From: a gamma proteobacterium HIMB30
GTDB lineage: Bacteria; Pseudomonadota; Gammaproteobacteria; Pseudomonadales; Litorivicinaceae
Reading direction: 5' to 3'
DNA: 64,000 bases
Assembly (NCBI GenBank): GCA_000227525.2
Contig: AGIG01000007.1
Location: 1 to 64,000, forward strand
Of the stretch, positions 1 to 64,000 are shown piece by piece. The notes under the pieces are model-generated. The model saw only the letters and a list, made by a program, of their open reading frames with translations. It made no database searches and had not been told where the DNA came from. The position numbers and the translations under genes are program-made. Within the stretch, counting starts at the first letter, position 1, and every line of letters starts with the position of its first letter.

Positions 1-1
1 A

Positions 2-3000
2 TTTATCTTGGCGCGCCAAGACCCTGCAGTAGCGACGGTCTTCAGTACCAACTTCTCACAATGGGGATTGGCAACACAACTGGTCCTTGCAAGCCTTGCC
101 ATCCTTTGTCTGCCGCGACAATTTCATGTGACCTTTGTTGAATCACCGGATGAAGAGCGGTACCGAAATAACGCGCGCTGGATTTTTCCACTCTATCTGC
201 TCGGGTTCATCATTTTTGTTGTTCCGATCGCAGCCGCCGGTCTGCTGAAATTTGGCGGCCTGGCGCCTCCTGATGCCTTCGTATTACTGTTGCCAATGGC
301 TTATAACAATGAGCCTCTGGCCGCACTGGCATTCCTTGGCGGACTGTCTGCGGCCACTGGAATGATTCTGGTTTCTACGCTTGCGCTGGCGATTATGGTT
401 GCAAACGAGTTGCTCTTACCATTGCTGTTTCGGTCATCCTCCGAAGAGCTCAGAGAGCGCAGAGATCTCTCTTGGATCACTGTCATGATCAGGCGTCTGT
501 CGATCATTGGTATCATGGCATTGGCCTGGCTGTACTATCAGTCCGCAACCAGCGAACGATCACTCGCGTCCATCGGGCTCGTGGCTTTCGTCGCGGCCGC
601 TCAGTTCGCGCCAGCACTCCTTGGTGGATTGTATTGGAGACAAGGCAACCAGTATGGTGCATTCGCTGGAATGCTCATTGGTCTCATGAGCTGGTTATTG
701 ATGTTGGTGTTACCAGAACTCTCTGACGGTCCGCTTGAGACACTACAACCACTGCTCATTTTACCGGTCGATCCACTCACCAATGCGGTCGTTGTATCAC
801 TTGGACTTAACCTTGCGACCTATGTATTGATTTCACTGGCAACCACCTCTCGACTGATTGATCGAGTGCAATCGGCGACCTTTGTCGACGTCATGCCCCC
901 GAGTTCGAAGTCTGGCCGATACCTCAAAGAAGAACTTCGGATTGACGATCTCACCTCCTTAGCGATCCGCTTTATCGGACAAGATCGTGTCCAACATATT
1001 CTCGATACGTACGTTACCGAGCATCACCTCCAACAACTGAATGATAGAGACCAAGCGCCACCTGAGCTGATTGAAGCGATTGAATCAATTCTTGCCCAAG
1101 AGATCGGCTTCACTTCAGCTCGACTCGTGATTCGCTCAGCGTCACGCGGCAAACGTATTCACCTTGGCGAACTGGTATCGCTGGTCGATGAGGCATCAAC
1201 ACTCGCCAAGCAAAACCAAGAACTGCTTCGAAAGGCGATTGAGCATCTTTCGCAGGGGATCAGTGTGGTTGACCCTAACCAGAAACTGGTCGCTTGGAAT
1301 AAGCGATATCAAGAGTTATTTGACTACCCCGATGAACTTTTATCGGTCGGCCGGCCAATCGCAGACTTATTCCGCTATAACGCAAAAAAAGGACTGATCG
1401 GTGACTTCACTTCCGATGAACAGATCGAGCTCGCGTTGCAAAAACGCCTTGATCACCTGAACCGTGGAAGTGCCTACCGCCGTGAGTCGATTCTGTCGAA
1501 TGGAGTCACTCTCGAGATCATCGGTGAACCGATGCCGAATGGAGGATACGTTGCCAGTTACTCGGATATCTCTCCGTATAAAGAAACAGAATCTGCACTA
1601 CGCGAATCCGAACAAGCGATTCGCGTATATACAGACAATGTTCCCGCAATGATTGCCTATGTCGACAGCGATTATCGCATCCAGTTCATCAACAAAGCGT
1701 TCGAGCGCACAATGCGAGTTTGGCGCGAGCAAGTCATTGGCCGACCCAATAAAGAAATTTTTACCGACGCCGAATATCAGATGCGCCTTCCCTATCTGAA
1801 ACGTGCGTTCGAAGGGCGGCGACAACGGTTTGAAGTCGCAATCGACCGTGCAGGAGAGCATCGTGAATTCGAAGCACTGTACGTTCCTCATCGAAATGAC
1901 AGTGGCGATGTCCAGGGTATCTTCGTCCTTTACCAAGATGTGACCGATCGGAATGAAGCAAAACGTGGGCTCGAAACAGCCAATGAAACGCTCGAAGCAC
2001 GTGTCGAAGAGCGAACCGAAGCGTTGCAAGCAGCAAACGAGGCATTAGAAGAAGAAAATATCCGTCGAGCCGAGACGGAAACAGCACTCACTCAGGCGAT
2101 GCGAGCTACCGAAGAGGCCAATCGATCAAAAACACGGTTCTTAGCGGCCGCATCTCATGACTTACTTCAACCGCTCAACGCCGCAAGACTCTTTACAACA
2201 TCGCTCGCAGAACTTGCCAAGACTGACGAAATCCGCGAACTGACTGGTCACCTCGAGGGCGCTTTGAGTTCTGCTGAAAATTTGATTTCCACACTTCTCG
2301 AAATCTCAAAACTGGACGCTGGTGCGCTTCGTGCCGAACCAAAACCATTTGCGTTGACTGAGCTTTTCGACCAACTATCACAGGAATTTCAACTGATCGC
2401 CGATCAACGCAACATCGCATTCAAGGCAAAATCACGCGATGCTGTGGTTCATACAGACCCCAAACTGTTACGGCGAGTTCTACAAAATTTCTTATCAAAT
2501 GCACTTCGCTATACCGAACCACATGGCCGCGTTCTCTTCGCCATGCGGACCTTTGGGGCATCGGTTCGCGTGGAAATTTGGGATACGGGAATTGGTATGC
2601 ACCCGGATGATTTGCCATCAATCTTCGACGAGTTTAAACGGCTCTCCGAAGGCATCCAGACTGAGAAAAAAGGTCTCGGCCTTGGCTTGTCAATTTCTCA
2701 ACGAATTTGCGATCTGCTCGGACTGACATTAAAGGTGCACTCCACTCCTGGCGTTGGATCATGTTTTTCGGTGACATTGCCGATTTCAGAGTTACGACCG
2801 GAATCACTCAACCCACGACAAGTGTCTCGCAGTCAAACGCTATCTCAGCCACTGACCGGTCGGACTGTTCTCGTGATCGATAACGAACAAGCGATTTTAG
2901 TCGGTATGCAGAGTTTACTCGGTGGATGGGGTGCAGACGTGGTGACAGGAATGACTCTTGATGAAGCCAAAGAGGCGGTCAAAGCAAACCACAAGATCCA

Positions 3001-3241
3001 AGTGGCACTGATTGACTATCATTTGGATAACGATGCACTGGGAGTGGATGTGATCGCAGTGTTGAGAGCGCTTCGAGGGGATATTGAATGCGCACTGATC
3101 ACCGCTGATCGCAGCGAGGAAATGAAGCGGCAGGCGACTGAAGTTGGCGCGACCATTCTCAACAAACCATTGAAACCGGCCGCGCTCAGATCATGGCTTA
3201 CTCAGAAGCTTCGGGGGAAGCCGCTTCCACCATCGGCTTGA
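2..3241 (+). CDS. SSF-type symporter / hybrid sensor histidine kinase (5' truncated by window edge)
   Basis: The reading frame is open to the window edge, so the N-terminal symporter helices are missing. Numbering from the codon at nt 8, residues 1-290 are hydrophobic segments of a sodium:solute symporter (SLC5) domain. A STAC-like linker follows (about 300-390), then two PAS domains (about 405-530 and 545-660), a coiled coil, HisKA (phospho-His in ASHDLLQP, residue 717), HATPase (NALRYTE, DTGIGM, GLGLGLS) and a C-terminal receiver with acceptor Asp in IDYHLD (about 1003). This architecture matches the CbrA/CrbS/MxtR family, which tunes carbon and acetate use through a separate response regulator. 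No such regulator is visible here. Its 3' end overlaps grxD tail to tail by 44 bp. The ligand is unknown. Confidence 0.9.
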   Translation, partial: FILARQDPAVATVFSTNFSQWGLATQLVLASLAILCLPRQFHVTFVESPDEERYRNNARWIFPLYLLGFIIFVVPIAAAGLLKFGGLAPPDAFVLLLPMAYNNEPLAALAFLGGLSAATGMILVSTLALAIMVANELLLPLLFRSSSEELRERRDLSWITVMIRRLSIIGIMALAWLYYQSATSERSLASIGLVAFVAAAQFAPALLGGLYWRQGNQYGAFAGMLIGLMSWLLMLVLPELSDGPLETLQPLLILPVDPLTNAVVVSLGLNLATYVLISLATTSRLIDRVQSATFVDVMPPSSKSGRYLKEELRIDDLTSLAIRFIGQDRVQHILDTYVTEHHLQQLNDRDQAPPELIEAIESILAQEIGFTSARLVIRSASRGKRIHLGELVSLVDEASTLAKQNQELLRKAIEHLSQGISVVDPNQKLVAWNKRYQELFDYPDELLSVGRPIADLFRYNAKKGLIGDFTSDEQIELALQKRLDHLNRGSAYRRESILSNGVTLEIIGEPMPNGGYVASYSDISPYKETESALRESEQAIRVYTDNVPAMIAYVDSDYRIQFINKAFERTMRVWREQVIGRPNKEIFTDAEYQMRLPYLKRAFEGRRQRFEVAIDRAGEHREFEALYVPHRNDSGDVQGIFVLYQDVTDRNEAKRGLETANETLEARVEERTEALQAANEALEEENIRRAETETALTQAMRATEEANRSKTRFLAAASHDLLQPLNAARLFTTSLAELAKTDEIRELTGHLEGALSSAENLISTLLEISKLDAGALRAEPKPFALTELFDQLSQEFQLIADQRNIAFKAKSRDAVVHTDPKLLRRVLQNFLSNALRYTEPHGRVLFAMRTFGASVRVEIWDTGIGMHPDDLPSIFDEFKRLSEGIQTEKKGLGLGLSISQRICDLLGLTLKVHSTPGVGSCFSVTLPISELRPESLNPRQVSRSQTLSQPLTGRTVLVIDNEQAILVGMQSLLGGWGADVVTGMTLDEAKEAVKANHKIQVALIDYHLDNDALGVDVIAVLRALRGDIECALITADRSEEMKRQATEVGATILNKPLKPAALRSWLTQKLRGKPLPPSA

Positions 3242-3524
3242 GTTCACCAGATTGGTACATCTCGAGCACGATATCGCAGCCGCCAACTAACTCGCCGTTA
3301 ATCCAAAGCTGCGGGAAAGTCGGCCACTCTGCATATTTTGGCAGTTCAGCACGGATGTCCGGATGCTCCAAAATATTTACAAACGAGAAAGGACGACCAC
3401 AAGCCATTAAAGCCTGAACTGTCTGCGAAGAAAATCCGCACTGCGGCTGGTTTGGGGTGCCTTTCATGTACAAAAGTACTGCGTTATCTTCAATTTGTGA
3501 TTTGATCGTCTCAAGTGTGCTCAT
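3198..3524 (-). CDS. grxD: Monothiol glutaredoxin (Grx4 family)
   Basis: Predicted 108-residue cytosolic monothiol glutaredoxin. In this family the CGFS cysteine binds a bridging [2Fe-2S] cluster with glutathione and passes clusters to client proteins, often with BolA. The CGFS motif is at residues 29-32, followed by the WPTFPQLWINGELVGGCD glutathione-binding segment. The ATG at 3524 is chosen because GAGGAAGAG lies just upstream and the protein then matches family length. An upstream in-frame extension would run into the argF promoter region and has no family similarity. It is divergent from argF across a 69-bp gap. Confidence 0.95.
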   Translation of the reverse strand: MSTLETIKSQIEDNAVLLYMKGTPNQPQCGFSSQTVQALMACGRPFSFVNILEHPDIRAELPKYAEWPTFPQLWINGELVGGCDIVLEMYQSGELKPMVEAASPEASE

Positions 3525-3560
3525 CTCTTCCTCTCTGTGCTCGCTTGAATGGGCCCTGAA

Positions 3561-3569
3561 TGATACACT
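3561..3569 (+). promoter_or_regulatory. Candidate extended -10 promoter element for argF
   Basis: TGATACACT fits an extended -10 (TGnTAnnnT) and ends 24 nt before the argF ATG. No good -35 is seen at 17 bp, as is allowed for extended -10 promoters. It lies in the grxD/argF divergent gap. Confidence 0.4.
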
Positions 3570-3593
3570 GCGTCGCTTTTCCGGAATACGGTC

Positions 3594-4502
3594 ATGGCGA
3601 AAACAGATTTCCTCACGCTCAATGATTTGTCTCAGTCCGCACTTTTTAAAGTGCTTGAACGTGCACACGCGCTCAAAAAGGACTATCAGGCGAGAGAATT
3701 TACCCAGTCACTGTCACAACATGTGCTTGCCATGATCTTCGAGAAGTCGTCCACTCGGACACGCGTCAGTTTTGAAGCCGGCATGACGCAACTCGGTGGT
3801 TCGGCAATTTTCCTATCTCCGCACGATACACAACTCGGGCGCGGAGAACCTCTCGAAGACACCGCGCGCGTGTTGTCTGAAATGGTGAGCGCAGTGATGA
3901 TTCGAACCGATCATCACGAGAAGCTTGTACGCTTTGCCGATGCTGCAACGATTCCAGTGATTAATGGGCTTTCAGATAGTTGTCATCCGTGCCAATTACT
4001 CGCTGACATCCAGACCATGCAAGATGTGTTTGGTGACGTTCAAGGACTCAAAGTCGCCTGGATCGGCGATGGAAATAATGTATGTCACAGCTACCTAGAA
4101 GCAGCCGGTATTTTTGGTTTTGAGCTGATCATTGCAACACCACCAGGGTATCAACCAGCGGCTGAGTGGATCGAACGGGCCAATGGACACGTCACCTTTG
4201 TCGACTCACCGCAAGATGCAGCCCGTGATGCACAAGTCATTACGACGGATGTATGGGCCAGCATGGGTCAAGAGAATGAGACCGATGAACGGCTGAATGC
4301 ATTCGATGGGTACCAGATCACTCCTGAACTACTTGATCTCGCTGCCGATAACGCATGCTTCCTGCACTGTCTACCAGCACACGAAGGCGAAGAGATCGCA
4401 CCGAATTTATTTGCCGATCCGCGGACGGAAACCGTTTGGGCGCAGGCCGGGAACCGTCTGCATGCACAAAAAGCGCTACTCGAGCATCTCATCATCGGGT
4501 GA
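3594..4502 (+). CDS. argF: Ornithine carbamoyltransferase
   Basis: Predicted 302-residue enzyme that makes citrulline from carbamoyl phosphate and ornithine in arginine biosynthesis. The carbamoyl-phosphate-binding STRTR is at 53-57. The family signatures FxSPxDxQLGRGE, the DSxHPCQ(L)LAD segment and the ornithine-loop HCLPAHEGEE near the C terminus are all present. Length and motifs fit the anabolic type. It is a lone arginine gene here; lexA starts about 37 nt downstream, so read-through into lexA is possible. Confidence 0.96.
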   Translation: MAKTDFLTLNDLSQSALFKVLERAHALKKDYQAREFTQSLSQHVLAMIFEKSSTRTRVSFEAGMTQLGGSAIFLSPHDTQLGRGEPLEDTARVLSEMVSAVMIRTDHHEKLVRFADAATIPVINGLSDSCHPCQLLADIQTMQDVFGDVQGLKVAWIGDGNNVCHSYLEAAGIFGFELIIATPPGYQPAAEWIERANGHVTFVDSPQDAARDAQVITTDVWASMGQENETDERLNAFDGYQITPELLDLAADNACFLHCLPAHEGEEIAPNLFADPRTETVWAQAGNRLHAQKALLEHLIIG

Positions 4503-4519
4503 TTCCATTTGATTCAAAA

Positions 4520-4539
4520 TACTGGTAATTTATTCAGTA
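4520..4539 (+). promoter_or_regulatory. LexA operator (SOS box)
   Basis: The sequence reads TACTG, ten A/T-rich bases (GTAATTTATT), then CAGTA. Both outer pentamers of the gammaproteobacterial consensus TACTG(TA)5CAGTA are intact. The last base is the A of the predicted lexA ATG, so bound LexA would cover the start codon. Autoregulation of lexA is standard in this class. Confidence 0.85.
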
Positions 4540-5162
4540 TGAATGAAATCAAATTGACCAAAGCCCAAATCCGCGTTTTGGATGTGATCCAACAATCAAT
4601 ACGAGATGAAGGTAGACCACCGACCCGTGCAGAAATTTCTGATGCACTCGGATTTCGCTCGATTAATGCGGCTGAGTCACATCTTCGAGCGCTTGAACGA
4701 CGTGGCGCCATTCGTTTGCAAGGAGGCGCGAGCCGAGGCATCCAGTGCCTGATTCCACTGGATGACGATGATCAGCAAGAACCCGGGTTGCCAGTCATTG
4801 GAAAGGTGGCTGCAGGTGTTCCGATCGACTCGGTCGCACACATCGAAAAAACGGTTCCTGTCCGCTCCGAACTGTTCTCTCCAGCACCTGACTATTTGCT
4901 CCGGGTTCAAGGGGACTCGATGATCAATATTGGTATTTATGATGGCGATTTACTCGCCGTTCGTAAATCAGAAACCGCGCGCCACGGCGATGTCGTTGTT
5001 GCACGGGTCAATGGAGAAGTAACAGTCAAACGTTTGGACCGAAATCCTAAAGGGGTGCGATTGCTTGCGGAGAACCCAGACTACGACCCGATCATCATTA
5101 CACCGGACGCAGAGTTCTTCATTGAGGGACATGCCGTCGGAGTGATCCGAACTGCGATCTAG
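4539..5162 (+). CDS. lexA: LexA repressor, SOS regulon
   Basis: Predicted 207-residue repressor-protease. The winged-helix DNA-binding domain is at about 1-70 (RPPTRAEISDALGF recognition region). The self-cleavage site Ala92-Gly93 is in VAAGVP, and the catalytic dyad is Ser127 (GDSM) and Lys164 (VTVKR). The ATG at 4539 matches family N termini (MNEIKLTKAQ). A TTG at 4509 would add ten residues upstream of the operator and is less likely. There is no Shine-Dalgarno before 4539, so the mRNA may be leaderless or translated weakly. Its stop overlaps the convergent downstream gene by 4 nt at a CTAG. Confidence 0.96.
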   Translation: MNEIKLTKAQIRVLDVIQQSIRDEGRPPTRAEISDALGFRSINAAESHLRALERRGAIRLQGGASRGIQCLIPLDDDDQQEPGLPVIGKVAAGVPIDSVAHIEKTVPVRSELFSPAPDYLLRVQGDSMINIGIYDGDLLAVRKSETARHGDVVVARVNGEVTVKRLDRNPKGVRLLAENPDYDPIIITPDAEFFIEGHAVGVIRTAI

Positions 5163-5641
5163 GATTCGTCGAATCGATTTTGAAATTCGCCGATGAGATC
5201 AGATAGCTCATCTACCCATGCGGAGTACCGCGTGTTCTTTAATTGATCAAGCGTACTTGTATCCGTCATCGGTATCTGGTTCGAATCAAACGATTCAGTG
5301 CTTTCTTCGGGACAGGACACCTTGGCGTGATGTGACCAAAATGCTGCGAGCCAACTGTTTGGATCAGAAGCCAAAGATTCAAGCATATCCGCCTCAAGCG
5401 ACACGAGTTGCCGTTGAGACAGTTGGCTCGTCAGATCAATCAACGATTGGATACTCTCAGGCTTTAGACCATGCGCGTCCCCGACCTGTCGGATGAGAGC
5501 CACCCAAGTGGCTTCAATCTGATTGAGCACTGCTTCACTTAACGCATGATGTTGAAGTCGGGTCTCTGCCTGAATGGTCAACAATGCCTTGGCTTTGGCC
5601 AGTGATTCCAGTACCCGACGTCGTGCCCTAACTGGTCGCAT
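5159..5641 (-). CDS. Conserved hypothetical, DUF6586-like, in the lexA-topA interval
   Basis: 160 residues, soluble and mostly helical, with no signal peptide or membrane segment. The helical N-terminal half and a DPNSWLAAFW segment near residue 95 recall the DUF6586 proteins encoded beside topA and lexA in pseudomonads; this match is from memory and not aligned. The C-terminal third is acidic and Ser/Thr-rich. The ATG overlaps the topA stop by one base (TGATG), so translation is probably coupled. The 3' end shares CTAG with lexA. Function unknown. Confidence 0.75.
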   Translation of the reverse strand: MRPVRARRRVLESLAKAKALLTIQAETRLQHHALSEAVLNQIEATWVALIRQVGDAHGLKPESIQSLIDLTSQLSQRQLVSLEADMLESLASDPNSWLAAFWSHHAKVSCPEESTESFDSNQIPMTDTSTLDQLKNTRYSAWVDELSDLIGEFQNRFDES

Positions 5642-8205
5642 CAGCCTTCAGACCAACGCCCATTGTCATAGACCATTTTCCACTTGGTTGCCTTTCCATC
5701 GACCTCGCTCATCACATATTGTGCGTTCGCTTTCCGAGAGAAACGCACCTGTGCTGGATTCCCCTCTGGATCTTTGGTTGGAGCAGTCAAAATAAACTGG
5801 TATTTGGGGTCTAAATGATCCTTAACCTTTAAGAGTTCAGACACCAACGGCGCACGTGTCTCACGATTTTTTGGAAACCCGCTCGCAGCTAAAAATAGAC
5901 CGCTCGCACCATCTCGCAAGACATACGTATCCTCCACCTTTTGACATTTTAGCCACGGCATTGGAATCGGATCCATCTTGGGTGGCGCGGCTTGACCATT
6001 CTTCAATAACTTGCGGGTGTTTTTACACTCCGCATTGGTGCACCCGAAAAACTTACCAAATCGGCCTGTTTTCAATTGCATTTCGCTCGCGCACTTATCG
6101 CACTCAATCGAAGGGCCTTCATACCCTTTGATTTTGAACTGACCTTGCTCAATCACATGTCCAGAACAGTCCGGATTATTTCCACAAACGTGCAGCTTTC
6201 GCTTCTCATCGATCAAATAGGAATTCATGGCTGTCTGACAAATCGGGCAACGCTGTTTCTCCATCAGCGCAACTGTTTCCGCCTCATCTCCATCGGCAAT
6301 CGCTTCATCTCCAGCGATTAGATTAATGGTTGTCTTACACCGTTCTTTCGGCGGTAGTTGATATCCCGAGCAACCCAAAAAAACACCGGTTGTGGCCGTC
6401 CGAATCATCATCGATCGACTGCATGTCGGACAAGCAATCTCAGTCTCAGTCGGTGTATTTGGACGCATACCGTCGGGGGTCGCTGCTTGATCCAGAGTCT
6501 GCTTGAACTGATCGTAGAACTCATCCAAAAGACCCAGCCAGTCCCTACGTCCCTCAGCCACATCGTCGAGTGAGTCTTCCATTCCAGCGGTAAAATCGTA
6601 GTTCATCAAATCACTGAAATTCTCCACCAGACGATCGGTGACGATTTCACCCATCTTCGTTGCAAATAACCGGCGGCCCTCCATTTCCACGTAACCTCGA
6701 TCCTGAATCGTCGAAATGATTGCAGCATAGGTCGATGGCCGGCCTATTCCCTGTTTTTCAAGTTCACGCACCAGCGATGCTTCATTGAACCGCGCCGGAG
6801 GCGAAGTAAATTTTTGTTGTGGGTCTAAGGCGGCGAGGTCAAGTTGATCGCCAACCTGCACATCGGGAAGTTCGGCAGCATCATCACCCTTACCACCTGG
6901 TGGCGATACCGCTTGATAGCCAGCAAATGTGGTGACCTTTCCACGTGCCTTTAAACCATATCCATTCGCTTCGACCTTGATGGTCGTTGTGAGGTATTCG
7001 GCAGGAGTCATCTGACATGCGACGAACTGTCGCCAAATGAGCTCGTACAGGCGTTGTGCATCCCGCTCTACTGACGTCAAATCAGATCCTTTCTTGCGGA
7101 CGTCTGAGGGGCGGATCGCTTCGTGGGCTTCCTGAGCATTTTCACGATTGGCGTAGAAGTTCGGTTTTTCTGGCAGATAACGCGTATCAAACTGGGACTC
7201 AATCAGCGCGCGAGCCGCATGAATCGCATCATTTGACAAGTACGTTGAATCGGTTCTCATGTAGGTAATCAGACCGGCCTCATACAGTCGCTGCGCGAGC
7301 GTCATTGTTTTTTTCACGCCAAAACCGAGTCTTTGACTTGCTGCTTGTTGTAGCGTCGATGTGATAAAAGGTGCCGGCGGACGTGTCTTACCGGGTTTAC
7401 TTTCACGTTCGGAGACTTGGTAGATGGCATCAGTTAGTGCTGTCGTTGCCACCGACGCCTGATCCGCACTGACCGGCTTAAACGCCTTACCCTGGAACTC
7501 AGTGACCTGGAACCGTGACTGCGTTTGCTGATGGATCAAATCGGCAAAGATTTCCCAATATTCTTCAGGGACAAATGCGCGAATGGCACGCTCGCGTTCG
7601 ACAACGAGACGAACCGCGACCGACTGTACGCGCCCCGCCGATAGCCCTCGCGCAATCTTTGCCCATAACAGTGGTGACACCATGTAGCCCACGACTCGAT
7701 CAAGGAAGCGTCGCGCTTGTTGCGCATTCACACGGTCAATATTCACCATCGAGGGCCGATTAAACGCAGCCTCAACAGCTGATTTGGTAATCTCAGAAAA
7801 TGTCACCCGCTGATACTTTGACGCATCACCACCGATGGTCTCTTGGAGATGCCAAGCGATAGCCTCTCCCTCACGGTCTAAATCGGTCGCAAGATAAATA
7901 TGATCCGCTTGTGCGGCGAGCTTTTTCAGCTCAGCGACGACCTTCTCCTTTCCCGGTAAGATCTCATATCGCGCTTGCCAACGATGGTCTGGATCCACAC
8001 CCATACGGCGAATCAATTGTTGCTTCGCCTTCTCTTCTTTCGACAAATTCGCTGCTTTCGGCGTTTTCTCAGAAGTTGCTGATCCAGAGGTTGGCAAATC
8101 ACGAATATGACCGACACTCGACTTCACGACGTAGTTGGAGCCGAGATACTTGTTAATTGTCTTCGCTTTCGCTGGAGACTCTACAATAACCAGTGATTTT
8201 CCCAT
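5641..8205 (-). CDS. topA: DNA topoisomerase I (type IA)
   Basis: Predicted 854-residue enzyme that relaxes negative supercoils behind RNA polymerase. The Toprim domain begins at [11 protein letters not shown] and continues to the acidic cluster [10 protein letters not shown]. The active-site Tyr is about residue 315 in TYMRTDST. Three C-terminal Cys4 zinc ribbons are visible (CPTC...C, CPIC...CGNNPDC, CDKC...CTNAEC), then a final DNA-binding domain. The ATG at 8205 gives the family N terminus [16 protein letters not shown]; upstream in-frame codons are not conserved. Length is close to the E. coli enzyme. Confidence 0.97.
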
Positions 8206-8344
8206 GGATCTTCTAAATACTCTCAATCAGCAGTGTGGTTTCAGGCATGCATTGAAAAAGCAAATAACCTCTCGATGCAAGCGTCTCGTTCTTTTTTAGC
8301 AATACGGGAGAACGCAAGGAGACTCAAGTATTCAATAAATAAAT

Positions 8345-8812
8345 TCATCCGTGACGCAACAGAGCCACCAAGATTTGATCAAGAATTTGCTTGATCGTAT
8401 CCGGTTCGATACCTGCCTTGGCGTCGTCAAGAGCAACCCAAACACATCCGCTGTCAGCGCCGACGCCCACAATATCAGTCGGAAGCGATCTGAGCAGTTC
8501 ATCAAACTCTCCCGATAACAAGTCCCAGCTCTTCGCCTCGGGAGGTGACGCCCAAGGCTCGGTTCGATCGGGTACTCGCCATAATGAGGCGTGTCTCGGT
8601 TTCTTGTCGGTCCAGATCAAGTACTGAGATAACTGCACGACATCAAGTCGTTCTTTAACCCAGTCGTCAACCGAGAGAATCCGTACCTTCATACCCAGCT
8701 TGAGTGCAGCCATCCGGCGCTCACCCTGACGACGCTCTATTGGTGACGGAAGGATCCAGGTGATCGATCCCACCACAGCGAGTAATCCGAGTACAATCCA
8801 CAACCATGCCAT
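8345..8812 (-). CDS. Hypothetical membrane-anchored protein, divergent from epmC
   Basis: 155 residues. There is one N-terminal membrane helix (about 2-26, MAWLWIVLGLLAVVGS...), then a basic patch with an ERRQGERRMAALKLGM run, then a soluble domain rich in Trp and acidic residues. The topology suggests an inner-membrane anchor; which side the domain faces is not clear. A GGAG eight bases before the ATG at 8812 supports this start. The first 7 bp overlap, on the opposite strand, the start of epmC. I recognise no characterised family. Confidence 0.75.
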   Translation of the reverse strand: MAWLWIVLGLLAVVGSITWILPSPIERRQGERRMAALKLGMKVRILSVDDWVKERLDVVQLSQYLIWTDKKPRHASLWRVPDRTEPWASPPEAKSWDLLSGEFDELLRSLPTDIVGVGADSGCVWVALDDAKAGIEPDTIKQILDQILVALLRHG

Positions 8813-9342
8813 CGAGTGATCTCCGAATCGACGAAAAAGCGCTGTTAAACGCGGTTCGTCGTGCGTTACAGCAAATCCTCCCAGAGCTTCGCATTCAGGG
8901 CGGTGCTCGTGAGCCTTTTTATCAAGCACCAAAAAATAACAATCCCGCAATCCTTTTTTTCCGAGAGGACTATATTCGTAGTCTTTTCCACGAGCTCGCA
9001 CATTATGCACTCGCTGGTCCGATGCGCAGATCAATCGATGATTTTGGCTTCTGGTATACACCCTGTGGGCGAAGTAGCGACGAACAACAGCGGTTTGAGC
9101 AAGTCGAATCACGACCTCAGGGACTCGAAAAACGATTTTGTGAAATTTGGCGAGTTCCGTTCTCGCCGAGTCTTGACGACTTTTCGGGTCGTCCCGCATC
9201 ACCGGTTTTCCTTGAGAACTTAGAAAACGCATACATAGAAATGAAAGAACAACCCCCATCCACAGCGAAACGCATCATCGAGGGTATGCAGGATTTTGTT
9301 GAGACTGATTTGGCTACTCACGATCTTTTTAGTCGGCTGTGA
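8806..9342 (+). CDS. epmC: Elongation factor P hydroxylase
   Basis: Predicted 178-residue non-heme iron enzyme that hydroxylates the modified lysine of EF-P after EpmA/EpmB act. The metal-binding HELAH is at 62-66 in LFHELAHYALAG. DFGFWYTPCGR and FEQVESRPQ correspond to the DFGYWYxPDGR and FEDVExKPQ segments of E. coli YfcM. Length matches the family (about 180). The ATG at 8806 has no clear Shine-Dalgarno. The next gene starts inside this one, 47 nt before its stop. EF-P and EpmA/B are not in the window. Confidence 0.93.
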   Translation: MPSSDLRIDEKALLNAVRRALQQILPELRIQGGAREPFYQAPKNNNPAILFFREDYIRSLFHELAHYALAGPMRRSIDDFGFWYTPCGRSSDEQQRFEQVESRPQGLEKRFCEIWRVPFSPSLDDFSGRPASPVFLENLENAYIEMKEQPPSTAKRIIEGMQDFVETDLATHDLFSRL

Positions 9343-10309
9343 TTGGTCACAGAATTCAGTCGCCCCGACCCAGCAAGATCTGGACCGCATTGCTACGATC
9401 CTTGATCAGGATCGAATCATCCTCACTGATCCACAGCGAATCAGCGCACCGGTGCCCGCATTACGTCTGAGTGAGACGCGCATCAGCTTTGGCGATGCAT
9501 TAGAGCTCGGAGAATGCGGCCTGCTACCCCTGATTGCAGAACGAAACTCAAGCCTCGGCCGACAGAAACAAGAATCGATACGGCTTATCTACGAATGGCA
9601 ATTAAAAGTGGGCCTTGATCAATGTACCCAATTCGAAGATCAGGAATGGTTTCAGAAAGTGCGAGTCGCGAAAGCAGCGCACGTCGAGATTGCCGTTTTA
9701 CATCTGCTGACTCGAAGTGAAGAAGCCGATCGCATCCACCTGAAAATCAATAGACCCCTTGCGACCCTCAGCGATAGTCGGATGGTCTACATCAATCGCA
9801 CACAGCCGGTCATCCAAGTACTGCTGCGGGCATTACAATATCGGACTCCGCCTGAAACTGAAGCGATGACTCAGTTTGAGGAAGCGCTCTACGCTTGGAG
9901 CCAAACCCAGCATCACGGGACATTACATCAAGCCATCGTCAAGACCCGAGATTGGCTCAACGCAGCCAATCAGTTACAGGTCTCGGTGGTAAAGCAGAAT
10001 ACGATTTGCCCGATGGGAACGCCGACAGAACAAGGACGCTATGTTCAGGCATTTATTCGTGACTACTATGTGCCAACGATCCAGCCAAAGCTTTCGTCGA
10101 TCAAGCAAGCGATCGATGAAATGAACTCCATCTGGTCGGTGCTTCCCATGACTCTATGGACTCAAAACACATTAATTGATGCGCTATTGAAACTCCCAAA
10201 GGGTTTTCAGGCTGAGCTTCAAACTGCGCTGACCGCGCACATCGATCATTGGCAACACATTCTTCAATCGTGCGGACTCAAAGCGCGCGCTGATACGACA
10301 AACTCGTAA
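9296..10309 (+). CDS. DUF3080-type lipoprotein
   Basis: 337 residues. A short signal peptide (LLRLIWLLTIFLVGC) ends in a lipobox with Cys15, so this is a predicted lipoprotein; the following residue is Asp, which favours inner-membrane retention by the Lol rule. The rest is helical and soluble with few cysteines and looks like the DUF3080 family (recognition from general features, function unknown). The only starts that keep the signal peptide are TTG at 9296 or 9299, inside epmC, so translation may be coupled. The 3' end overlaps tusA on the other strand by 46 bp. Confidence 0.8.
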   Translation: MLRLIWLLTIFLVGCDWSQNSVAPTQQDLDRIATILDQDRIILTDPQRISAPVPALRLSETRISFGDALELGECGLLPLIAERNSSLGRQKQESIRLIYEWQLKVGLDQCTQFEDQEWFQKVRVAKAAHVEIAVLHLLTRSEEADRIHLKINRPLATLSDSRMVYINRTQPVIQVLLRALQYRTPPETEAMTQFEEALYAWSQTQHHGTLHQAIVKTRDWLNAANQLQVSVVKQNTICPMGTPTEQGRYVQAFIRDYYVPTIQPKLSSIKQAIDEMNSIWSVLPMTLWTQNTLIDALLKLPKGFQAELQTALTAHIDHWQHILQSCGLKARADTTNS

Positions 10310-10551
10310 CGACCATCCTCCTCATCCTGTGACACCAATTGATGGTGCATGAAGCGGCACATTGTCGGGATGTCACGAAGTGTGGAAGGATCTGTTGCGA
10401 CCAGTTTGATGCAAGTTCCCGTATCCACTTGTCTCAGGGAATTTCGTAACATCATGACTGGTTCGGGGCACTTTAAACCCGTCGCATCAATCGTCTTTGC
10501 GACTAATGGAGTGGGCAACTTTGGGTCAGACACACTTGCATCTCTCTTCAA
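10264..10551 (-). CDS. tusA: Sulfurtransferase TusA-family protein
   Basis: About 90 residues, SirA/TusA fold. The active cysteine is in LKCPEPVMMLR, matching the CPxP signature. TusA takes persulfide sulfur from IscS toward tRNA 2-thiouridine and other acceptors. The start is uncertain: TTG at 10551 gives 95 residues, while GTG at 10533, preceded by GAGAG, gives 89. No in-frame ATG exists before the motif. It could be a TusA paralogue with a different role. Confidence 0.88.
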   Translation of the reverse strand: MKRDASVSDPKLPTPLVAKTIDATGLKCPEPVMMLRNSLRQVDTGTCIKLVATDPSTLRDIPTMCRFMHHQLVSQDEEDGRYEFVVSARALSPHD

Positions 10552-10602
10552 TCCGGTGACTAATAGTAGCGCTTTATTGGAAGGAACTGCACGGAGCTCA
10601 GC

Positions 10603-11349
10603 ATGTCGAAGCGTATTGCACTAGTCACAGGTGGTACTGGTGGTATTGGAACCGCAATTTGCCAAGAACTTTTTACCCAAGGATTCACAGTCGTCGCAGG
10701 CTATAACTCCGGGGGTAACCATGAAAAAGCCAAAGCATGGCAAGACGAACAGCGTTCAGCGGGCTTTGAATTCGATATCGCCTATGGTGATGTTTCTGAT
10801 TCAGAATCAGCTCGGCAATGCGTCGAGGGAGTGGTCGAAAAACACGGTAACATCCACTGCCTGGTCAACAACGCTGGGATCACGCGTGATTCGACTTTTC
10901 GTAAGATGACACTCGAGCAATGGGATCAGGTGATGCATGCGAACCTGCGATCAGTCTTTAATATGACTCGCCTTGTTATCAACGGAATGCTCGAAGAAAA
11001 GTGGGGCCGTGTCATTAATATCAGTTCGGTCAACGGCCAAAAGGGACAATTCGGTCAGTCGAATTATGCTGCGGCGAAAGCCGGGATGCACGGGTTTACA
11101 AAATCACTGGCTCAAGAAGTCGCATCAAAAGGTGTGACTGTGAATACAGTCAGTCCCGGCTACATCATGACAGCGATGGTTGCAGCGATTGGTGATGAAA
11201 TACTCGAGAAAATTGCATCGACAATTCCGGTCGGTCGACTGGGTAACCCAGACGAAATTGCCTATGCAGTCGCTTTCCTTGCCTCAGAACGTGCAGCCTT
11301 CGTCACAGGATCAAACCTTGCAATCAACGGTGGACAGCACATGTTCTAG
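10603..11349 (+). CDS. phaB: Acetoacetyl-CoA reductase
   Basis: 248-residue short-chain dehydrogenase that reduces acetoacetyl-CoA to (R)-3-hydroxybutyryl-CoA for PHB synthesis. NADPH-binding TGGTGGIG is at 9-16, NNAG at 89-92, Ser near 141-142, and the catalytic Tyr155/Lys159 in NYAAAK. The C terminus (INGGQHMF) is typical of PhaB. A GGAG lies upstream of the ATG. It is followed by a terminator and then phaC, so phaB and phaC are probably separate transcripts. The SDR superfamily is broad, but the PHA context supports the assignment. Confidence 0.95.
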   Translation: MSKRIALVTGGTGGIGTAICQELFTQGFTVVAGYNSGGNHEKAKAWQDEQRSAGFEFDIAYGDVSDSESARQCVEGVVEKHGNIHCLVNNAGITRDSTFRKMTLEQWDQVMHANLRSVFNMTRLVINGMLEEKWGRVINISSVNGQKGQFGQSNYAAAKAGMHGFTKSLAQEVASKGVTVNTVSPGYIMTAMVAAIGDEILEKIASTIPVGRLGNPDEIAYAVAFLASERAAFVTGSNLAINGGQHMF

Positions 11350-11364
11350 GGCCACCGACCAAGA

Positions 11365-11400
11365 GTCGACACCGAATTCTCGTTGTCGGCTTTCTTTTTT
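11365..11400 (+). terminator. Rho-independent terminator after phaB
   Basis: GTCGACA pairs with TGTCGGC (one G-U) across a 12-nt loop and is followed by TTTCTTTTTT. It begins 16 nt after the phaB stop. Confidence 0.75.
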
Positions 11401-11413
11401 GTGCGACGCACAA
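11399..11413. promoter_or_regulatory. Palindrome upstream of phaC, candidate operator
   Basis: TTGTGCG-A-CGCACAA is a perfect 7+7 palindrome around one central A, 34 nt before the phaC start. The half-site TTGTGCG recurs in the inverted repeat between the phasin and aacS genes, which suggests a shared PHA regulator. The protein that would bind is not in the window. Confidence 0.55.
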
Positions 11414-11447
11414 TACACTAGCGGCTTGTTTTTAAGAGGACACGGAC

Positions 11448-13169
11448 GTGAGCACTGACAATCAGCAAGCACCGGAACAACTTTTCGAATCCATGAATGC
11501 AGAAAGTAAGCGCCTTCTGCAGGGTTTGATGCGCTCTGAAGACACGGCAGATATTGTTAAAAATCTCACCGATGTCTGGACTCAGTTGGTCATGCAACCT
11601 TGGACAAATCCGCAAGGCTGGCTCGAAATGGTGACCAAATATCAGCAAGATCAATTCAAGGTGTGGACTGATCTGATGAGCGGGACAATGAATTTTCAGC
11701 CACAGAAAGACCGTCGTTTTGATTCAGATGAGTGGTCAAAACTTCCGGTCTTCGATTTTATCAAGCAGTCCTATCTGCTCACAGCTGACGTGCTGAGTAA
11801 GTCCACTGACGCCATTCCAGTCGAAGGGAAAGAAAAAGAGAAGCTGAAGTTTTACACCCAGTATTTCATCGATGCGATGAGTCCATCCAATTTTGTCACC
11901 TTAAATCCTGACGTACTCAAAGAAGCAATGGAGACTAATGGTCAAAGCTTGGTTGATGGACTTCAGAATCTCATGACTGACCTTGAAAAAGGTCGCATCA
12001 CCATGACCGATGAATCGGCCTTTGTTCTTGGTGAAAATATTGGAGTGAGCGAGGGGTCGGTTGTCTTCCGCAATCACTTGTTTGAATTGATTCAATACTC
12101 TCCATCGACAGAGACCGTTCATCAACGCCCGTTATTGATCGTACCTCCGTGTATCAACAAGTTTTATATTCTCGATCTACAGCCACAAAATTCGTACGTG
12201 AAATGGTGCGTGGATCAGGGGAACACTGTGTTCTTGATTTCATGGGCTAACACCACATCCGACTACAGTCACATTGGTTGGGATGACTATGTCCAGGATG
12301 GAATTTTTGAGGCAACACGTGTTGTCAAAGAAATTACCGGCGAAAAGAAAATGAACGCAGTGGCCTGGTGTATCGGCGGCACGATTTTGGGTTCTGCACT
12401 CGGCGTGATGCAAAAGAAGCGCGACGCAAGTATCGCCTCTGCGACATTTCTGACAACGCTTCTCGACTTCTCAGATCCGGGCGATTTAGGTGTGTTCCTC
12501 GATGAAGAAGAAGTCGACATGCGCGAGGCACAGGTATCAAAAGACGGCGTCATGTCGGGCAAAAGCCTCGCACTTGGCTTTAATATGCTCCGCTCTAACG
12601 ATTTGATCTGGTCATATGTGGTGAATAATTACCTGAAAGGGAAAACACCGCCGCCATTTGATCTGCTCTACTGGAATTCAGACCCAACCAATCTCCCTGC
12701 AACCATGTACAACACTTATATCCGTGAAATGTATGTGAATAACAGTCTTTCACAGCCGGGTGGATTCACTTGTTGCGATAAGCCAGTTGAATTGAACAAA
12801 GTCAAAACACCGATGTATTTCCTCTCTGCAATTGAAGACCACATTGCACCATGGAAAACCACATTTTTGGGAACGGATCTTGTTGGTGGAGATGTCGAGT
12901 TTGTGCTCGGTGGATCGGGTCATATTGCAGGCGTCATCAACCCACCTGCGAAAAATAAACGAAATTACTGGACCGATGGTGAGATGGGACAGGGTGCTGA
13001 TCATTGGCTGGAAACAGCAACAGATCACCCAGGGTCTTGGTGGAATCATTGGCATCAGTGGCTCGATCAGCACGATTCGAAGCAAGTGCCAGCGCGTCAA
13101 ATTGGGACCAACACCGAGTTTCAGGAAATTGTTCCCGCTCCTGGTGACTACGTCAGGGTCCGCCTGTAA
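11448..13169 (+). CDS. phaC: Class I poly(3-hydroxyalkanoate) synthase
   Basis: 573-residue granule-associated enzyme that polymerises (R)-3-hydroxyacyl-CoA. The alpha/beta-hydrolase core carries a lipase-like box with nucleophile Cys308 (AWCIGGT), Asp464 (IEDHIAPW) and His492 (GSGHIAG), in the spacing expected of PHA synthases. The N-terminal 170 residues are helical, as in class I enzymes, which act without PhaE or PhaR subunits. The start is GTG at 11448 with AAGAGGA seven bases upstream. It converges on the phasin gene across a shared terminator. Confidence 0.97.
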   Translation: MSTDNQQAPEQLFESMNAESKRLLQGLMRSEDTADIVKNLTDVWTQLVMQPWTNPQGWLEMVTKYQQDQFKVWTDLMSGTMNFQPQKDRRFDSDEWSKLPVFDFIKQSYLLTADVLSKSTDAIPVEGKEKEKLKFYTQYFIDAMSPSNFVTLNPDVLKEAMETNGQSLVDGLQNLMTDLEKGRITMTDESAFVLGENIGVSEGSVVFRNHLFELIQYSPSTETVHQRPLLIVPPCINKFYILDLQPQNSYVKWCVDQGNTVFLISWANTTSDYSHIGWDDYVQDGIFEATRVVKEITGEKKMNAVAWCIGGTILGSALGVMQKKRDASIASATFLTTLLDFSDPGDLGVFLDEEEVDMREAQVSKDGVMSGKSLALGFNMLRSNDLIWSYVVNNYLKGKTPPPFDLLYWNSDPTNLPATMYNTYIREMYVNNSLSQPGGFTCCDKPVELNKVKTPMYFLSAIEDHIAPWKTTFLGTDLVGGDVEFVLGGSGHIAGVINPPAKNKRNYWTDGEMGQGADHWLETATDHPGSWWNHWHQWLDQHDSKQVPARQIGTNTEFQEIVPAPGDYVRVRL

Positions 13170-13185
13170 CAGAACGCATCGATCT

Positions 13186-13222
13186 AAAAAACCCCGACTG
13201 ATCTCTCAGGCGGGGTTTTTTT
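13186..13222. terminator. Bidirectional terminator between phaC and phasin
   Basis: AAAAAACCCCG and CGGGGTTTTTTT form a long stem, extended inside by CTGA/TCAG around a small loop. The A-run on one side and T-run on the other let it stop phaC (+) and the phasin gene (-). Confidence 0.9.
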
Positions 13223-13233
13223 GATCGCAAGAA

Positions 13234-13617
13234 TTACTTGTTCAACGACTTTGCCATTTCTTCAGTGTTTTTCTTCACAAGATTCAACGTTTCTTCACTG
13301 ACCTGAGTCCATGACGATGCTTGCTTTTTCGCAAGCGCAGCCATTTTCTCTTGGTACTTCTGGAGGAATTTTTTATGAACCTCCATCAATTCAGGCATTG
13401 ATTCGCACTGACACACAGCACGTGCTTCTTCGAGCGCATCAGCCATCATTTCTGTTGATAGCTGCGTTTGTTCTTCCGCCAATGATTCAAGCATGGAGCG
13501 CTGCAGCTCAAGCAGATCGGTCATTGGCTTCATGGTCTTTTCAAATGCATCCAGATTCATCATCGACTGCATTGATTTCAACATTTCTTCATTTTGCTTC
13601 AGTAATTGATCGAACAC
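13234..13617 (-). CDS. Phasin family protein
   Basis: 127 residues, almost entirely amphipathic helix rich in Met, Gln, Lys and Glu and nearly free of glycine. Phasins coat PHA granules and control their size and number. The assignment rests on composition, length and position beside phaC. The start is GTG at 13617, with AAGAGGA about eight bases upstream. It is convergent with phaC, and divergent from aacS across a 163-bp gap that holds a strong inverted repeat. Confidence 0.85.
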   Translation of the reverse strand: MFDQLLKQNEEMLKSMQSMMNLDAFEKTMKPMTDLLELQRSMLESLAEEQTQLSTEMMADALEEARAVCQCESMPELMEVHKKFLQKYQEKMAALAKKQASSWTQVSEETLNLVKKNTEEMAKSLNK

Positions 13618-13635
13618 GGTTCAGTCCTCTTCAAG

Positions 13636-13678
13636 TTTGTGCGTTGCAATAATTGGAAACTACGTTGCAATGCACAAA
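13636..13678. promoter_or_regulatory. 14-bp inverted repeat between phasin and aacS genes, candidate operator
   Basis: TTTGTGCGTTGCAA (13636-13649) and TTGCAATGCACAAA (13665-13678) are inverted copies with one mismatch and a 15-bp spacer. The same block also holds two direct CGTTGCAAT copies (13642 and 13663) exactly 21 bp apart, two helical turns. It starts 19 bp upstream of the phasin start. TGC-rich sites of this sort are known targets of PhaR-type regulators in other bacteria; that link is inference here. Confidence 0.6.
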
Positions 13679-13780
13679 AATTCAAGTTGATGATTGCAGG
13701 CAATAGTCGTAAACCAAACACCACAAGTAAAAATGCTTTTGCTAGACTTCTCGACCATTGGAATCGAGGATAAAACGACC

Positions 13781-15739
13781 ATGACAGCGCTGTGGACTCC
13801 CACTCCCGAACGCATTGCTCAAGCCAGCATCACCGACTTAATGGCACACTTCAATGCCAAACTCGGACGATCGATCCACGACTACCGAGGTCTGCATCAA
13901 TTCAGTGTTCACGAGCCGGAATCTTTTTGGGATGGTGTCTGGGAGCATGCTGATCTCATCGGTACTCGTTGCTCTCCGACGCTTACAGATCGTGGCGCGA
14001 TGCCAGGTGCCAAATTTTATCCGAATTCAACTTTAAACTTCGCAGAGAACTGCCTCGGTCATGATGCAGATGACTCTGAGATCGCTGTGATTTCATACAC
14101 TGAGGCTGGCACCCGGACAGTATTGAGTTGGGGTGAGCTAAGACAATACGTGGCAAATCTGAGAAATACGTTACAGTCTTTCGGGATTGGACAACATGAT
14201 GTTGTCGCTGGGTTCGTGAGTAACGGTCCAGAAGCCGTCATCGCATCCCTTGCCACGCTGTCTCTTGGTGCAATTTGGACAAGTTGCTCGCCCGACTTCG
14301 GTGTGCAGGGCGTCCTCGACCGCTTTGGACAAACGAAGCCGAAAGCGCTGGTCGCTGCACATACAACTCAGTACAACAACAAATCGATCGACTTAACAGA
14401 CCGCGTGAATGGGTTGCTGGTCGAGCTACTCTCTGTGACCTCAGCGATCATCTTTAATGGGCCATGTCCAAAGGTAAAGGCAGGCGAAATTTCTCGACCG
14501 GGTTGCAAAGTGATTGCATATGATGATGCGGTCTCAGGTAATCACGCACTCGCCTTCGAACACACGCCATTCAATCATCCTGGTTTTATTCTCTACAGCT
14601 CCGGAACGACGGGTGTTCCAAAATGTATCGTACACAGCCAAGGTGGAGCCCTGATTCAGCTGGTAAAAGAGCATCGCTATCATGTTGATATCCAGCCCTT
14701 TGATCGGGTGTTTTATTACACAACCTGCGGTTGGATGATGTGGAATTGGTTGCTCGCTTCATTAGCCTCCAAAGCAACCATCGTGACCTATGATGGATCG
14801 CCATTTGTCCGAGGAGCTAAAACACTGTGGGAGCTCTGTGACCAGGACGATTGGCACGTTTTTGGAACCAGCGCCAAATTCATTGCCGCGCTTGAAAAAC
14901 ATGATTATAAACCCGCCGAGCAACACGCGCTGAAGTCACTTAAAGCGATCCTGTCGACCGGATCACCGCTTGCACATGAATCGTTTGAGTATGTCTATCG
15001 CGAGATTAAGGCGGACCTGCTACTCGGATCGATATCCGGTGGAACCGATATCGTTTCTTGTTTTTGCCTCTCATGCCCGATCCAGCCTGTGTACCGCGGA
15101 GAGCTTCAGTGCGCCGGTCTTGGTCTGGCAGTCGACGTGGTTAACGAATCAGGGCAGTCAGTGAAGGGAGAAAAAGGGGAACTCGTCTGTCGGAAGCCAT
15201 TTCCTGTGATGCCTGTTGAATTTTTCGGTGATACCGATGGCAGCAAATATCGAGCTGCCTACTTCGAGCGCTTTAACGGGATGTGGGCACATGGCGATTT
15301 TGCAGAACACACTGACCGTGGCGGTTTCGTGATTTACGGCCGTGCGGATGCCACACTCAATCCAGGTGGCGTACGCATTGGAACAGCCGAAATTTATCGC
15401 CAGGTGGAGGCGATTCCAGAGGTTCTCGAGTCACTGGCGATTGGGCAATCAGTTGGCGATGATGTCCGCGTTGTCTTATTCGTTGTGTTGCGAGAGGGGC
15501 TTGAACTCGACGATGAATTACGACAACAGATCAAAATGCAAATCAGGAACAACACAACGCCCCGCCACGTGCCAGAGGTGATTGCCCAGGTTCCTGACCT
15601 TCCACGGACTGTAAGTGGTAAGATCGTCGAATTGGCCGTGCGTAATGTTGTCCACGGAGACATTGTCAAAAACATTGAGGCGTTAGCGAATCCAGATGCA
15701 TTGGACTATTTCAAAGATCACCCAGACGTTCGCCTGTAA
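13781..15739 (+). CDS. aacS: Acetoacetyl-CoA synthetase (acetoacetate-CoA ligase)
   Basis: Predicted 652-residue ANL-superfamily enzyme that activates acetoacetate to acetoacetyl-CoA with ATP. The AMP-binding loop YSSGTTGVPKCIVHSQGG, the family-typical TTCGWMMWNW, GRADATLNPGGVRIG and the C-terminal lysine in TVSGKIVE are all visible. It differs from acetyl-CoA synthetase in length and in the N-terminal FW-rich segment (FSVHEPESFWDGVW). The ATG at 13781 gives MTALWTPTPERI, the usual AacS N terminus, with GAGGA upstream. It can feed PhaB directly. Its 3' end overlaps the next gene by 44 bp. Confidence 0.95.
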   Translation: MTALWTPTPERIAQASITDLMAHFNAKLGRSIHDYRGLHQFSVHEPESFWDGVWEHADLIGTRCSPTLTDRGAMPGAKFYPNSTLNFAENCLGHDADDSEIAVISYTEAGTRTVLSWGELRQYVANLRNTLQSFGIGQHDVVAGFVSNGPEAVIASLATLSLGAIWTSCSPDFGVQGVLDRFGQTKPKALVAAHTTQYNNKSIDLTDRVNGLLVELLSVTSAIIFNGPCPKVKAGEISRPGCKVIAYDDAVSGNHALAFEHTPFNHPGFILYSSGTTGVPKCIVHSQGGALIQLVKEHRYHVDIQPFDRVFYYTTCGWMMWNWLLASLASKATIVTYDGSPFVRGAKTLWELCDQDDWHVFGTSAKFIAALEKHDYKPAEQHALKSLKAILSTGSPLAHESFEYVYREIKADLLLGSISGGTDIVSCFCLSCPIQPVYRGELQCAGLGLAVDVVNESGQSVKGEKGELVCRKPFPVMPVEFFGDTDGSKYRAAYFERFNGMWAHGDFAEHTDRGGFVIYGRADATLNPGGVRIGTAEIYRQVEAIPEVLESLAIGQSVGDDVRVVLFVVLREGLELDDELRQQIKMQIRNNTTPRHVPEVIAQVPDLPRTVSGKIVELAVRNVVHGDIVKNIEALANPDALDYFKDHPDVRL

Positions 15740-17204
15740 AATTATCACGGGGCTGATCACAGTCACTCTTTCCATGACGGCGACCGCCAATCCCGCCGAC
15801 GTGCGAGTGCTTGTTGACGTGTCAGGCTCGATGAAGAAAGCGGATCCAAAATCTGTTCGTGGTCCGGCAACTGCACTCCTGGCTGCACTACTACCCGATC
15901 AATCCCAAGGCGGCATTTGGCTGTTTGGATCTGATGTCCGCGAACTCGTTCCCTATGGTCCGGTGGATGCGCGTTGGGATGCACTCAGACGACCGATCGA
16001 GGCATCCATTGGCTCGACTGATCGATTCACTCATATGGAGAGTGCGCTTCGCACAGGAATTACAGCCAGTGGTGATCAAACCACAGGTGCTTGCCACGTC
16101 ATTCTGATCACCGATGGAATCGTTGACGTCAAAGGCGGCAAAGACGCTTCGAACGCCTCCAGGGATCGCATCCTGAAGACTGTACTGCCTAACGCAACTG
16201 ATCGGGACTGCCGAATTCATACCATCGCCCTTTCGGATCAAGCGGATCTCCCGCTTCTTCGGCAAATGGCGATTCAAACCGGAGGTCTCTTTACGCTACT
16301 CAATCAGCCAGGCGATCTGATCCCCGTCATGCTGGATGCGCTTGAGCTCGCACTACGCTCACAACAGTTACCGATTCGTAACCAACAAATCCAAATTGAT
16401 TCAGACGTTCGTCAGCTTCGGCTTATTCGGCTTGGTAGCGAACAACCCATTGCGCTTCGTTCAAGTGAGCAAACCATCGGCGCGGACCAACAAGACGATA
16501 ACCTGAGCTACTACAGTGGCGCTGGTTACCAAACACTGATTTGGTCCAATCCCACACCTGGCCGTTACACACTCACGGAGCAATTTGGTCCAAGCGATCG
16601 GATTTTGATCGATTCTGACGTTCGGCTCGACCTCGCCGAGTTACCGCCGACAATCAGTGCCGATCAGACCCTTGGTCTCAGTGCATCGATCACACGAAAA
16701 GGGACAAGGATCGACGCAGACACCCGTCAGTATTTTGTTGCGTTTGGTGCCAATGTGGATCCATTGCGATCTGAAGGACAAACTCTTGCGATGCAAATCG
16801 ATAGCCCTGCCGTTGGACGCTCAATCCTCACTGTACAGAGCTTCGATGCGATGTATGAGCGGCAGGTACAGCGGGCATTTGAAGTTCTGGAAGCACGCCC
16901 TGCCATGGAAATCGGTAGTGAAATTTCCCAGGGAGTCGGTCAGGTTGCTTCCACAATTGCTGCACAACAGGCCAATCCAACAGGTGACAAAAGTGAAGCA
17001 AATCGCTCTGTCACTGAGACGATGACGACGATTCTTCCTGAGACTGTCACCACAGTTCTTCCTGAGACTGTCACCAAGCAACTCCCAGAAGAGATGCGTC
17101 AATGGCCACTGTGGCAACTGATCGTCAGTGCTCTGGGTGCAATGGCGGTTGTCGCTTTGATCATTGGACTGGTATTGCGGCCAAAAGCACATTCAGCGGA
17201 ATAA
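15696..17204 (+). CDS. VWA-domain membrane protein
   Basis: 502 residues. A signal peptide is predicted (about 1-32, ending near TATA-NP). The von Willebrand A domain (about 35-220) has an intact MIDAS DxSxS (DVSGSM), a T in TDRFTH and a D in ITDGIVDV. A beta-rich region follows (about 230-400), then a low-complexity stalk with two LPETVT copies, one TM helix (about 472-494) and a short basic tail. The bulk should be periplasmic and anchored at the C terminus. The start inside aacS is kept because later starts lose the signal peptide. No partner AAA ATPase (MoxR) is nearby, and the function is unknown. Confidence 0.85.
   Translation: MHWTISKITQTFACKIITGLITVTLSMTATANPADVRVLVDVSGSMKKADPKSVRGPATALLAALLPDQSQGGIWLFGSDVRELVPYGPVDARWDALRRPIEASIGSTDRFTHMESALRTGITASGDQTTGACHVILITDGIVDVKGGKDASNASRDRILKTVLPNATDRDCRIHTIALSDQADLPLLRQMAIQTGGLFTLLNQPGDLIPVMLDALELALRSQQLPIRNQQIQIDSDVRQLRLIRLGSEQPIALRSSEQTIGADQQDDNLSYYSGAGYQTLIWSNPTPGRYTLTEQFGPSDRILIDSDVRLDLAELPPTISADQTLGLSASITRKGTRIDADTRQYFVAFGANVDPLRSEGQTLAMQIDSPAVGRSILTVQSFDAMYERQVQRAFEVLEARPAMEIGSEISQGVGQVASTIAAQQANPTGDKSEANRSVTETMTTILPETVTTVLPETVTKQLPEEMRQWPLWQLIVSALGAMAVVALIIGLVLRPKAHSAE
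17032..17076 (+). repeat. Tandem 24-bp repeat in the stalk of the VWA gene
   Basis: A 21-bp identical block (begins TTCTTCCTGAG, ends GTCACCA) occurs at 17032-17052 and 17056-17076, a period of 24 bp. It encodes two LPETVT-type octapeptides just before the TM helix. Confidence 0.85.
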
Positions 17205-17207
17205 CGC

Positions 17208-17402
17208 ATGTTTGACTTAATGTTTGGGCTTGGAAATATTGTCTGTGCGCTCGCAGTCTGTGGTCTTCCGATTGGGCTCCTCAACCCCATTTTTCTGAAG
17301 CAAAAGACGCGAACCGATGTGTTTAAAGTCCTTGGTTCGATGTTTCTGGTCGGATTTCTCATGGTTGCTGTTGGCCAGTATTACGGGACACCACAACTCT
17401 AG
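17208..17402 (+). CDS. 64-residue integral membrane protein of unknown function
   Basis: Two predicted TM helices (about 4-28 and 41-58) are joined by a basic KQKTRTD loop, so both ends probably face the periplasm by the positive-inside rule. The ATG lies 3 nt after the VWA stop, with GCGGA upstream, which supports co-translation with the VWA gene. It is followed 18 nt later by a phosphatase gene. I recognise no family. Its position between two conserved-looking genes and good hydrophobic periodicity argue that it is real. Confidence 0.65.
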   Translation: MFDLMFGLGNIVCALAVCGLPIGLLNPIFLKQKTRTDVFKVLGSMFLVGFLMVAVGQYYGTPQL

Positions 17403-17420
17403 TTGACGTAGCATGTACAG

Positions 17421-18350
17421 ATGTTGATTAACTTCATTGGCGATATTCACGGATATGCATCTGAGCTCAAGCAATTACTCGCTCTACTCGGCTACACGCA
17501 CTCTGTCTCAAATGGTTGGACTCAAGGGGACGGTCAACTGGTTTTCCTCGGGGATCTAATTGATCGCGGTCCAGAACAAAAAGAGACGGTCGAGATTGCC
17601 AGAGAGCTATGCGAGCTCGGATATGCAACCTGTCTAACTGGTAATCATGAATTCAACGCGGTTGGCTTTGTCACAGAGCGCATCGACAAGCCAGGTCAAT
17701 ACGTCCGAAGTCATACCGAAAACCATATCCGGCAACATCAGGATTTTCTGGATGCCTATGCCAATGATGTCAATGGCTATCGAGAAACACTCGACTGGTT
17801 CGCAACACTTCCATTGTGGTTCGACAATGGACAGGCGCGCGCGGTCCATGCATGCTGGAATATCGAGGCACAATCCGACCTGTGGTCACTGCTCACAGAC
17901 ACACAGAGCCCGATTGACCGATCTTTCTACGAGCAAACGGGGATTACCGGCTCCAGACCCTGGGAGGCGCGTGAAACGCTTCTCAATGGACTTGAGGCGC
18001 GACTACCTGATGACATCTCATTTCAAGATTACTACGGGATCAAGCGTCGGCGCATTCGAGTCAATTGGTGGGCGCCCGAACAGACAACTTTTCGTGAAGC
18101 AGCAGTAATCGACGACAGTCAGCGTCACATTATCCCAGATCTACCAATACCCAATGGATCGCCAAATTATCAAGGGCCTCTCTGTTTCTTTGGTCATTAC
18201 TGGATGCGTGGGACACCAAGAATCCAACATCCACACGCCATCTGTTTGGATTACAGCGTTGCTTTGGATGATGGAGCACTTTGTGCGTATCAATTCCGTG
18301 GTGAACAAGTGGCTCACCAAAAGCATTTGGTTTGGGTCAATCGATCATGA
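17421..18350 (+). CDS. PPP-type metallophosphoesterase
   Basis: 309 residues with the dimetal signature of the PPP family: GDIHG (7-11), GDLIDRG, GNHEF, the metal ligand His in AVHACW, and GHYW near the C terminus. Bacterial relatives act as serine/threonine phosphatases or dinucleoside polyphosphate hydrolases; the sequence does not decide which. It has no signal peptide, so it is cytosolic. The ATG at 17421 places the first motif at the usual distance. It is probably transcribed with the VWA gene and the small membrane protein. Confidence 0.88.
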   Translation: MLINFIGDIHGYASELKQLLALLGYTHSVSNGWTQGDGQLVFLGDLIDRGPEQKETVEIARELCELGYATCLTGNHEFNAVGFVTERIDKPGQYVRSHTENHIRQHQDFLDAYANDVNGYRETLDWFATLPLWFDNGQARAVHACWNIEAQSDLWSLLTDTQSPIDRSFYEQTGITGSRPWEARETLLNGLEARLPDDISFQDYYGIKRRRIRVNWWAPEQTTFREAAVIDDSQRHIIPDLPIPNGSPNYQGPLCFFGHYWMRGTPRIQHPHAICLDYSVALDDGALCAYQFRGEQVAHQKHLVWVNRS

Positions 18351-18439
18351 CAGTTTGATGACAATTTAATGAACAAAGATCACCAATAATTTAGTCATAT
18401 TTGGTCTTTACACTCAACAAAAACCGGGAGGCTTTTAGA

Positions 18440-19507
18440 GTGTCAGATCCAGTTGTCATTCATCCAGAACGCGTATCAGTTACCAATTCAACGCAAACCA
18501 AAGCAACCTTTACTTTCCCCAGACGCCAACGATTCCACAATCCGCCGGGAAGTCCTCACTCCACAGGCAGCCTGAAGGATTTTTGGAATTACGTGGTCAA
18601 ACAAGCCTTTCGACCGGTGCCAAAAGAATGGCCTCACCACCATGTTGTGCCTTCAGAAATTGCATTACAGCAACTCGAGGCCGCCAGCGAGCACTCAATT
18701 ACATGGCTTGGACATGCAGCATTCGTTTTGCAACTCGGTGGTCGTCGGATTGTGTTGGATCCGTTTTTAGCAAATCGCGCAAGTCCATTGAGCTTTGCTG
18801 GCCCTCGACGATTCATTCCAGCTCCCCTTGGTATAACTGACCTCGGTCAGATCGATACTTTGGTGATCTCACACAATCACTACGATCACTTGTGCTGGCA
18901 TACCCTGAAGCATCTGCCGAATCGCGAAACCGTTGAAGTCATGTGTCCGACAGGTCTCGCTTCCTGGTTTAAAAAACGGGGATTCCAAAACGTGACAGAA
19001 CTTGGCTGGCACCAGACATCGTATGCCGGCGATATCAAAGTGACAGCACTCCCCGCCATCCATCATTCAAGACGCGGTGTATTCGATGCAAACACGTCGC
19101 TATGGGCAGCATTCTTGTTTGAGTATCACAAGTTCAAAGTGTACTTCGGTGGCGATTCAGCGATGGGACCTGTATTCCGACAGACTGGTCATAAATATGG
19201 TCCGATTGATCTTGCGTTAATCGGGATCGGTGCTTACGCACCACGCAAGCTACTTCGCTCGGTTCATGCGTCACCAGAAGAATCTGTAGAAATGGGTAAG
19301 GCCATCAACGCAAGGTCGCTACTGGGGATGCATTGGGGAACGATCGAGTTATCACAGGAAAATACATTTGAACCAGCTTACCGATTTCAAAAAGCGGCAT
19401 TGGCTGCGGGCTATAAAGACAATGAAATTATGTTGCCTTCGGTCGGAGAGACCGTTGCACTCGATGTTTTGCAGACGGACAGACAGTTAGAGCCGACGGG
19501 CACCTAA
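18440..19507 (+). CDS. Metallo-beta-lactamase-fold hydrolase, NAPE-PLD/UlaG-like
   Basis: 355 residues. Metal-binding motif HNHYDH, then further ligands in IHHSRR, FGGDSAMGP and LGMHWGT. The TWLGHAAFVL and LDPFLANRASP segments resemble the NAPE-PLD-like branch, whose bacterial substrates are mostly unknown. An N-terminal 70-residue extension is rich in Arg, His and Pro. The start is GTG at 18440 because GGGAGG lies eight bases upstream; a longer frame to 18401 lacks such a site. It has no signal peptide. Confidence 0.87.
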   Translation: MSDPVVIHPERVSVTNSTQTKATFTFPRRQRFHNPPGSPHSTGSLKDFWNYVVKQAFRPVPKEWPHHHVVPSEIALQQLEAASEHSITWLGHAAFVLQLGGRRIVLDPFLANRASPLSFAGPRRFIPAPLGITDLGQIDTLVISHNHYDHLCWHTLKHLPNRETVEVMCPTGLASWFKKRGFQNVTELGWHQTSYAGDIKVTALPAIHHSRRGVFDANTSLWAAFLFEYHKFKVYFGGDSAMGPVFRQTGHKYGPIDLALIGIGAYAPRKLLRSVHASPEESVEMGKAINARSLLGMHWGTIELSQENTFEPAYRFQKAALAAGYKDNEIMLPSVGETVALDVLQTDRQLEPTGT

Positions 19508-19533
19508 ATGCCCGACAGCCAATCGGTCGTCGA

Positions 19534-19743
19534 TTAGTCGATCAACTTCAATGTCTTGACTGACATTTTGCCGTTACGGCCCTCTGCCAAGTCAAATTCG
19601 ACACGTTGATTGTCTTCCAATCGCTCGATTCCATTTTCCTTCACAGCTGTCACGTGCACGAATGCATCGTCACCACCTGCATCAGGAACAATAAAACCGA
19701 AACCTTTGGTTTCGTTAAACCACTTTACTTTACCAGTTTGCAT
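19534..19743 (-). CDS. CspA-family cold-shock protein
   Basis: 69-residue single cold-shock domain. RNP1 (KGFGFI) and RNP2 (DAFVHV) are intact, so it should bind single-stranded RNA and DNA as a chaperone. AAGGA precedes the ATG at 19743. A candidate promoter at 19845-19873 would give a leader of about 100 nt, as is common for csp genes. Whether expression is cold-induced cannot be read from the sequence. Confidence 0.95.
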   Translation of the reverse strand: MQTGKVKWFNETKGFGFIVPDAGGDDAFVHVTAVKENGIERLEDNQRVEFDLAEGRNGKMSVKTLKLID

Positions 19744-19844
19744 GCGTTTTCCTTCGCAACTGCGCAGATGCTCGAACCTCCGCGCGTTTCACTTAAAATG
19801 CCAGTCAGTGTTGCGGTCAGGCGGACACATGCTAAGCATACGAG

Positions 19845-19873
19845 CATATACAGACTCGCACGTTCTCAGGCAA
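19845..19873 (-). promoter_or_regulatory. Candidate promoter for the cold-shock gene
   Basis: On the minus strand, TTGCCT (-35) and TATATG (-10, preceded by a TG) are 17 bp apart. The palindrome ATGCTAAGCAT (19829-19839) sits where transcription would begin. The 175 bp between the csp and methyltransferase-like genes holds nothing else I can name. Confidence 0.45.
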
Positions 19874-19918
19874 AGTCAATGACGAATCGATGACAATCTC
19901 GTGATGATCGACCGCTCG

Positions 19919-20386
19919 CTAGAGCCACCGGCGCACAGAAGACGCATAGTGCTGGTATTGATCACCAAACTTTTCAGACAATATTCGTTCTTCTGGAAGG
20001 ATCTGAAAGCGCGTTAAATACCAACTCACAAGGATCAAAATAAACGGGCTAACCCATGTTGGCTGATAAAGGCAGTAAGCGAGAAGAAGAAGCAACAATG
20101 CGAGATACATGGGGTTTCTGGATAGTCGGAAGACCCCTTGAGTCACCAAAACGGTGGTCTCATCCGGACTCCACGGATGAACAGTCGTCTTGCACCGGAT
20201 ACATCCCAAAACCCCTGCCACACCAAAGGCGCCTGAAACAAGAATCAAAGCACCAATAACGAGCCAAGGCGGTGAAAATAAATCATTGGCCCAACGAGTC
20301 ACAAACCAGTTAAGCAGTCCACCAAAAGCAACGATCACTGGCGGTGGTATTTTGAGTTCAAGGCGGGTGAATGCTGATTGAGACAT
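19919..20386 (-). CDS. Isoprenylcysteine methyltransferase-like (PEMT/ICMT fold) membrane protein
   Basis: 155 residues with about four TM helices. The C-terminal half holds the ICMT/PEMT pattern: [15 protein letters not shown], then [24 protein letters not shown] split over the SAM-binding end. Bacterial members methylate unknown substrates. The ATG at 20386 is chosen; the frame continues upstream only because it reads through the tRNA-Pro gene. It lies directly downstream of tRNA-Pro and may share its transcript. Confidence 0.85.
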
Positions 20387-20400
20387 CGACGGTTCCGACT

Positions 20401-20477
20401 TGGTCGGGACGGCAGGATTTGAACCTGCGACCCCTTGCACCCCATGCAAGTGCGCTACCAGGCTGCGCCACGCCCCG
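20401..20477 (-). tRNA. tRNA-Pro (anticodon GGG)
   Basis: A 77-nt cloverleaf with a 7-bp acceptor stem (one G-U), the T-arm GGTTCAAATCC, an anticodon loop with GGG at positions 34-36, and an encoded CCA end. It reads CCC and CCU. Confidence 0.97.
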
Positions 20478-20487
20478 TGAGCGAGAG

Positions 20488-20515
20488 AGTATACAGCGTC
20501 CTAATCAGACAGCAA
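20488..20515 (-). promoter_or_regulatory. Promoter of tRNA-Pro
   Basis: TTGCTG (-35), a 16-bp spacer, then TATACT (-10) preceded by TG. The -35 lies inside the 3' end of the merR gene. The core GCTGTATACT is shared with the tRNA-Val promoter. Confidence 0.65.
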
Positions 20516-20872
20516 CCGACGAACTTGCTCAAGCTCGCGGATGACTTCGCGAAGCGCCATTCCTTTGGAATCATCATGCGTTGCTTCGACGCGCGCTTCA
20601 TCTTCTTCTTGAATCCGCAGCTTTGCGCCGGATAGTGTGAAACCTTGTTGATGCACCAGCGCTCTGATACGACGAATCATAATCAGATCTTGATACCGAT
20701 AATACCGGCGGTTACCGCGACGCTTGTCGGGCTGGAGTTGCTCGAATTCTTGTTCCCAATATCTGAGGACATGTGGTTTTACACCACATAAACGACTGGC
20801 CTCTCCGATCGTGAAATACACCCGATCAGGGATCTGGGGCAAATCATCATCGAAGAGATCCACAGTGCTCAC
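20501..20872 (-). CDS. MerR-family regulator downstream of ihfA
   Basis: 123 residues. A winged-helix MerR domain (about 18-85: [25 protein letters not shown]) is followed by a helical dimerisation tail. There are no Cys metal ligands in the tail, so a metal sensor is unlikely. A MerR gene next to ihfA is a conserved pairing in gammaproteobacteria; its ligand and targets are not established. The GTG start overlaps the ihfA stop by 4 nt (GTGA). Confidence 0.9.
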
Positions 20873-21174
20873 TCATCATCCAGTGGGTGATATAACTCAA
20901 CTTGTGAACGAAGCTTTTGTCCAGCGCGAAACGTCACAACACGACGCGCACTGACAGGGACCTCTTCACCCGTTTTTGGATTTCGGCCCGGACGCTCGTT
21001 TTTATCTCTCAGTTCAAAGTTACCAAATCCTGACAGACGGACCGGATCGCCAGAAATTAACGATTCGCTCAGTTGATCGAAAAGGATTTCGACCATTTCC
21101 TTGGCTTCGCGCTTATTCAATCCCACAACATCGTTAAGATGTTCAGATAAATCCGCTTTTGTGAGTGCCGCCAC
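20869..21174 (-). CDS. ihfA: Integration host factor subunit alpha
   Basis: 101-residue HU/IHF-fold DNA-bending subunit; pairs with IhfB, encoded at 34591-34902. The [21 protein letters not shown] beta-arm holds the Pro that intercalates in the minor groove. The start is GTG at 21174, 5 nt after the pheT stop, with AAGAGGA inside the end of pheT. The pheST-ihfA order matches E. coli. Confidence 0.96.
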
Positions 21175-21179
21175 TGTGC

Positions 21180-23549
21180 TTATCCTCTTAACTCTGCGCC
21201 AGTTTGTTCATTCAGAACCTGAACAACCTGGTCCACTAATTCTTGAATCGCCGTGTCATCCAGAGTCTTCTCTGGATCTTGCAAGCTCAGTGAGAGTGCA
21301 AGACTCTGGCGCCCTTCAGGAACCCCTGTTCCACGATACACATCAAATAACTCAACCGATTGGATGCGTGCGTCTGCAAGACCTGTGATCGCATCAACAA
21401 TCTGCTGCCACGCGACGCCATCGTCAACCACGATCGCTAAATCACGAAGCACTCTAGGGTAACGCGAAATTGCTTTAAAAGCAGTAACTTGTCCACATAA
21501 AAGCGGAGATAACTCTAAATCAGCCAAGAACAATGGCTTCGGCAAGTCGAGCTCTCGCGCCAACTTTGGATGCAGTCGACCAACAACACCGAGGACTTTA
21601 CCGTCCAAGCTAACGCTCGCTGTCTGACCTGGAGCCAGTGCTGGATGCTGTGATGGCTCCCAGTTCAGTTCAGCTCCACCATTGATCATGCAAAGCCCTT
21701 CAACAACACCTTTCAGATCAAAAAAGTCGACCGCACGATCACCACTGAAATGCAATGGATCGCTCTGTCCATAAATTGCGATACCAACCCGCTCAGATTG
21801 ATCGAGTTCATCGCCTTGCGATACGAAGCACTGTCCTGTTTCGAACAATCGGACGCGAGATGCTTGACGGTTGACATTGTGGCGAACGGCTTCAACCAAG
21901 CCTGGGAGCAATGAGCGACGCATTTCCGCGAGGTTCGAAGCAATCGGATTCGCAAGGCGAATACCGGCAATACCATCACCAAGAACCGCCTGTGTTTCCG
22001 GATCAACAAACGAATACGTAATTGCTTCCTGAATATCTTGATCCACCAAATAATGCTTTAAACGCATGAGTGGTGTATCGGTCTCTGGGACAGAAGCCAT
22101 CGTCAGCGCTTGAGCTGGCAACGATGTCGGTAGATTGTTGTATCCGTAGATTCGTGCGATTTCTTCAATCAAATCTTGTTCGATGGAAACATCAAAGCGC
22201 CAACTTGGCGCCGCACAGCGGAACCCACCATCGACCACTTCGACGCCAAATCCAAGCGCTTCGAGCATCTGCTGAATCGCTTCTGTCGACAGATTAATTT
22301 TGAGTTGCTGTTCAATCCGCGCGTTTGACAACTCAACAATCCGCATCTTCGGAAGTGCTTGCTCATTATCAGTGATCATCACCGGACCTGGCGTACCGCC
22401 ACAGATCTCAATCAAGAGCGCTGTCGCGCGTTGACAAGCATGTTCTGCCAACTGCCAATCAACACCGCGCTCAAAGCGTGCAGATGCATCCGTATGCAAT
22501 CCATAGCGCCGCGCCTTACCAGCAATCGTAATCGGATTGAAATACGCACTCTCAAGGAATACCGAGGTTGTCTTCTCAGAAATCCCGGAATGCTCACCAC
22601 CCATGATTCCGGCAAGCGCCAATGGTTTTTCTTGGTCAGCAATCACCAAGACATCATTGGTCAATGTGAGTGTTTTCCCATCAAGAAGCACCAGTTGCTC
22701 GCCATCATTCGCCATCCGTACATCGATTGCCCCGACCAATTGATCACGGTCGAATGCGTGCATCGGTTGCCCGAGTTCCAGCATGACGTAGTTGGTAATA
22801 TCCACAATTGCATCAATCGAACGAACACCACTTCGACGCAAACGCTCGACCATCCAAACCGGCGTTGGGCGACTGACATCAACATTCTCGATCACACGAC
22901 CGACGTAACATGGACAGCCCTCTGGCGCCGACAAATACACATCATGCGTTTCGTCAGATTCCGGATCCACAGGGTCACAGTCAACAAACGACACCTGAGC
23001 TTGGCTCAAAACACCAAGCTCTCGAGCCAAACCTGTGATCGACAAACAATCACCGCGGTTCGGTGTGAGATCAACTTCCACCACCTGATCAGGAAGTGAC
23101 AACAGTTCAGCAAAGTCGGAACCTGTCACAAAAAAATCTGGCAGCTCCATTAAGCCGTCACGTTCGTCCGACAGACCTAACTCATCCGCACCACAGAGCA
23201 TGCCATTTGACTCAACACCACGCAGGTTGGCTTGTTTGATTTTGAAATCATCACCGATCACAGCACCAACGCGTGCAAAAGGGACCTTTAGACCAGCTCG
23301 CACATTCGGCGCACCACAGACGACCTGATAGGTAGCTTCACCGTCGGTGACTTCACACACATTCAACTTATCCGCATCCGGATGCTGAGAGACAGAAAGC
23401 ACCTCGCCAACAACAACATGTGTAAAAGGCTTGGCGGCAGCTTCAACGCCGTCCACTTCAAGTCCAGCCATCGTCAGTCGGCTGACAATTTCATCGACCG
23501 ATAAATCAGTCGGACACAGGCTCTTCAGCCAAGAGATACTTGCTTTCAT
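21180..23549 (-). CDS. pheT: Phenylalanine-tRNA ligase beta subunit
   Basis: 789 residues. An N-terminal tRNA-binding (EMAP/OB) domain (about 40-150), the B3/B4 editing domain (about 215-380), the B5 domain (about 400-475), an inactive synthetase-like core, and a C-terminal ferredoxin-fold anticodon-binding domain ([19 protein letters not shown]). Length is close to the E. coli 795. It forms an alpha2beta2 enzyme with PheS. It starts 2 nt after the pheS stop. Confidence 0.97.
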
Positions 23550-23551
23550 GT

Positions 23552-24631
<1,080 letters not shown>

Positions 24632-24650
24632 TCACCCTGAAGGTTTGAAA

Positions 24651-25019
24651 TTAAACGTTCGCCTGTTCGAGCGCTTGCTTTGCTTGCTCTGCGAGTGCAG
24701 CAAATGCAACCTTCTCGTTCATCGCAAGATCTGCGAGTACACGACGATCCATTTCAATATTGGCCTTTTTCAGACCATCGATGAAACGGCTGTAGCTCAA
24801 ACCGCATTCACGCGCACCGGCATTAATACGGGCAATCCAAAGCGCACGGAACTGACGCTTTCTCTGACGGCGGTCGCGGTAGGCATACTGACCCGCTTTG
24901 ATGACAGCTTGTTTAGCAACACGAAACACACGTGAACGGGCACCATAGTATCCCTTCGCCTGCTTCAGAACTTTCTTGTGACTCGCACGTGCGGTGACAC
25001 CGCGTTTAACTCTTGGCAT
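24651..25019 (-). CDS. rplT: 50S ribosomal protein L20
   Basis: 122-residue basic rRNA-binding protein needed for early 50S assembly. The N terminus [20 protein letters not shown] and the globular C-terminal half are canonical. In E. coli L20 also represses rpmI-rplT translation. It starts 12 nt after the rpmI stop. Confidence 0.98.
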
Positions 25020-25031
25020 GGGTCTCTCCTA

Positions 25032-25229
25032 TTACCGAACACCTGGAAGCATGCGATGAATCAGCCTGATATCAGAGGCTGCCACCATCAAGGTACCGCG
25101 TAAATGACGCTTACGCTTGGTACTCTTCTTCGTCAGAATATGGCTACGGAAAGACTGCTTGTGCTTAAAGCCTTTTGCAGTCGGCTTAAAACGCTTTAAA
25201 GCGCCTGAGTTACTTTTGAGTTTTGGCAT
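25032..25229 (-). CDS. rpmI: 50S ribosomal protein L35
   Basis: 65 residues, very basic. [15 protein letters not shown] and the RHLRGT segment are family-typical. AAGGA precedes the ATG. A small hairpin (AGAGCG/CGCTCT, 25251-25265) lies right after the infC stop in the leader, where L20-type control could act. Confidence 0.97.
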
Positions 25230-25264
25230 ATTTCCTTTTCACTCCGCATTAGAGCGTATCGCTC

Positions 25265-25807
25265 TCACTTCTTTTTCGGCGCGAAGACCATGATCATCTG
25301 ACGGCCCTCTAATTTCGGGCGCGCTTCGACAACTCCATACTCTTCGAGGTCCTTTTCCAAACGCTCCAACATTTGCATGCCGAGTTCTTGGTGGGCCATT
25401 TCGCGACCTCGGAACCGAATGGTTACCTTGGCCTTATCGCCGTCCTCGAGGAAACGCACCAGGTTGCGCAGTTTGACCTGGTAGTCTCCAACGTCCGTTC
25501 CCGGACGAAATTTAATTTCTTTCACCTGCAGTTGGTGCTGCTTTTTCTTCGCAGCCGCCTTGGCTTTTTTCTCTTCGTACAACCGTTTGCCAAAATCCAT
25601 GATTTTGGCAACTGGAGGATCTGATGACTCCGCAATCAACACAAGATCAAGATCGTTCTCACGAGCTGCCACAAGCGCGTCATTTGTGTTCACTACACCA
25701 ATTTGTTCACCTGTTGGACCGATCAACCGCACTTTAGAAGCGCGAATTTCTTCGTTGATCAGTGTGCGCTTTTCACCCGGCGCACCTTTGGGTTGTGCTC
25801 TTCTGAT
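25265..25807 (-). CDS. infC: Translation initiation factor IF-3 with AUC start codon
   Basis: 180 residues if it starts at ATC 25807, the same length as E. coli IF-3. The N-terminal residues read (M)[20 protein letters not shown], homologous to the N-terminal domain of other IF-3s. Starting at the first GTG (25732) would delete 25 conserved residues. CGGAG lies eight bases upstream of the ATC. Non-AUG starts let IF-3 repress its own translation in E. coli (AUU). The linker and C-terminal domain (about 85-180) are intact. The ATC overlaps the thrS stop by one base (TAATC). Confidence 0.93.
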
Positions 25808-27747
25808 TACTCTGTCTCCGATTCAATACCAAAACGACCGCGCATCCCAATCTCACTGTGAAGCTTGTCGGCAAAGGCTTGTAAATCCATCGCGCCGAGA
25901 TCTTCACCCGTACGGGTCCGCACAGCCACCTGCTGATTGTTCACTTCTTTATCACCGATCACCAACAAATAAGGGACGCGCTGTAAAGTGTGGTGGCGGA
26001 TTTTATAGCCGATCTTCTCATTGCGCAAATCGGATTTAACGCGAAGACCTTGAGCGACAAGCATTTTTTCCACATTTTTCGCATATTCATGCTGTGAATC
26101 AGTGATTGTCAGGACAATTGCTTGCGTTGGAGACAACCATGGCGGCAGTAAACCAGCCGTATTTTCGAGTAAAATACCGACAAAACGCTCCAAACTTCCC
26201 AATATCGCGCGATGCAACATGACAGGCGTCTGCTTCGATCCGTCTTCAGCCACATATTCTGCGCCAAGACGGCCCGGCATCGAAAAATCGACTTGCATCG
26301 TTCCACATTGCCATACACGACCCAAACAATCTTTCAATGAGTACTCAATTTTTGGTCCATAAAAGGCACCTTCGCCGGGAAGTTCCTCCCACTCAACACC
26401 TAAGTCATCCAATGCATCAGAGAGCGCTTTTTCCGCTTTATCCCAGGTCGCATCATCGCCTACCCGCTTTTCAGGCCGCGTTGAAATCCGCACAATCATG
26501 TCGTCGAAGCCCATATCGTAATAGACTTCGGTCAGCAGTTGATTGAATGTCTTTACCTCATCGGTAATCTGATCTTCAGTGCAGAAAATATGTGCATCAT
26601 CCTGAACAAAATTCCGCGCACGCATTAATCCATGCAACGAACCTGATGGTTCGTTTCGATGACATGAACCGAACTCAGCTAACCGAATCGGAAGTTCACG
26701 ATATGAGGTGATCTTCTTGTTATAGATCTGCACGTGACACGGGCAATTCATCGGTTTCACCGCATAATCACGGCTTTCGCTCGATGTCACGAACATGTTT
26801 TCTTGATACTTATCCCAGTGGCCCGACGCTTCCCACAGCCGTTGATCAACAAGCTGTGGAGTGCGAATTTCTTGATAACCAGAATGCTCAAGACGATCAC
26901 GAATGTAATCTTCAAGCACCCGATACACAGTCCAGCCATTTGGATGCCAGAACACCATTCCAGGCGCTTCTTCCTGCAAGTGGAAGAGGTCCAACGTCTT
27001 TGCTAGATTCCGGTGATCCCGTTTAGCCGCCTCTTCTAAGAACTTTAAATGCGCATCCAAATCCTGCTTGGATGTAAACGCGATCCCGTAGATCCGCTGC
27101 AGTTGTTTGTTATCAACGTTACCACGCCAATAAGCACCGGTCACATTAGTCAACTTGAAGTGACGAAGAAACCGCGTGTTGGGAACATGAGGCCCGCGGC
27201 ACATATCGGTGTATTCTTGATGGTGATACAAGCCAATCGCATGACCATCGTCAGGAATATCCTGTTCGATAATCTCAAGCTTGTAAGGCTCTTCACGCTC
27301 TTTAAAGGCCGCAATCGCTTCATCACGCGAAGCCCACTGTTTGATCACTGGGTAATCGGTCTTCACCAGCTCTTGAATTCGTTGTTCGAGCGCCTCTAAA
27401 TCCTCAGGAGTCAGCTGCCGCTCATAATCAACATCATAATAAAACCCATGCTCGATGACTGGCCCAATCGCCATCTTGATTCCGGGGAACAGCTGCTTGC
27501 CCGCGTGACCGACTAAATGCGCGAATGAGTGACGGATGACTTCAAGACCCTCAGCGTCCTTCGCTGTAATCAGCGAAACATTAACGTCGTGGCTAATGAG
27601 ATCAGAGGTATCTTTTAACTCGCCGTCGACGCGAGCACAAATGGTTGCTTTCGCAAGTCCCGGTCCAATCGATTCAGCGACATCCATCGCACAAACCGGA
27701 CCGTCAAACTCACGCTTGGATCCATCAGGAAGGGTAATTACAGGCAT
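25807..27747 (-). CDS. thrS: Threonine-tRNA ligase
   Basis: 646-residue class II synthetase. TGS domain (1-60), SAD editing domain (about 65-225), catalytic core with zinc ligands in MNCPCH, DDAHIFC and VMLHRA, and an anticodon-binding domain (about 540-640). The ATG at 27747 ([14 protein letters not shown]) is chosen, with CGGAG six bases upstream; a TTG two codons earlier is less likely. It heads the thrS-infC-rpmI-rplT-pheST-ihfA order. Confidence 0.97.
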
Positions 27748-27801
27748 TTCCAACTCCGATCTGGCGACCTATACCAAGGGCCATCCAATGTGGTTGTAAT
27801 T

Positions 27802-27878
27802 TGGTAGGCGCGATTGGAATCGAACCAACGACCTCCACCATGTCAAGGTGGCGCTCTAACCAACTGAGCTACGCGCCT
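27802..27878 (-). tRNA. tRNA-Val (anticodon GAC)
   Basis: A 77-nt cloverleaf: acceptor AGGCGCG/CGCGCCT, anticodon loop TTGACAT giving GAC, T-arm GGTTCGAATCC, and encoded CCA. Confidence 0.97.
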
Positions 27879-27890
27879 GAAGAGCGGCGA

Positions 27891-27918
27891 AGTATACAGC
27901 CTTCAAACCTGAAGTAAA
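27891..27918 (-). promoter_or_regulatory. Promoter of tRNA-Val
   Basis: TTTACT (-35), 16-bp spacer, TATACT (-10) preceded by TG, and a GC-rich discriminator (TCGCCGC) as in stringently controlled stable-RNA promoters. Confidence 0.65.
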
Positions 27919-27926
27919 GCGTCCTC

Positions 27927-28934
27927 CTATAAGCCGTAGTAATTTCTAAACCAGTCGACAAACTGTGGAATGCCTTCTTCCACCGTGACCTTTGGAGCGT
28001 AACCAATTGCCGCTTTCAGAGCCGACACATCGGCGTGGGTTGCAATGACATCTCCGGGTTGCATGGGAAGTGATTCAACATGGGCTTTCTGGCCACAAGC
28101 ATCTTCAATCAGCTCGAGATAACGAATCAGATCAACCGGTCGATCGGATCCGATATTGTATACACGCCATGGGACGTTCGATGTGCCTGGATTCGGTACC
28201 AAGGGATCGTATGCAGGATCAGGCACTGCGACTTGATCCAACGTACCAATCACCCCATCCACAATGTCCGTAATGAATGTGAAATCACGCTTGTGATAGC
28301 CACCGTTAAATAATTGAACTGTTCCACCGGTCAAGATCGCCCGAGAGAACTTAAATAGCGCCATGTCAGGCCGACCCCATGGGCCATAAACCGTAAAGAA
28401 TCTGAGCCCTGTCGTCGGCAACCCAAACAGGTGACTGTAGGTATGCGCCATCAACTCGTTGGCTTTCTTACTCGCAGCATAAAGGCTTACCGGATGGTCG
28501 ACTGAATCCTCCACACGAAATGGGAGTGATTCATTAGCACCGTAGACAGAACTTGATGATGCATACACCAAATGATCAACTGTGTGATGTCGACAGCACT
28601 CCAGAATATTCATAAAACCAACCAGATTGGCGTCCACGTAGGCATGCGGATTTTCAAGCGAATATCGAACACCCGCCTGTGCAGCCAGGTGCACCACTCG
28701 ATCAATCTGATGGGTCTTAAAAAGCGCCCCTAACGCGTCTCGATCTTCCACACTCGCGCGGATTTCTGTATAGCCCTGTCGCTCCAATAGACGCTGTCCG
28801 CGAGCCTGCTTTAACGAAACTTCGTAGTAATCGTTATAGTTATCAAGACCCACAACCTCGTCACCTCGATCAAGTAGACGATGACTGACGGTTGATCCGA
28901 TGAAGCCGGCCGAACCGGTAACTAAAACACGCAT
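27927..28934 (-). CDS. NAD-dependent epimerase, UDP-glucuronate 4-epimerase type
   Basis: 335-residue extended SDR. Rossmann GSAGFIG (7-13), LDNYNDYY, HLAAQAGVRYSLENP, catalytic S-S-S and YAASKK, and FFTVYGPWGRPDMA, the pattern of CapI/LspL UDP-glucuronate epimerases that supply galacturonate to surface polysaccharide. It stands without other polysaccharide genes. The ATG lies 3 nt after the stop of the TDT transporter gene, so it is probably co-transcribed with it. Confidence 0.88.
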   Translation of the reverse strand: MRVLVTGSAGFIGSTVSHRLLDRGDEVVGLDNYNDYYEVSLKQARGQRLLERQGYTEIRASVEDRDALGALFKTHQIDRVVHLAAQAGVRYSLENPHAYVDANLVGFMNILECCRHHTVDHLVYASSSSVYGANESLPFRVEDSVDHPVSLYAASKKANELMAHTYSHLFGLPTTGLRFFTVYGPWGRPDMALFKFSRAILTGGTVQLFNGGYHKRDFTFITDIVDGVIGTLDQVAVPDPAYDPLVPNPGTSNVPWRVYNIGSDRPVDLIRYLELIEDACGQKAHVESLPMQPGDVIATHADVSALKAAIGYAPKVTVEEGIPQFVDWFRNYYGL

Positions 28935-28937
28935 ACC

Positions 28938-29846
28938 TTAACTCTTTAATAGAATTCGGGCCGATCCAATCAGAGCCCACACAATCAAAGCCGAAACCAG
29001 CAACAATATGACCAAACCGATACCCATAAGGATATCGCGTTCGAGCAGAATACTGTAGGTCGCCAATCCAGTACTCAGCGCTGCCAGTGGAAACCCAAAT
29101 GCCCAGTTCGCGAGTACAAACGGCCGACTCACAACGCGCACAACCATTGGAATCAGGGCCAGTAGCAGGAAGAAGGCGACCGAAAGCAAGACGGCTCCGG
29201 GAACAACTGCCTGATCACCAGCCAGTAGTGACCAAGACACAGATCCGATTGCTGGGGGTGCAACCAGAACCAGTTGAGTACTCTCAAGCTCATTGGGCAT
29301 CGGCTTACCATGAATCAATCTAAAAAATACAACAGGAAGCAACATGAGCCACAAAACAATACCGATCGAAAATCCAAACCAAGCCAACATCACTTCGCCG
29401 GAAGCCATTGCCCCAATGGGTACCACGATATTTCCAACAACAGGGATAAACCAGACAGGCGAGATCATCTCAAGTGCAAGACCGCCTCGGAACCAGCCGT
29501 TAACAAGCCATGCGAGTAGAGTGAAATGCGTCAGCGCTGCAACCCAAATCATGCCGTTGGCAAGCCGCGGCATGTGCGGTGTCAGTAGCGCACTCAAAAG
29601 CATCAGACCAACGGTTAGACAAGCGGGCAACACCCGGAGCTGCGGATTTTCAAACGTTTCTTTCAGTGCGCCTCTCTGGAACTGATGCAAGAGAATTGAA
29701 CCGAAGGTAATCAGCCCAAGGAGTAATGCACCAATCGAAATCAGCCGACCCACACCACTCTCCCAACCACCAAGATCTGAAAGCGCACGCCAGGCAAGCG
29801 CAAGACCGAATAAACTCATCACAGCGGGGGCAAATCGTATTGGCAT
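28938..29846 (-). CDS. TDT-family transporter (TehA/SLAC1-like)
   Basis: 302 residues, about ten TM helices, no signal peptidase site. Order and features (SPVWFIPVVGNIVVP in the middle, GSVSWSLL, WAFGFPLAALSTG near the end) resemble tellurite-resistance/dicarboxylate transporters and SLAC1 anion channels. The substrate cannot be read from the sequence. It sits between uvrB (12 nt after its stop) and the epimerase gene. Confidence 0.82.
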   Translation of the reverse strand: MPIRFAPAVMSLFGLALAWRALSDLGGWESGVGRLISIGALLLGLITFGSILLHQFQRGALKETFENPQLRVLPACLTVGLMLLSALLTPHMPRLANGMIWVAALTHFTLLAWLVNGWFRGGLALEMISPVWFIPVVGNIVVPIGAMASGEVMLAWFGFSIGIVLWLMLLPVVFFRLIHGKPMPNELESTQLVLVAPPAIGSVSWSLLAGDQAVVPGAVLLSVAFFLLLALIPMVVRVVSRPFVLANWAFGFPLAALSTGLATYSILLERDILMGIGLVILLLVSALIVWALIGSARILLKS

Positions 29847-29858
29847 CGTCGTCCTTGA

Positions 29859-31898
29859 TTATTTAAATGCGAGCGACTGTAGCTCAGCGACAGCGTCACG
29901 AATCGCTGCTGCTCGCTCGAATTCTAGGGATTTTGCAGCTTGAAACATTTCATCTTCAAGACGAGTGATCTCTTTTGCAAGCTGTTGCGGTGTCAACGTC
30001 TGTGGATTCTTCGGCATCAAAGCATCAGTTGTGGTCTTCGTGGCTTTATCTTTCGCCTTCCGACCACGTGAACCTGGAGTCTCCCGATGTGCACCCTCCA
30101 TGATATCGTCGATCCGTTTTTTAATCGTTTTGGGCACGATCCCGTGCTCATCATTAAACGCCATCTGTTTCGTACGTCGTCGCTCGGTCTCATCAATTGA
30201 CCGCTGCATCGAATCAGTGATCTTATCGGCGTACAAGATCGCGCGTCCGTTGACATTCCGTGCCGCCCGGCCAATGGTCTGAATCAAAGAGCGATCCGAA
30301 CGCAGAAAGCCTTCTTTGTCCGCGTCCATGACTGCAACCAAGGAGACCTCGGGCATATCAAGGCCTTCTCGCAATAGATTAATCCCGACCAGAACATCGA
30401 ACTCACCTTTCCGTAGATCTCGAATAATTTCCACCCGCTCAACGGTATCAATATCGGAATGCAGGTATCGAACCCGAATACCATGATCCATTAAATAGTC
30501 TGTGAGATCTTCAGCCATCCGCTTGGTCAATACAGTAATCAGCACACGCTCATCGTTCGCAACAACGGCATGAATTTCACTCAAACAATCATCCACCTGC
30601 GAACCTGCAGGTCTCACCTCGAGCGTCGGGTCAACCAAGCCCGTCGGACGAACCACTTGTTCAGCGACTAGCGCTTGATGTTCTTTTTCATAAACACCAG
30701 GTGTCGCAGACACAAATACCATTTGTGGTGCGAGTGATTCCCACTCTTCAAATTTCAGCGGTCTATTATCCAATGCAGACGGAAGACGGAAGCCATACTC
30801 AACCAAGGTTTCCTTCCTTGACCGATCGCCTCGATACATACCTCCAATCTGTGGCACGGTCACATGAGACTCGTCAATCACAAGCAGTGCATCAGGCGGC
30901 AAGTAATCGAATAATGTCGGGGGAGCTTCACCGGGTGGCCGACCTGAAAGGTAGCGTGAGTAATTTTCAATACCCTGGCAGTACCCCAACTCAGCAATCA
31001 TCTCGAGATCAAACTTGGTCCGCTGTTCTAAACGCTGAGCCTCGAGTAACTTACCCTGTTCTCTGAACTGCTCTAACCGCATCTTCAGCTCAGCCTTGAT
31101 ATCATCGAGCGTGTTAACCAAACGATCTTTACTGGTGACATAGTGAGTTTTCGGGTAAACCGTCAGTCGCGGAACTTTGCGAAGTACCTCACCGGTCAGT
31201 GGGTCAAAATAGGAAAGCTGCTCGATTTCATCATCAAAAAGTTCGACCCGCACACCTTCTCGGTCCGATTCCGCCGGAAAAATATCGATCACATCACCGC
31301 GCACTCGATAGGTACCACGCCCAAAATCCATATCATTTCGTTTGTATTGAAGTTCAGCAAGCCGCCGTAGAATCTGCCGTTGATCAATGGTCATTCCTCG
31401 AGTGAGGTGTAATACCATTTCGTGGTAAGCCTCAGGATCACCGAGACCATATATCGATGACACTGTGGCCACGATGATGACATCGTCACGCTCCAGTAAA
31501 GCCTTTGTTGCCGATAAACGCATCTGCTCAATATGATCATTGATCGATGCATCTTTTTCGATAAACGTATCGCTTGCTGGAACATAAGCCTCCGGTTGGT
31601 AGTAGTCGTAATACGATACGAAGTACTCAACAGCATTGTGCGGAAAGAATTCTTTGAATTCTCCGTATAACTGCGCAGCCAAGGTTTTGTTATGCGCCAT
31701 GACGATCGTTGGGCGCTTAATTGATTCGATCACTTTCGCGACAGTAAATGTCTTTCCAGATCCTGTGACACCAAGAAGCGTCTGATGCGCAAGGCCTGCT
31801 TGCACGCCTTCAACTAGCGTTTTGATTGCCGTTGGTTGATCACCGGCGGGTTCATAGTCGGAAATCACCTGAAAAGGATGCGAGATATCGTGGGTCAT
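29859..31898 (-). CDS. uvrB: Excinuclease ABC subunit B
   Basis: 679-residue nucleotide excision repair helicase-like subunit. Walker A GVTGSGKT, the damage-binding beta-hairpin ([12 protein letters not shown]), DESH Walker B, helicase motifs V and VI ([24 protein letters not shown]) and a C-terminal UVR domain. The ATG at 31898 overlaps the preceding stop (ATGA) and matches the family N terminus, so the longer open frame upstream is rejected. No LexA box is seen before it. Confidence 0.97.
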
Positions 31899-32491
31899 TT
31901 CGATATCACGCTCATCGCGATCTGAATCGCGATCAATGCCACCACCCAACTCGACAAGATACGGATTCCAATGGGAACCTGCTTTGGAAACCATTGATCA
32001 ATCTGTTTTAACAAACCCCCGAAAAAGCTTGCGCTTAATAGCATCGAGATCGCGGCAATCGAGCGAATCAAGTGATCCTCTGACAGATCAGCATGAACCA
32101 AAAAGACCATCGACATCGACAGCGCACTCAAGATAAATATGACCAGCGCTGACAGCCTTGGATCAGTCTTACGACCAAAACACATCCAGGCCGCAACCAA
32201 TAAACCAAGTATCAAGGCGGGTTGCGAGACATCAAAGGAAATCGGACCTAGCAGCGATGCGACGATGATTCCTGAGGCTGCACCGATAAAAACATGAGGA
32301 GCACTTGGCAGATTCTGGACGATCCACAATCCAAACACGAGCCAAAACACCCATGCCAGACTGAGCTCAGATGGCAACATCAAACCTGCATCAATCCGTT
32401 CAATCACCGTTGGATCGGTACCAAGCGCGTGCGCCCATGTCTCTCGAGACAGGGCACTCAGTGAAAATACGAGAAGAGGCTTAACCAACAA
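31895..32491 (-). CDS. Polytopic membrane protein paired with HupE
   Basis: 198 residues with a signal-like N terminus and about five further TM helices. It overlaps hupE by 11 bp and the likely starts are TTG (32491 or 32488), so it is probably translated by coupling. Length and topology are like HupE/UreJ proteins, but the HPxxGxDH and HGxAHG metal signatures are missing. It may be a diverged paralogue or a partner subunit. Function not assigned. Confidence 0.7.
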
Positions 32492-33050
32492 GGTAAGTCA
32501 AACCAATCACCGAAATCACGCCTCCACAGCCACGAACCATCAATTCACCGCGTGGTAGTCGGGTTGCAAAACCAATCCCAATTCCAGCCAAATGCAGCAA
32601 CCCAGTTCCGATGACGAAGCCCGCACCATAGGTGAACGCACTGATTTGCCCTGGCATCTCTGTCCCGTGTGCATAGCCATGGAATAAAGCAAAAATCCCG
32701 ACCAATACCATTGCAACCGCGAGCGGTGCTTTGAATCGTAAAGCGATCAGCGCTCCAAGAACCACCCCTGACAATGCAATGACAAACTCAACCAACGGGA
32801 CGTCAAGACCGATGATACCAATCGCGGCACCGACAGCCATGATTGATGGAAAAACGATGGGCAGAATCCATAACGCACGATCGCCGAGGAAAGCACCCCA
32901 TAGACCCACCGCAACCATGGCAATTAAATGATCAAAGCCCAAAATCGGATGCAAAAAACCTGTAATAAACCCACCACCCGCACCTTCTGGAGCGTGCGCA
33001 AAAACGAATGATGGAAAGACAAGAAAAAGGCTAAGTAATCCGTGTTTCAT
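32481..33050 (-). CDS. hupE: HupE/UreJ-family metal (nickel/cobalt) permease
   Basis: 189 residues: cleavable signal peptide (ends FVFA-HA), then six TM helices. The HPILGFDHLIAM motif (HPxxGxDH) and FHGYAHGTE are intact and would bind the metal. The family imports nickel or cobalt for urease, hydrogenase or cobalamin. None of those genes is in the window, so the metal is unknown. AAGGA precedes the ATG. Confidence 0.88.
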   Translation of the reverse strand: MKHGLLSLFLVFPSFVFAHAPEGAGGGFITGFLHPILGFDHLIAMVAVGLWGAFLGDRALWILPIVFPSIMAVGAAIGIIGLDVPLVEFVIALSGVVLGALIALRFKAPLAVAMVLVGIFALFHGYAHGTEMPGQISAFTYGAGFVIGTGLLHLAGIGIGFATRLPRGELMVRGCGGVISVIGLTYLVG

Positions 33051-33060
33051 AAGAATCCTT

Positions 33061-33140
33061 GGGTCTAACAGAATGAATAACGATTAAGCGCGAAGCATCC
33101 TTGCCAGAGCCGCTAAACGATACATCAAATCAACAGACCC
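33061..33140 (-). other. 5' leader of hupE with a closing inverted repeat
   Basis: GGGTCT (33135-33140 side on the minus strand) and AGACCC (33061-33066 side) could pair and enclose about 68 nt, ending just before the AAGGA ribosome site. A metal- or B12-responsive leader is possible, but I see no cobalamin or NiCo riboswitch consensus. The rest of 33051-33193 holds nothing I can name. Confidence 0.25.
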
Positions 33141-33193
33141 TAAAAGCAAGGAAACAAGTGCTCATCGCTCCGCGTAGGATTTCATTTGGGAAT

Positions 33194-33269
33194 TGGCTCC
33201 GCGAGCAGGACTCGAACCTGCGACCAAAAGATTAACAGTCTTCTGCTCTACCAACTGAGCTATCGCGGA
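33194..33269 (-). tRNA. tRNA-Asn (anticodon GTT)
   Basis: A 76-nt cloverleaf: acceptor TCCGCGA/TCGCGGA, anticodon loop CTGTTAA giving GTT, T-arm GGTTCGAGTCC, and encoded CCA. Confidence 0.97.
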
Positions 33270-33286
33270 ACTCAGGTTGGCCGCGA

Positions 33287-33315
33287 ACTTTAATGATTTG
33301 GACGTATTTCGTCAA
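33287..33315 (-). promoter_or_regulatory. Promoter of tRNA-Asn
   Basis: TTGACG (-35), exactly 17 bp, then TAAAGT (-10) and a GC-rich discriminator (TCGCGGCC). Close to the sigma-70 consensus and correctly placed just upstream of the tRNA. Confidence 0.75.
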
Positions 33316-33363
33316 GACCTCGAACCGGATTAGTTGGCTTCGGCGGCTGAATCAGTCGGGTAA

Positions 33364-33606
33364 TTATCTTCGCGCGATTCTTTTCCAGCGTTTTTCCCCA
33401 ATCCCCTTGATTGCGAGGAGCTCTTCCGGGGTATCAATCGGACCAAAGCGAATCCTATATTCAATGATCTTCTGTGCTTTTGATCGTCCAATTCCATCTA
33501 ATGTCTCGGCAATCTCTTGAGCTGATGCCACATTCAAATCAATCGGTTCAGCGAGTGCACCAATCGGAATCAGTGACAGCATGATCGGGAAAATCAAGTG
33601 TTTCAT
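33364..33606 (-). CDS. ComEA-like helix-hairpin-helix protein, secreted
   Basis: 80 residues: signal peptide (MKHLIFPIMLSLIPIGALA-EP), then one ComEA-type HhH unit (IDLNVASAQEIAETLDGIG...IKGIGEKRWKRI). In competent bacteria ComEA binds incoming double-stranded DNA in the periplasm. Small single-HhH versions are widespread in gammaproteobacteria and are not proof of competence. AGGAGGT before the ATG at 33606 is a near-perfect ribosome site and sets the start. Confidence 0.88.
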   Translation of the reverse strand: MKHLIFPIMLSLIPIGALAEPIDLNVASAQEIAETLDGIGRSKAQKIIEYRIRFGPIDTPEELLAIKGIGEKRWKRIARR

Positions 33607-33672
33607 GAGCACCTCCTCAGTGGAGGATAGTGGGCCTGAGATCAGTGACGTCAGAAATCGCTGAGACGCCGG

Positions 33673-34362
33673 TCAGATTTCATCGACAATACGGGCAACG
33701 GCATCCTCGGGACACTCGGCTGCAGTAATGGGCCGACCAATGACCAAATAATCTGATCCGTCTGCGATCGCATCCGTGGGTGTGACGATTCGTGTTTGAT
33801 CATCGCTCGCGGCCCAACGTGGACGAATCCCTGGAGTCACCAAGCAAAACTCACTACCGAATGATTGCCGCAGCCTTGGAGTTTCTTGCGCCGAACATAC
33901 CACACCGTCCAACCCGCAGGTGTGAGCAAGGTGGGCCAGATGATCAACTTGTGACTCAAGATCACGCGATACACCAAGCTCCTGAAGGCCCATTTCCGAT
34001 AGACTGGTTAAAACAGTCACACCGATCAATCGTGGCCGATGGTCTTCACCCTCAAGGATCTCACGAGCAGATCGCATCATATCTGTCCCACCGGAACAAT
34101 GAACATTGGTCATCCAGACGCCCCAGCGAGCGGCAGCCCGAACGGCCTTTGCGCATGTATTCGGAATATCGTGAAACTTGAGATCCAGGAATACCTCAAA
34201 GCCCGCGTCATGACAGATCTCAATGGCGAGTGGTCCAACTGAGGTGAATAACTCTTTACCGATCTTCGCTCGGCACTGCGTATTCGGGATCTTCTTTACG
34301 AGCTCACGTAAATCGTGCTCTGTGGATACATCCAGAGCAACGATGATCCGTGGATCATGCAT
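33673..34362 (-). CDS. pyrF: Orotidine 5'-phosphate decarboxylase
   Basis: 229-residue TIM-barrel enzyme giving UMP from OMP, the last step of de novo pyrimidine synthesis. The catalytic DxKxxD is Asp60-Lys62-Asp65 (LDLKFHDIPNT). The phosphate-binding VTPGIRP and IGRPIT segments are intact. The ATG at 34362 gives [12 protein letters not shown]; its first 8 nt overlap lapA, as in the lapA-pyrF order of many gammaproteobacteria. Confidence 0.96.
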   Translation of the reverse strand: MHDPRIIVALDVSTEHDLRELVKKIPNTQCRAKIGKELFTSVGPLAIEICHDAGFEVFLDLKFHDIPNTCAKAVRAAARWGVWMTNVHCSGGTDMMRSAREILEGEDHRPRLIGVTVLTSLSEMGLQELGVSRDLESQVDHLAHLAHTCGLDGVVCSAQETPRLRQSFGSEFCLVTPGIRPRWAASDDQTRIVTPTDAIADGSDYLVIGRPITAAECPEDAVARIVDEI

Positions 34363-34594
34363 CGACAGACTTCCGCTGCTCGGGGAGCATTGATGCAATG
34401 AGCACTAAAATGCTGCCAGTGACAACCCCGACAAAAAACGTCGTAATGAGAACGACAGCGAGACTCGTTTCCGGGATTTGCAGCCATACGAGATCAATAT
34501 CAACTGGGTCTGAGTTAAACAGATAGAGAACGCAACCGGTCACTAGGAGGGTCGCAACCCAAGTCAAAGTGACCAGCCGTCTCACAAGCTTCAT
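34355..34594 (-). CDS. lapA: LapA-family (DUF1049) inner-membrane protein
   Basis: 79 residues, two TM helices (about 7-27 and 43-68) around the [21 protein letters not shown] segment typical of LapA. In E. coli LapA works with LapB to control LpxC and lipopolysaccharide synthesis; lapB is not seen here. The ATG overlaps the ihfB stop by 4 nt. Confidence 0.88.
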
Positions 34595-34902
34595 GCTTTC
34601 CGGGATTCCAGAAATGCAACGTTCACTGCTTCACGCAGCTCTTTACCTGGCTTAAAGTGCGGAACTGCTTTTGAGTCCAAAACCACCGATTCACCGGTTT
34701 TCGGATTTCGCCCTACTCGCGCCCTGCGCTTGTGGAGCGAAAAGGACCCAAATCCCCGTAGCTCGATTCGACCGCCCTCGACCAATTGGCGACTCATACG
34801 GTCAAAAATGGCTTTGACAGCCAGTTCCACATCTTTAGGAGGTAATGTTGGGTAGCGTGTTGCGATGCGTTCAATCAGCATCGACTTCGTAATACCTGAC
34901 AT
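34591..34902 (-). CDS. ihfB: Integration host factor subunit beta
   Basis: 103-residue partner of IhfA. The [21 protein letters not shown] arm and [12 protein letters not shown] tail are canonical. It follows rpsA after a 48-bp gap that holds a strong GC stem-loop, the same order as in E. coli. Confidence 0.96.
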
Positions 34903-34919
34903 ATGACCTTCCGATGTCG

Positions 34920-34938
34920 AGCCGGGCAGTGCCCGGCT
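34920..34938 (-). other. Stem-loop in the rpsA-ihfB gap
   Basis: AGCCGGGC and GCCCGGCT pair over 8 bp around a 3-nt loop. No T-run follows on the minus strand, so it is more likely an mRNA processing or stability element than a full terminator. Confidence 0.6.
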
Positions 34939-34950
34939 TTAATGGCCTGA

Positions 34951-36636
34951 TTACTCGCGGCCTTCCATCTGTGCTTTGATCAGTTCACCGATCGTTGTAG
35001 GGCCAACCTCACCTTCATCAGCGGATGCTTCGTTCAGGTTACGGAGAGCTTCCTTTTCTTCGGCCTCTTCCATCGCACGAACTGATAACGAAATCTGACG
35101 CGTCTTACGATCGACATTTGCGATCTTCGCTTCAACTTCATCACCAACATTCAACACATTGCGAGCGTCTTCCACGCGGTCACGCGACAATTCCGATGCC
35201 TTGAGAACCGCAAGAACGCCGTCGCCAAGATCGACAGTCGCCTGCTTCGCTTCAACTTCAGTGACAGTTCCTTTCACAACTGCACCTTTCTCAGTGCCGG
35301 AAAGGAAGCCACCCATTGGATCTTCTTCCAGTTGCTTCACACCAAGTGAAATGCGCTCACGCTCTGGATCGACTGCCAAAATGACGGCTTCAAGATCTTC
35401 GCCCTTCTTGAAGTTACGAACCGCAACTTCGCCAGGCTCAGACCATGACAGGTCAGACAAGTGAATTAGGCCATCGATGCCACCGTCAAGACCAATGAAT
35501 ACACCGAAGTCTGTAATGGATTTGATCGGACCAGACACTTTCTCGCCTTTCGCATGCGTTGCTGAGAATGCTTCCCATGGATTGACTTTACATTGCTTGA
35601 TACCAAGTGATATCCGACGACGCTCTTCATCAATATCAAGCACCATCACTTCAACTTCATCACCCAAAGAGACGATCTTCGATGGATGCACGTTCTTGTT
35701 CGTCCAATCCATTTCAGAAACGTGGACAAGACCTTCAACGCCCTCTTCGATTTCAGCAAAACAGCCGTAATCTGTGAGGTTAGTGATACGCGCGTTCACA
35801 CGAGTATTCACTGGATAACGATTCTTAATTTCGATCCATGGATCTTCGCCGAGCTGCTTCAGACCGAGTGATACGCGATTACGCTCACGATCGAATTTCA
35901 ATACCTTCACATCAACTTCGTCGCCAACAGCAACAACTTCCGATGGATGCTTGATACGCTTCCATGACATGTCAGTGATGTGCAACAGACCATCGACACC
36001 ACCCAAGTCAACGAACGCACCATAATCAGTCAAGTTCTTCACGATACCCTTCACTGCTTGTCCTTCAACCAGGTTCTCAAGCAGCGCTTCGCGCTCTTCT
36101 GAATTCTCCTGCTCTAGAACTGCGCGGCGTGAAACGACCACGTTGTTGCGGCGCTGATCGAGCTTAATGACCTTGAATTCGAGTTCCTTACCTTCCAAAT
36201 GAGCAACATCACGTACTGGACGAACGTCGACCAAAGATCCAGGTAAGAAGGCACGGATACCAGCGAGATCAACTGTGAATCCACCTTTCACCTTGCCGTT
36301 GATGATACCCATCACGACGGCATTCTCTTCATGCGCTTTTTCGAGGTCGATCCAAGCTTCTGCACGCTTCGCTTTTTCGCGAGACAGGCGTGTCGCACCA
36401 AAACCATCTTCAACCGCGTCCAGGGCGACCTTGACTGAATCGCCGATCGCGATTGCAAGCTCACCTTGTTCGTTAGTGAATTGTGATTTTGGGATCGCTC
36501 CCTCAGACTTCAGACCTGCGTTAACAATGACGAAGTCTGGCTCAATTCCGACTACTGTAGCGTCAACAATGGCGCCTGGAGTCATGTCGATGTCGTTAAG
36601 ACTCTGTTCAAAGAGTTCTGCGAAAGTTTCGCTCAT
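34951..36636 (-). CDS. rpsA: 30S ribosomal protein S1
   Basis: 561 residues with six S1/OB repeats. Repeats 1-2 bind the ribosome and repeats 3-6 (each starting GxVxxxTDYGxFV/xxGVDGLLHxxDMSW type) bind mRNA. Length matches E. coli (557). S1 represses its own translation in E. coli through leader hairpins; here a perfect 10-bp inverted repeat lies in the leader. Confidence 0.98.
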
Positions 36637-36702
36637 TCAAATGTCCTATGGTTTCGGCTTTAAGCCGTCCGCCTGATCAGCCCAAACGGAGTTGGTTTTT
36701 TT

Positions 36703-36742
36703 GATTTCAGTGTGCGTTCTTGCTGATGTCATCACTGAAATC
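36703..36742 (-). promoter_or_regulatory. 10-bp perfect inverted repeat in the rpsA leader
   Basis: GATTTCAGTG (36703-36712) and CACTGAAATC (36733-36742) are exact inverted copies with a 20-nt loop. The hairpin lies between cmk and rpsA, about 65-105 nt before the rpsA ATG. On the minus strand it is followed by A, not T, so it is not a terminator. It is a candidate for S1 autoregulation. Confidence 0.55.
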
Positions 36743-36751
36743 TCGTGTGTT

Positions 36752-37426
36752 CTACGCCAAACCCGTTGCTCGGCATAAGCCTCGTACATCTGCCACCACT
36801 TGGGCAGCTGTTTTATCTGAACTATCAATCACGTACGCGTCATCGGCAGGCACCAGGGGTGCCACCTTGCGCGTTCGATCCCGAACGTCCCGAATTTCGA
36901 GGTCGCGTAGTATAGCGGAACGCTCAACTGTTTGACCAGACTGAATTAATTCTAAGTATCGACGCTCCGCGCGGACCTCAACACTGGCATCCAAAAAGAT
37001 TTTTAAATTGGCATCGGGGAAGACAATAGTTCCGAGGTCACGACCGTCTCCCACAAGCCCCGGATCCCTTGCCTGACGGCGCTGTAAGCCCATCAGGGCA
37101 TCTCGAACAGGTGGATGAATGGCGACTTGGCTCGCCGCATCGGCAACCGCTTGAGTTCTCAGTTGTTCGCCGACTGAGATGCCATTCAACACGATTTCCG
37201 TAGCCTGGGCGTTGTACGGAAAACGTAAATCGAGAGAATTCGAGAGAGCAACGAGCGTGTCAATATCATCGAGCTCGATCCCAGCATCTGTCGCAGCCAA
37301 CCCTAAAATCCGATAAATCGCGCCCGAATCGAGTAAATTAAATCCGAGCTCCAGAGCAATAAGGCGCGCTACGGTTCCTTTTCCAGCACCACTCGGCCCA
37401 TCGATAGTAATGACAGCTACCGTCAC
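36752..37426 (-). CDS. cmk: Cytidylate kinase
   Basis: 224-residue (d)CMP kinase. P-loop GPSGAGKGT at 10-18, LLDSGAIYR and the GDGRDLGTIVFPDA substrate-binding segment are intact. The GTG start overlaps the tyrA/aroA stop by 4 nt. The aroA-cmk-rpsA-ihfB order is a classic gammaproteobacterial arrangement. Confidence 0.96.
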   Translation of the reverse strand: MTVAVITIDGPSGAGKGTVARLIALELGFNLLDSGAIYRILGLAATDAGIELDDIDTLVALSNSLDLRFPYNAQATEIVLNGISVGEQLRTQAVADAASQVAIHPPVRDALMGLQRRQARDPGLVGDGRDLGTIVFPDANLKIFLDASVEVRAERRYLELIQSGQTVERSAILRDLEIRDVRDRTRKVAPLVPADDAYVIDSSDKTAAQVVADVRGLCRATGLA

Positions 37427-39633
37427 GAAGAAACCGTCAATGGAAAACCTGTTTCCCGAGCCAATCCAACAAAATTCGGAAAACTTGTCGCAACGTTGGC
37501 ACAGTCATTGACCACAACACCACCCTCACTCAATAGTCCTGCGACGCTGAATGCCATGGCAATTCGGTGGTCTTCATGCGCCTCGACGGAAGCACTTGCA
37601 AAGCGAAAATCTGGTCCGCCGCCTTGGATTACCGCCCCATCTGGAGTCCCTTCAATAGCGACCCCAAGTGCTTTCAGACCATCCACCATACTTTGTATGC
37701 GATCCGACTCCTTCACACGCAACTCTTCAGCTCCAGTGACACGCGTTTGGCCACTGGCACAGCAAGCAGCAACAAACAACACTGGAAATTCATCAATCGC
37801 GAGTGGTACCAAGGATTCAGGAACATCAATTCCATTCAATGGTGCATAACGAACCCGCAAATCGGCAACAGGCTCGCCGCCAACCTCGCGCGCATCCATC
37901 ACTTCAATATCAGCACCCATCAACTTCAGAATCTCAAGGATGCCAACCCGTGTTGGGTTAATACCAACATGCGACAGTGTCAAATCAGACCCAGGAACAA
38001 TGGATGCGGCGACCAAGAAAAATGCGGCCGATGAAATATCTGATGGCACATCAATATGACAGGCCGTCAATCGGCCTCCACCAATCACCGAGGCTGTGGC
38101 CCCCTGCCGCTTCACAGGATATCCAAATCCCTGCAACATCCGTTCTGTGTGATCACGTGTAGGGGCGGGCTCTGTCACACTGGTTTCTCCATCAGCATAT
38201 AACCCTGCTAACAACAACGCAGACTTCACCTGTGCACTGGCAACTTGCATATCGGTATGACAACCCATCAAGTGCTGGCCCCCCGAGATTTTGACGGGCG
38301 GAGTGCCATCCTCTGACGTGGCCAACACTGCACCAAGCTGACCTAATGGCATACTCACACGACGCATTGGCCGACGTGACAACGAGCTATCTCCGGTCAA
38401 CTCTGAATCAAATACCTGGCCGGCCAAAATGCCAGATAATAAACGCATCGACGTTCCAGAATTCCCCATGTAAAGCGCCGCTGCAGGCGCTTTTAAGCCA
38501 TCCCGTCCGACGCCATGAACAGTGACTCGACCCTCATGAGGACCTTCAATTCGAACACCCATATCGCGAAATGCTTGCACCGTCGCGATTGCATCTTCCC
38601 CTTCCAGAAACCCATCAACGGTTGTGATGCCGTCGGCGAGCGCACCCAACATGATTGAACGATGTGATATCGATTTATCGCCAGGAACACGAATTGTGCC
38701 AGTGATTCCTTGGGACGCTTCAGTCGTTGTGAAAACAGAAGGATGAGTCTCCGTCACCGGATGAGCTCCTTGATCAGTTAATGATGAAAATAGTGTGCGC
38801 GCAGTTCGCGCCCTGTCGAAACTTTGCATAATCCAATCGCCATCGCCTCTGGCAATAGCATTGCGCATTTGATCCAGTCGTTCAGCAAACCGGTCGATCC
38901 CGGAGAGAAGAGCTTGCTGGTTGGCCAAACTAATATCTCGCCACATTGTCGGGTCACTCGCAGCGATCCGAGTGAAATCACGAAAACCACCTGCGGCATA
39001 TCGAAAAATCTCCAGATGCTCATCATCGTCCGATAATGCATGTACGAGATTGAATGCGAGAACGTGCGGCAGATGACTGGTGAGAGCGAGGACTTCATCA
39101 TGGCGTTCCACATCCATTTGAGAGACTGAAGCGCCTTGTATTTTCCAAAAAAATGAGACCAAATCGATCGCATCTGCAGCCGTATTCAAATCAGGCGTCA
39201 AAATCACCTGGTGATCGACGTACAAATCGGGGTTTGCTGCATCAACACCACTTTGCTCACTCCCAGCAATCGGATGACCGGGTACAAACCATGATGGTAT
39301 CGACTCAAGCACCGAGAAAATATCGCGGATCACACTACCTTTTGTTGAACCAGCATCTGTAACAACAGAACTTGAATCACGCGTTGCATCAACGTTTTCA
39401 AAGACCTGTCGAAACTGGCCCATAGGTACAGCAATCAAAATGAGATCGGCCTGTCGAACCGCACCTGCGATCGACTCAAAACTTTGATCAATTAACCCTT
39501 TGGCGAGAGCTTGCTGACGAGTCGCCTCGGTTCTTGAGTAGCCTGAAATATTCCAATCTGGCGCCCGCTTTTTGATGGCTGCGCAACAGGAAGCACCGAT
39601 CAAACCGAGCCCAATGACTGCCAGTCGTTTCAT
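37423..39633 (-). CDS. Bifunctional prephenate dehydrogenase / EPSP synthase (TyrA-AroA fusion)
   Basis: 736 residues. Residues 1-290 are an NAD-dependent prephenate dehydrogenase (Rossmann GLGLIGASC, HPIAGSEQSGVDAA). Residues about 305-736 are 3-phosphoshikimate 1-carboxyvinyltransferase (PGDKSISHRSIML, GNSGTSMRLL, KESDRI). One polypeptide thus covers a step before chorismate and one after it. This fusion is known from pseudomonads and relatives. The AroA part has the ordinary Gly of GNSGTSMRL. It overlaps pheA and cmk by 4 nt each. Confidence 0.96.
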   Translation of the reverse strand: MKRLAVIGLGLIGASCCAAIKKRAPDWNISGYSRTEATRQQALAKGLIDQSFESIAGAVRQADLILIAVPMGQFRQVFENVDATRDSSSVVTDAGSTKGSVIRDIFSVLESIPSWFVPGHPIAGSEQSGVDAANPDLYVDHQVILTPDLNTAADAIDLVSFFWKIQGASVSQMDVERHDEVLALTSHLPHVLAFNLVHALSDDDEHLEIFRYAAGGFRDFTRIAASDPTMWRDISLANQQALLSGIDRFAERLDQMRNAIARGDGDWIMQSFDRARTARTLFSSLTDQGAHPVTETHPSVFTTTEASQGITGTIRVPGDKSISHRSIMLGALADGITTVDGFLEGEDAIATVQAFRDMGVRIEGPHEGRVTVHGVGRDGLKAPAAALYMGNSGTSMRLLSGILAGQVFDSELTGDSSLSRRPMRRVSMPLGQLGAVLATSEDGTPPVKISGGQHLMGCHTDMQVASAQVKSALLLAGLYADGETSVTEPAPTRDHTERMLQGFGYPVKRQGATASVIGGGRLTACHIDVPSDISSAAFFLVAASIVPGSDLTLSHVGINPTRVGILEILKLMGADIEVMDAREVGGEPVADLRVRYAPLNGIDVPESLVPLAIDEFPVLFVAACCASGQTRVTGAEELRVKESDRIQSMVDGLKALGVAIEGTPDGAVIQGGGPDFRFASASVEAHEDHRIAMAFSVAGLLSEGGVVVNDCANVATSFPNFVGLARETGFPLTVSS

Positions 39634-40739
39634 AAAACAGCTCTTGGATATGATCCCAATATTTTTAACTCGGCAGATTGTGCGCGGATTTCATCCAGAA
39701 ACTTCTGAATCGGCACGTCATCGACGTGGCCCTTGAAATCAATGAAGAATCGATACGACCAGATGCCTGAGTGAGACGGTCGTGATTCGAGCCGAGTCAT
39801 GTCGATACCATGCTGTTCAAATGGCTCAAGGAGTCGATATAAAGCACCCGGTTCATTTTTAACAGACACAATCAGCGACGTCTTGTCGCGCCCTGATGGC
39901 TCCGTGGTCTGCTTACCAATCACCAAAAACCGCGTCGTATTATCAGGTCGATCCTCAATAGAACCAGCGAGTAGCGCCAATCCGTAGGTCTCAGCGGCGC
40001 GCTCTCCGGCAACGGCCGCAATCCCATCACTTGGACTCGACTCGGACACCAGACGCGCAGCTTCAGCATTTGAGGAGACTGTTTCGCGTGTTGCATTCGG
40101 ACAGTTTGCATCCAGCCATAGTCGGCACTGCGCTAGGCTCTGTTGATGCGAAAATATCGTTTTTACCGCAGAGAGATCGGTACCTTGCTTGACCATCAAC
40201 GCTTGATGAATCCGCATCTCCACTTCACCACAAATCACCAAGGGCGAGTCAAGAAAACACTCCAGGGTATGGGTCACCATTCCTTCGGTCGAATTCTCAA
40301 TCGGAACAACGCCGTAGTCTAAATTCCCCGCGTCGACGTCTCGAAACACGTCAGAAATCGTCGTCAGAGGACGGGTATCGACGGCGTGACCGAAGTGTTT
40401 GAGCGCAGCCGTCTCCGTGAATGTGCCCATGGGTCCAAGATACCCAACCGCCAATGGACGCTCGAGTGCCAGGCAACCCGACATAATTTCACGGAAGATC
40501 CGTGCGACCTCTTCCTTAGGCAGTGGTCCCTGATTACGCTCCATGACTCGCGCCAGGACCTGTGCTTCTCGCTCTGGGCGATAATACACGGGGACCTCGC
40601 CAGACGTTGCCATCTCTGCTTGCTTCACTTCAGCAACCCGCATCGCACAGTCGGCACGCGCGTTGATCAGTTCCTGAATCTGCTGATCAATCGCATCAAT
40701 TTCTTCTCGGATTTTCAAGAGTTCTAGATTCGTACTCAC
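39630..40739 (-). CDS. pheA: Bifunctional chorismate mutase / prephenate dehydratase
   Basis: 369 residues. Chorismate mutase (AroQ, about 1-90), prephenate dehydratase (about 97-275; GYLGPMGTFTE, TTRFLVIG with the catalytic Thr), and a C-terminal ACT domain (about 285-365; ESRP motif) that mediates phenylalanine feedback. The start is GTG at 40739, overlapping the serC stop by 4 nt. Confidence 0.96.
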   Translation of the reverse strand: MSTNLELLKIREEIDAIDQQIQELINARADCAMRVAEVKQAEMATSGEVPVYYRPEREAQVLARVMERNQGPLPKEEVARIFREIMSGCLALERPLAVGYLGPMGTFTETAALKHFGHAVDTRPLTTISDVFRDVDAGNLDYGVVPIENSTEGMVTHTLECFLDSPLVICGEVEMRIHQALMVKQGTDLSAVKTIFSHQQSLAQCRLWLDANCPNATRETVSSNAEAARLVSESSPSDGIAAVAGERAAETYGLALLAGSIEDRPDNTTRFLVIGKQTTEPSGRDKTSLIVSVKNEPGALYRLLEPFEQHGIDMTRLESRPSHSGIWSYRFFIDFKGHVDDVPIQKFLDEIRAQSAELKILGSYPRAVL

Positions 40740-41818
40740 GCGGACACCCTTTCAAATTCTCGCATAAATTCAATCAACGTATCGACTTCGCGTTGCGTGA
40801 TTGCATTGTAAATGGATGCTCGCATCCCGCCGACACTTCGATGCCCTTTTAAATTGAGAAGGCCAGCGTGTTGAGATGCTTCGATAAATTTCGACTCAAG
40901 GGCATCATCAGCCAGTACAAACGGAACATTCATCAGGCTTCTGCAATCTGTTGCAACTGGATTTCGGTAAAGAGAACTGGCATCAATCGCTTGATAGAGA
41001 CTCTCTGCCTTATCGCGATTAATCCTTTCAACGGCCGCAACTCCACCGAGCGACTCCAACCACTCAAGCACCAATGACAGAACCCAAACCGGGTAGACAG
41101 GTGGTGTATTCATCATCGAACTATTCGCAATTTGGCCACGATAATCCATCAGGCCAGGAGTCGAATGTTGACTCGAGTCGATCAAATCCTGTTTCACAAC
41201 AATAATTGTGACACCAGCTGTTCCCAGATTTTTTTGAGCGCCTGCGTAAATTAAATCAATTTCTTGAATGGGCATTGAGCGCGATAAGAGATGAGAAGAC
41301 ATGTCAGCGACCACTGGCATACCCAAGCCCGCCAACGATCCAAACCACTCCACACCATGGATTGTTTCATTCGTGCACAGATGAAAATATTTTGCATCGG
41401 CCGGTAACTGCCAAGTCTCACGCGCTGGCATAGTCGTAAAATTTGAATCTTTAGAGGAGGCAACTTCGACAACATGACCGTACTTCAAAGCCTCCTTGAT
41501 CGCTTTTTGTGACCAAGCGCCGGTTGTCAGATAGGCTGCCGTGCCATTGCCGTCTAACAGATTCATTGGGACTTGTGAGAACTGTAGCGTGGCTCCACCT
41601 GGCAGGAATAAAACGCGGTAAGCGTCACCAATACCTAAAAGTGCCTTTAATCGCGCCTCAGTTTCTTCAAACAAACGAACAATCAACTGATCGCGATGGG
41701 AGTGTTCCATGACAGAGATTTTTGAGCCCTGAAAATCATGAAGCTCCGCGCTGATGCGATCGAGAACTGGTAACGGTAAAGCCGCAGGTCCAGAACAGAA
41801 ATTAATCGGCCGACTCAT
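40736..41818 (-). CDS. serC: Phosphoserine aminotransferase
   Basis: 360-residue PLP enzyme of serine and pyridoxal phosphate synthesis. [10 protein letters not shown] begins the protein; the PLP lysine is Lys196 in [24 protein letters not shown] is at the C terminus. The ATG at 41818 lies inside the last codons of gyrA (17-bp overlap); the longer upstream frame is not conserved. Confidence 0.96.
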
Positions 41819-44426
41819 CGCCTGTCTCCACATCAGACTCGTCGACCGACGCTTCGCTTTCAGTCTCTAGATCAGCCTCCGAAACCGGATCAACCGCCGG
41901 CTCAGCGACTGCATCAACGCGAACAAGCTGCTCGCCTTCAGTCAATCGAATCAATGTCACGCCCTGCGTATTTCGACCAAGGATCGAAATATCCTGACAT
42001 GGGGTTCGAACCATCGTTCCACCGTTGGTTATCAATAACAAATCATCGTCATCGATCACTTGTGCAGCGCCGACAACCTGACCATTGCGCTCAGATGTCT
42101 GAATTCCAATCACACCCATCGCACCCCGACCTTTACACGGGAACTCACTCACAAGTGTTCGTTTACCGTAGCCATTTTCGCAGGCCAGTAATAATGAGGC
42201 CTCATCATCGGCAACAATCATCGCAACAACAATTTCACCGCTTTGTTTCAATCGAATACCACGCACACCACGTGCTTCGCGACCCATCGGTCGAACTTCA
42301 GTTTCGTCAAAGCGAGTCACTTTTCCATTCGAATTCACCAAGACAATGTCGCGGGTACCGTCCGTAATGGATGCTCCAATCAGTGTGTCGTCTTCATTGA
42401 ATTCAATCGCACGAATCCCTGATGCTCTCGGTCTTGCAAATCGTTCCAGCGGTACTTTCTTGACGGTGCCTCGGGCGGTTGCCATAAACACATAGCGGCC
42501 CTCACCCTGATCGTCCTCACCCAGTGGCAACACGGCAGTCACGCGACCGCCGCCCTCAAGCGCATCAATCATATTCACAATCGGCTTTCCGCGCGCGTTA
42601 CGGCTCGCCTGTGGAATCTCATAGACCTTCAACCAATGCAGACGACCGGTATCTGTGAACAACAGCAATGTATCGTGCGAGTTTGCGACCAGCAGCAAAT
42701 CAACAACGTCTTCATCCTTCAGGTTGGTCGCACTCTTCCCTCGACCACCACGGCGTTGCGATTGATACGAGGCCAGTGGCTGCGTTTTCGCATAGCCAGT
42801 CTTCGAAAAGGTAACCACCATGTCCTCGCGAGGAATCAAATCTTCTGTCGATAAAGACAGATGCGACTCGATAATTTCAGACCGTCGGTCATCGCCAAAC
42901 TGATTCCGAACCGCCTCAAGCTCTCCGCGAATCACTTCGGTCAATTTTTCTGGGTCGGCCAAAATCGCTTCACGTTCCGCGATATCCTCAAGAATCGATC
43001 CATATTCATCGAGCAATTTTTCAATCTCAAGACCCGTCAGACGATGGAGGCGTAAATCGAGGATCGCTTGAGCCTGCTGTGGGCTCAGATGATATTTTCC
43101 GTCAATCAGACCAAACCCGTCAGGCAGATCATCTGGACGGATGCCGCCGGTTCCAGCGCGTTCGAGCATCTCAGTGACTGAACCTGGTGCCCACGACGTT
43201 GCGATCAAACGCTCTTTGGCAACTTGTGCGTTTTCTGAATTCTTAATCAGCTCGATAACCGGATCGATATTTGCCAAGGCAACCGCCTGGCCTTCGAGAA
43301 TATGGCCACGCTCACGCGCCTTCCTCAACTCGTAGATCGTCCGGCGCGTGACCACTTCACGACGATGACGGATAAAGCACGAAAGCATCTCTTTGAGATT
43401 CAGCGTCTTTGGCTGCCCATCAACGAGCGCGACCATATTGATACCAAAACTCGACTGCAATTGCGTTTGACTGAATAGGTTATTCACGATGACTTCAGGA
43501 GTCTCACCTCGGCGCAAATCCACAACAATTCGCATCCCATCCTTGTCTGACTCATCACGCAGTTCAGTGATCCCCTCGATCTTCTTGTCTTTAACCAGCT
43601 CTGCAATCTTTTCAATCACACGGGCTTTATTGACCTGGTAGGGAATCTCAGTGAAAACAATCGATTTCTTATCTTCGCCTTCGATATGGAATCTTGAGCG
43701 CATAATCACGCGACCGCGACCAGTCGCGTAGGCTTCGCGTACACCTTCCAGCCCATTAATCAATGCACCTGTCGGAAAGTCAGGTGCTTGGATGAATTCC
43801 ATCAACTGAGTCACTGAAAGCGTTGAGTCATCCAGATAAGCCAAACAACCATCAATCACTTCTGTAAGATTGTGAGGCGGGATATTGGTCGCCATCCCCA
43901 CAGCAATCCCAGCAGAGCCATTGACCAATAAATTCGGTATTTTGGTTGGCAGTACATCGGGTATTTTTTCGGTACCGTCATAGTTCGGAACGTAATCAAC
44001 CGTCTCTTTATCGAGATCCGCGAGCAGTTCATGCGCAATCCGCTCCATGCGGATTTCAGTATAACGCATCGCAGCCGCCCGATCGCCATCGACTGAGCCA
44101 AAGTTACCCTGACCATCGATGAGCGGATAACGCATCGAAAAAGGTTGCGCCAATCGCACGATCGTATCGTAAACAGCTGAATCACCGTGCGGGTGATACT
44201 TACCGATCACATCGCCGACAACCCGTGCCGATTTTTTATACGCCGCATTCCAATTATTACTTAACTCACTTTGCGCAAACAGCACTCGCCGATGCACTGG
44301 TTTCAAGCCATCTCGTACATCAGGTAAAGCTCGCCCGACGATGACGCTCATGGCGTAGTCGAGGTAACTGGTTTTGAGTTCGTCTTCGATATTGATTGGT
44401 AAAATTTCGCGTGCCGAATCTGACAT
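41802..44426 (-). CDS. gyrA: DNA gyrase subunit A
   Basis: 874 residues. Active Tyr122 (RYTE) and quinolone-determining positions Ser83 and Asp87 share E. coli numbering and carry the susceptible-type residues. The GyrA box QRRGGRGK opens the C-terminal beta-pinwheel, and an acidic tail follows. The ATG at 44426 ([17 protein letters not shown]) is chosen over an upstream extension. It heads the serC-pheA-tyrA/aroA run and is divergent from ubiG, as in E. coli. Confidence 0.98.
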
Positions 44427-44576
44427 GGACGGTGGGCTATCCCTAGAATGTTTGTGAACCGAGAATGATACCATGAACCGTTCAAAAACGGTCTTCTTCT
44501 GTCAGTCGTCGGGCATGGCCTGTATCATCAGGAAAACGATCAATCTGAAACACTCATCGAAACATGTGGAAGCCCT
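44427..44576. other. Divergent gyrA-ubiG intergenic region
   Basis: 150 bp without a gene. It holds two TATCAT hexamers (one per direction, the ubiG-facing one preceded by TG) and a small ACCGTT/AACGGT hairpin. Promoters for both genes must lie here, but I cannot pair a convincing -35 with either. Confidence 0.4.
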
Positions 44577-45281
44577 ATGACAACGGTGGTTGACCCGAAA
44601 GAAGTCACAAAATTTAACCAAATTGCGCGGAGCTACTGGGACCCCGAAGGGCCCATGCGTGCCGTCCATCAAATCAACCCGTTACGGATTGACTTCACAG
44701 AGTCGTTTTACCCACTTCAAGATGCCAAGGTATTGGATGTTGGCTGTGGTGGCGGACTCGCATCTGAAACAATCGCAAAGCGTGGAGGATCCGTCACCGC
44801 CATTGATGCGTCTCCCGAGATGCTGAAAACAGCAAAACTACACGCGTTAGAGAGTGGCTTGAGCATCGATTATGTCGAATCACATGCAGAAGCATTTGTT
44901 AGGTCCCATCAAGCCGTATTTGATGTGGTGACTTGCTTTGAAATGATCGAACACGTGCCTGAACCGATGGAGACACTGAAAGCACTTGCGGCCCTCGTTA
45001 GGCCTGGTGGTTGGCTGATCCTATCAACGATTAATCGAACGCCGAAAGCCTATCTCGGCGCTGTGATTGCCGCCGAATACATCCTGAACTGGGTGCCGAA
45101 AGGGACTCATGAGTATGCACGCTTCTTAAAACCATCGGAACTTGCCAACGGGTTAAGACCACATGGTCTGGACATCGAATCCATTGAGGGCGTTGTGTAT
45201 CAGCCCCTGTATCAACAATTTACCCGGTCAACGAAAGATCTCGATATGAACTACCAACTCGCTGCAAGGAAACGTGCATGA
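44577..45281 (+). CDS. ubiG: Ubiquinone biosynthesis O-methyltransferase
   Basis: 234-residue class I SAM methyltransferase acting twice in ubiquinone synthesis. SAM motif VLDVGCGGGLASE, and the UbiG N terminus FNQIARSYWDPEGPMRAVHQINPLR that contacts membrane lipid. GGAAG precedes the ATG. It overlaps the next gene by 4 nt (ATGA). Confidence 0.96.
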   Translation: MTTVVDPKEVTKFNQIARSYWDPEGPMRAVHQINPLRIDFTESFYPLQDAKVLDVGCGGGLASETIAKRGGSVTAIDASPEMLKTAKLHALESGLSIDYVESHAEAFVRSHQAVFDVVTCFEMIEHVPEPMETLKALAALVRPGGWLILSTINRTPKAYLGAVIAAEYILNWVPKGTHEYARFLKPSELANGLRPHGLDIESIEGVVYQPLYQQFTRSTKDLDMNYQLAARKRA

Positions 45282-46075
45282 ATACGTTAATCGATTCGAT
45301 GGTCTCGACACTGAAAGCAAATCCTCAGTTCACAGATCGAATCATTTTAGTGACCGGAGCAACTGCAGGTATTGGTCGTGCGCTTGCACTCGAACTTGGC
45401 AAACGGGGCGCCACTGTGATTTTACTTGGGCGCAATGAGTCCGAATTAGACGCAGTTTACGACGCGATCATGGACGCCGGTGGTCCAACGCCTGCAATCG
45501 TCCCTTGTGATCTTGCAACGTTGACCAGCGATCAAGCAGAGGCTCTCGCGGAGCATCTCAGGGAAAACTTCGGCAGACTCGATGGTATCGCGCATATCGC
45601 AGGAATTTTAGGAGGGCGCGAACCGATCCAGTCCCATCGGCCAACGCAGTGGGATCTGGCAATCCAAATCAACCTCACCTCAATCTTTCAACTCACCCAA
45701 GCACTGCTTCCGCTACTTGACGAATCACAGTCAGGCCGAATCGTGTTTGCCACATCCAGTGTGGGGATTCGCATCGAAGCCTATTGGGGAGCCTACGCTG
45801 TTTCAAAAGCTGGCCTTGAAATGTTTGCAGGGATTTTGAGCCAGGAGCTCGAGAACACATCGAGTACTCGCGTTTTCACAGTCAATCCTGGCGGCACCCG
45901 AACCAAAATGCGGGCTGAAGCAATGCCTGGCGAAAACCCAGCAACTCTGCCAACTGCCGAGGTTGTTGCTGACGCATTCTTATACGGCTTGACCGAAGAC
46001 GCTGGCGCTTTTCATGGCGAGCGCGTTAACGCCCGCGACCTGATGGACGCTTTGGGGACGTGGCCGGCTTCTTAG
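45278..46075 (+). CDS. yciK: YciK-family SDR oxidoreductase
   Basis: 265-residue short-chain dehydrogenase. [10 protein letters not shown] cofactor loop, [13 protein letters not shown], and catalytic Ser...YAVSK. The branch is recognisable as YciK, whose substrate is not known. In pseudomonads a MurNAc-6P phosphatase (mupP) gene often sits between ubiG and yciK; here the two overlap directly. The 3' end overlaps rluB on the other strand by 50 bp. Confidence 0.9.
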
Positions 46076-46913
46076 CTATCCGCATCGGCTTTCGGGGTAC
46101 TGATTTTTTCGACAAACGACGCCGCACATCTTTTAATTCCTGTGGCGTCATTTTAGGAACGGGTAGGCTAGGAAGGTCCACCAGCTTACCCAAATCATCG
46201 ACTTCTTTCTGTCCCAATTCGACAAAGTGACCTTGCTTCAAAAATGACGGCAAGAAGATACATCCGTAGCGTACGCGCTTCAGTCGGTTAACCTGCAGAC
46301 CTTGGCTTTCCCAAAGTCTGCGCACCTCACGATTACGACCTTCCATGAGTGCGACATAGAACCATTGATTGCGGCGATCAGGATCTGCTTCGGGATGCCT
46401 GACAATATCGGTAAACCGAGCTGGACCATCGTCCAAAATGACGCCATCCACCAACCGCTCGAGTTGCTCTTCGGTCACATCACCGTGCACACGGACAAGA
46501 TATTCCCGATCAATTCCGCTTGACGGGTGCATCAATCGATTCGCCAATTCACCATCGGTCGTTAGAAGGATCAAGCCAGAAGTATTGATATCCAAACGGC
46601 CAACAGCAATCCATCGGCCCTGGGCAATTTTTGGCAACCGATCAAATATGGTCGGACGACCCTCAGGATCATTTCGGGTACAGACCTCGCCTTCCGGCTT
46701 ATGATAGGCAATCACCAACCGAGCCTGCTCGAACAGCATTGCTGGCGGCACGAGCTGACCATCAAGAACCACGGTGTCTTCTTTTTCGATTTTGGTTCCG
46801 AGGACAGCAATCGACCCATTCACCGATACCCGACCCTCACTGATCATTGTCTCAAGTTTCCGTCGAGACCCATAGCCTGCCCTGGCTAATGCTTTTTGCA
46901 GTCGTTCACTCAC
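46026..46913 (-). CDS. rluB: 23S rRNA pseudouridine synthase B
   Basis: 295 residues. S4 RNA-binding domain (1-48), then the RsuA-type synthase with catalytic Asp in [14 protein letters not shown], and [11 protein letters not shown]. The last 35 residues are a Lys/Arg/Pro-rich tail, typical of RluB. E. coli RluB modifies U2605 of 23S rRNA. The GTG start overlaps scpB by 8 bp. Confidence 0.94.
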
Positions 46914-47475
46914 TCTGATTATCCATTTGATCGAGGAGATCCTCTGCCGGCGTCACAATTAAATCCTCTGCGTTCGGCAGCTCTTCTAATGATTTCAATC
47001 CAAAGTCATTCAAAAATTGCGTCGTTGTCGCGAACAGTGCAGGGCGTCCCGGTACCTCTTTATGACCGACCACGGTGATCCAACCACGCTCCTCAAGTGT
47101 CCTCACGATTTGTGTATTCACAGCGACACCACGTACTGCTTCGATTTCACCGCGTGTCACCGGTTGTCGATAAGCAATCATAGCAAGTGTCTCAAGTGTT
47201 GCTCGCGAGTATCTGCCAGGTTTCTCATCAGTGAGATTCGCTAAATAAGGAGTCAATGCATCGGTCACTTGAAAGCGAAACCCTCCAGCCACCTCGATCA
47301 AAGAGACAGCTCGACCTTGATACTCATCGGCAAGGCTCGCAAGCACTTCACGCAACATTCCCTCGGTCGGTGGTTTTTGATCACCGAAGAGCTTTTTCAT
47401 TTGGTAAATACTCATCGGTTCGCGACTGGCGAATAAGGCGCCCTCAAGAATCTGCTTCAAATCAAGATCAGACAT
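46906..47475 (-). CDS. scpB: Chromosome segregation and condensation protein B
   Basis: 189-residue winged-helix protein that dimerises and clasps Scp[29 protein letters not shown] is family-typical. With ScpA and the SMC at 57170-60568 it would form the Smc-ScpAB condensin. It overlaps scpA by 8 bp. Confidence 0.95.
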
Positions 47476-48271
47476 CTTGAGTCGCTCTTCGAATGTAGAT
47501 CTGACTGCCTGGGCTTGCCTGAATCAACGCACACAAGCCTTCCCGAACCAATTCAAGAATTGCGAGGAATGACACCACAACTCCAGCTTTGCCTTCGTCT
47601 GCCGCAAATAAGTCTGACAGTGTCAGTTCAGCGCGATCTTTTAACTTCATTAAGACGTCGCTCATGCGCTGGCGTGTCGAGAGTGGCTCCCACTCAATTT
47701 GATGCGCTGACGATAATCGCGCCCTCGCAAGTAACTCACCAAAAGCCAGGACCAACTCAGACAAATCAACGGCTGGTGGGATCGTACGACCATCGATCTC
47801 CGGTTTTTGCGCTTCAGCGATCTGGAAATCACGATCCACACGGGGTAGCTCGTCTAACGCCTCGGCAGACATTTTCACTGTTTCATATTCCAACAGTCGA
47901 CGAATCAATTCGGCTCTTGGGTCCTCTTCGTCATCCTCCTCCGCACCCACAGGCCGTGGAAGTAATGCGCGCGATTTGATTTCAGCAAGCATGGCGGCCA
48001 TCACCAAATATTCTGCTGCCAACTCAAAACGCATGGCTTCAAGAAGAGCGATATAACTCATGTACTGGCGAGTAATTTCAGCAACGTTGATCTGGATAAT
48101 GTCGAGGTTTTGCCGACGAATCAGATACAGCAACAGGTCAAGGGGACCTTCAAAAGCATCAAGGATCACCTCAAGTGCGTCCGGTGGAATGTATAAATCT
48201 TCGGGAAGCCGAGTTAACGGCGATCCCTCAACCAACGCTAATGGAAGTTCGCCTTGCACATGCGTGATCAC
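47468..48271 (-). CDS. scpA: Chromosome segregation and condensation protein A (kleisin)
   Basis: 267 residues. The N-terminal FEGPLDLLLYLIRRQNLDI contacts the SMC neck; the C-terminal winged helix binds the SMC head. The middle binds ScpB. The start is GTG at 48271, overlapping the trpS stop by 4 nt. Confidence 0.95.
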   Translation of the reverse strand: MITHVQGELPLALVEGSPLTRLPEDLYIPPDALEVILDAFEGPLDLLLYLIRRQNLDIIQINVAEITRQYMSYIALLEAMRFELAAEYLVMAAMLAEIKSRALLPRPVGAEEDDEEDPRAELIRRLLEYETVKMSAEALDELPRVDRDFQIAEAQKPEIDGRTIPPAVDLSELVLAFGELLARARLSSAHQIEWEPLSTRQRMSDVLMKLKDRAELTLSDLFAADEGKAGVVVSFLAILELVREGLCALIQASPGSQIYIRRATQDV

Positions 48272-49482
48272 CGGTAACTCAGCCCCATGGCCTGACGTAC
48301 CTCGTTGAGCGTTTGACGTGCGTCATCTTCAGCCTTCTCCGCACCCTCGATCAGTATTGAGCGAACCATATCCGGGTTCTCTTCGTACGGTGCTGCACGC
48401 GCAATAATCTGATCTTGTTCTGCAATCACCGCATCAATGACCGGTTGTTTGCACTCCAAACAACCGATACCAGCAGATGTACACCCTTGTCGCACCCAAT
48501 CCTTGGTTTTTTCATCTGAATACACCTCATGAAATTGCCAGACTGGGCATTTTTCAGGACTACCCGGATCCGATAAACGAACGCGTGCAGGATCAGTCGG
48601 CATCCGCTTCATCTTGGCTGAAACTGAATCAGGCTCCTCACGAAGTCCAATCGTATTGCCATAAGACTTCGACATCTTCTGACCATCAAGGCCTGGCATC
48701 TTAGCGGCTTCGGTTAACAATGCCTGCGGTTCGGGAAGAATCACCTTGCCGGTCCCTTCAAGATACCCAATCAAACGCTCGCGATCAGCCAACGTGATGT
48801 TCTGCTGATCTTTCACGAGTGCTTGAGCACGCTGCAAGGCCTCTTGATCACCACTCTCAAGGTATGCCTTACGCAGGGATCGATAGAGTTTTGCTCCTTT
48901 TTTCCCCATTTTATCGCAAGCGGACTCGGCTAATTCTTCAAAGTCTGGCTCACGACCGTAAATATGATTAAAGCGACGTGCGATTTCCCGGGTGATTTCA
49001 ACATGAGCCACCTGATCGGCGCCGACCGGAACGTGTCCCGCGCGATAGAGCAGAATATCGGCACTCTGTAACAGCGGATAGCCGAGGAATCCGTAAGTCG
49101 TCAGATCTTTATCGGTCAGCTTTTCTTGTTGATCTTTATAAGTTGGAACCCGTTCAAGCCAGCCAAGTGGAGTGATCATCGACAACAGCAAATGTAATTC
49201 GGCATGAGCAACAACTTGAGACTGGACAAATAAAGTCGCAGAACCTGGGTTCACACCTGCTGCTAACCAATCGATCACCATGTCAGTGGTGGCTTGATCG
49301 ATACCCCGCGTATCTTGATAGTGCGTTGTTAACGCATGCCAGTCAGCAACGAAAAAGAAACACTCATACTCGTGTTGTAACTGAACCCAATTTTTCAAAA
49401 CGCCATGATAATGGCCTAAATGTAACCGACCGGTGGGACGCATGCCTGACAGCACACGATGGGACGGATCGACTCCGCTCAA
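48268..49482 (-). CDS. trpS: Tryptophan-tRNA ligase with Cys4 motif
   Basis: 404-residue class I synthetase, longer than the E. coli enzyme (334). HIGH-like GRLHLGHYHG (19-28) and KMSKS (GQKMSKSYGN). An insert of about 70 residues precedes KMSKS. Cys312-x21-Cys334-x6-Cys341-x2-Cys344 resembles the C-x22-C-x6-C-x2-C [4Fe-4S] site described in Thermotoga TrpRS. The start is TTG at 49482, supported by AAGGAG seven bases upstream. Confidence 0.94.
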   Translation of the reverse strand: MSGVDPSHRVLSGMRPTGRLHLGHYHGVLKNWVQLQHEYECFFFVADWHALTTHYQDTRGIDQATTDMVIDWLAAGVNPGSATLFVQSQVVAHAELHLLLSMITPLGWLERVPTYKDQQEKLTDKDLTTYGFLGYPLLQSADILLYRAGHVPVGADQVAHVEITREIARRFNHIYGREPDFEELAESACDKMGKKGAKLYRSLRKAYLESGDQEALQRAQALVKDQQNITLADRERLIGYLEGTGKVILPEPQALLTEAAKMPGLDGQKMSKSYGNTIGLREEPDSVSAKMKRMPTDPARVRLSDPGSPEKCPVWQFHEVYSDEKTKDWVRQGCTSAGIGCLECKQPVIDAVIAEQDQIIARAAPYEENPDMVRSILIEGAEKAEDDARQTLNEVRQAMGLSYR

Positions 49483-49525
49483 ATGCCACTCCTTACCTAA
49501 TAATAAAAATCAGATGATACCAAGG

Positions 49526-50155
49526 TTATGCCTGTTCGGAAAAAGCCGACGCATCTCCTGCTCCCTGACGTGTAATCAAAGGAACGTCTTGAGTTAAATC
49601 GATCACTGTAGTTCCTTCAAAACCGCAAAAGCCTCCGTCAATCACCAACTCGAGCTGGTGACCCAAAACCTCGTTGATTTCGTATGGGTCAGTCATAGGC
49701 AGATCCTCCGCAGGGAGCATCAATGTTGACGTCATCAAAGGCTCTCCGACATTCTCTAATAAGTCCAAAGCAATCCTGTTGTCTGGAACACGAATGCCAA
49801 TTTGTTTACGCTTTGGACGTAATAGACGGCGAGGAACTTCTCGCGTCGCCTCTAAAATGAATGTGTATGCGCCTGGGGTGTGTGATTTCAGTAAGCGATA
49901 CTCTTGATTTTCAACACGCGCGTACACTGAAATTTCCGACAAATCGCGACACAATAGGGTGAAGTTATGTTTGTCATCGAGTCGCCGAATCTGCCGAATG
50001 ACATCGACACCGCGCTTATTTTCTAATGCGCAGCCAAGCGCATATCCTGAATCCGTTGGAAGCACCACGACACCGCCTTCACGGATCAGATCAGTCGCCT
50101 GCTGAATCAAACGGATTTGCGGATTATCGGGATGTATTGCGAAAAACTGTGCCAC
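49526..50155 (-). CDS. yciO: Sua5/YciO/YrdC-family protein (YciO type)
   Basis: 209 residues. The GTG start at 50155 gives MAQFFAIHPDNPQIR, matching YciO (206 residues in E. coli); the open frame upstream is not conserved. VVLPTDSGYALGC and the KRKQIGIRVPDN segment are of the YrdC fold. True TsaC/YrdC makes threonylcarbamoyl-AMP for tRNA t6A; YciO is a separate branch with a less certain role. Confidence 0.9.
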   Translation of the reverse strand: MAQFFAIHPDNPQIRLIQQATDLIREGGVVVLPTDSGYALGCALENKRGVDVIRQIRRLDDKHNFTLLCRDLSEISVYARVENQEYRLLKSHTPGAYTFILEATREVPRRLLRPKRKQIGIRVPDNRIALDLLENVGEPLMTSTLMLPAEDLPMTDPYEINEVLGHQLELVIDGGFCGFEGTTVIDLTQDVPLITRQGAGDASAFSEQA

Positions 50156-50215
50156 TGATGGCCTAACCCTTTGCTGTAAAAACGGTATGATGCCAGAAAT
50201 TAACGGAAGCACTCG

Positions 50216-50779
50216 ATGAAACTACTACTCGATTTTCTACCAATTCTGATTTTTTTCGGGGTCTATAAGCTGACAGGGGATCTCATTACGGCAACTGCGG
50301 TGCTCATTCCTGTCACCATCATTCAAGTGGGTGTGGTGTACTGGTTGACCAAAAAGGTCGAAAAAATGGCATTAGTCACCCTTGCGTTGGTGATTGTGCT
50401 TGGCGGCCTGACTGTCTTCCTCAACGATGGCTGGTTCATCATGTGGAAACCAACAGTGGTGAATTGGCTGTTTGCTGCGGCATTCTTTGGCAGCCACTTC
50501 ATTGGACAAAAACCGATTATCGAACGCTTACTCGGCCATGCAATTTCACTCGAACCTCAACAGTGGGTAACGCTCTCGTTTGCTTGGATTGCGTTTTTTA
50601 TTTTTTCAGGTGTGCTCAATCTCATCGTTGCCTATCAGTTTTCAGAAGACGTCTGGGTCAATTTCAAACTCTTCGGACTCTTGGGTCTGACTTTCATCTT
50701 CTTGATCATCCAAGGTGTTTGGATCAGTAAACATGGCTCGGAAGTGGCAGCTCAACCTGAGGATGACCAGAATGCGTAG
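50216..50779 (+). CDS. yciB: Inner membrane-spanning protein YciB (septation protein A family)
   Basis: 187 residues, five or six TM helices. N terminus MKLLLDFLPILIFFGVYK and the FLNDGWFIMWKPTVVNWLFA segment are typical. E. coli YciB is linked to cell-envelope synthesis and division (intracellular septation in Shigella). It is divergent from yciO with a 60-bp gap and followed by an overlapping SH3 protein gene. Confidence 0.94.
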   Translation: MKLLLDFLPILIFFGVYKLTGDLITATAVLIPVTIIQVGVVYWLTKKVEKMALVTLALVIVLGGLTVFLNDGWFIMWKPTVVNWLFAAAFFGSHFIGQKPIIERLLGHAISLEPQQWVTLSFAWIAFFIFSGVLNLIVAYQFSEDVWVNFKLFGLLGLTFIFLIIQGVWISKHGSEVAAQPEDDQNA

Positions 50780-51434
50780 ACCACTGCAATGGCTCTTTGC
50801 TCTCTTCATCGGAATCCCAGCAATCGCTGTCGCGGAAACCGCATATATCACCGAAAAACTCGAGATTCCCGTCCGCTCGGGTGAATCCCGTGAATATCGG
50901 ATTATCCGATATCTGCAAGCCGGTGCGCAGGTGGAGATTCTCGAAACCTACGAGTCAGGTTATGCAAAGATCAAAGATGAACGTGGACGCGAAGGGTTCG
51001 TCCTCGGCCGCTATCTTGTGGATCGAGCTCCATCATTCGTCATTGCTGGCAGACTTGAAGCTGAAGTCGCAAAACAGAAGGAGACGATTACGCGGCTACG
51101 GCAAGATATTAAAGCGCTCACTTCACAGAATGAGTCTGCCGGTGAATCAGTCAAAGCTGTCAAAGACCAGCTCGCAAAAAAAGAAGCTGAACTGAACGAA
51201 TTTTTGGCGACAGCTGGCGATTCAATCACGATGAGAAATCGTCTTGTTGCTCTGGAAACGGAACGTCAGGTATTACTCGCTGATAACGAGACACTACGCG
51301 CTGAAAAACTGGCAGCCGGTGATGATTCTTCGAAAACCTGGTTTGCGTTGGGCGCTCTGACACTCGTGGCCGGCTGGCTTGTTGGCCTGTTGATGCCTCG
51401 TGTCAGACGTGCGCGCGTTGACACCAATTTGTGA
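50772..51434 (+). CDS. TIGR04211-type SH3 domain protein
   Basis: 220 residues: signal peptide (about 1-24, ending AVA-ET), bacterial SH3 domain (about 27-90; VRSGESREYRIIRYLQAGAQVEIL), coiled coil (about 95-185), and one C-terminal TM helix (WFALGALTLVAGWLVGLLM) with a basic tail. It resembles E. coli YgiM. The start at 50772 is preferred (GAGG about ten bases upstream); 50763 is possible. It overlaps yciB by 8 nt. Confidence 0.88.
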   Translation: MRRPLQWLFALFIGIPAIAVAETAYITEKLEIPVRSGESREYRIIRYLQAGAQVEILETYESGYAKIKDERGREGFVLGRYLVDRAPSFVIAGRLEAEVAKQKETITRLRQDIKALTSQNESAGESVKAVKDQLAKKEAELNEFLATAGDSITMRNRLVALETERQVLLADNETLRAEKLAAGDDSSKTWFALGALTLVAGWLVGLLMPRVRRARVDTNL

Positions 51435-53372
51435 GGCGCTACGCGACGCTTTCACCGGCAGGGATCGATGCGAATACTCCGCATCGATCATCCGCATTCA
51501 ATGACTATTACTTCTCAATCACTGATCCTATCGGTGAGCGCCAAACCGTTTTTATCGAGGGCAATGATCTTCAAAAACGCTTTCGATCACTGAAGCCCAA
51601 CCAAACAATCCGAATCGGTGAAACAGGGTTCGGCACAGGCCTCACGTTCTTGGTCGCATGTGATCAGTTTTTAAAACATGCGCCAGATCATGCGAGGTTG
51701 CAGTGGGTTTCGACTGAACGCTTCCCCATGGTGAAATCCCAGATCACCAAAGCGCTCAGTGCTCTTCCTCTCAACTCGGATTTGAAGACTCTTGCGGACA
51801 CACTGTGCGACGACTGGCCTCAACTCATTCCGACCTGCCATCGACGGCTGTTTTGCGCGGGACGGATCACACTGGATCTCTACTTTGGTGATTCGACTGA
51901 CGTCTTTTCTGATGTATCCGGTGTCATCGATGCCTGGTGTCTCGACGGATTTTCGCCAGATCGAAACCCCGACTCGTGGACCCCAAAGCTCTTCCAAGCA
52001 ATCGCCGACCACTCCCATCGACAGACAACACTCAGCACCTTCACTGCCGCGCGAGTCGTCCGTGACGGCTTAAGTGCAGTCGGTTTTTCAGTTAGCAAAG
52101 TTCCGGGGTTTGGTGGCAAACGAGAACGACTCGTGGCCCGCTTCAACGGATCACAAAAGCCAATGATTTGGGCCCCAAAACAACATCTTGGTGAGCCGCA
52201 TCACATGGCGATCGTCGGTGGCGGTCTTGCAGGTGCATGGACTGCGCATGCACTGGCTAAACGAGGCTTTCCGGTCACTGTATTCGAGCAGTTTTCTCCA
52301 GCGTCGGGCGCATCCGGAAATACACAAGGAATTACTTACGCAAAGTTAAGCATCGAAGCCACGCCAAATAGCCTGATTCAGATGCAAGCACTTGCACACT
52401 TGGATCATTGGTTTCAACTGTTGCCAAACGACGTTTGGCAACACACAGGCGTCCTTCTCCTCGCACAAAACCAACAACAACTCGCACATCAAGAGAAACT
52501 TCTGAAGTCTCTCCCAGATTGTCATCCGCTCATGCTACCGGTATCGAAAGCCGACGCTTCAAACCTGTGTGGGCAGGCGCTGAATTTTGGTGGATTACAC
52601 ATTCCATCAGGTGGCTGGTTAAACCCAAAACGCTGTGTGGAAACATTACTCAAACATCCGTTGATTCAGGTACAGACTTACCACCGGATTACATCTGTTG
52701 AATCGACCGTCGATGGAGCGAAACTTCAGATCGCAATCTCGGATGAGCAAACAATCGACTATCCATGCGATCTATTGATTTGGGCAAATGCACGGGAGGC
52801 GGACCGATTTACTCAATTACCGTTACCCTTCAAAGCAGTCCGCGGCCAGATCACAGCAATCAAAATGAAAACTGCGCTCAAAATGCCTATCTGTGGAGAC
52901 GCCTATCTCGCTCCAGCCTGGGATGGTGTGATGACCTGCGGTGCGACATATACACCCAATTCTGATGATCTAACCGCACGCGTCGAGGATGATCGATCAA
53001 ACCTCAACGCCATCAATCAATTGATCGATCATGTCAGGTGGTCTAATGACGATATCCTCGGCCACCGGGTCAGCATCAGAACAGCGACTCCCGATTACGC
53101 GCCGGTCATCGGTCAGTTGGCTGACACAGCATTGTGGAACAATGAACTCCAAGGTCTTAGACACGATGCGAGCTATCGCCCCAACAATGATCTGTCGTTC
53201 GTCACCGGCCAGTACATCCTCGCGGGTCTCGGATCAAGAGGAACGTTAACCGCACCAATCGCGGCTGAAATCCTCGTCAGCCAACTGTTAGGAGAGGTCC
53301 TTCCCGTGTCTGAGTCGGTCCGACATGCGCTTGCACCAGACCGATTCTTAAGGCGTGACCTCATTCGTAATC

Positions 53373-53380
<8 letters not shown>
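51431..53380 (+). CDS. mnmC: tRNA 5-methylaminomethyl-2-thiouridine biosynthesis bifunctional protein
   Basis: 649 residues. The N-terminal SAM methyltransferase (about 1-240; IGETGFGTGLTFL, DAWCLDGFSPDRNPDSW) and C-terminal FAD oxidase (about 255-649; VGGGLAGAWTAHALAKRG) complete mnm5s2U34. The FAD domain converts cmnm5U to nm5U and the methyltransferase finishes it. TusA at 10264 supplies sulfur in the same modification. GTG start overlaps the SH3 gene stop by 4 nt. The 3' end overlaps the convergent lipoprotein gene by 8 bp. Confidence 0.95.
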
Positions 53381-57162
<3,782 letters not shown>

Positions 57163-57169
57163 GCGTCCC

Positions 57170-60100
57170 CTATTCGGTGGTGGCCAATTCAACTGCGCGT
57201 TCGATATCGACGGAAACGAGGCGCGAAACACCTGGCTCCGACATCGTCACACCCATTAACTGTTCAGCTCGCTCCATCGCAATTTTATTATGGGTGATGT
57301 AGATAAACTGGACTGATTTCGACATTTTAGCAACTGCGTCTGCATAACGCCCGACGTTCGCATCATCCAGTGGTGCGTCCACCTCATCAAGTAAGCAAAA
57401 TGGTGCCGGATTCAGTTGGAAGATTGCAAAAACCAGTGACAGTGCGGTGAGTGCTTTTTCTCCACCACTCAGCAAATAAATACTCGAATTTCGCTTGCCG
57501 GGTGGGCGCGCCATGATTGTCACCCCAGTTGATAACAGATCCTCATCCGTCAGCATCAACCATGCTTCACCACCCCCGAACAATTGTGGAAAGATTTGCC
57601 CAAATGATTGGTTAATTGCATCGAAGGTATTTCGGAATAGGGATCGAGTCTCACGATCAATTGTTCGAATCGCATCTTCGAGTGTTTCCAACGCCTCGGT
57701 TAGCTCAGCATGCTGATGATCAAGTTCAGCCTTTCGCTCAAGTTCTTTTTGATATTCATCGAGCGCAACCAGATTGATCGGTCCAAGGCGTTCAATCCGA
57801 GTCTGAATGCGAGTGAGTCCCGTCTCGGCTGCTTCTCGATGACCAAAACGTAATTCATACTCGACCAGATGTGCCTCTGTCGCGTCTCGCGTCCGCAGTT
57901 CACCTTGTAAACGACTGATCTCAATCTCAATCGCCTGAGCCTTCAAACGCACGTCGCTCAGTGCTTGTGAGAGCGACTCTCGCTCTTGATCCATGATGAC
58001 ACGCTCAGATTCAAGCGATCGAATCAAATCGTCCTTTTCCCCAAGGACCTGACGGGCGGTCGTCAACTCCGCTTCAAGTCGCTGACTTTCACGCACCGCT
58101 TGTTTGAGATCATCGTCAGTCACCGCCGGCTGATTTGCCAGCAGTTGGCTACTTGATGCGGTCGTCTCAAGATCACTCTCCAGACTCGAGAGCTGACTCT
58201 GCAACCGTTCAATTTGCGTCTCTGATCGGGACTTAATCCCAGTAAAGCGCTCGACTTCAACCCGCAAATCCGCGCGTAAATTAACCAGTTTATGACGCTC
58301 TTCACGTAAGCGCGCCAACGATCCTTTATCGCCATCAAGCGACTGATACAGTGGTGTCAATTGCTCCTGTAATGCACGTTGTGACGCTGATGCCTCGGAT
58401 AGCTGTTGGGTCAGTGTCTGCGACTGTTCACTGATTTTGTTCTGCGCTTCGGTTAATGTCTCCTTCTCGCGATTTAAACGCTGACGACTGGCCTCAATTT
58501 CCTGACTCTTCGCTTCAACACCGGCCAAGCGATTCGACAATTGAACAAACTCTTTATCCAACTCTTGAACTTCTATTGATTTCTCGTCGCATTTGGTTGC
58601 TGCATGACGCTGGGCATCACTAAGTTGCTCAAGCTCAGACTGAATCAAGCTGACTGTATCCAGTGATTTCTGCACGCTGCTCTCAAGTTCAGGAATCCGT
58701 GCTTTCAGATCAAGGATCCCGGTCGACTCAGCCGCCACTCGCTCAATCCAACCCGGACCAAAACGTAGGCCTTCATCAGTGTAACCTTCGCCATTGATTG
58801 CATCGGGTTTTTCAGATTTAGTGAGCTGAGTAGGAAGTGTCTTGACATAGTCTGTTGATACGACGCGAACCCCTGCTGGCAAGCTATCCAGGTCAAGTGT
58901 ATCGAGCCTGTCTGCAACGAAGGCGCTTAGAATCTCAGGATAGGCAGCTTCAAACGCAGCACGTTCGTCTTCTGGCAACTCGATGTGCGATAACACGCGG
59001 CCGATAATTTGAGGATGATTCTCGACCCAGACGCCCGTCTCTTGGTCATCGATCCGAGATTCTGCTGCGAGAATCCGAAGCGCTTTCTTCAGTTCAGCTT
59101 CAGCACTTTGTAAGACACCAGTTGCTTCTCGAAGCCGCTGTTCATGTTGCACAACCCGTGCGTGACTCGTCTCCTGCTCCGCCTGTAACCGTGAAAGTGC
59201 AGCTTGTTCGGCCTCTCGACGATCCGTTAACAGTGCGAGTTCGTTTTGTAATTCGATGATCAATTGTGGATCTGTGTCTGACAATTGAAGGATTGCATGT
59301 TCGATATCGACCAGACGCTCTGAATCCAGTCGTTGTTGACGCTCAAGGCCCGATCGTTCGGTCTCGATCCGTGTGATGTTTGATTTCACATGCCCGAGTT
59401 CATTGGCCAGTTGACTTCGCTCTGATTCTTGAGCAACCAATTTGTCCTCAAAACTCGTAATCGATGCATCAAGTGTCCCAAGATCAGTCTCAACCTTTTG
59501 AAGCTGTGGCTCGATCTGGGATTTCTTTTGATCAGCAATCACGCCCTCTTCTCGATCTCGAACAATCAGACTTTTCAGATCAGCGATTTCTGTTGCGATG
59601 CGCTCTTGATTGGCTGACAGTTGGCGAACTTGTTGTTCGTAGGCTTGCTTGTTTGCCTCAAGTCGAGACAGTGTTGCAGCGTGTGTGTAGTACGCCGTAT
59701 TCGCTGTGTCTAACACTTGATTCGCATCTTCCCGCGCGACCTGCGCATCAATTCGTGCGCGTTCATTGGTGGATAAGGAAGACGCGAGTTGATCCAGCTG
59801 CTTCTGGCATGCCGTTGTTGCGTCAGTTTCTGCTTGCTGTTTTTCTTTTTGTTCTTGGAGTTGATACCAAAAGATGAGTGATTCGATATCTCGTAACTCA
59901 GCTTTCAAAATTTTATAGCGTTCCGCAGCATCTGCCTGACGTTTCAATCGGTCGAGCTGGCGCCCGAGTTCATCAGAAAGATCATTCAGCCGATCAAGAT
60001 TTTCACGTGTTCTAGCAATCCGATTTTCGGTCTCCCGTCGCCGCTCTTTGTATTTTGAAACGCCTGCGGCTTCTTCGACATAGGTCCGCAGTTCTTCAGG

Positions 60101-60568
60101 CTTGGCCTCAATGATTCGAGCGATCATGCCTTGTTCAATAATCGCGTATGAACGTGGACCAAGACCGGTACCTAAGAACAGATCAGTCACATCACGACGA
60201 CGACAACTGGTCCCGTTTAAAAAGTATTTGGATTGGCCCTCTCGAGTCACTTCTCGCTTCACAGCAATTTCCGCAAACTGGGCATATTCGCCAGGTGCTC
60301 GGCCTTCAGCATTATCGAATAGCAACTCAATGGAGGAACGAGAAACTGGTTTACGACTGACCGACCCATTGAAAATCACATCGGTCATTGACTCGCCACG
60401 CAAATGCTTTGCGCTTGATTCACCCATGACCCAGCGGACAGCGTCAATCACATTTGATTTACCACAGCCGTTCGGACCCACAATCGCAGTCATGTTTGAT
60501 TGAAAAGGAACTGTCGTTGGATCTACAAACGATTTAAACCCAGCGAGTTTGATACTTTTTAAGCGCAA
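57170..60568 (-). CDS. smc: Chromosome partition protein SMC
   Basis: 1132 residues. Walker A GPNGCGKSNV (about 31-40), two long coiled coils (about 165-495 and 660-930), a hinge (about 505-650), then the ABC signature LLSGGEKALTALSL and Walker B FCLLDEVDAPLDD. This is an Smc type that works with ScpAB, not MukB. The start is TTG at 60568, giving MRLKSIKLAGFKSFVDPT; no ATG is available at the conserved position. Confidence 0.96.
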   Translation of the reverse strand: MRLKSIKLAGFKSFVDPTTVPFQSNMTAIVGPNGCGKSNVIDAVRWVMGESSAKHLRGESMTDVIFNGSVSRKPVSRSSIELLFDNAEGRAPGEYAQFAEIAVKREVTREGQSKYFLNGTSCRRRDVTDLFLGTGLGPRSYAIIEQGMIARIIEAKPEELRTYVEEAAGVSKYKERRRETENRIARTRENLDRLNDLSDELGRQLDRLKRQADAAERYKILKAELRDIESLIFWYQLQEQKEKQQAETDATTACQKQLDQLASSLSTNERARIDAQVAREDANQVLDTANTAYYTHAATLSRLEANKQAYEQQVRQLSANQERIATEIADLKSLIVRDREEGVIADQKKSQIEPQLQKVETDLGTLDASITSFEDKLVAQESERSQLANELGHVKSNITRIETERSGLERQQRLDSERLVDIEHAILQLSDTDPQLIIELQNELALLTDRREAEQAALSRLQAEQETSHARVVQHEQRLREATGVLQSAEAELKKALRILAAESRIDDQETGVWVENHPQIIGRVLSHIELPEDERAAFEAAYPEILSAFVADRLDTLDLDSLPAGVRVVSTDYVKTLPTQLTKSEKPDAINGEGYTDEGLRFGPGWIERVAAESTGILDLKARIPELESSVQKSLDTVSLIQSELEQLSDAQRHAATKCDEKSIEVQELDKEFVQLSNRLAGVEAKSQEIEASRQRLNREKETLTEAQNKISEQSQTLTQQLSEASASQRALQEQLTPLYQSLDGDKGSLARLREERHKLVNLRADLRVEVERFTGIKSRSETQIERLQSQLSSLESDLETTASSSQLLANQPAVTDDDLKQAVRESQRLEAELTTARQVLGEKDDLIRSLESERVIMDQERESLSQALSDVRLKAQAIEIEISRLQGELRTRDATEAHLVEYELRFGHREAAETGLTRIQTRIERLGPINLVALDEYQKELERKAELDHQHAELTEALETLEDAIRTIDRETRSLFRNTFDAINQSFGQIFPQLFGGGEAWLMLTDEDLLSTGVTIMARPPGKRNSSIYLLSGGEKALTALSLVFAIFQLNPAPFCLLDEVDAPLDDANVGRYADAVAKMSKSVQFIYITHNKIAMERAEQLMGVTMSEPGVSRLVSVDIERAVELATTE

Positions 60569-60601
60569 TGATTTGAACTTCCCTTTGGTCTACAAAGGAA
60601 G

Positions 60602-61264
60602 CTATCCAGTGCGCTCCAGAGTTTCAAGATATTTACGTTCAAGAGATCGACAAAGTTCAGCAACCTGATGTACTGATTCATCAATCTGACCCGCTTCAAT
60701 CGCTCGTAGCAGCTTGGTTTTCATGAGCTGATCGAGCGATTCAACACCAGATAAATTCAGTCGAACAAGTTTTGAAAAAACACGATCAAATGTCGGAATC
60801 AGATCATCGATTAGTTCGCGATACACCGTATTTGGATGCAATCGACACATCGCCTCTAGAATGCACACCGGATTGATACAACCAAATTTACTCTCGGACG
60901 CCCGACCAGCTTCGTCAATCGATTCTGCATGCCGAGGCGACCAGTGAGGAACTAAATCAGAGACCACCGGGGTGAGAATGACGGCGAGCGCTGAGGTCAG
61001 ATCCTGGACGCGACTCGGACTGAGGCTGGTGACAATCGCCCCTCGCCTCGGAATCACATCGATCAATCGGCGCCGTTCAAGAACACGAAAAGACTCTCTT
61101 ACAGAGCCACGAGACACATCCAATTGATCGACGACTCGCGTCTCTTGAATGCGATCGCCAGAGCGCAAAATACCCGCGACCATTTGATGCTCAATATGTA
61201 AAGCAATATGTTCGACCAAACCAGGACCTGGTTTGAACGGCACATAACTCAATCCGTCTGCCAT
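60602..61264 (-). CDS. GntR-family transcriptional regulator (FadR/FCD-like)
   Basis: 220 residues. N-terminal winged helix (about 15-80; RSGDRIQETRVVDQLDVSRGSVRESFRVLERRRLIDV), then an all-helical ligand domain of FCD size. The histidines expected for the FCD metal site are only partly visible, so the ligand class is uncertain. A 14-bp palindrome 16 bp upstream of the start may be its own operator. It lies between smc and the ccm genes. Confidence 0.88.
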   Translation of the reverse strand: MADGLSYVPFKPGPGLVEHIALHIEHQMVAGILRSGDRIQETRVVDQLDVSRGSVRESFRVLERRRLIDVIPRRGAIVTSLSPSRVQDLTSALAVILTPVVSDLVPHWSPRHAESIDEAGRASESKFGCINPVCILEAMCRLHPNTVYRELIDDLIPTFDRVFSKLVRLNLSGVESLDQLMKTKLLRAIEAGQIDESVHQVAELCRSLERKYLETLERTG

Positions 61265-61279
61265 GACTACTTACCTGCG

Positions 61280-61293
61280 ACTGATCCATCAGT
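61280..61293. promoter_or_regulatory. Palindrome upstream of the GntR gene, candidate operator
   Basis: ACTGAT-CC-ATCAGT is a perfect 6+6 inverted repeat in the 79-bp gap between ccmI and the GntR gene. It resembles the outline of GntR/FadR operators (ACTGGTC-type half-sites). Confidence 0.4.
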
Positions 61294-61343
61294 ACACGGC
61301 TAGTATGAACCGCTTTGAACAAAACGCAATACGACTATCGTGA

Positions 61344-62177
61344 TCAAGGTTTTAACTGAAGTTCAACCTGATTTTCTGCCGCCAGAGTCAATATGACTGG
61401 ATTTCCTGTCCAATCACCCTGAGTCCCAGTCGCATCACCGACGGTCAGCCGCCCCGAGACTTCAACCGTAAGCCCTGGATGGATTTGACCACCCATCAAC
61501 GCGTCTTGATTCGATAATTGCACCGTCACTGGTAGTTCACTGACGGGCAGACGTCTTGCGACTAGCGGTCTTGGCGATCCGTTGACTTCACGCGCAAACA
61601 AAAAAACAGTGGCATCCTTGAGGCTTTCAGGAACTGCCTGCCCTAGGGAAACGGAGAGCTCGATCACCGCATCGCCGAGCTTTAATTTCTCGGCTTGCTC
61701 TTGATTCGCGCGCTCGGAGGCTCTTTTAATCCCGATTTGTATCGCATTTGCTTGCTCTGATCCAGGCGGCAATTGCGCTAGCATCCGAGTCCAGAATTCA
61801 ACCGCCTGCGCATAATCCGCCGATTCAAATGCAATGATTCCGAGCGAACCCAGTGCTGTCACTTGACTCGGATCTAACTCAAGCGCCAATTGAAATAAAT
61901 TCACGATATCTTGATCGGCAACGCGGTTTCTCGCAAGGAACTCATCCTGAGCGGCCTGCGCGATCACATACGCACGCTCCTTTTCAGGTAATGCATTCAG
62001 TGCCTCGGTCGACAACGACATCTCATAGGCACCCAACCGCGAATACAGATAAGTGGATCCGCCGAGTGCAACAGCAGTGATGAGTGATGCAATTAAAATC
62101 CCTTGCCGACCGAACCCACGCAGTGTCCAAAGAAGTCCCAATAACACGGTGGCTGCAAGTAAACCCATCCAGATCAT
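61344..62177 (-). CDS. ccmI: Cytochrome c biogenesis protein CcmI (CycH)
   Basis: 277 residues. Two N-terminal TM helices (about 2-19 and 25-45), a cytoplasmic linker missing the usual leucine-zipper length, TPR-like helices (about 85-165) and a C-terminal beta domain in the periplasm. CcmI presents apocytochrome c to the CcmF/H ligase. The ATG overlaps the ccmH stop by 4 nt. Confidence 0.9.
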   Translation of the reverse strand: MIWMGLLAATVLLGLLWTLRGFGRQGILIASLITAVALGGSTYLYSRLGAYEMSLSTEALNALPEKERAYVIAQAAQDEFLARNRVADQDIVNLFQLALELDPSQVTALGSLGIIAFESADYAQAVEFWTRMLAQLPPGSEQANAIQIGIKRASERANQEQAEKLKLGDAVIELSVSLGQAVPESLKDATVFLFAREVNGSPRPLVARRLPVSELPVTVQLSNQDALMGGQIHPGLTVEVSGRLTVGDATGTQGDWTGNPVILTLAAENQVELQLKP

Positions 62178-62590
62178 GTTTGAGATTCTCCGGCTTCAAG
62201 TGCTTTTTTCGATTGCCGGATACGTAATCCGACGAAAATACCACCAAGGATCAACAGAACAGCCGGCCCAAACCAGAGGATCAGCGTGTGTTTGTCGAGC
62301 GGTGGGTTATAGAGCACATAGCGCCCATATCGCGCCACCATGAACTCTTTAATCTCGTCATCAGTTGCGCCATCCTTTAGCATCCGATAGACCTCAGCCC
62401 TCAGATCTCCCGAAATCTCAGCATCAGAGTCTCCAATCGCCTGGTTTTGGCACTTCGGACAACGGAGTTCATAACCAAGTTGACGGAATCGAGCTTCTTG
62501 CTCTGGCGAGTCAAATTGGTAAGTCTCAATGGCCGCGTGAAGGCACAACGACACGCTCAACAGGCAGGCGATCAAGATGCTTTTGTTCAT
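62174..62590 (-). CDS. ccmH: Cytochrome c biogenesis protein CcmH (CycL)
   Basis: 138 residues: signal peptide (ends LHAA), the thiol motif LRCPKCQNQ with Cys44 and Cys47, a three-helix domain, and one C-terminal TM helix. It reduces the heme-binding cysteines of apocytochrome c. The 4-nt overlaps on both sides mark a tight operon. Confidence 0.95.
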   Translation of the reverse strand: MNKSILIACLLSVSLCLHAAIETYQFDSPEQEARFRQLGYELRCPKCQNQAIGDSDAEISGDLRAEVYRMLKDGATDDEIKEFMVARYGRYVLYNPPLDKHTLILWFGPAVLLILGGIFVGLRIRQSKKALEAGESQT

Positions 62591-63105
62591 TGAATCGTCT
62601 CAAGAACGGGTTGAATTTTTTTCGCATAGACACGGTCGTTGACTTCACCCTGAATGCGCAAATGAATCACGCCGTTTGAATCCACCAAAAATGTCTCTGG
62701 CGCACCAGCAACACCCAAATCCAAACCAAGTCGCCCGGTCGGATCAAAGATTTGTAGCGCATAAGGATCACCTAATTTGGCAAGCCAATTTTTTGCAGCT
62801 GTTTCTGTGTCCTTATAGTTGAGTCCGACAACTGGCATCTGCTTTGATAACTGAGTCAGATACGGATGTTCAACTTGGCAAGTGATACACCAACTTGCCC
62901 ACACATTGAGCAGAAATGGTTGTCTCGGTAATTGCTCACGAGTCAAGCGCTCACCCGTCATCAAGTCGGTTAACTCAAATACCGGGACTGGTTGCCCAAT
63001 GAGCGCGGAGGGCTGTTCATTCGGATCTAAGGAAAGTCCTTTAAAAAAGAATCCCACGAGGATCGCAAAGATACCGAGTGGTAACCAGACCATCAAACGA
63101 TTCAT
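62587..63105 (-). CDS. ccmG: Thiol:disulfide interchange protein CcmG (DsbE)
   Basis: 172 residues. N-terminal membrane anchor (about 4-24), then a periplasmic thioredoxin fold with WCITC (Cys73, Cys76). It gives electrons to apocytochrome c or CcmH during cytochrome c maturation. The ATG overlaps the ccmF stop by 4 nt. Confidence 0.95.
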   Translation of the reverse strand: MNRLMVWLPLGIFAILVGFFFKGLSLDPNEQPSALIGQPVPVFELTDLMTGERLTREQLPRQPFLLNVWASWCITCQVEHPYLTQLSKQMPVVGLNYKDTETAAKNWLAKLGDPYALQIFDPTGRLGLDLGVAGAPETFLVDSNGVIHLRIQGEVNDRVYAKKIQPVLETIQ

Positions 63106-64000
63106 GCAGGCACTTCCTCACCACTGGCCTCACCTTTTTTCACTTCGAATTTTTGGCGGTATCTCCGATCGGTAATTGAGATAAATCCGCCAAGTCCCAT
63201 TAAAAATGCACCTGCCCAGATCCAGTCGACGAAGGGTTTGACCGATAGACGGACCGCCCAATCGCCATCTCCAAGCGGCTCACCCATCGCAATATACAGG
63301 TCGCGTGTCAGTCCCGAATCAATCGATGCCTCGGTCATCACCATGCCCGATGCGTTATAGCGCCGCTTCTGCGGAGTCACTGTTTTGAACAACTGATCAT
63401 CTTCATAAATCTCAAATGTTGCTTGATCTGCGACATAATTCGGTCCGTTGATTACGGCGAGATCCGTCATCCGAACATCATAATTGCCAAGCCGTTGAGC
63501 GTCGCCAACACCCATTCTCAAATCACGGTGTTCCGTATGATTTTCGACCATCACTACGCCGAGGATCATCACCGCCAGACCAAAATGTGCGAACCACATT
63601 CCAATCATGCCTTTCTCGACACGAGCGAGAGTGGTCGCTAGCCCACCATACAGTCCAACTTTCTTCTGAAAATCAACGACAGTGGCGATTGCGAGCCACA
63701 GCGCCAGAGTGACACCAATCGCTGTACCAATTGAATAACTACCAGCCAACAGGCTCGGCCAACCCAAACCCACAAGCACGCTAACGATCAACGTGACGAT
63801 CAAAGGGCGGTACAACTTCGGATCATCGGATTTCCGCCACTTTGCAAGCGGTCCAAATGCCATTCCACTGACCAAAATCGCTGTGAGTGGAACGAATACG
63901 GCGTTAAAGAACGGTGGTCCGACTGACACTTTTCCACCACCAACCGCATCAACTAAAAGAGGATATAGCGTACCCAAAAGAACACTGACTGCCATCACGG
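63102..64000 (-). CDS. ccmF: Heme lyase CcmF, C-terminal part (truncated by window edge)
   Basis: About 299 C-terminal residues of an expected 650; the frame stays open at the window end. Visible are several TM helices, the periplasmic domain between the last two (AVINGPNYVADQATFEIYED, KRRYNASGMVMTEASID) and the final TM helix DWIWAGAFLMGLGGFIS. CcmF joins heme to apocytochrome c. Upstream ccm genes lie outside the window. Confidence 0.94.
   Translation of the reverse strand, partial: VMAVSVLLGTLYPLLVDAVGGGKVSVGPPFFNAVFVPLTAILVSGMAFGPLAKWRKSDDPKLYRPLIVTLIVSVLVGLGWPSLLAGSYSIGTAIGVTLALWLAIATVVDFQKKVGLYGGLATTLARVEKGMIGMWFAHFGLAVMILGVVMVENHTEHRDLRMGVGDAQRLGNYDVRMTDLAVINGPNYVADQATFEIYEDDQLFKTVTPQKRRYNASGMVMTEASIDSGLTRDLYIAMGEPLGDGDWAVRLSVKPFVDWIWAGAFLMGLGGFISITDRRYRQKFEVKKGEASGEEVPA

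Follow-up and report, generated by a model that had tools for sequence, protein, structure and literature searches.

The repeated palindromes in front of the PHA synthase and phasin genes of this gammaproteobacterium are very probably docking sites for the regulator PhaR, judging from sequence comparison. The operator would consist of TGC-RNY-GCA boxes with TTG/CAA arms and be recognized by a PhaR whose gene lies elsewhere in this genome. Directly observed are the boxes, their conservation in relatives, the gene for PhaR and the agreement with published sites. We regard as highly likely the full explanation, in which the palindromes are PhaR operators, repression is relieved by PHB, and PhaR probably also controls gltA and an FNR-like regulator gene. 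The preliminary description proposed a single PhaR-like regulator for both PHA sites; from the PhaR gene, a 12-mer identical to a published footprint, the genome scan and the conservation, we likewise infer one regulator. Published systems are described here from the accessible parts of the papers cited.

A palindrome with a conserved core precedes phaC1

The phaC1 gene (11448..13169, plus strand) encodes a class I PHA synthase, scoring 711.6 bits against TIGR01838 and exceeding the cut-off of 622.65. A perfect palindrome had been described 34 nt ahead of phaC, and it is indeed present: TTGTGCGACGCACAA occupies positions 11399–11413, and 34 nt separate it from the GTG start codon at 11448. We annotated it as a candidate PhaR operator of phaC (11399..11413) from scans of the genome and of the window (the whole 64-kb stretch of DNA that was analysed), its conservation in relatives and its identity to a footprint; none of the operators reported here is assigned a strand. 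The palindrome holds TGCGACGCACAA and TGCGTCGCACAA, one per strand. In Bradyrhizobium diazoefficiens, PhaR protects both of these sequences at phaP1, with the consensus TGCRNYGCASMA (PMC6201568), and the 12-mer TGCGACGCACAA within the phaC palindrome is letter-identical to the footprinted sequence.

The upstream neighbour is phaB (10603..11349, plus strand), which encodes acetoacetyl-CoA reductase (TIGR01829, 371 bits, above the cut-off of 302); the consensus scan of the window found no TGCRNYGCASMA box ahead of this gene. Between phaB and the phaC operator, RNA folding revealed a probable phaB terminator hairpin followed by a T-rich tract (11362..11393, plus strand). Its fold of −15.8 kcal/mol (z −4.06) was equalled by none of 200 shuffles, and its counterpart in the relative G013 is stronger. 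The terminator consensus scan did not return this hairpin and gave nothing at either window site. A strong hairpin with a T-rich tail in this position suggests that phaC has its own promoter. The sigma-70 consensus scan found no promoter at either window site, so an operator lying on a promoter is a presumed geometry there.

Because the phaC palindrome also folds as RNA (−5.6 kcal/mol, z −2.75), we considered whether it acts as a hairpin or terminator within a phaB-phaC transcript. We judge this very improbable. Of 17 same-genus upstream regions, 15 have a disrupted left arm (TATTGC, TGTTGC, TTTTGC, TGCTGC and others) and retain the TGC...GCA core, indicating that the full stem is not conserved; in addition, a stronger hairpin, distinct from this one, is located immediately upstream. 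TGC-N3-GCACAA is kept at a near-fixed place in all 17 same-genus phaC1 upstream regions (this genome's own counted), 16 of which have a box fitting the consensus. In the alignment, the six core box bases are 100% conserved, as against 69% for the remaining positions.

Two boxes precede the phasin-1 gene

Phasin 1 (13234..13617, minus strand, start at 13617) belongs to the Phasin_2 family (PF09361, 48 bits; TIGR01841, 30.7 bits, cut-off 30.2), and its divergent neighbour is aacS, acetoacetate–CoA ligase (13781..15739, plus strand; TIGR01217, 796 bits, above cut-off). The 14-bp inverted repeat reported just upstream of the phasin gene was recovered, with arms at 13636–13649 and 13665–13678 that are 93% complementary (13 of 14 nt) across a gap of 15 nt. 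The earlier wording of the arms holds for the left one, which reads TTTGTGCG; the right arm, on its own strand, reads TTTGTGCATTGCAA. The two direct repeats said to be spaced 21 bp apart were also found, as CGTTGCAAT at 13642–13650 and 13663–13671, with 21 bp from start to start.

Compared with known PhaR boxes, the region is better read as two TGC-N3-GCA boxes of 15 bp: TTGTGCGTTGCAATA at 13637–13651 and CGTTGCAATGCACAA at 13663–13677, with centres 26 bp apart. The first is the proximal candidate PhaR operator of phasin 1 (13637..13651, centre 13644), which matches TGCRNYGCASMA on the minus strand and is kept in relatives; the second is the distal candidate operator (13663..13677, centre 13670), with its match on the plus strand. 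At same-genus phasin-1 loci, both boxes are present in 10 of 12, and nine of those 10 retain the 26-bp spacing. The functional unit is probably the pair of 15-bp boxes rather than the 14-bp repeat.

The gap between the phasin gene and aacS also contains the element CTACGACTAT (plus strand ATAGTCGTA) at window positions 13700–13712, which is kept in most same-genus genomes. It is perhaps part of the aacS promoter.

The exact palindrome occurs at PHA genes across the genome

Within the window, TGCRNYGCASMA has four matches at three sites, all of them the phaC box and the two phasin-1 boxes, and each site fits the TGC-N3-GCA consensus on at least one strand. This count alone is not significant (four against 1.36 expected; seven of 100 shuffles reach four), nor is a 3-mismatch motif search within the same 64 kb. 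The window counts would therefore suit chance palindromes with no common function, a reading we consider extremely improbable, since the genome-wide count and placement, and conservation at fixed distance in relatives, argue against it.

The genome of 2,168,870 bases (2.17 Mb) contains exactly three copies of TTGTGCN3GCACAA. The reversed pattern occurs zero times, and 0.13 copies are expected at equal base frequencies (P ~3e-4). All of them precede PHA-pathway genes: one is the phaC palindrome, one lies in the gap between phaR and a second phasin gene, and one stands ahead of a gene for a BktB-like thiolase. A genome scan for matches before other PHA genes, as the preliminary description had advised, thus adds the second phasin gene and the thiolase to phaC. 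Allowing one mismatch yields four places: two are the gltA-sdhC gap and the region before an FNR-like gene, and the others fall inside a cytochrome b561 gene and inside an unassigned 181-aa frame beside a ketoacyl-synthase-type frame. With two mismatches there is no excess (64 in the genome, 75 for the reversed control), making this weaker form uninformative by itself. Of 17 further genome matches to TGCRNYGCASMA that were examined, none was seen at a PHA gene and 15 fall inside an open frame of at least 70 aa. The loose consensus alone is therefore unspecific.

The genome encodes one PhaR, and boxes lie between phaR and phaP2

A single PhaR is encoded in the genome (G000:C35:106281-106736). 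The protein carries the PHB_acc_N and PHB_acc domains (PF07879, 101.5 bits; PF05233, 51.2 bits) and scores 137.3 bits against TIGR01848, exceeding the cut-off of 109.45. Our search by sequence for a solved structure of a PhaR relative found none. The second phasin gene, phaP2, directly follows phaR, and three TGCN3GCA boxes lie in between, the middle one within TTGACG-N16-TATCTT, which we took by eye as a promoter. Of 20 genomes that encode PhaR, 19 have the exact palindrome in this gap, two sister-genus genomes among them. Boxes thus stand at both phasin promoters, two before phasin 1 and three before phasin 2, as expected of a PhaR regulon.

No TGCN3GCA box was found in the 200 nt upstream of phaR in any of 18 same-genus genomes examined. 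In our reading, a box at phaR's own promoter (autoregulation) is common in PhaR regulons and does not define them. A second, more divergent phaC-like gene (L004:602-2200) is divergent to phaR and reaches 407 of the 623 bits of the class I model, below cut-off. The region between the two carries TGC-N4-GCA in many, not all, same-genus genomes; we left this sequence out of the box count.

Boxes are conserved in relatives that carry PHB genes

Named PhaC relatives at 91–97% identity include uncultured Litoricola, and the window GC of 50.0% lies within the 47–51% given for OM252 (PMC8269220), from which we place the host in the OM252/Litoricola group. Before counting in relatives, we dropped the phasin upstream region of G013 (contig end), partial FNR matches in G019 and G021, gltA fragments in G010 and G012, and incomplete phaC pieces.

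In relatives the sites stay in place while their flanks change, which is the conservation that the preliminary description had proposed to look for and the opposite of what chance palindromes predict. Across 25 family genomes, the palindrome occupies 26 places: 20 in the phaR-phaP2 gap, two before phaC1, three before bktB and one before isocitrate lyase (in G020). No PhaR match was found in 13 order-level genomes of other families, which contain three palindromes against two for the reversed control, all three inside open frames. The boxes are thus conserved in relatives bearing PHB genes and at background where PhaR is absent, with the exceptions of G007, G013, G018 and G021. These same-genus genomes have boxes and no PhaR match; they are 61–90% complete in 60–370 contigs, and the gap is likely due to missing contigs. 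Another same-genus genome, G014 (L060), has no phaC match; it keeps a diverged PhaR and lacks boxes both at gltA and downstream of phaR.

We also scanned 44 of the 80 loci of a wider phaC set (L091–L134) over an interval reaching from 400 nt ahead of phaC to 30 nt within it. A consensus match was found in 14 of the 44 and a reversed-control match in none. Four of the 14 belong to this genus and the others are mostly from Neptuniibacter and Amphritea. In Neptuniibacter, the consensus PhaR box lies ~175–180 nt upstream of phaC (L093:4795, L096:4801, L133:4800), which hints that an operator at the synthase gene extends beyond this family.

gltA and an FNR-like regulator gene are further probable targets of PhaR

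The gltA box (L006:2472-2486, G000:C2) lies in the divergent gap between gltA, encoding citrate synthase, and sdhC. It was found in 11 of 14 same-genus genomes, none of three sister-genus genomes and none of 12 genomes of other families; those lacking it within the genus include G011, which has phaC1, and G019. The box lies ~55 nt ahead of the start codon and downstream of a conserved sequence resembling TTGACA...TATAGT (by eye), a position from which a bound repressor would block transcription.

Two boxes precede the FNR-like regulator gene (L007:2541-2592, G000:C3), doubled in 10 of 10 same-genus loci in which the N-terminus is present, and likewise in the two homologues seen in the sister genus. 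Because the protein scores 123 of 228 bits against the Fnr model, below cut-off, we call it FNR-like only. These conserved boxes before its own gene raise the alternative that the boxes are operators of an FNR/CRP-type regulator (by autoregulation) or of another factor, with PhaR a bystander. The TTG...CAA outer arms, which we take to be reminiscent of FNR-family boxes, point the same way. We consider this highly improbable. G005 (98% complete) and G012 (91%) have no FNR-like protein match (1e-20 search in G005) and yet keep the phaR-phaP2 palindrome, and G005 also retains the phaC1 and gltA boxes. The boxes thus persist where the FNR-like protein is not found, which speaks against that protein as their binder, as does the identity of the phaC-box 12-mer to a PhaR footprint. 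PhaR itself probably acts on gltA and the FNR-like gene in addition to the PHA genes.

The exact palindrome 75 nt ahead of the BktB-like thiolase gene is present in three of nine same-genus bktB upstream regions and is thus a trait of a few species. In G020, an exact palindrome, TTGTGCACAGCACAA, precedes isocitrate lyase by some 150 nt or more (L030:1501-1515, G020:C4). A box-like match 9 nt ahead of panD (C21:28216) looked attractive because Sinorhizobium meliloti has a site at panC (PMC12542648); we rejected this match, as most relatives have it only in degenerate form or lack it.

Comparison with characterized PhaR systems

B. diazoefficiens is an alphaproteobacterium, whereas the host here is a gammaproteobacterium, and Herbaspirillum seropedicae likewise belongs to a bacterial class other than the host's. 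The B. diazoefficiens system resembles the one described here in its footprinted 12-mer, the same as the phaC box, and in having two boxes at the phaP1 promoter; PhaR there also has effects on TCA enzymes and acts on fixK2, a CRP/FNR-type gene (PMC6201568, PMC10888616). Two differences stand out in the accessible text of these papers. The B. diazoefficiens phaC1 is reported not to be PhaR-regulated, whereas phaC1 here has a clear box, and no box is defined at fixK2, whereas the FNR-like gene here has clear boxes (PMC6201568, PMC10888616).

The AniA/PhaR of S. meliloti shares a palindromic core (YGCRNYGCR), phasin promoters with paired sites, a predicted gltA site and binding at the sdhC promoter, comparable to the gltA box in the gltA-sdhC gap (PMC12542648). 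Unlike the situation predicted here, phbA promoter activity is unaffected by phaR, and the accessible part of the report mentions no FNR-type target; autoregulation of phaR is weak (PMC12542648). Cupriavidus necator (Ralstonia eutropha) has a degenerate palindrome with a one-base centre, YTKNTGCRNYGCANMAR, and a phasin promoter that is repressed until PhaR binds PHB (PMC12849132, PMC9049629). There phaR is autoregulated, in contrast to the same-genus genomes here, which lack a box before phaR (PMC12849132, PMC9049629). The H. seropedicae homologue PhbF recognizes TG[N]TGC[N]3GCAA and binds before phbC, phbA and phaP1, differing in the flank before TGC (TGN versus TTG here; PMC3206438). The Cupriavidus, Herbaspirillum and Sinorhizobium sites all have the TGC-N3-GCA core or a close approximation to it (PMC12849132, PMC3206438, PMC12542648).

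Proposed mechanism and significance

In the known cycle, free PhaR represses its targets, and the repression ends when nascent PHB recruits PhaR to the granule (PMC9049629). Here, free PhaR would occupy one to three boxes at phaC1, at both phasin promoters and, for this species, also at the gene of the BktB-like thiolase, lowering transcription. Once PHB forms, the granule surface would draw PhaR away and the promoters would open. With boxes at phaC1, the polymer would promote its own synthase. At gltA, bound PhaR would block transcription and so spare acetyl-CoA for PHB, as proposed in S. meliloti. PhaR binding, repression, the direction of regulation and titration by PHB are steps that we infer; our literature search found no PhaR-binding data for this organism.

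A tentative extension, to which we give somewhat less than even weight, is that the OM252-type PhaR is a storage switch combining synthase repression with positive feedback, gating of acetyl-CoA into the TCA cycle at gltA/sdh (and at isocitrate lyase in one relative) and control of the FNR-like gene through its paired boxes. The first polymer would titrate the repressor and so speed its own synthesis. This type of switch is already known; the novelty lies in the lineage's regulon, chiefly in an operator at the synthase gene and a pair of boxes at the FNR-like gene. The OM252 genome paper lists phbBC and two phasin genes, and its accessible text does not mention their regulation (PMC8269220). 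Our literature search, with thin coverage of subscription journals, found no report of the regulon.

What began as a guess from sequence is now a defined, conserved and predicted regulon in a cosmopolitan ocean lineage. Of greatest interest are its synthase and FNR links. An operator at the synthase gene leads us to predict positive feedback, and action of PhaR on gltA and the FNR-like gene would tie storage to the entry of acetyl-CoA into the TCA cycle, such that stored PHB may set both TCA entry and a redox-type regulator.
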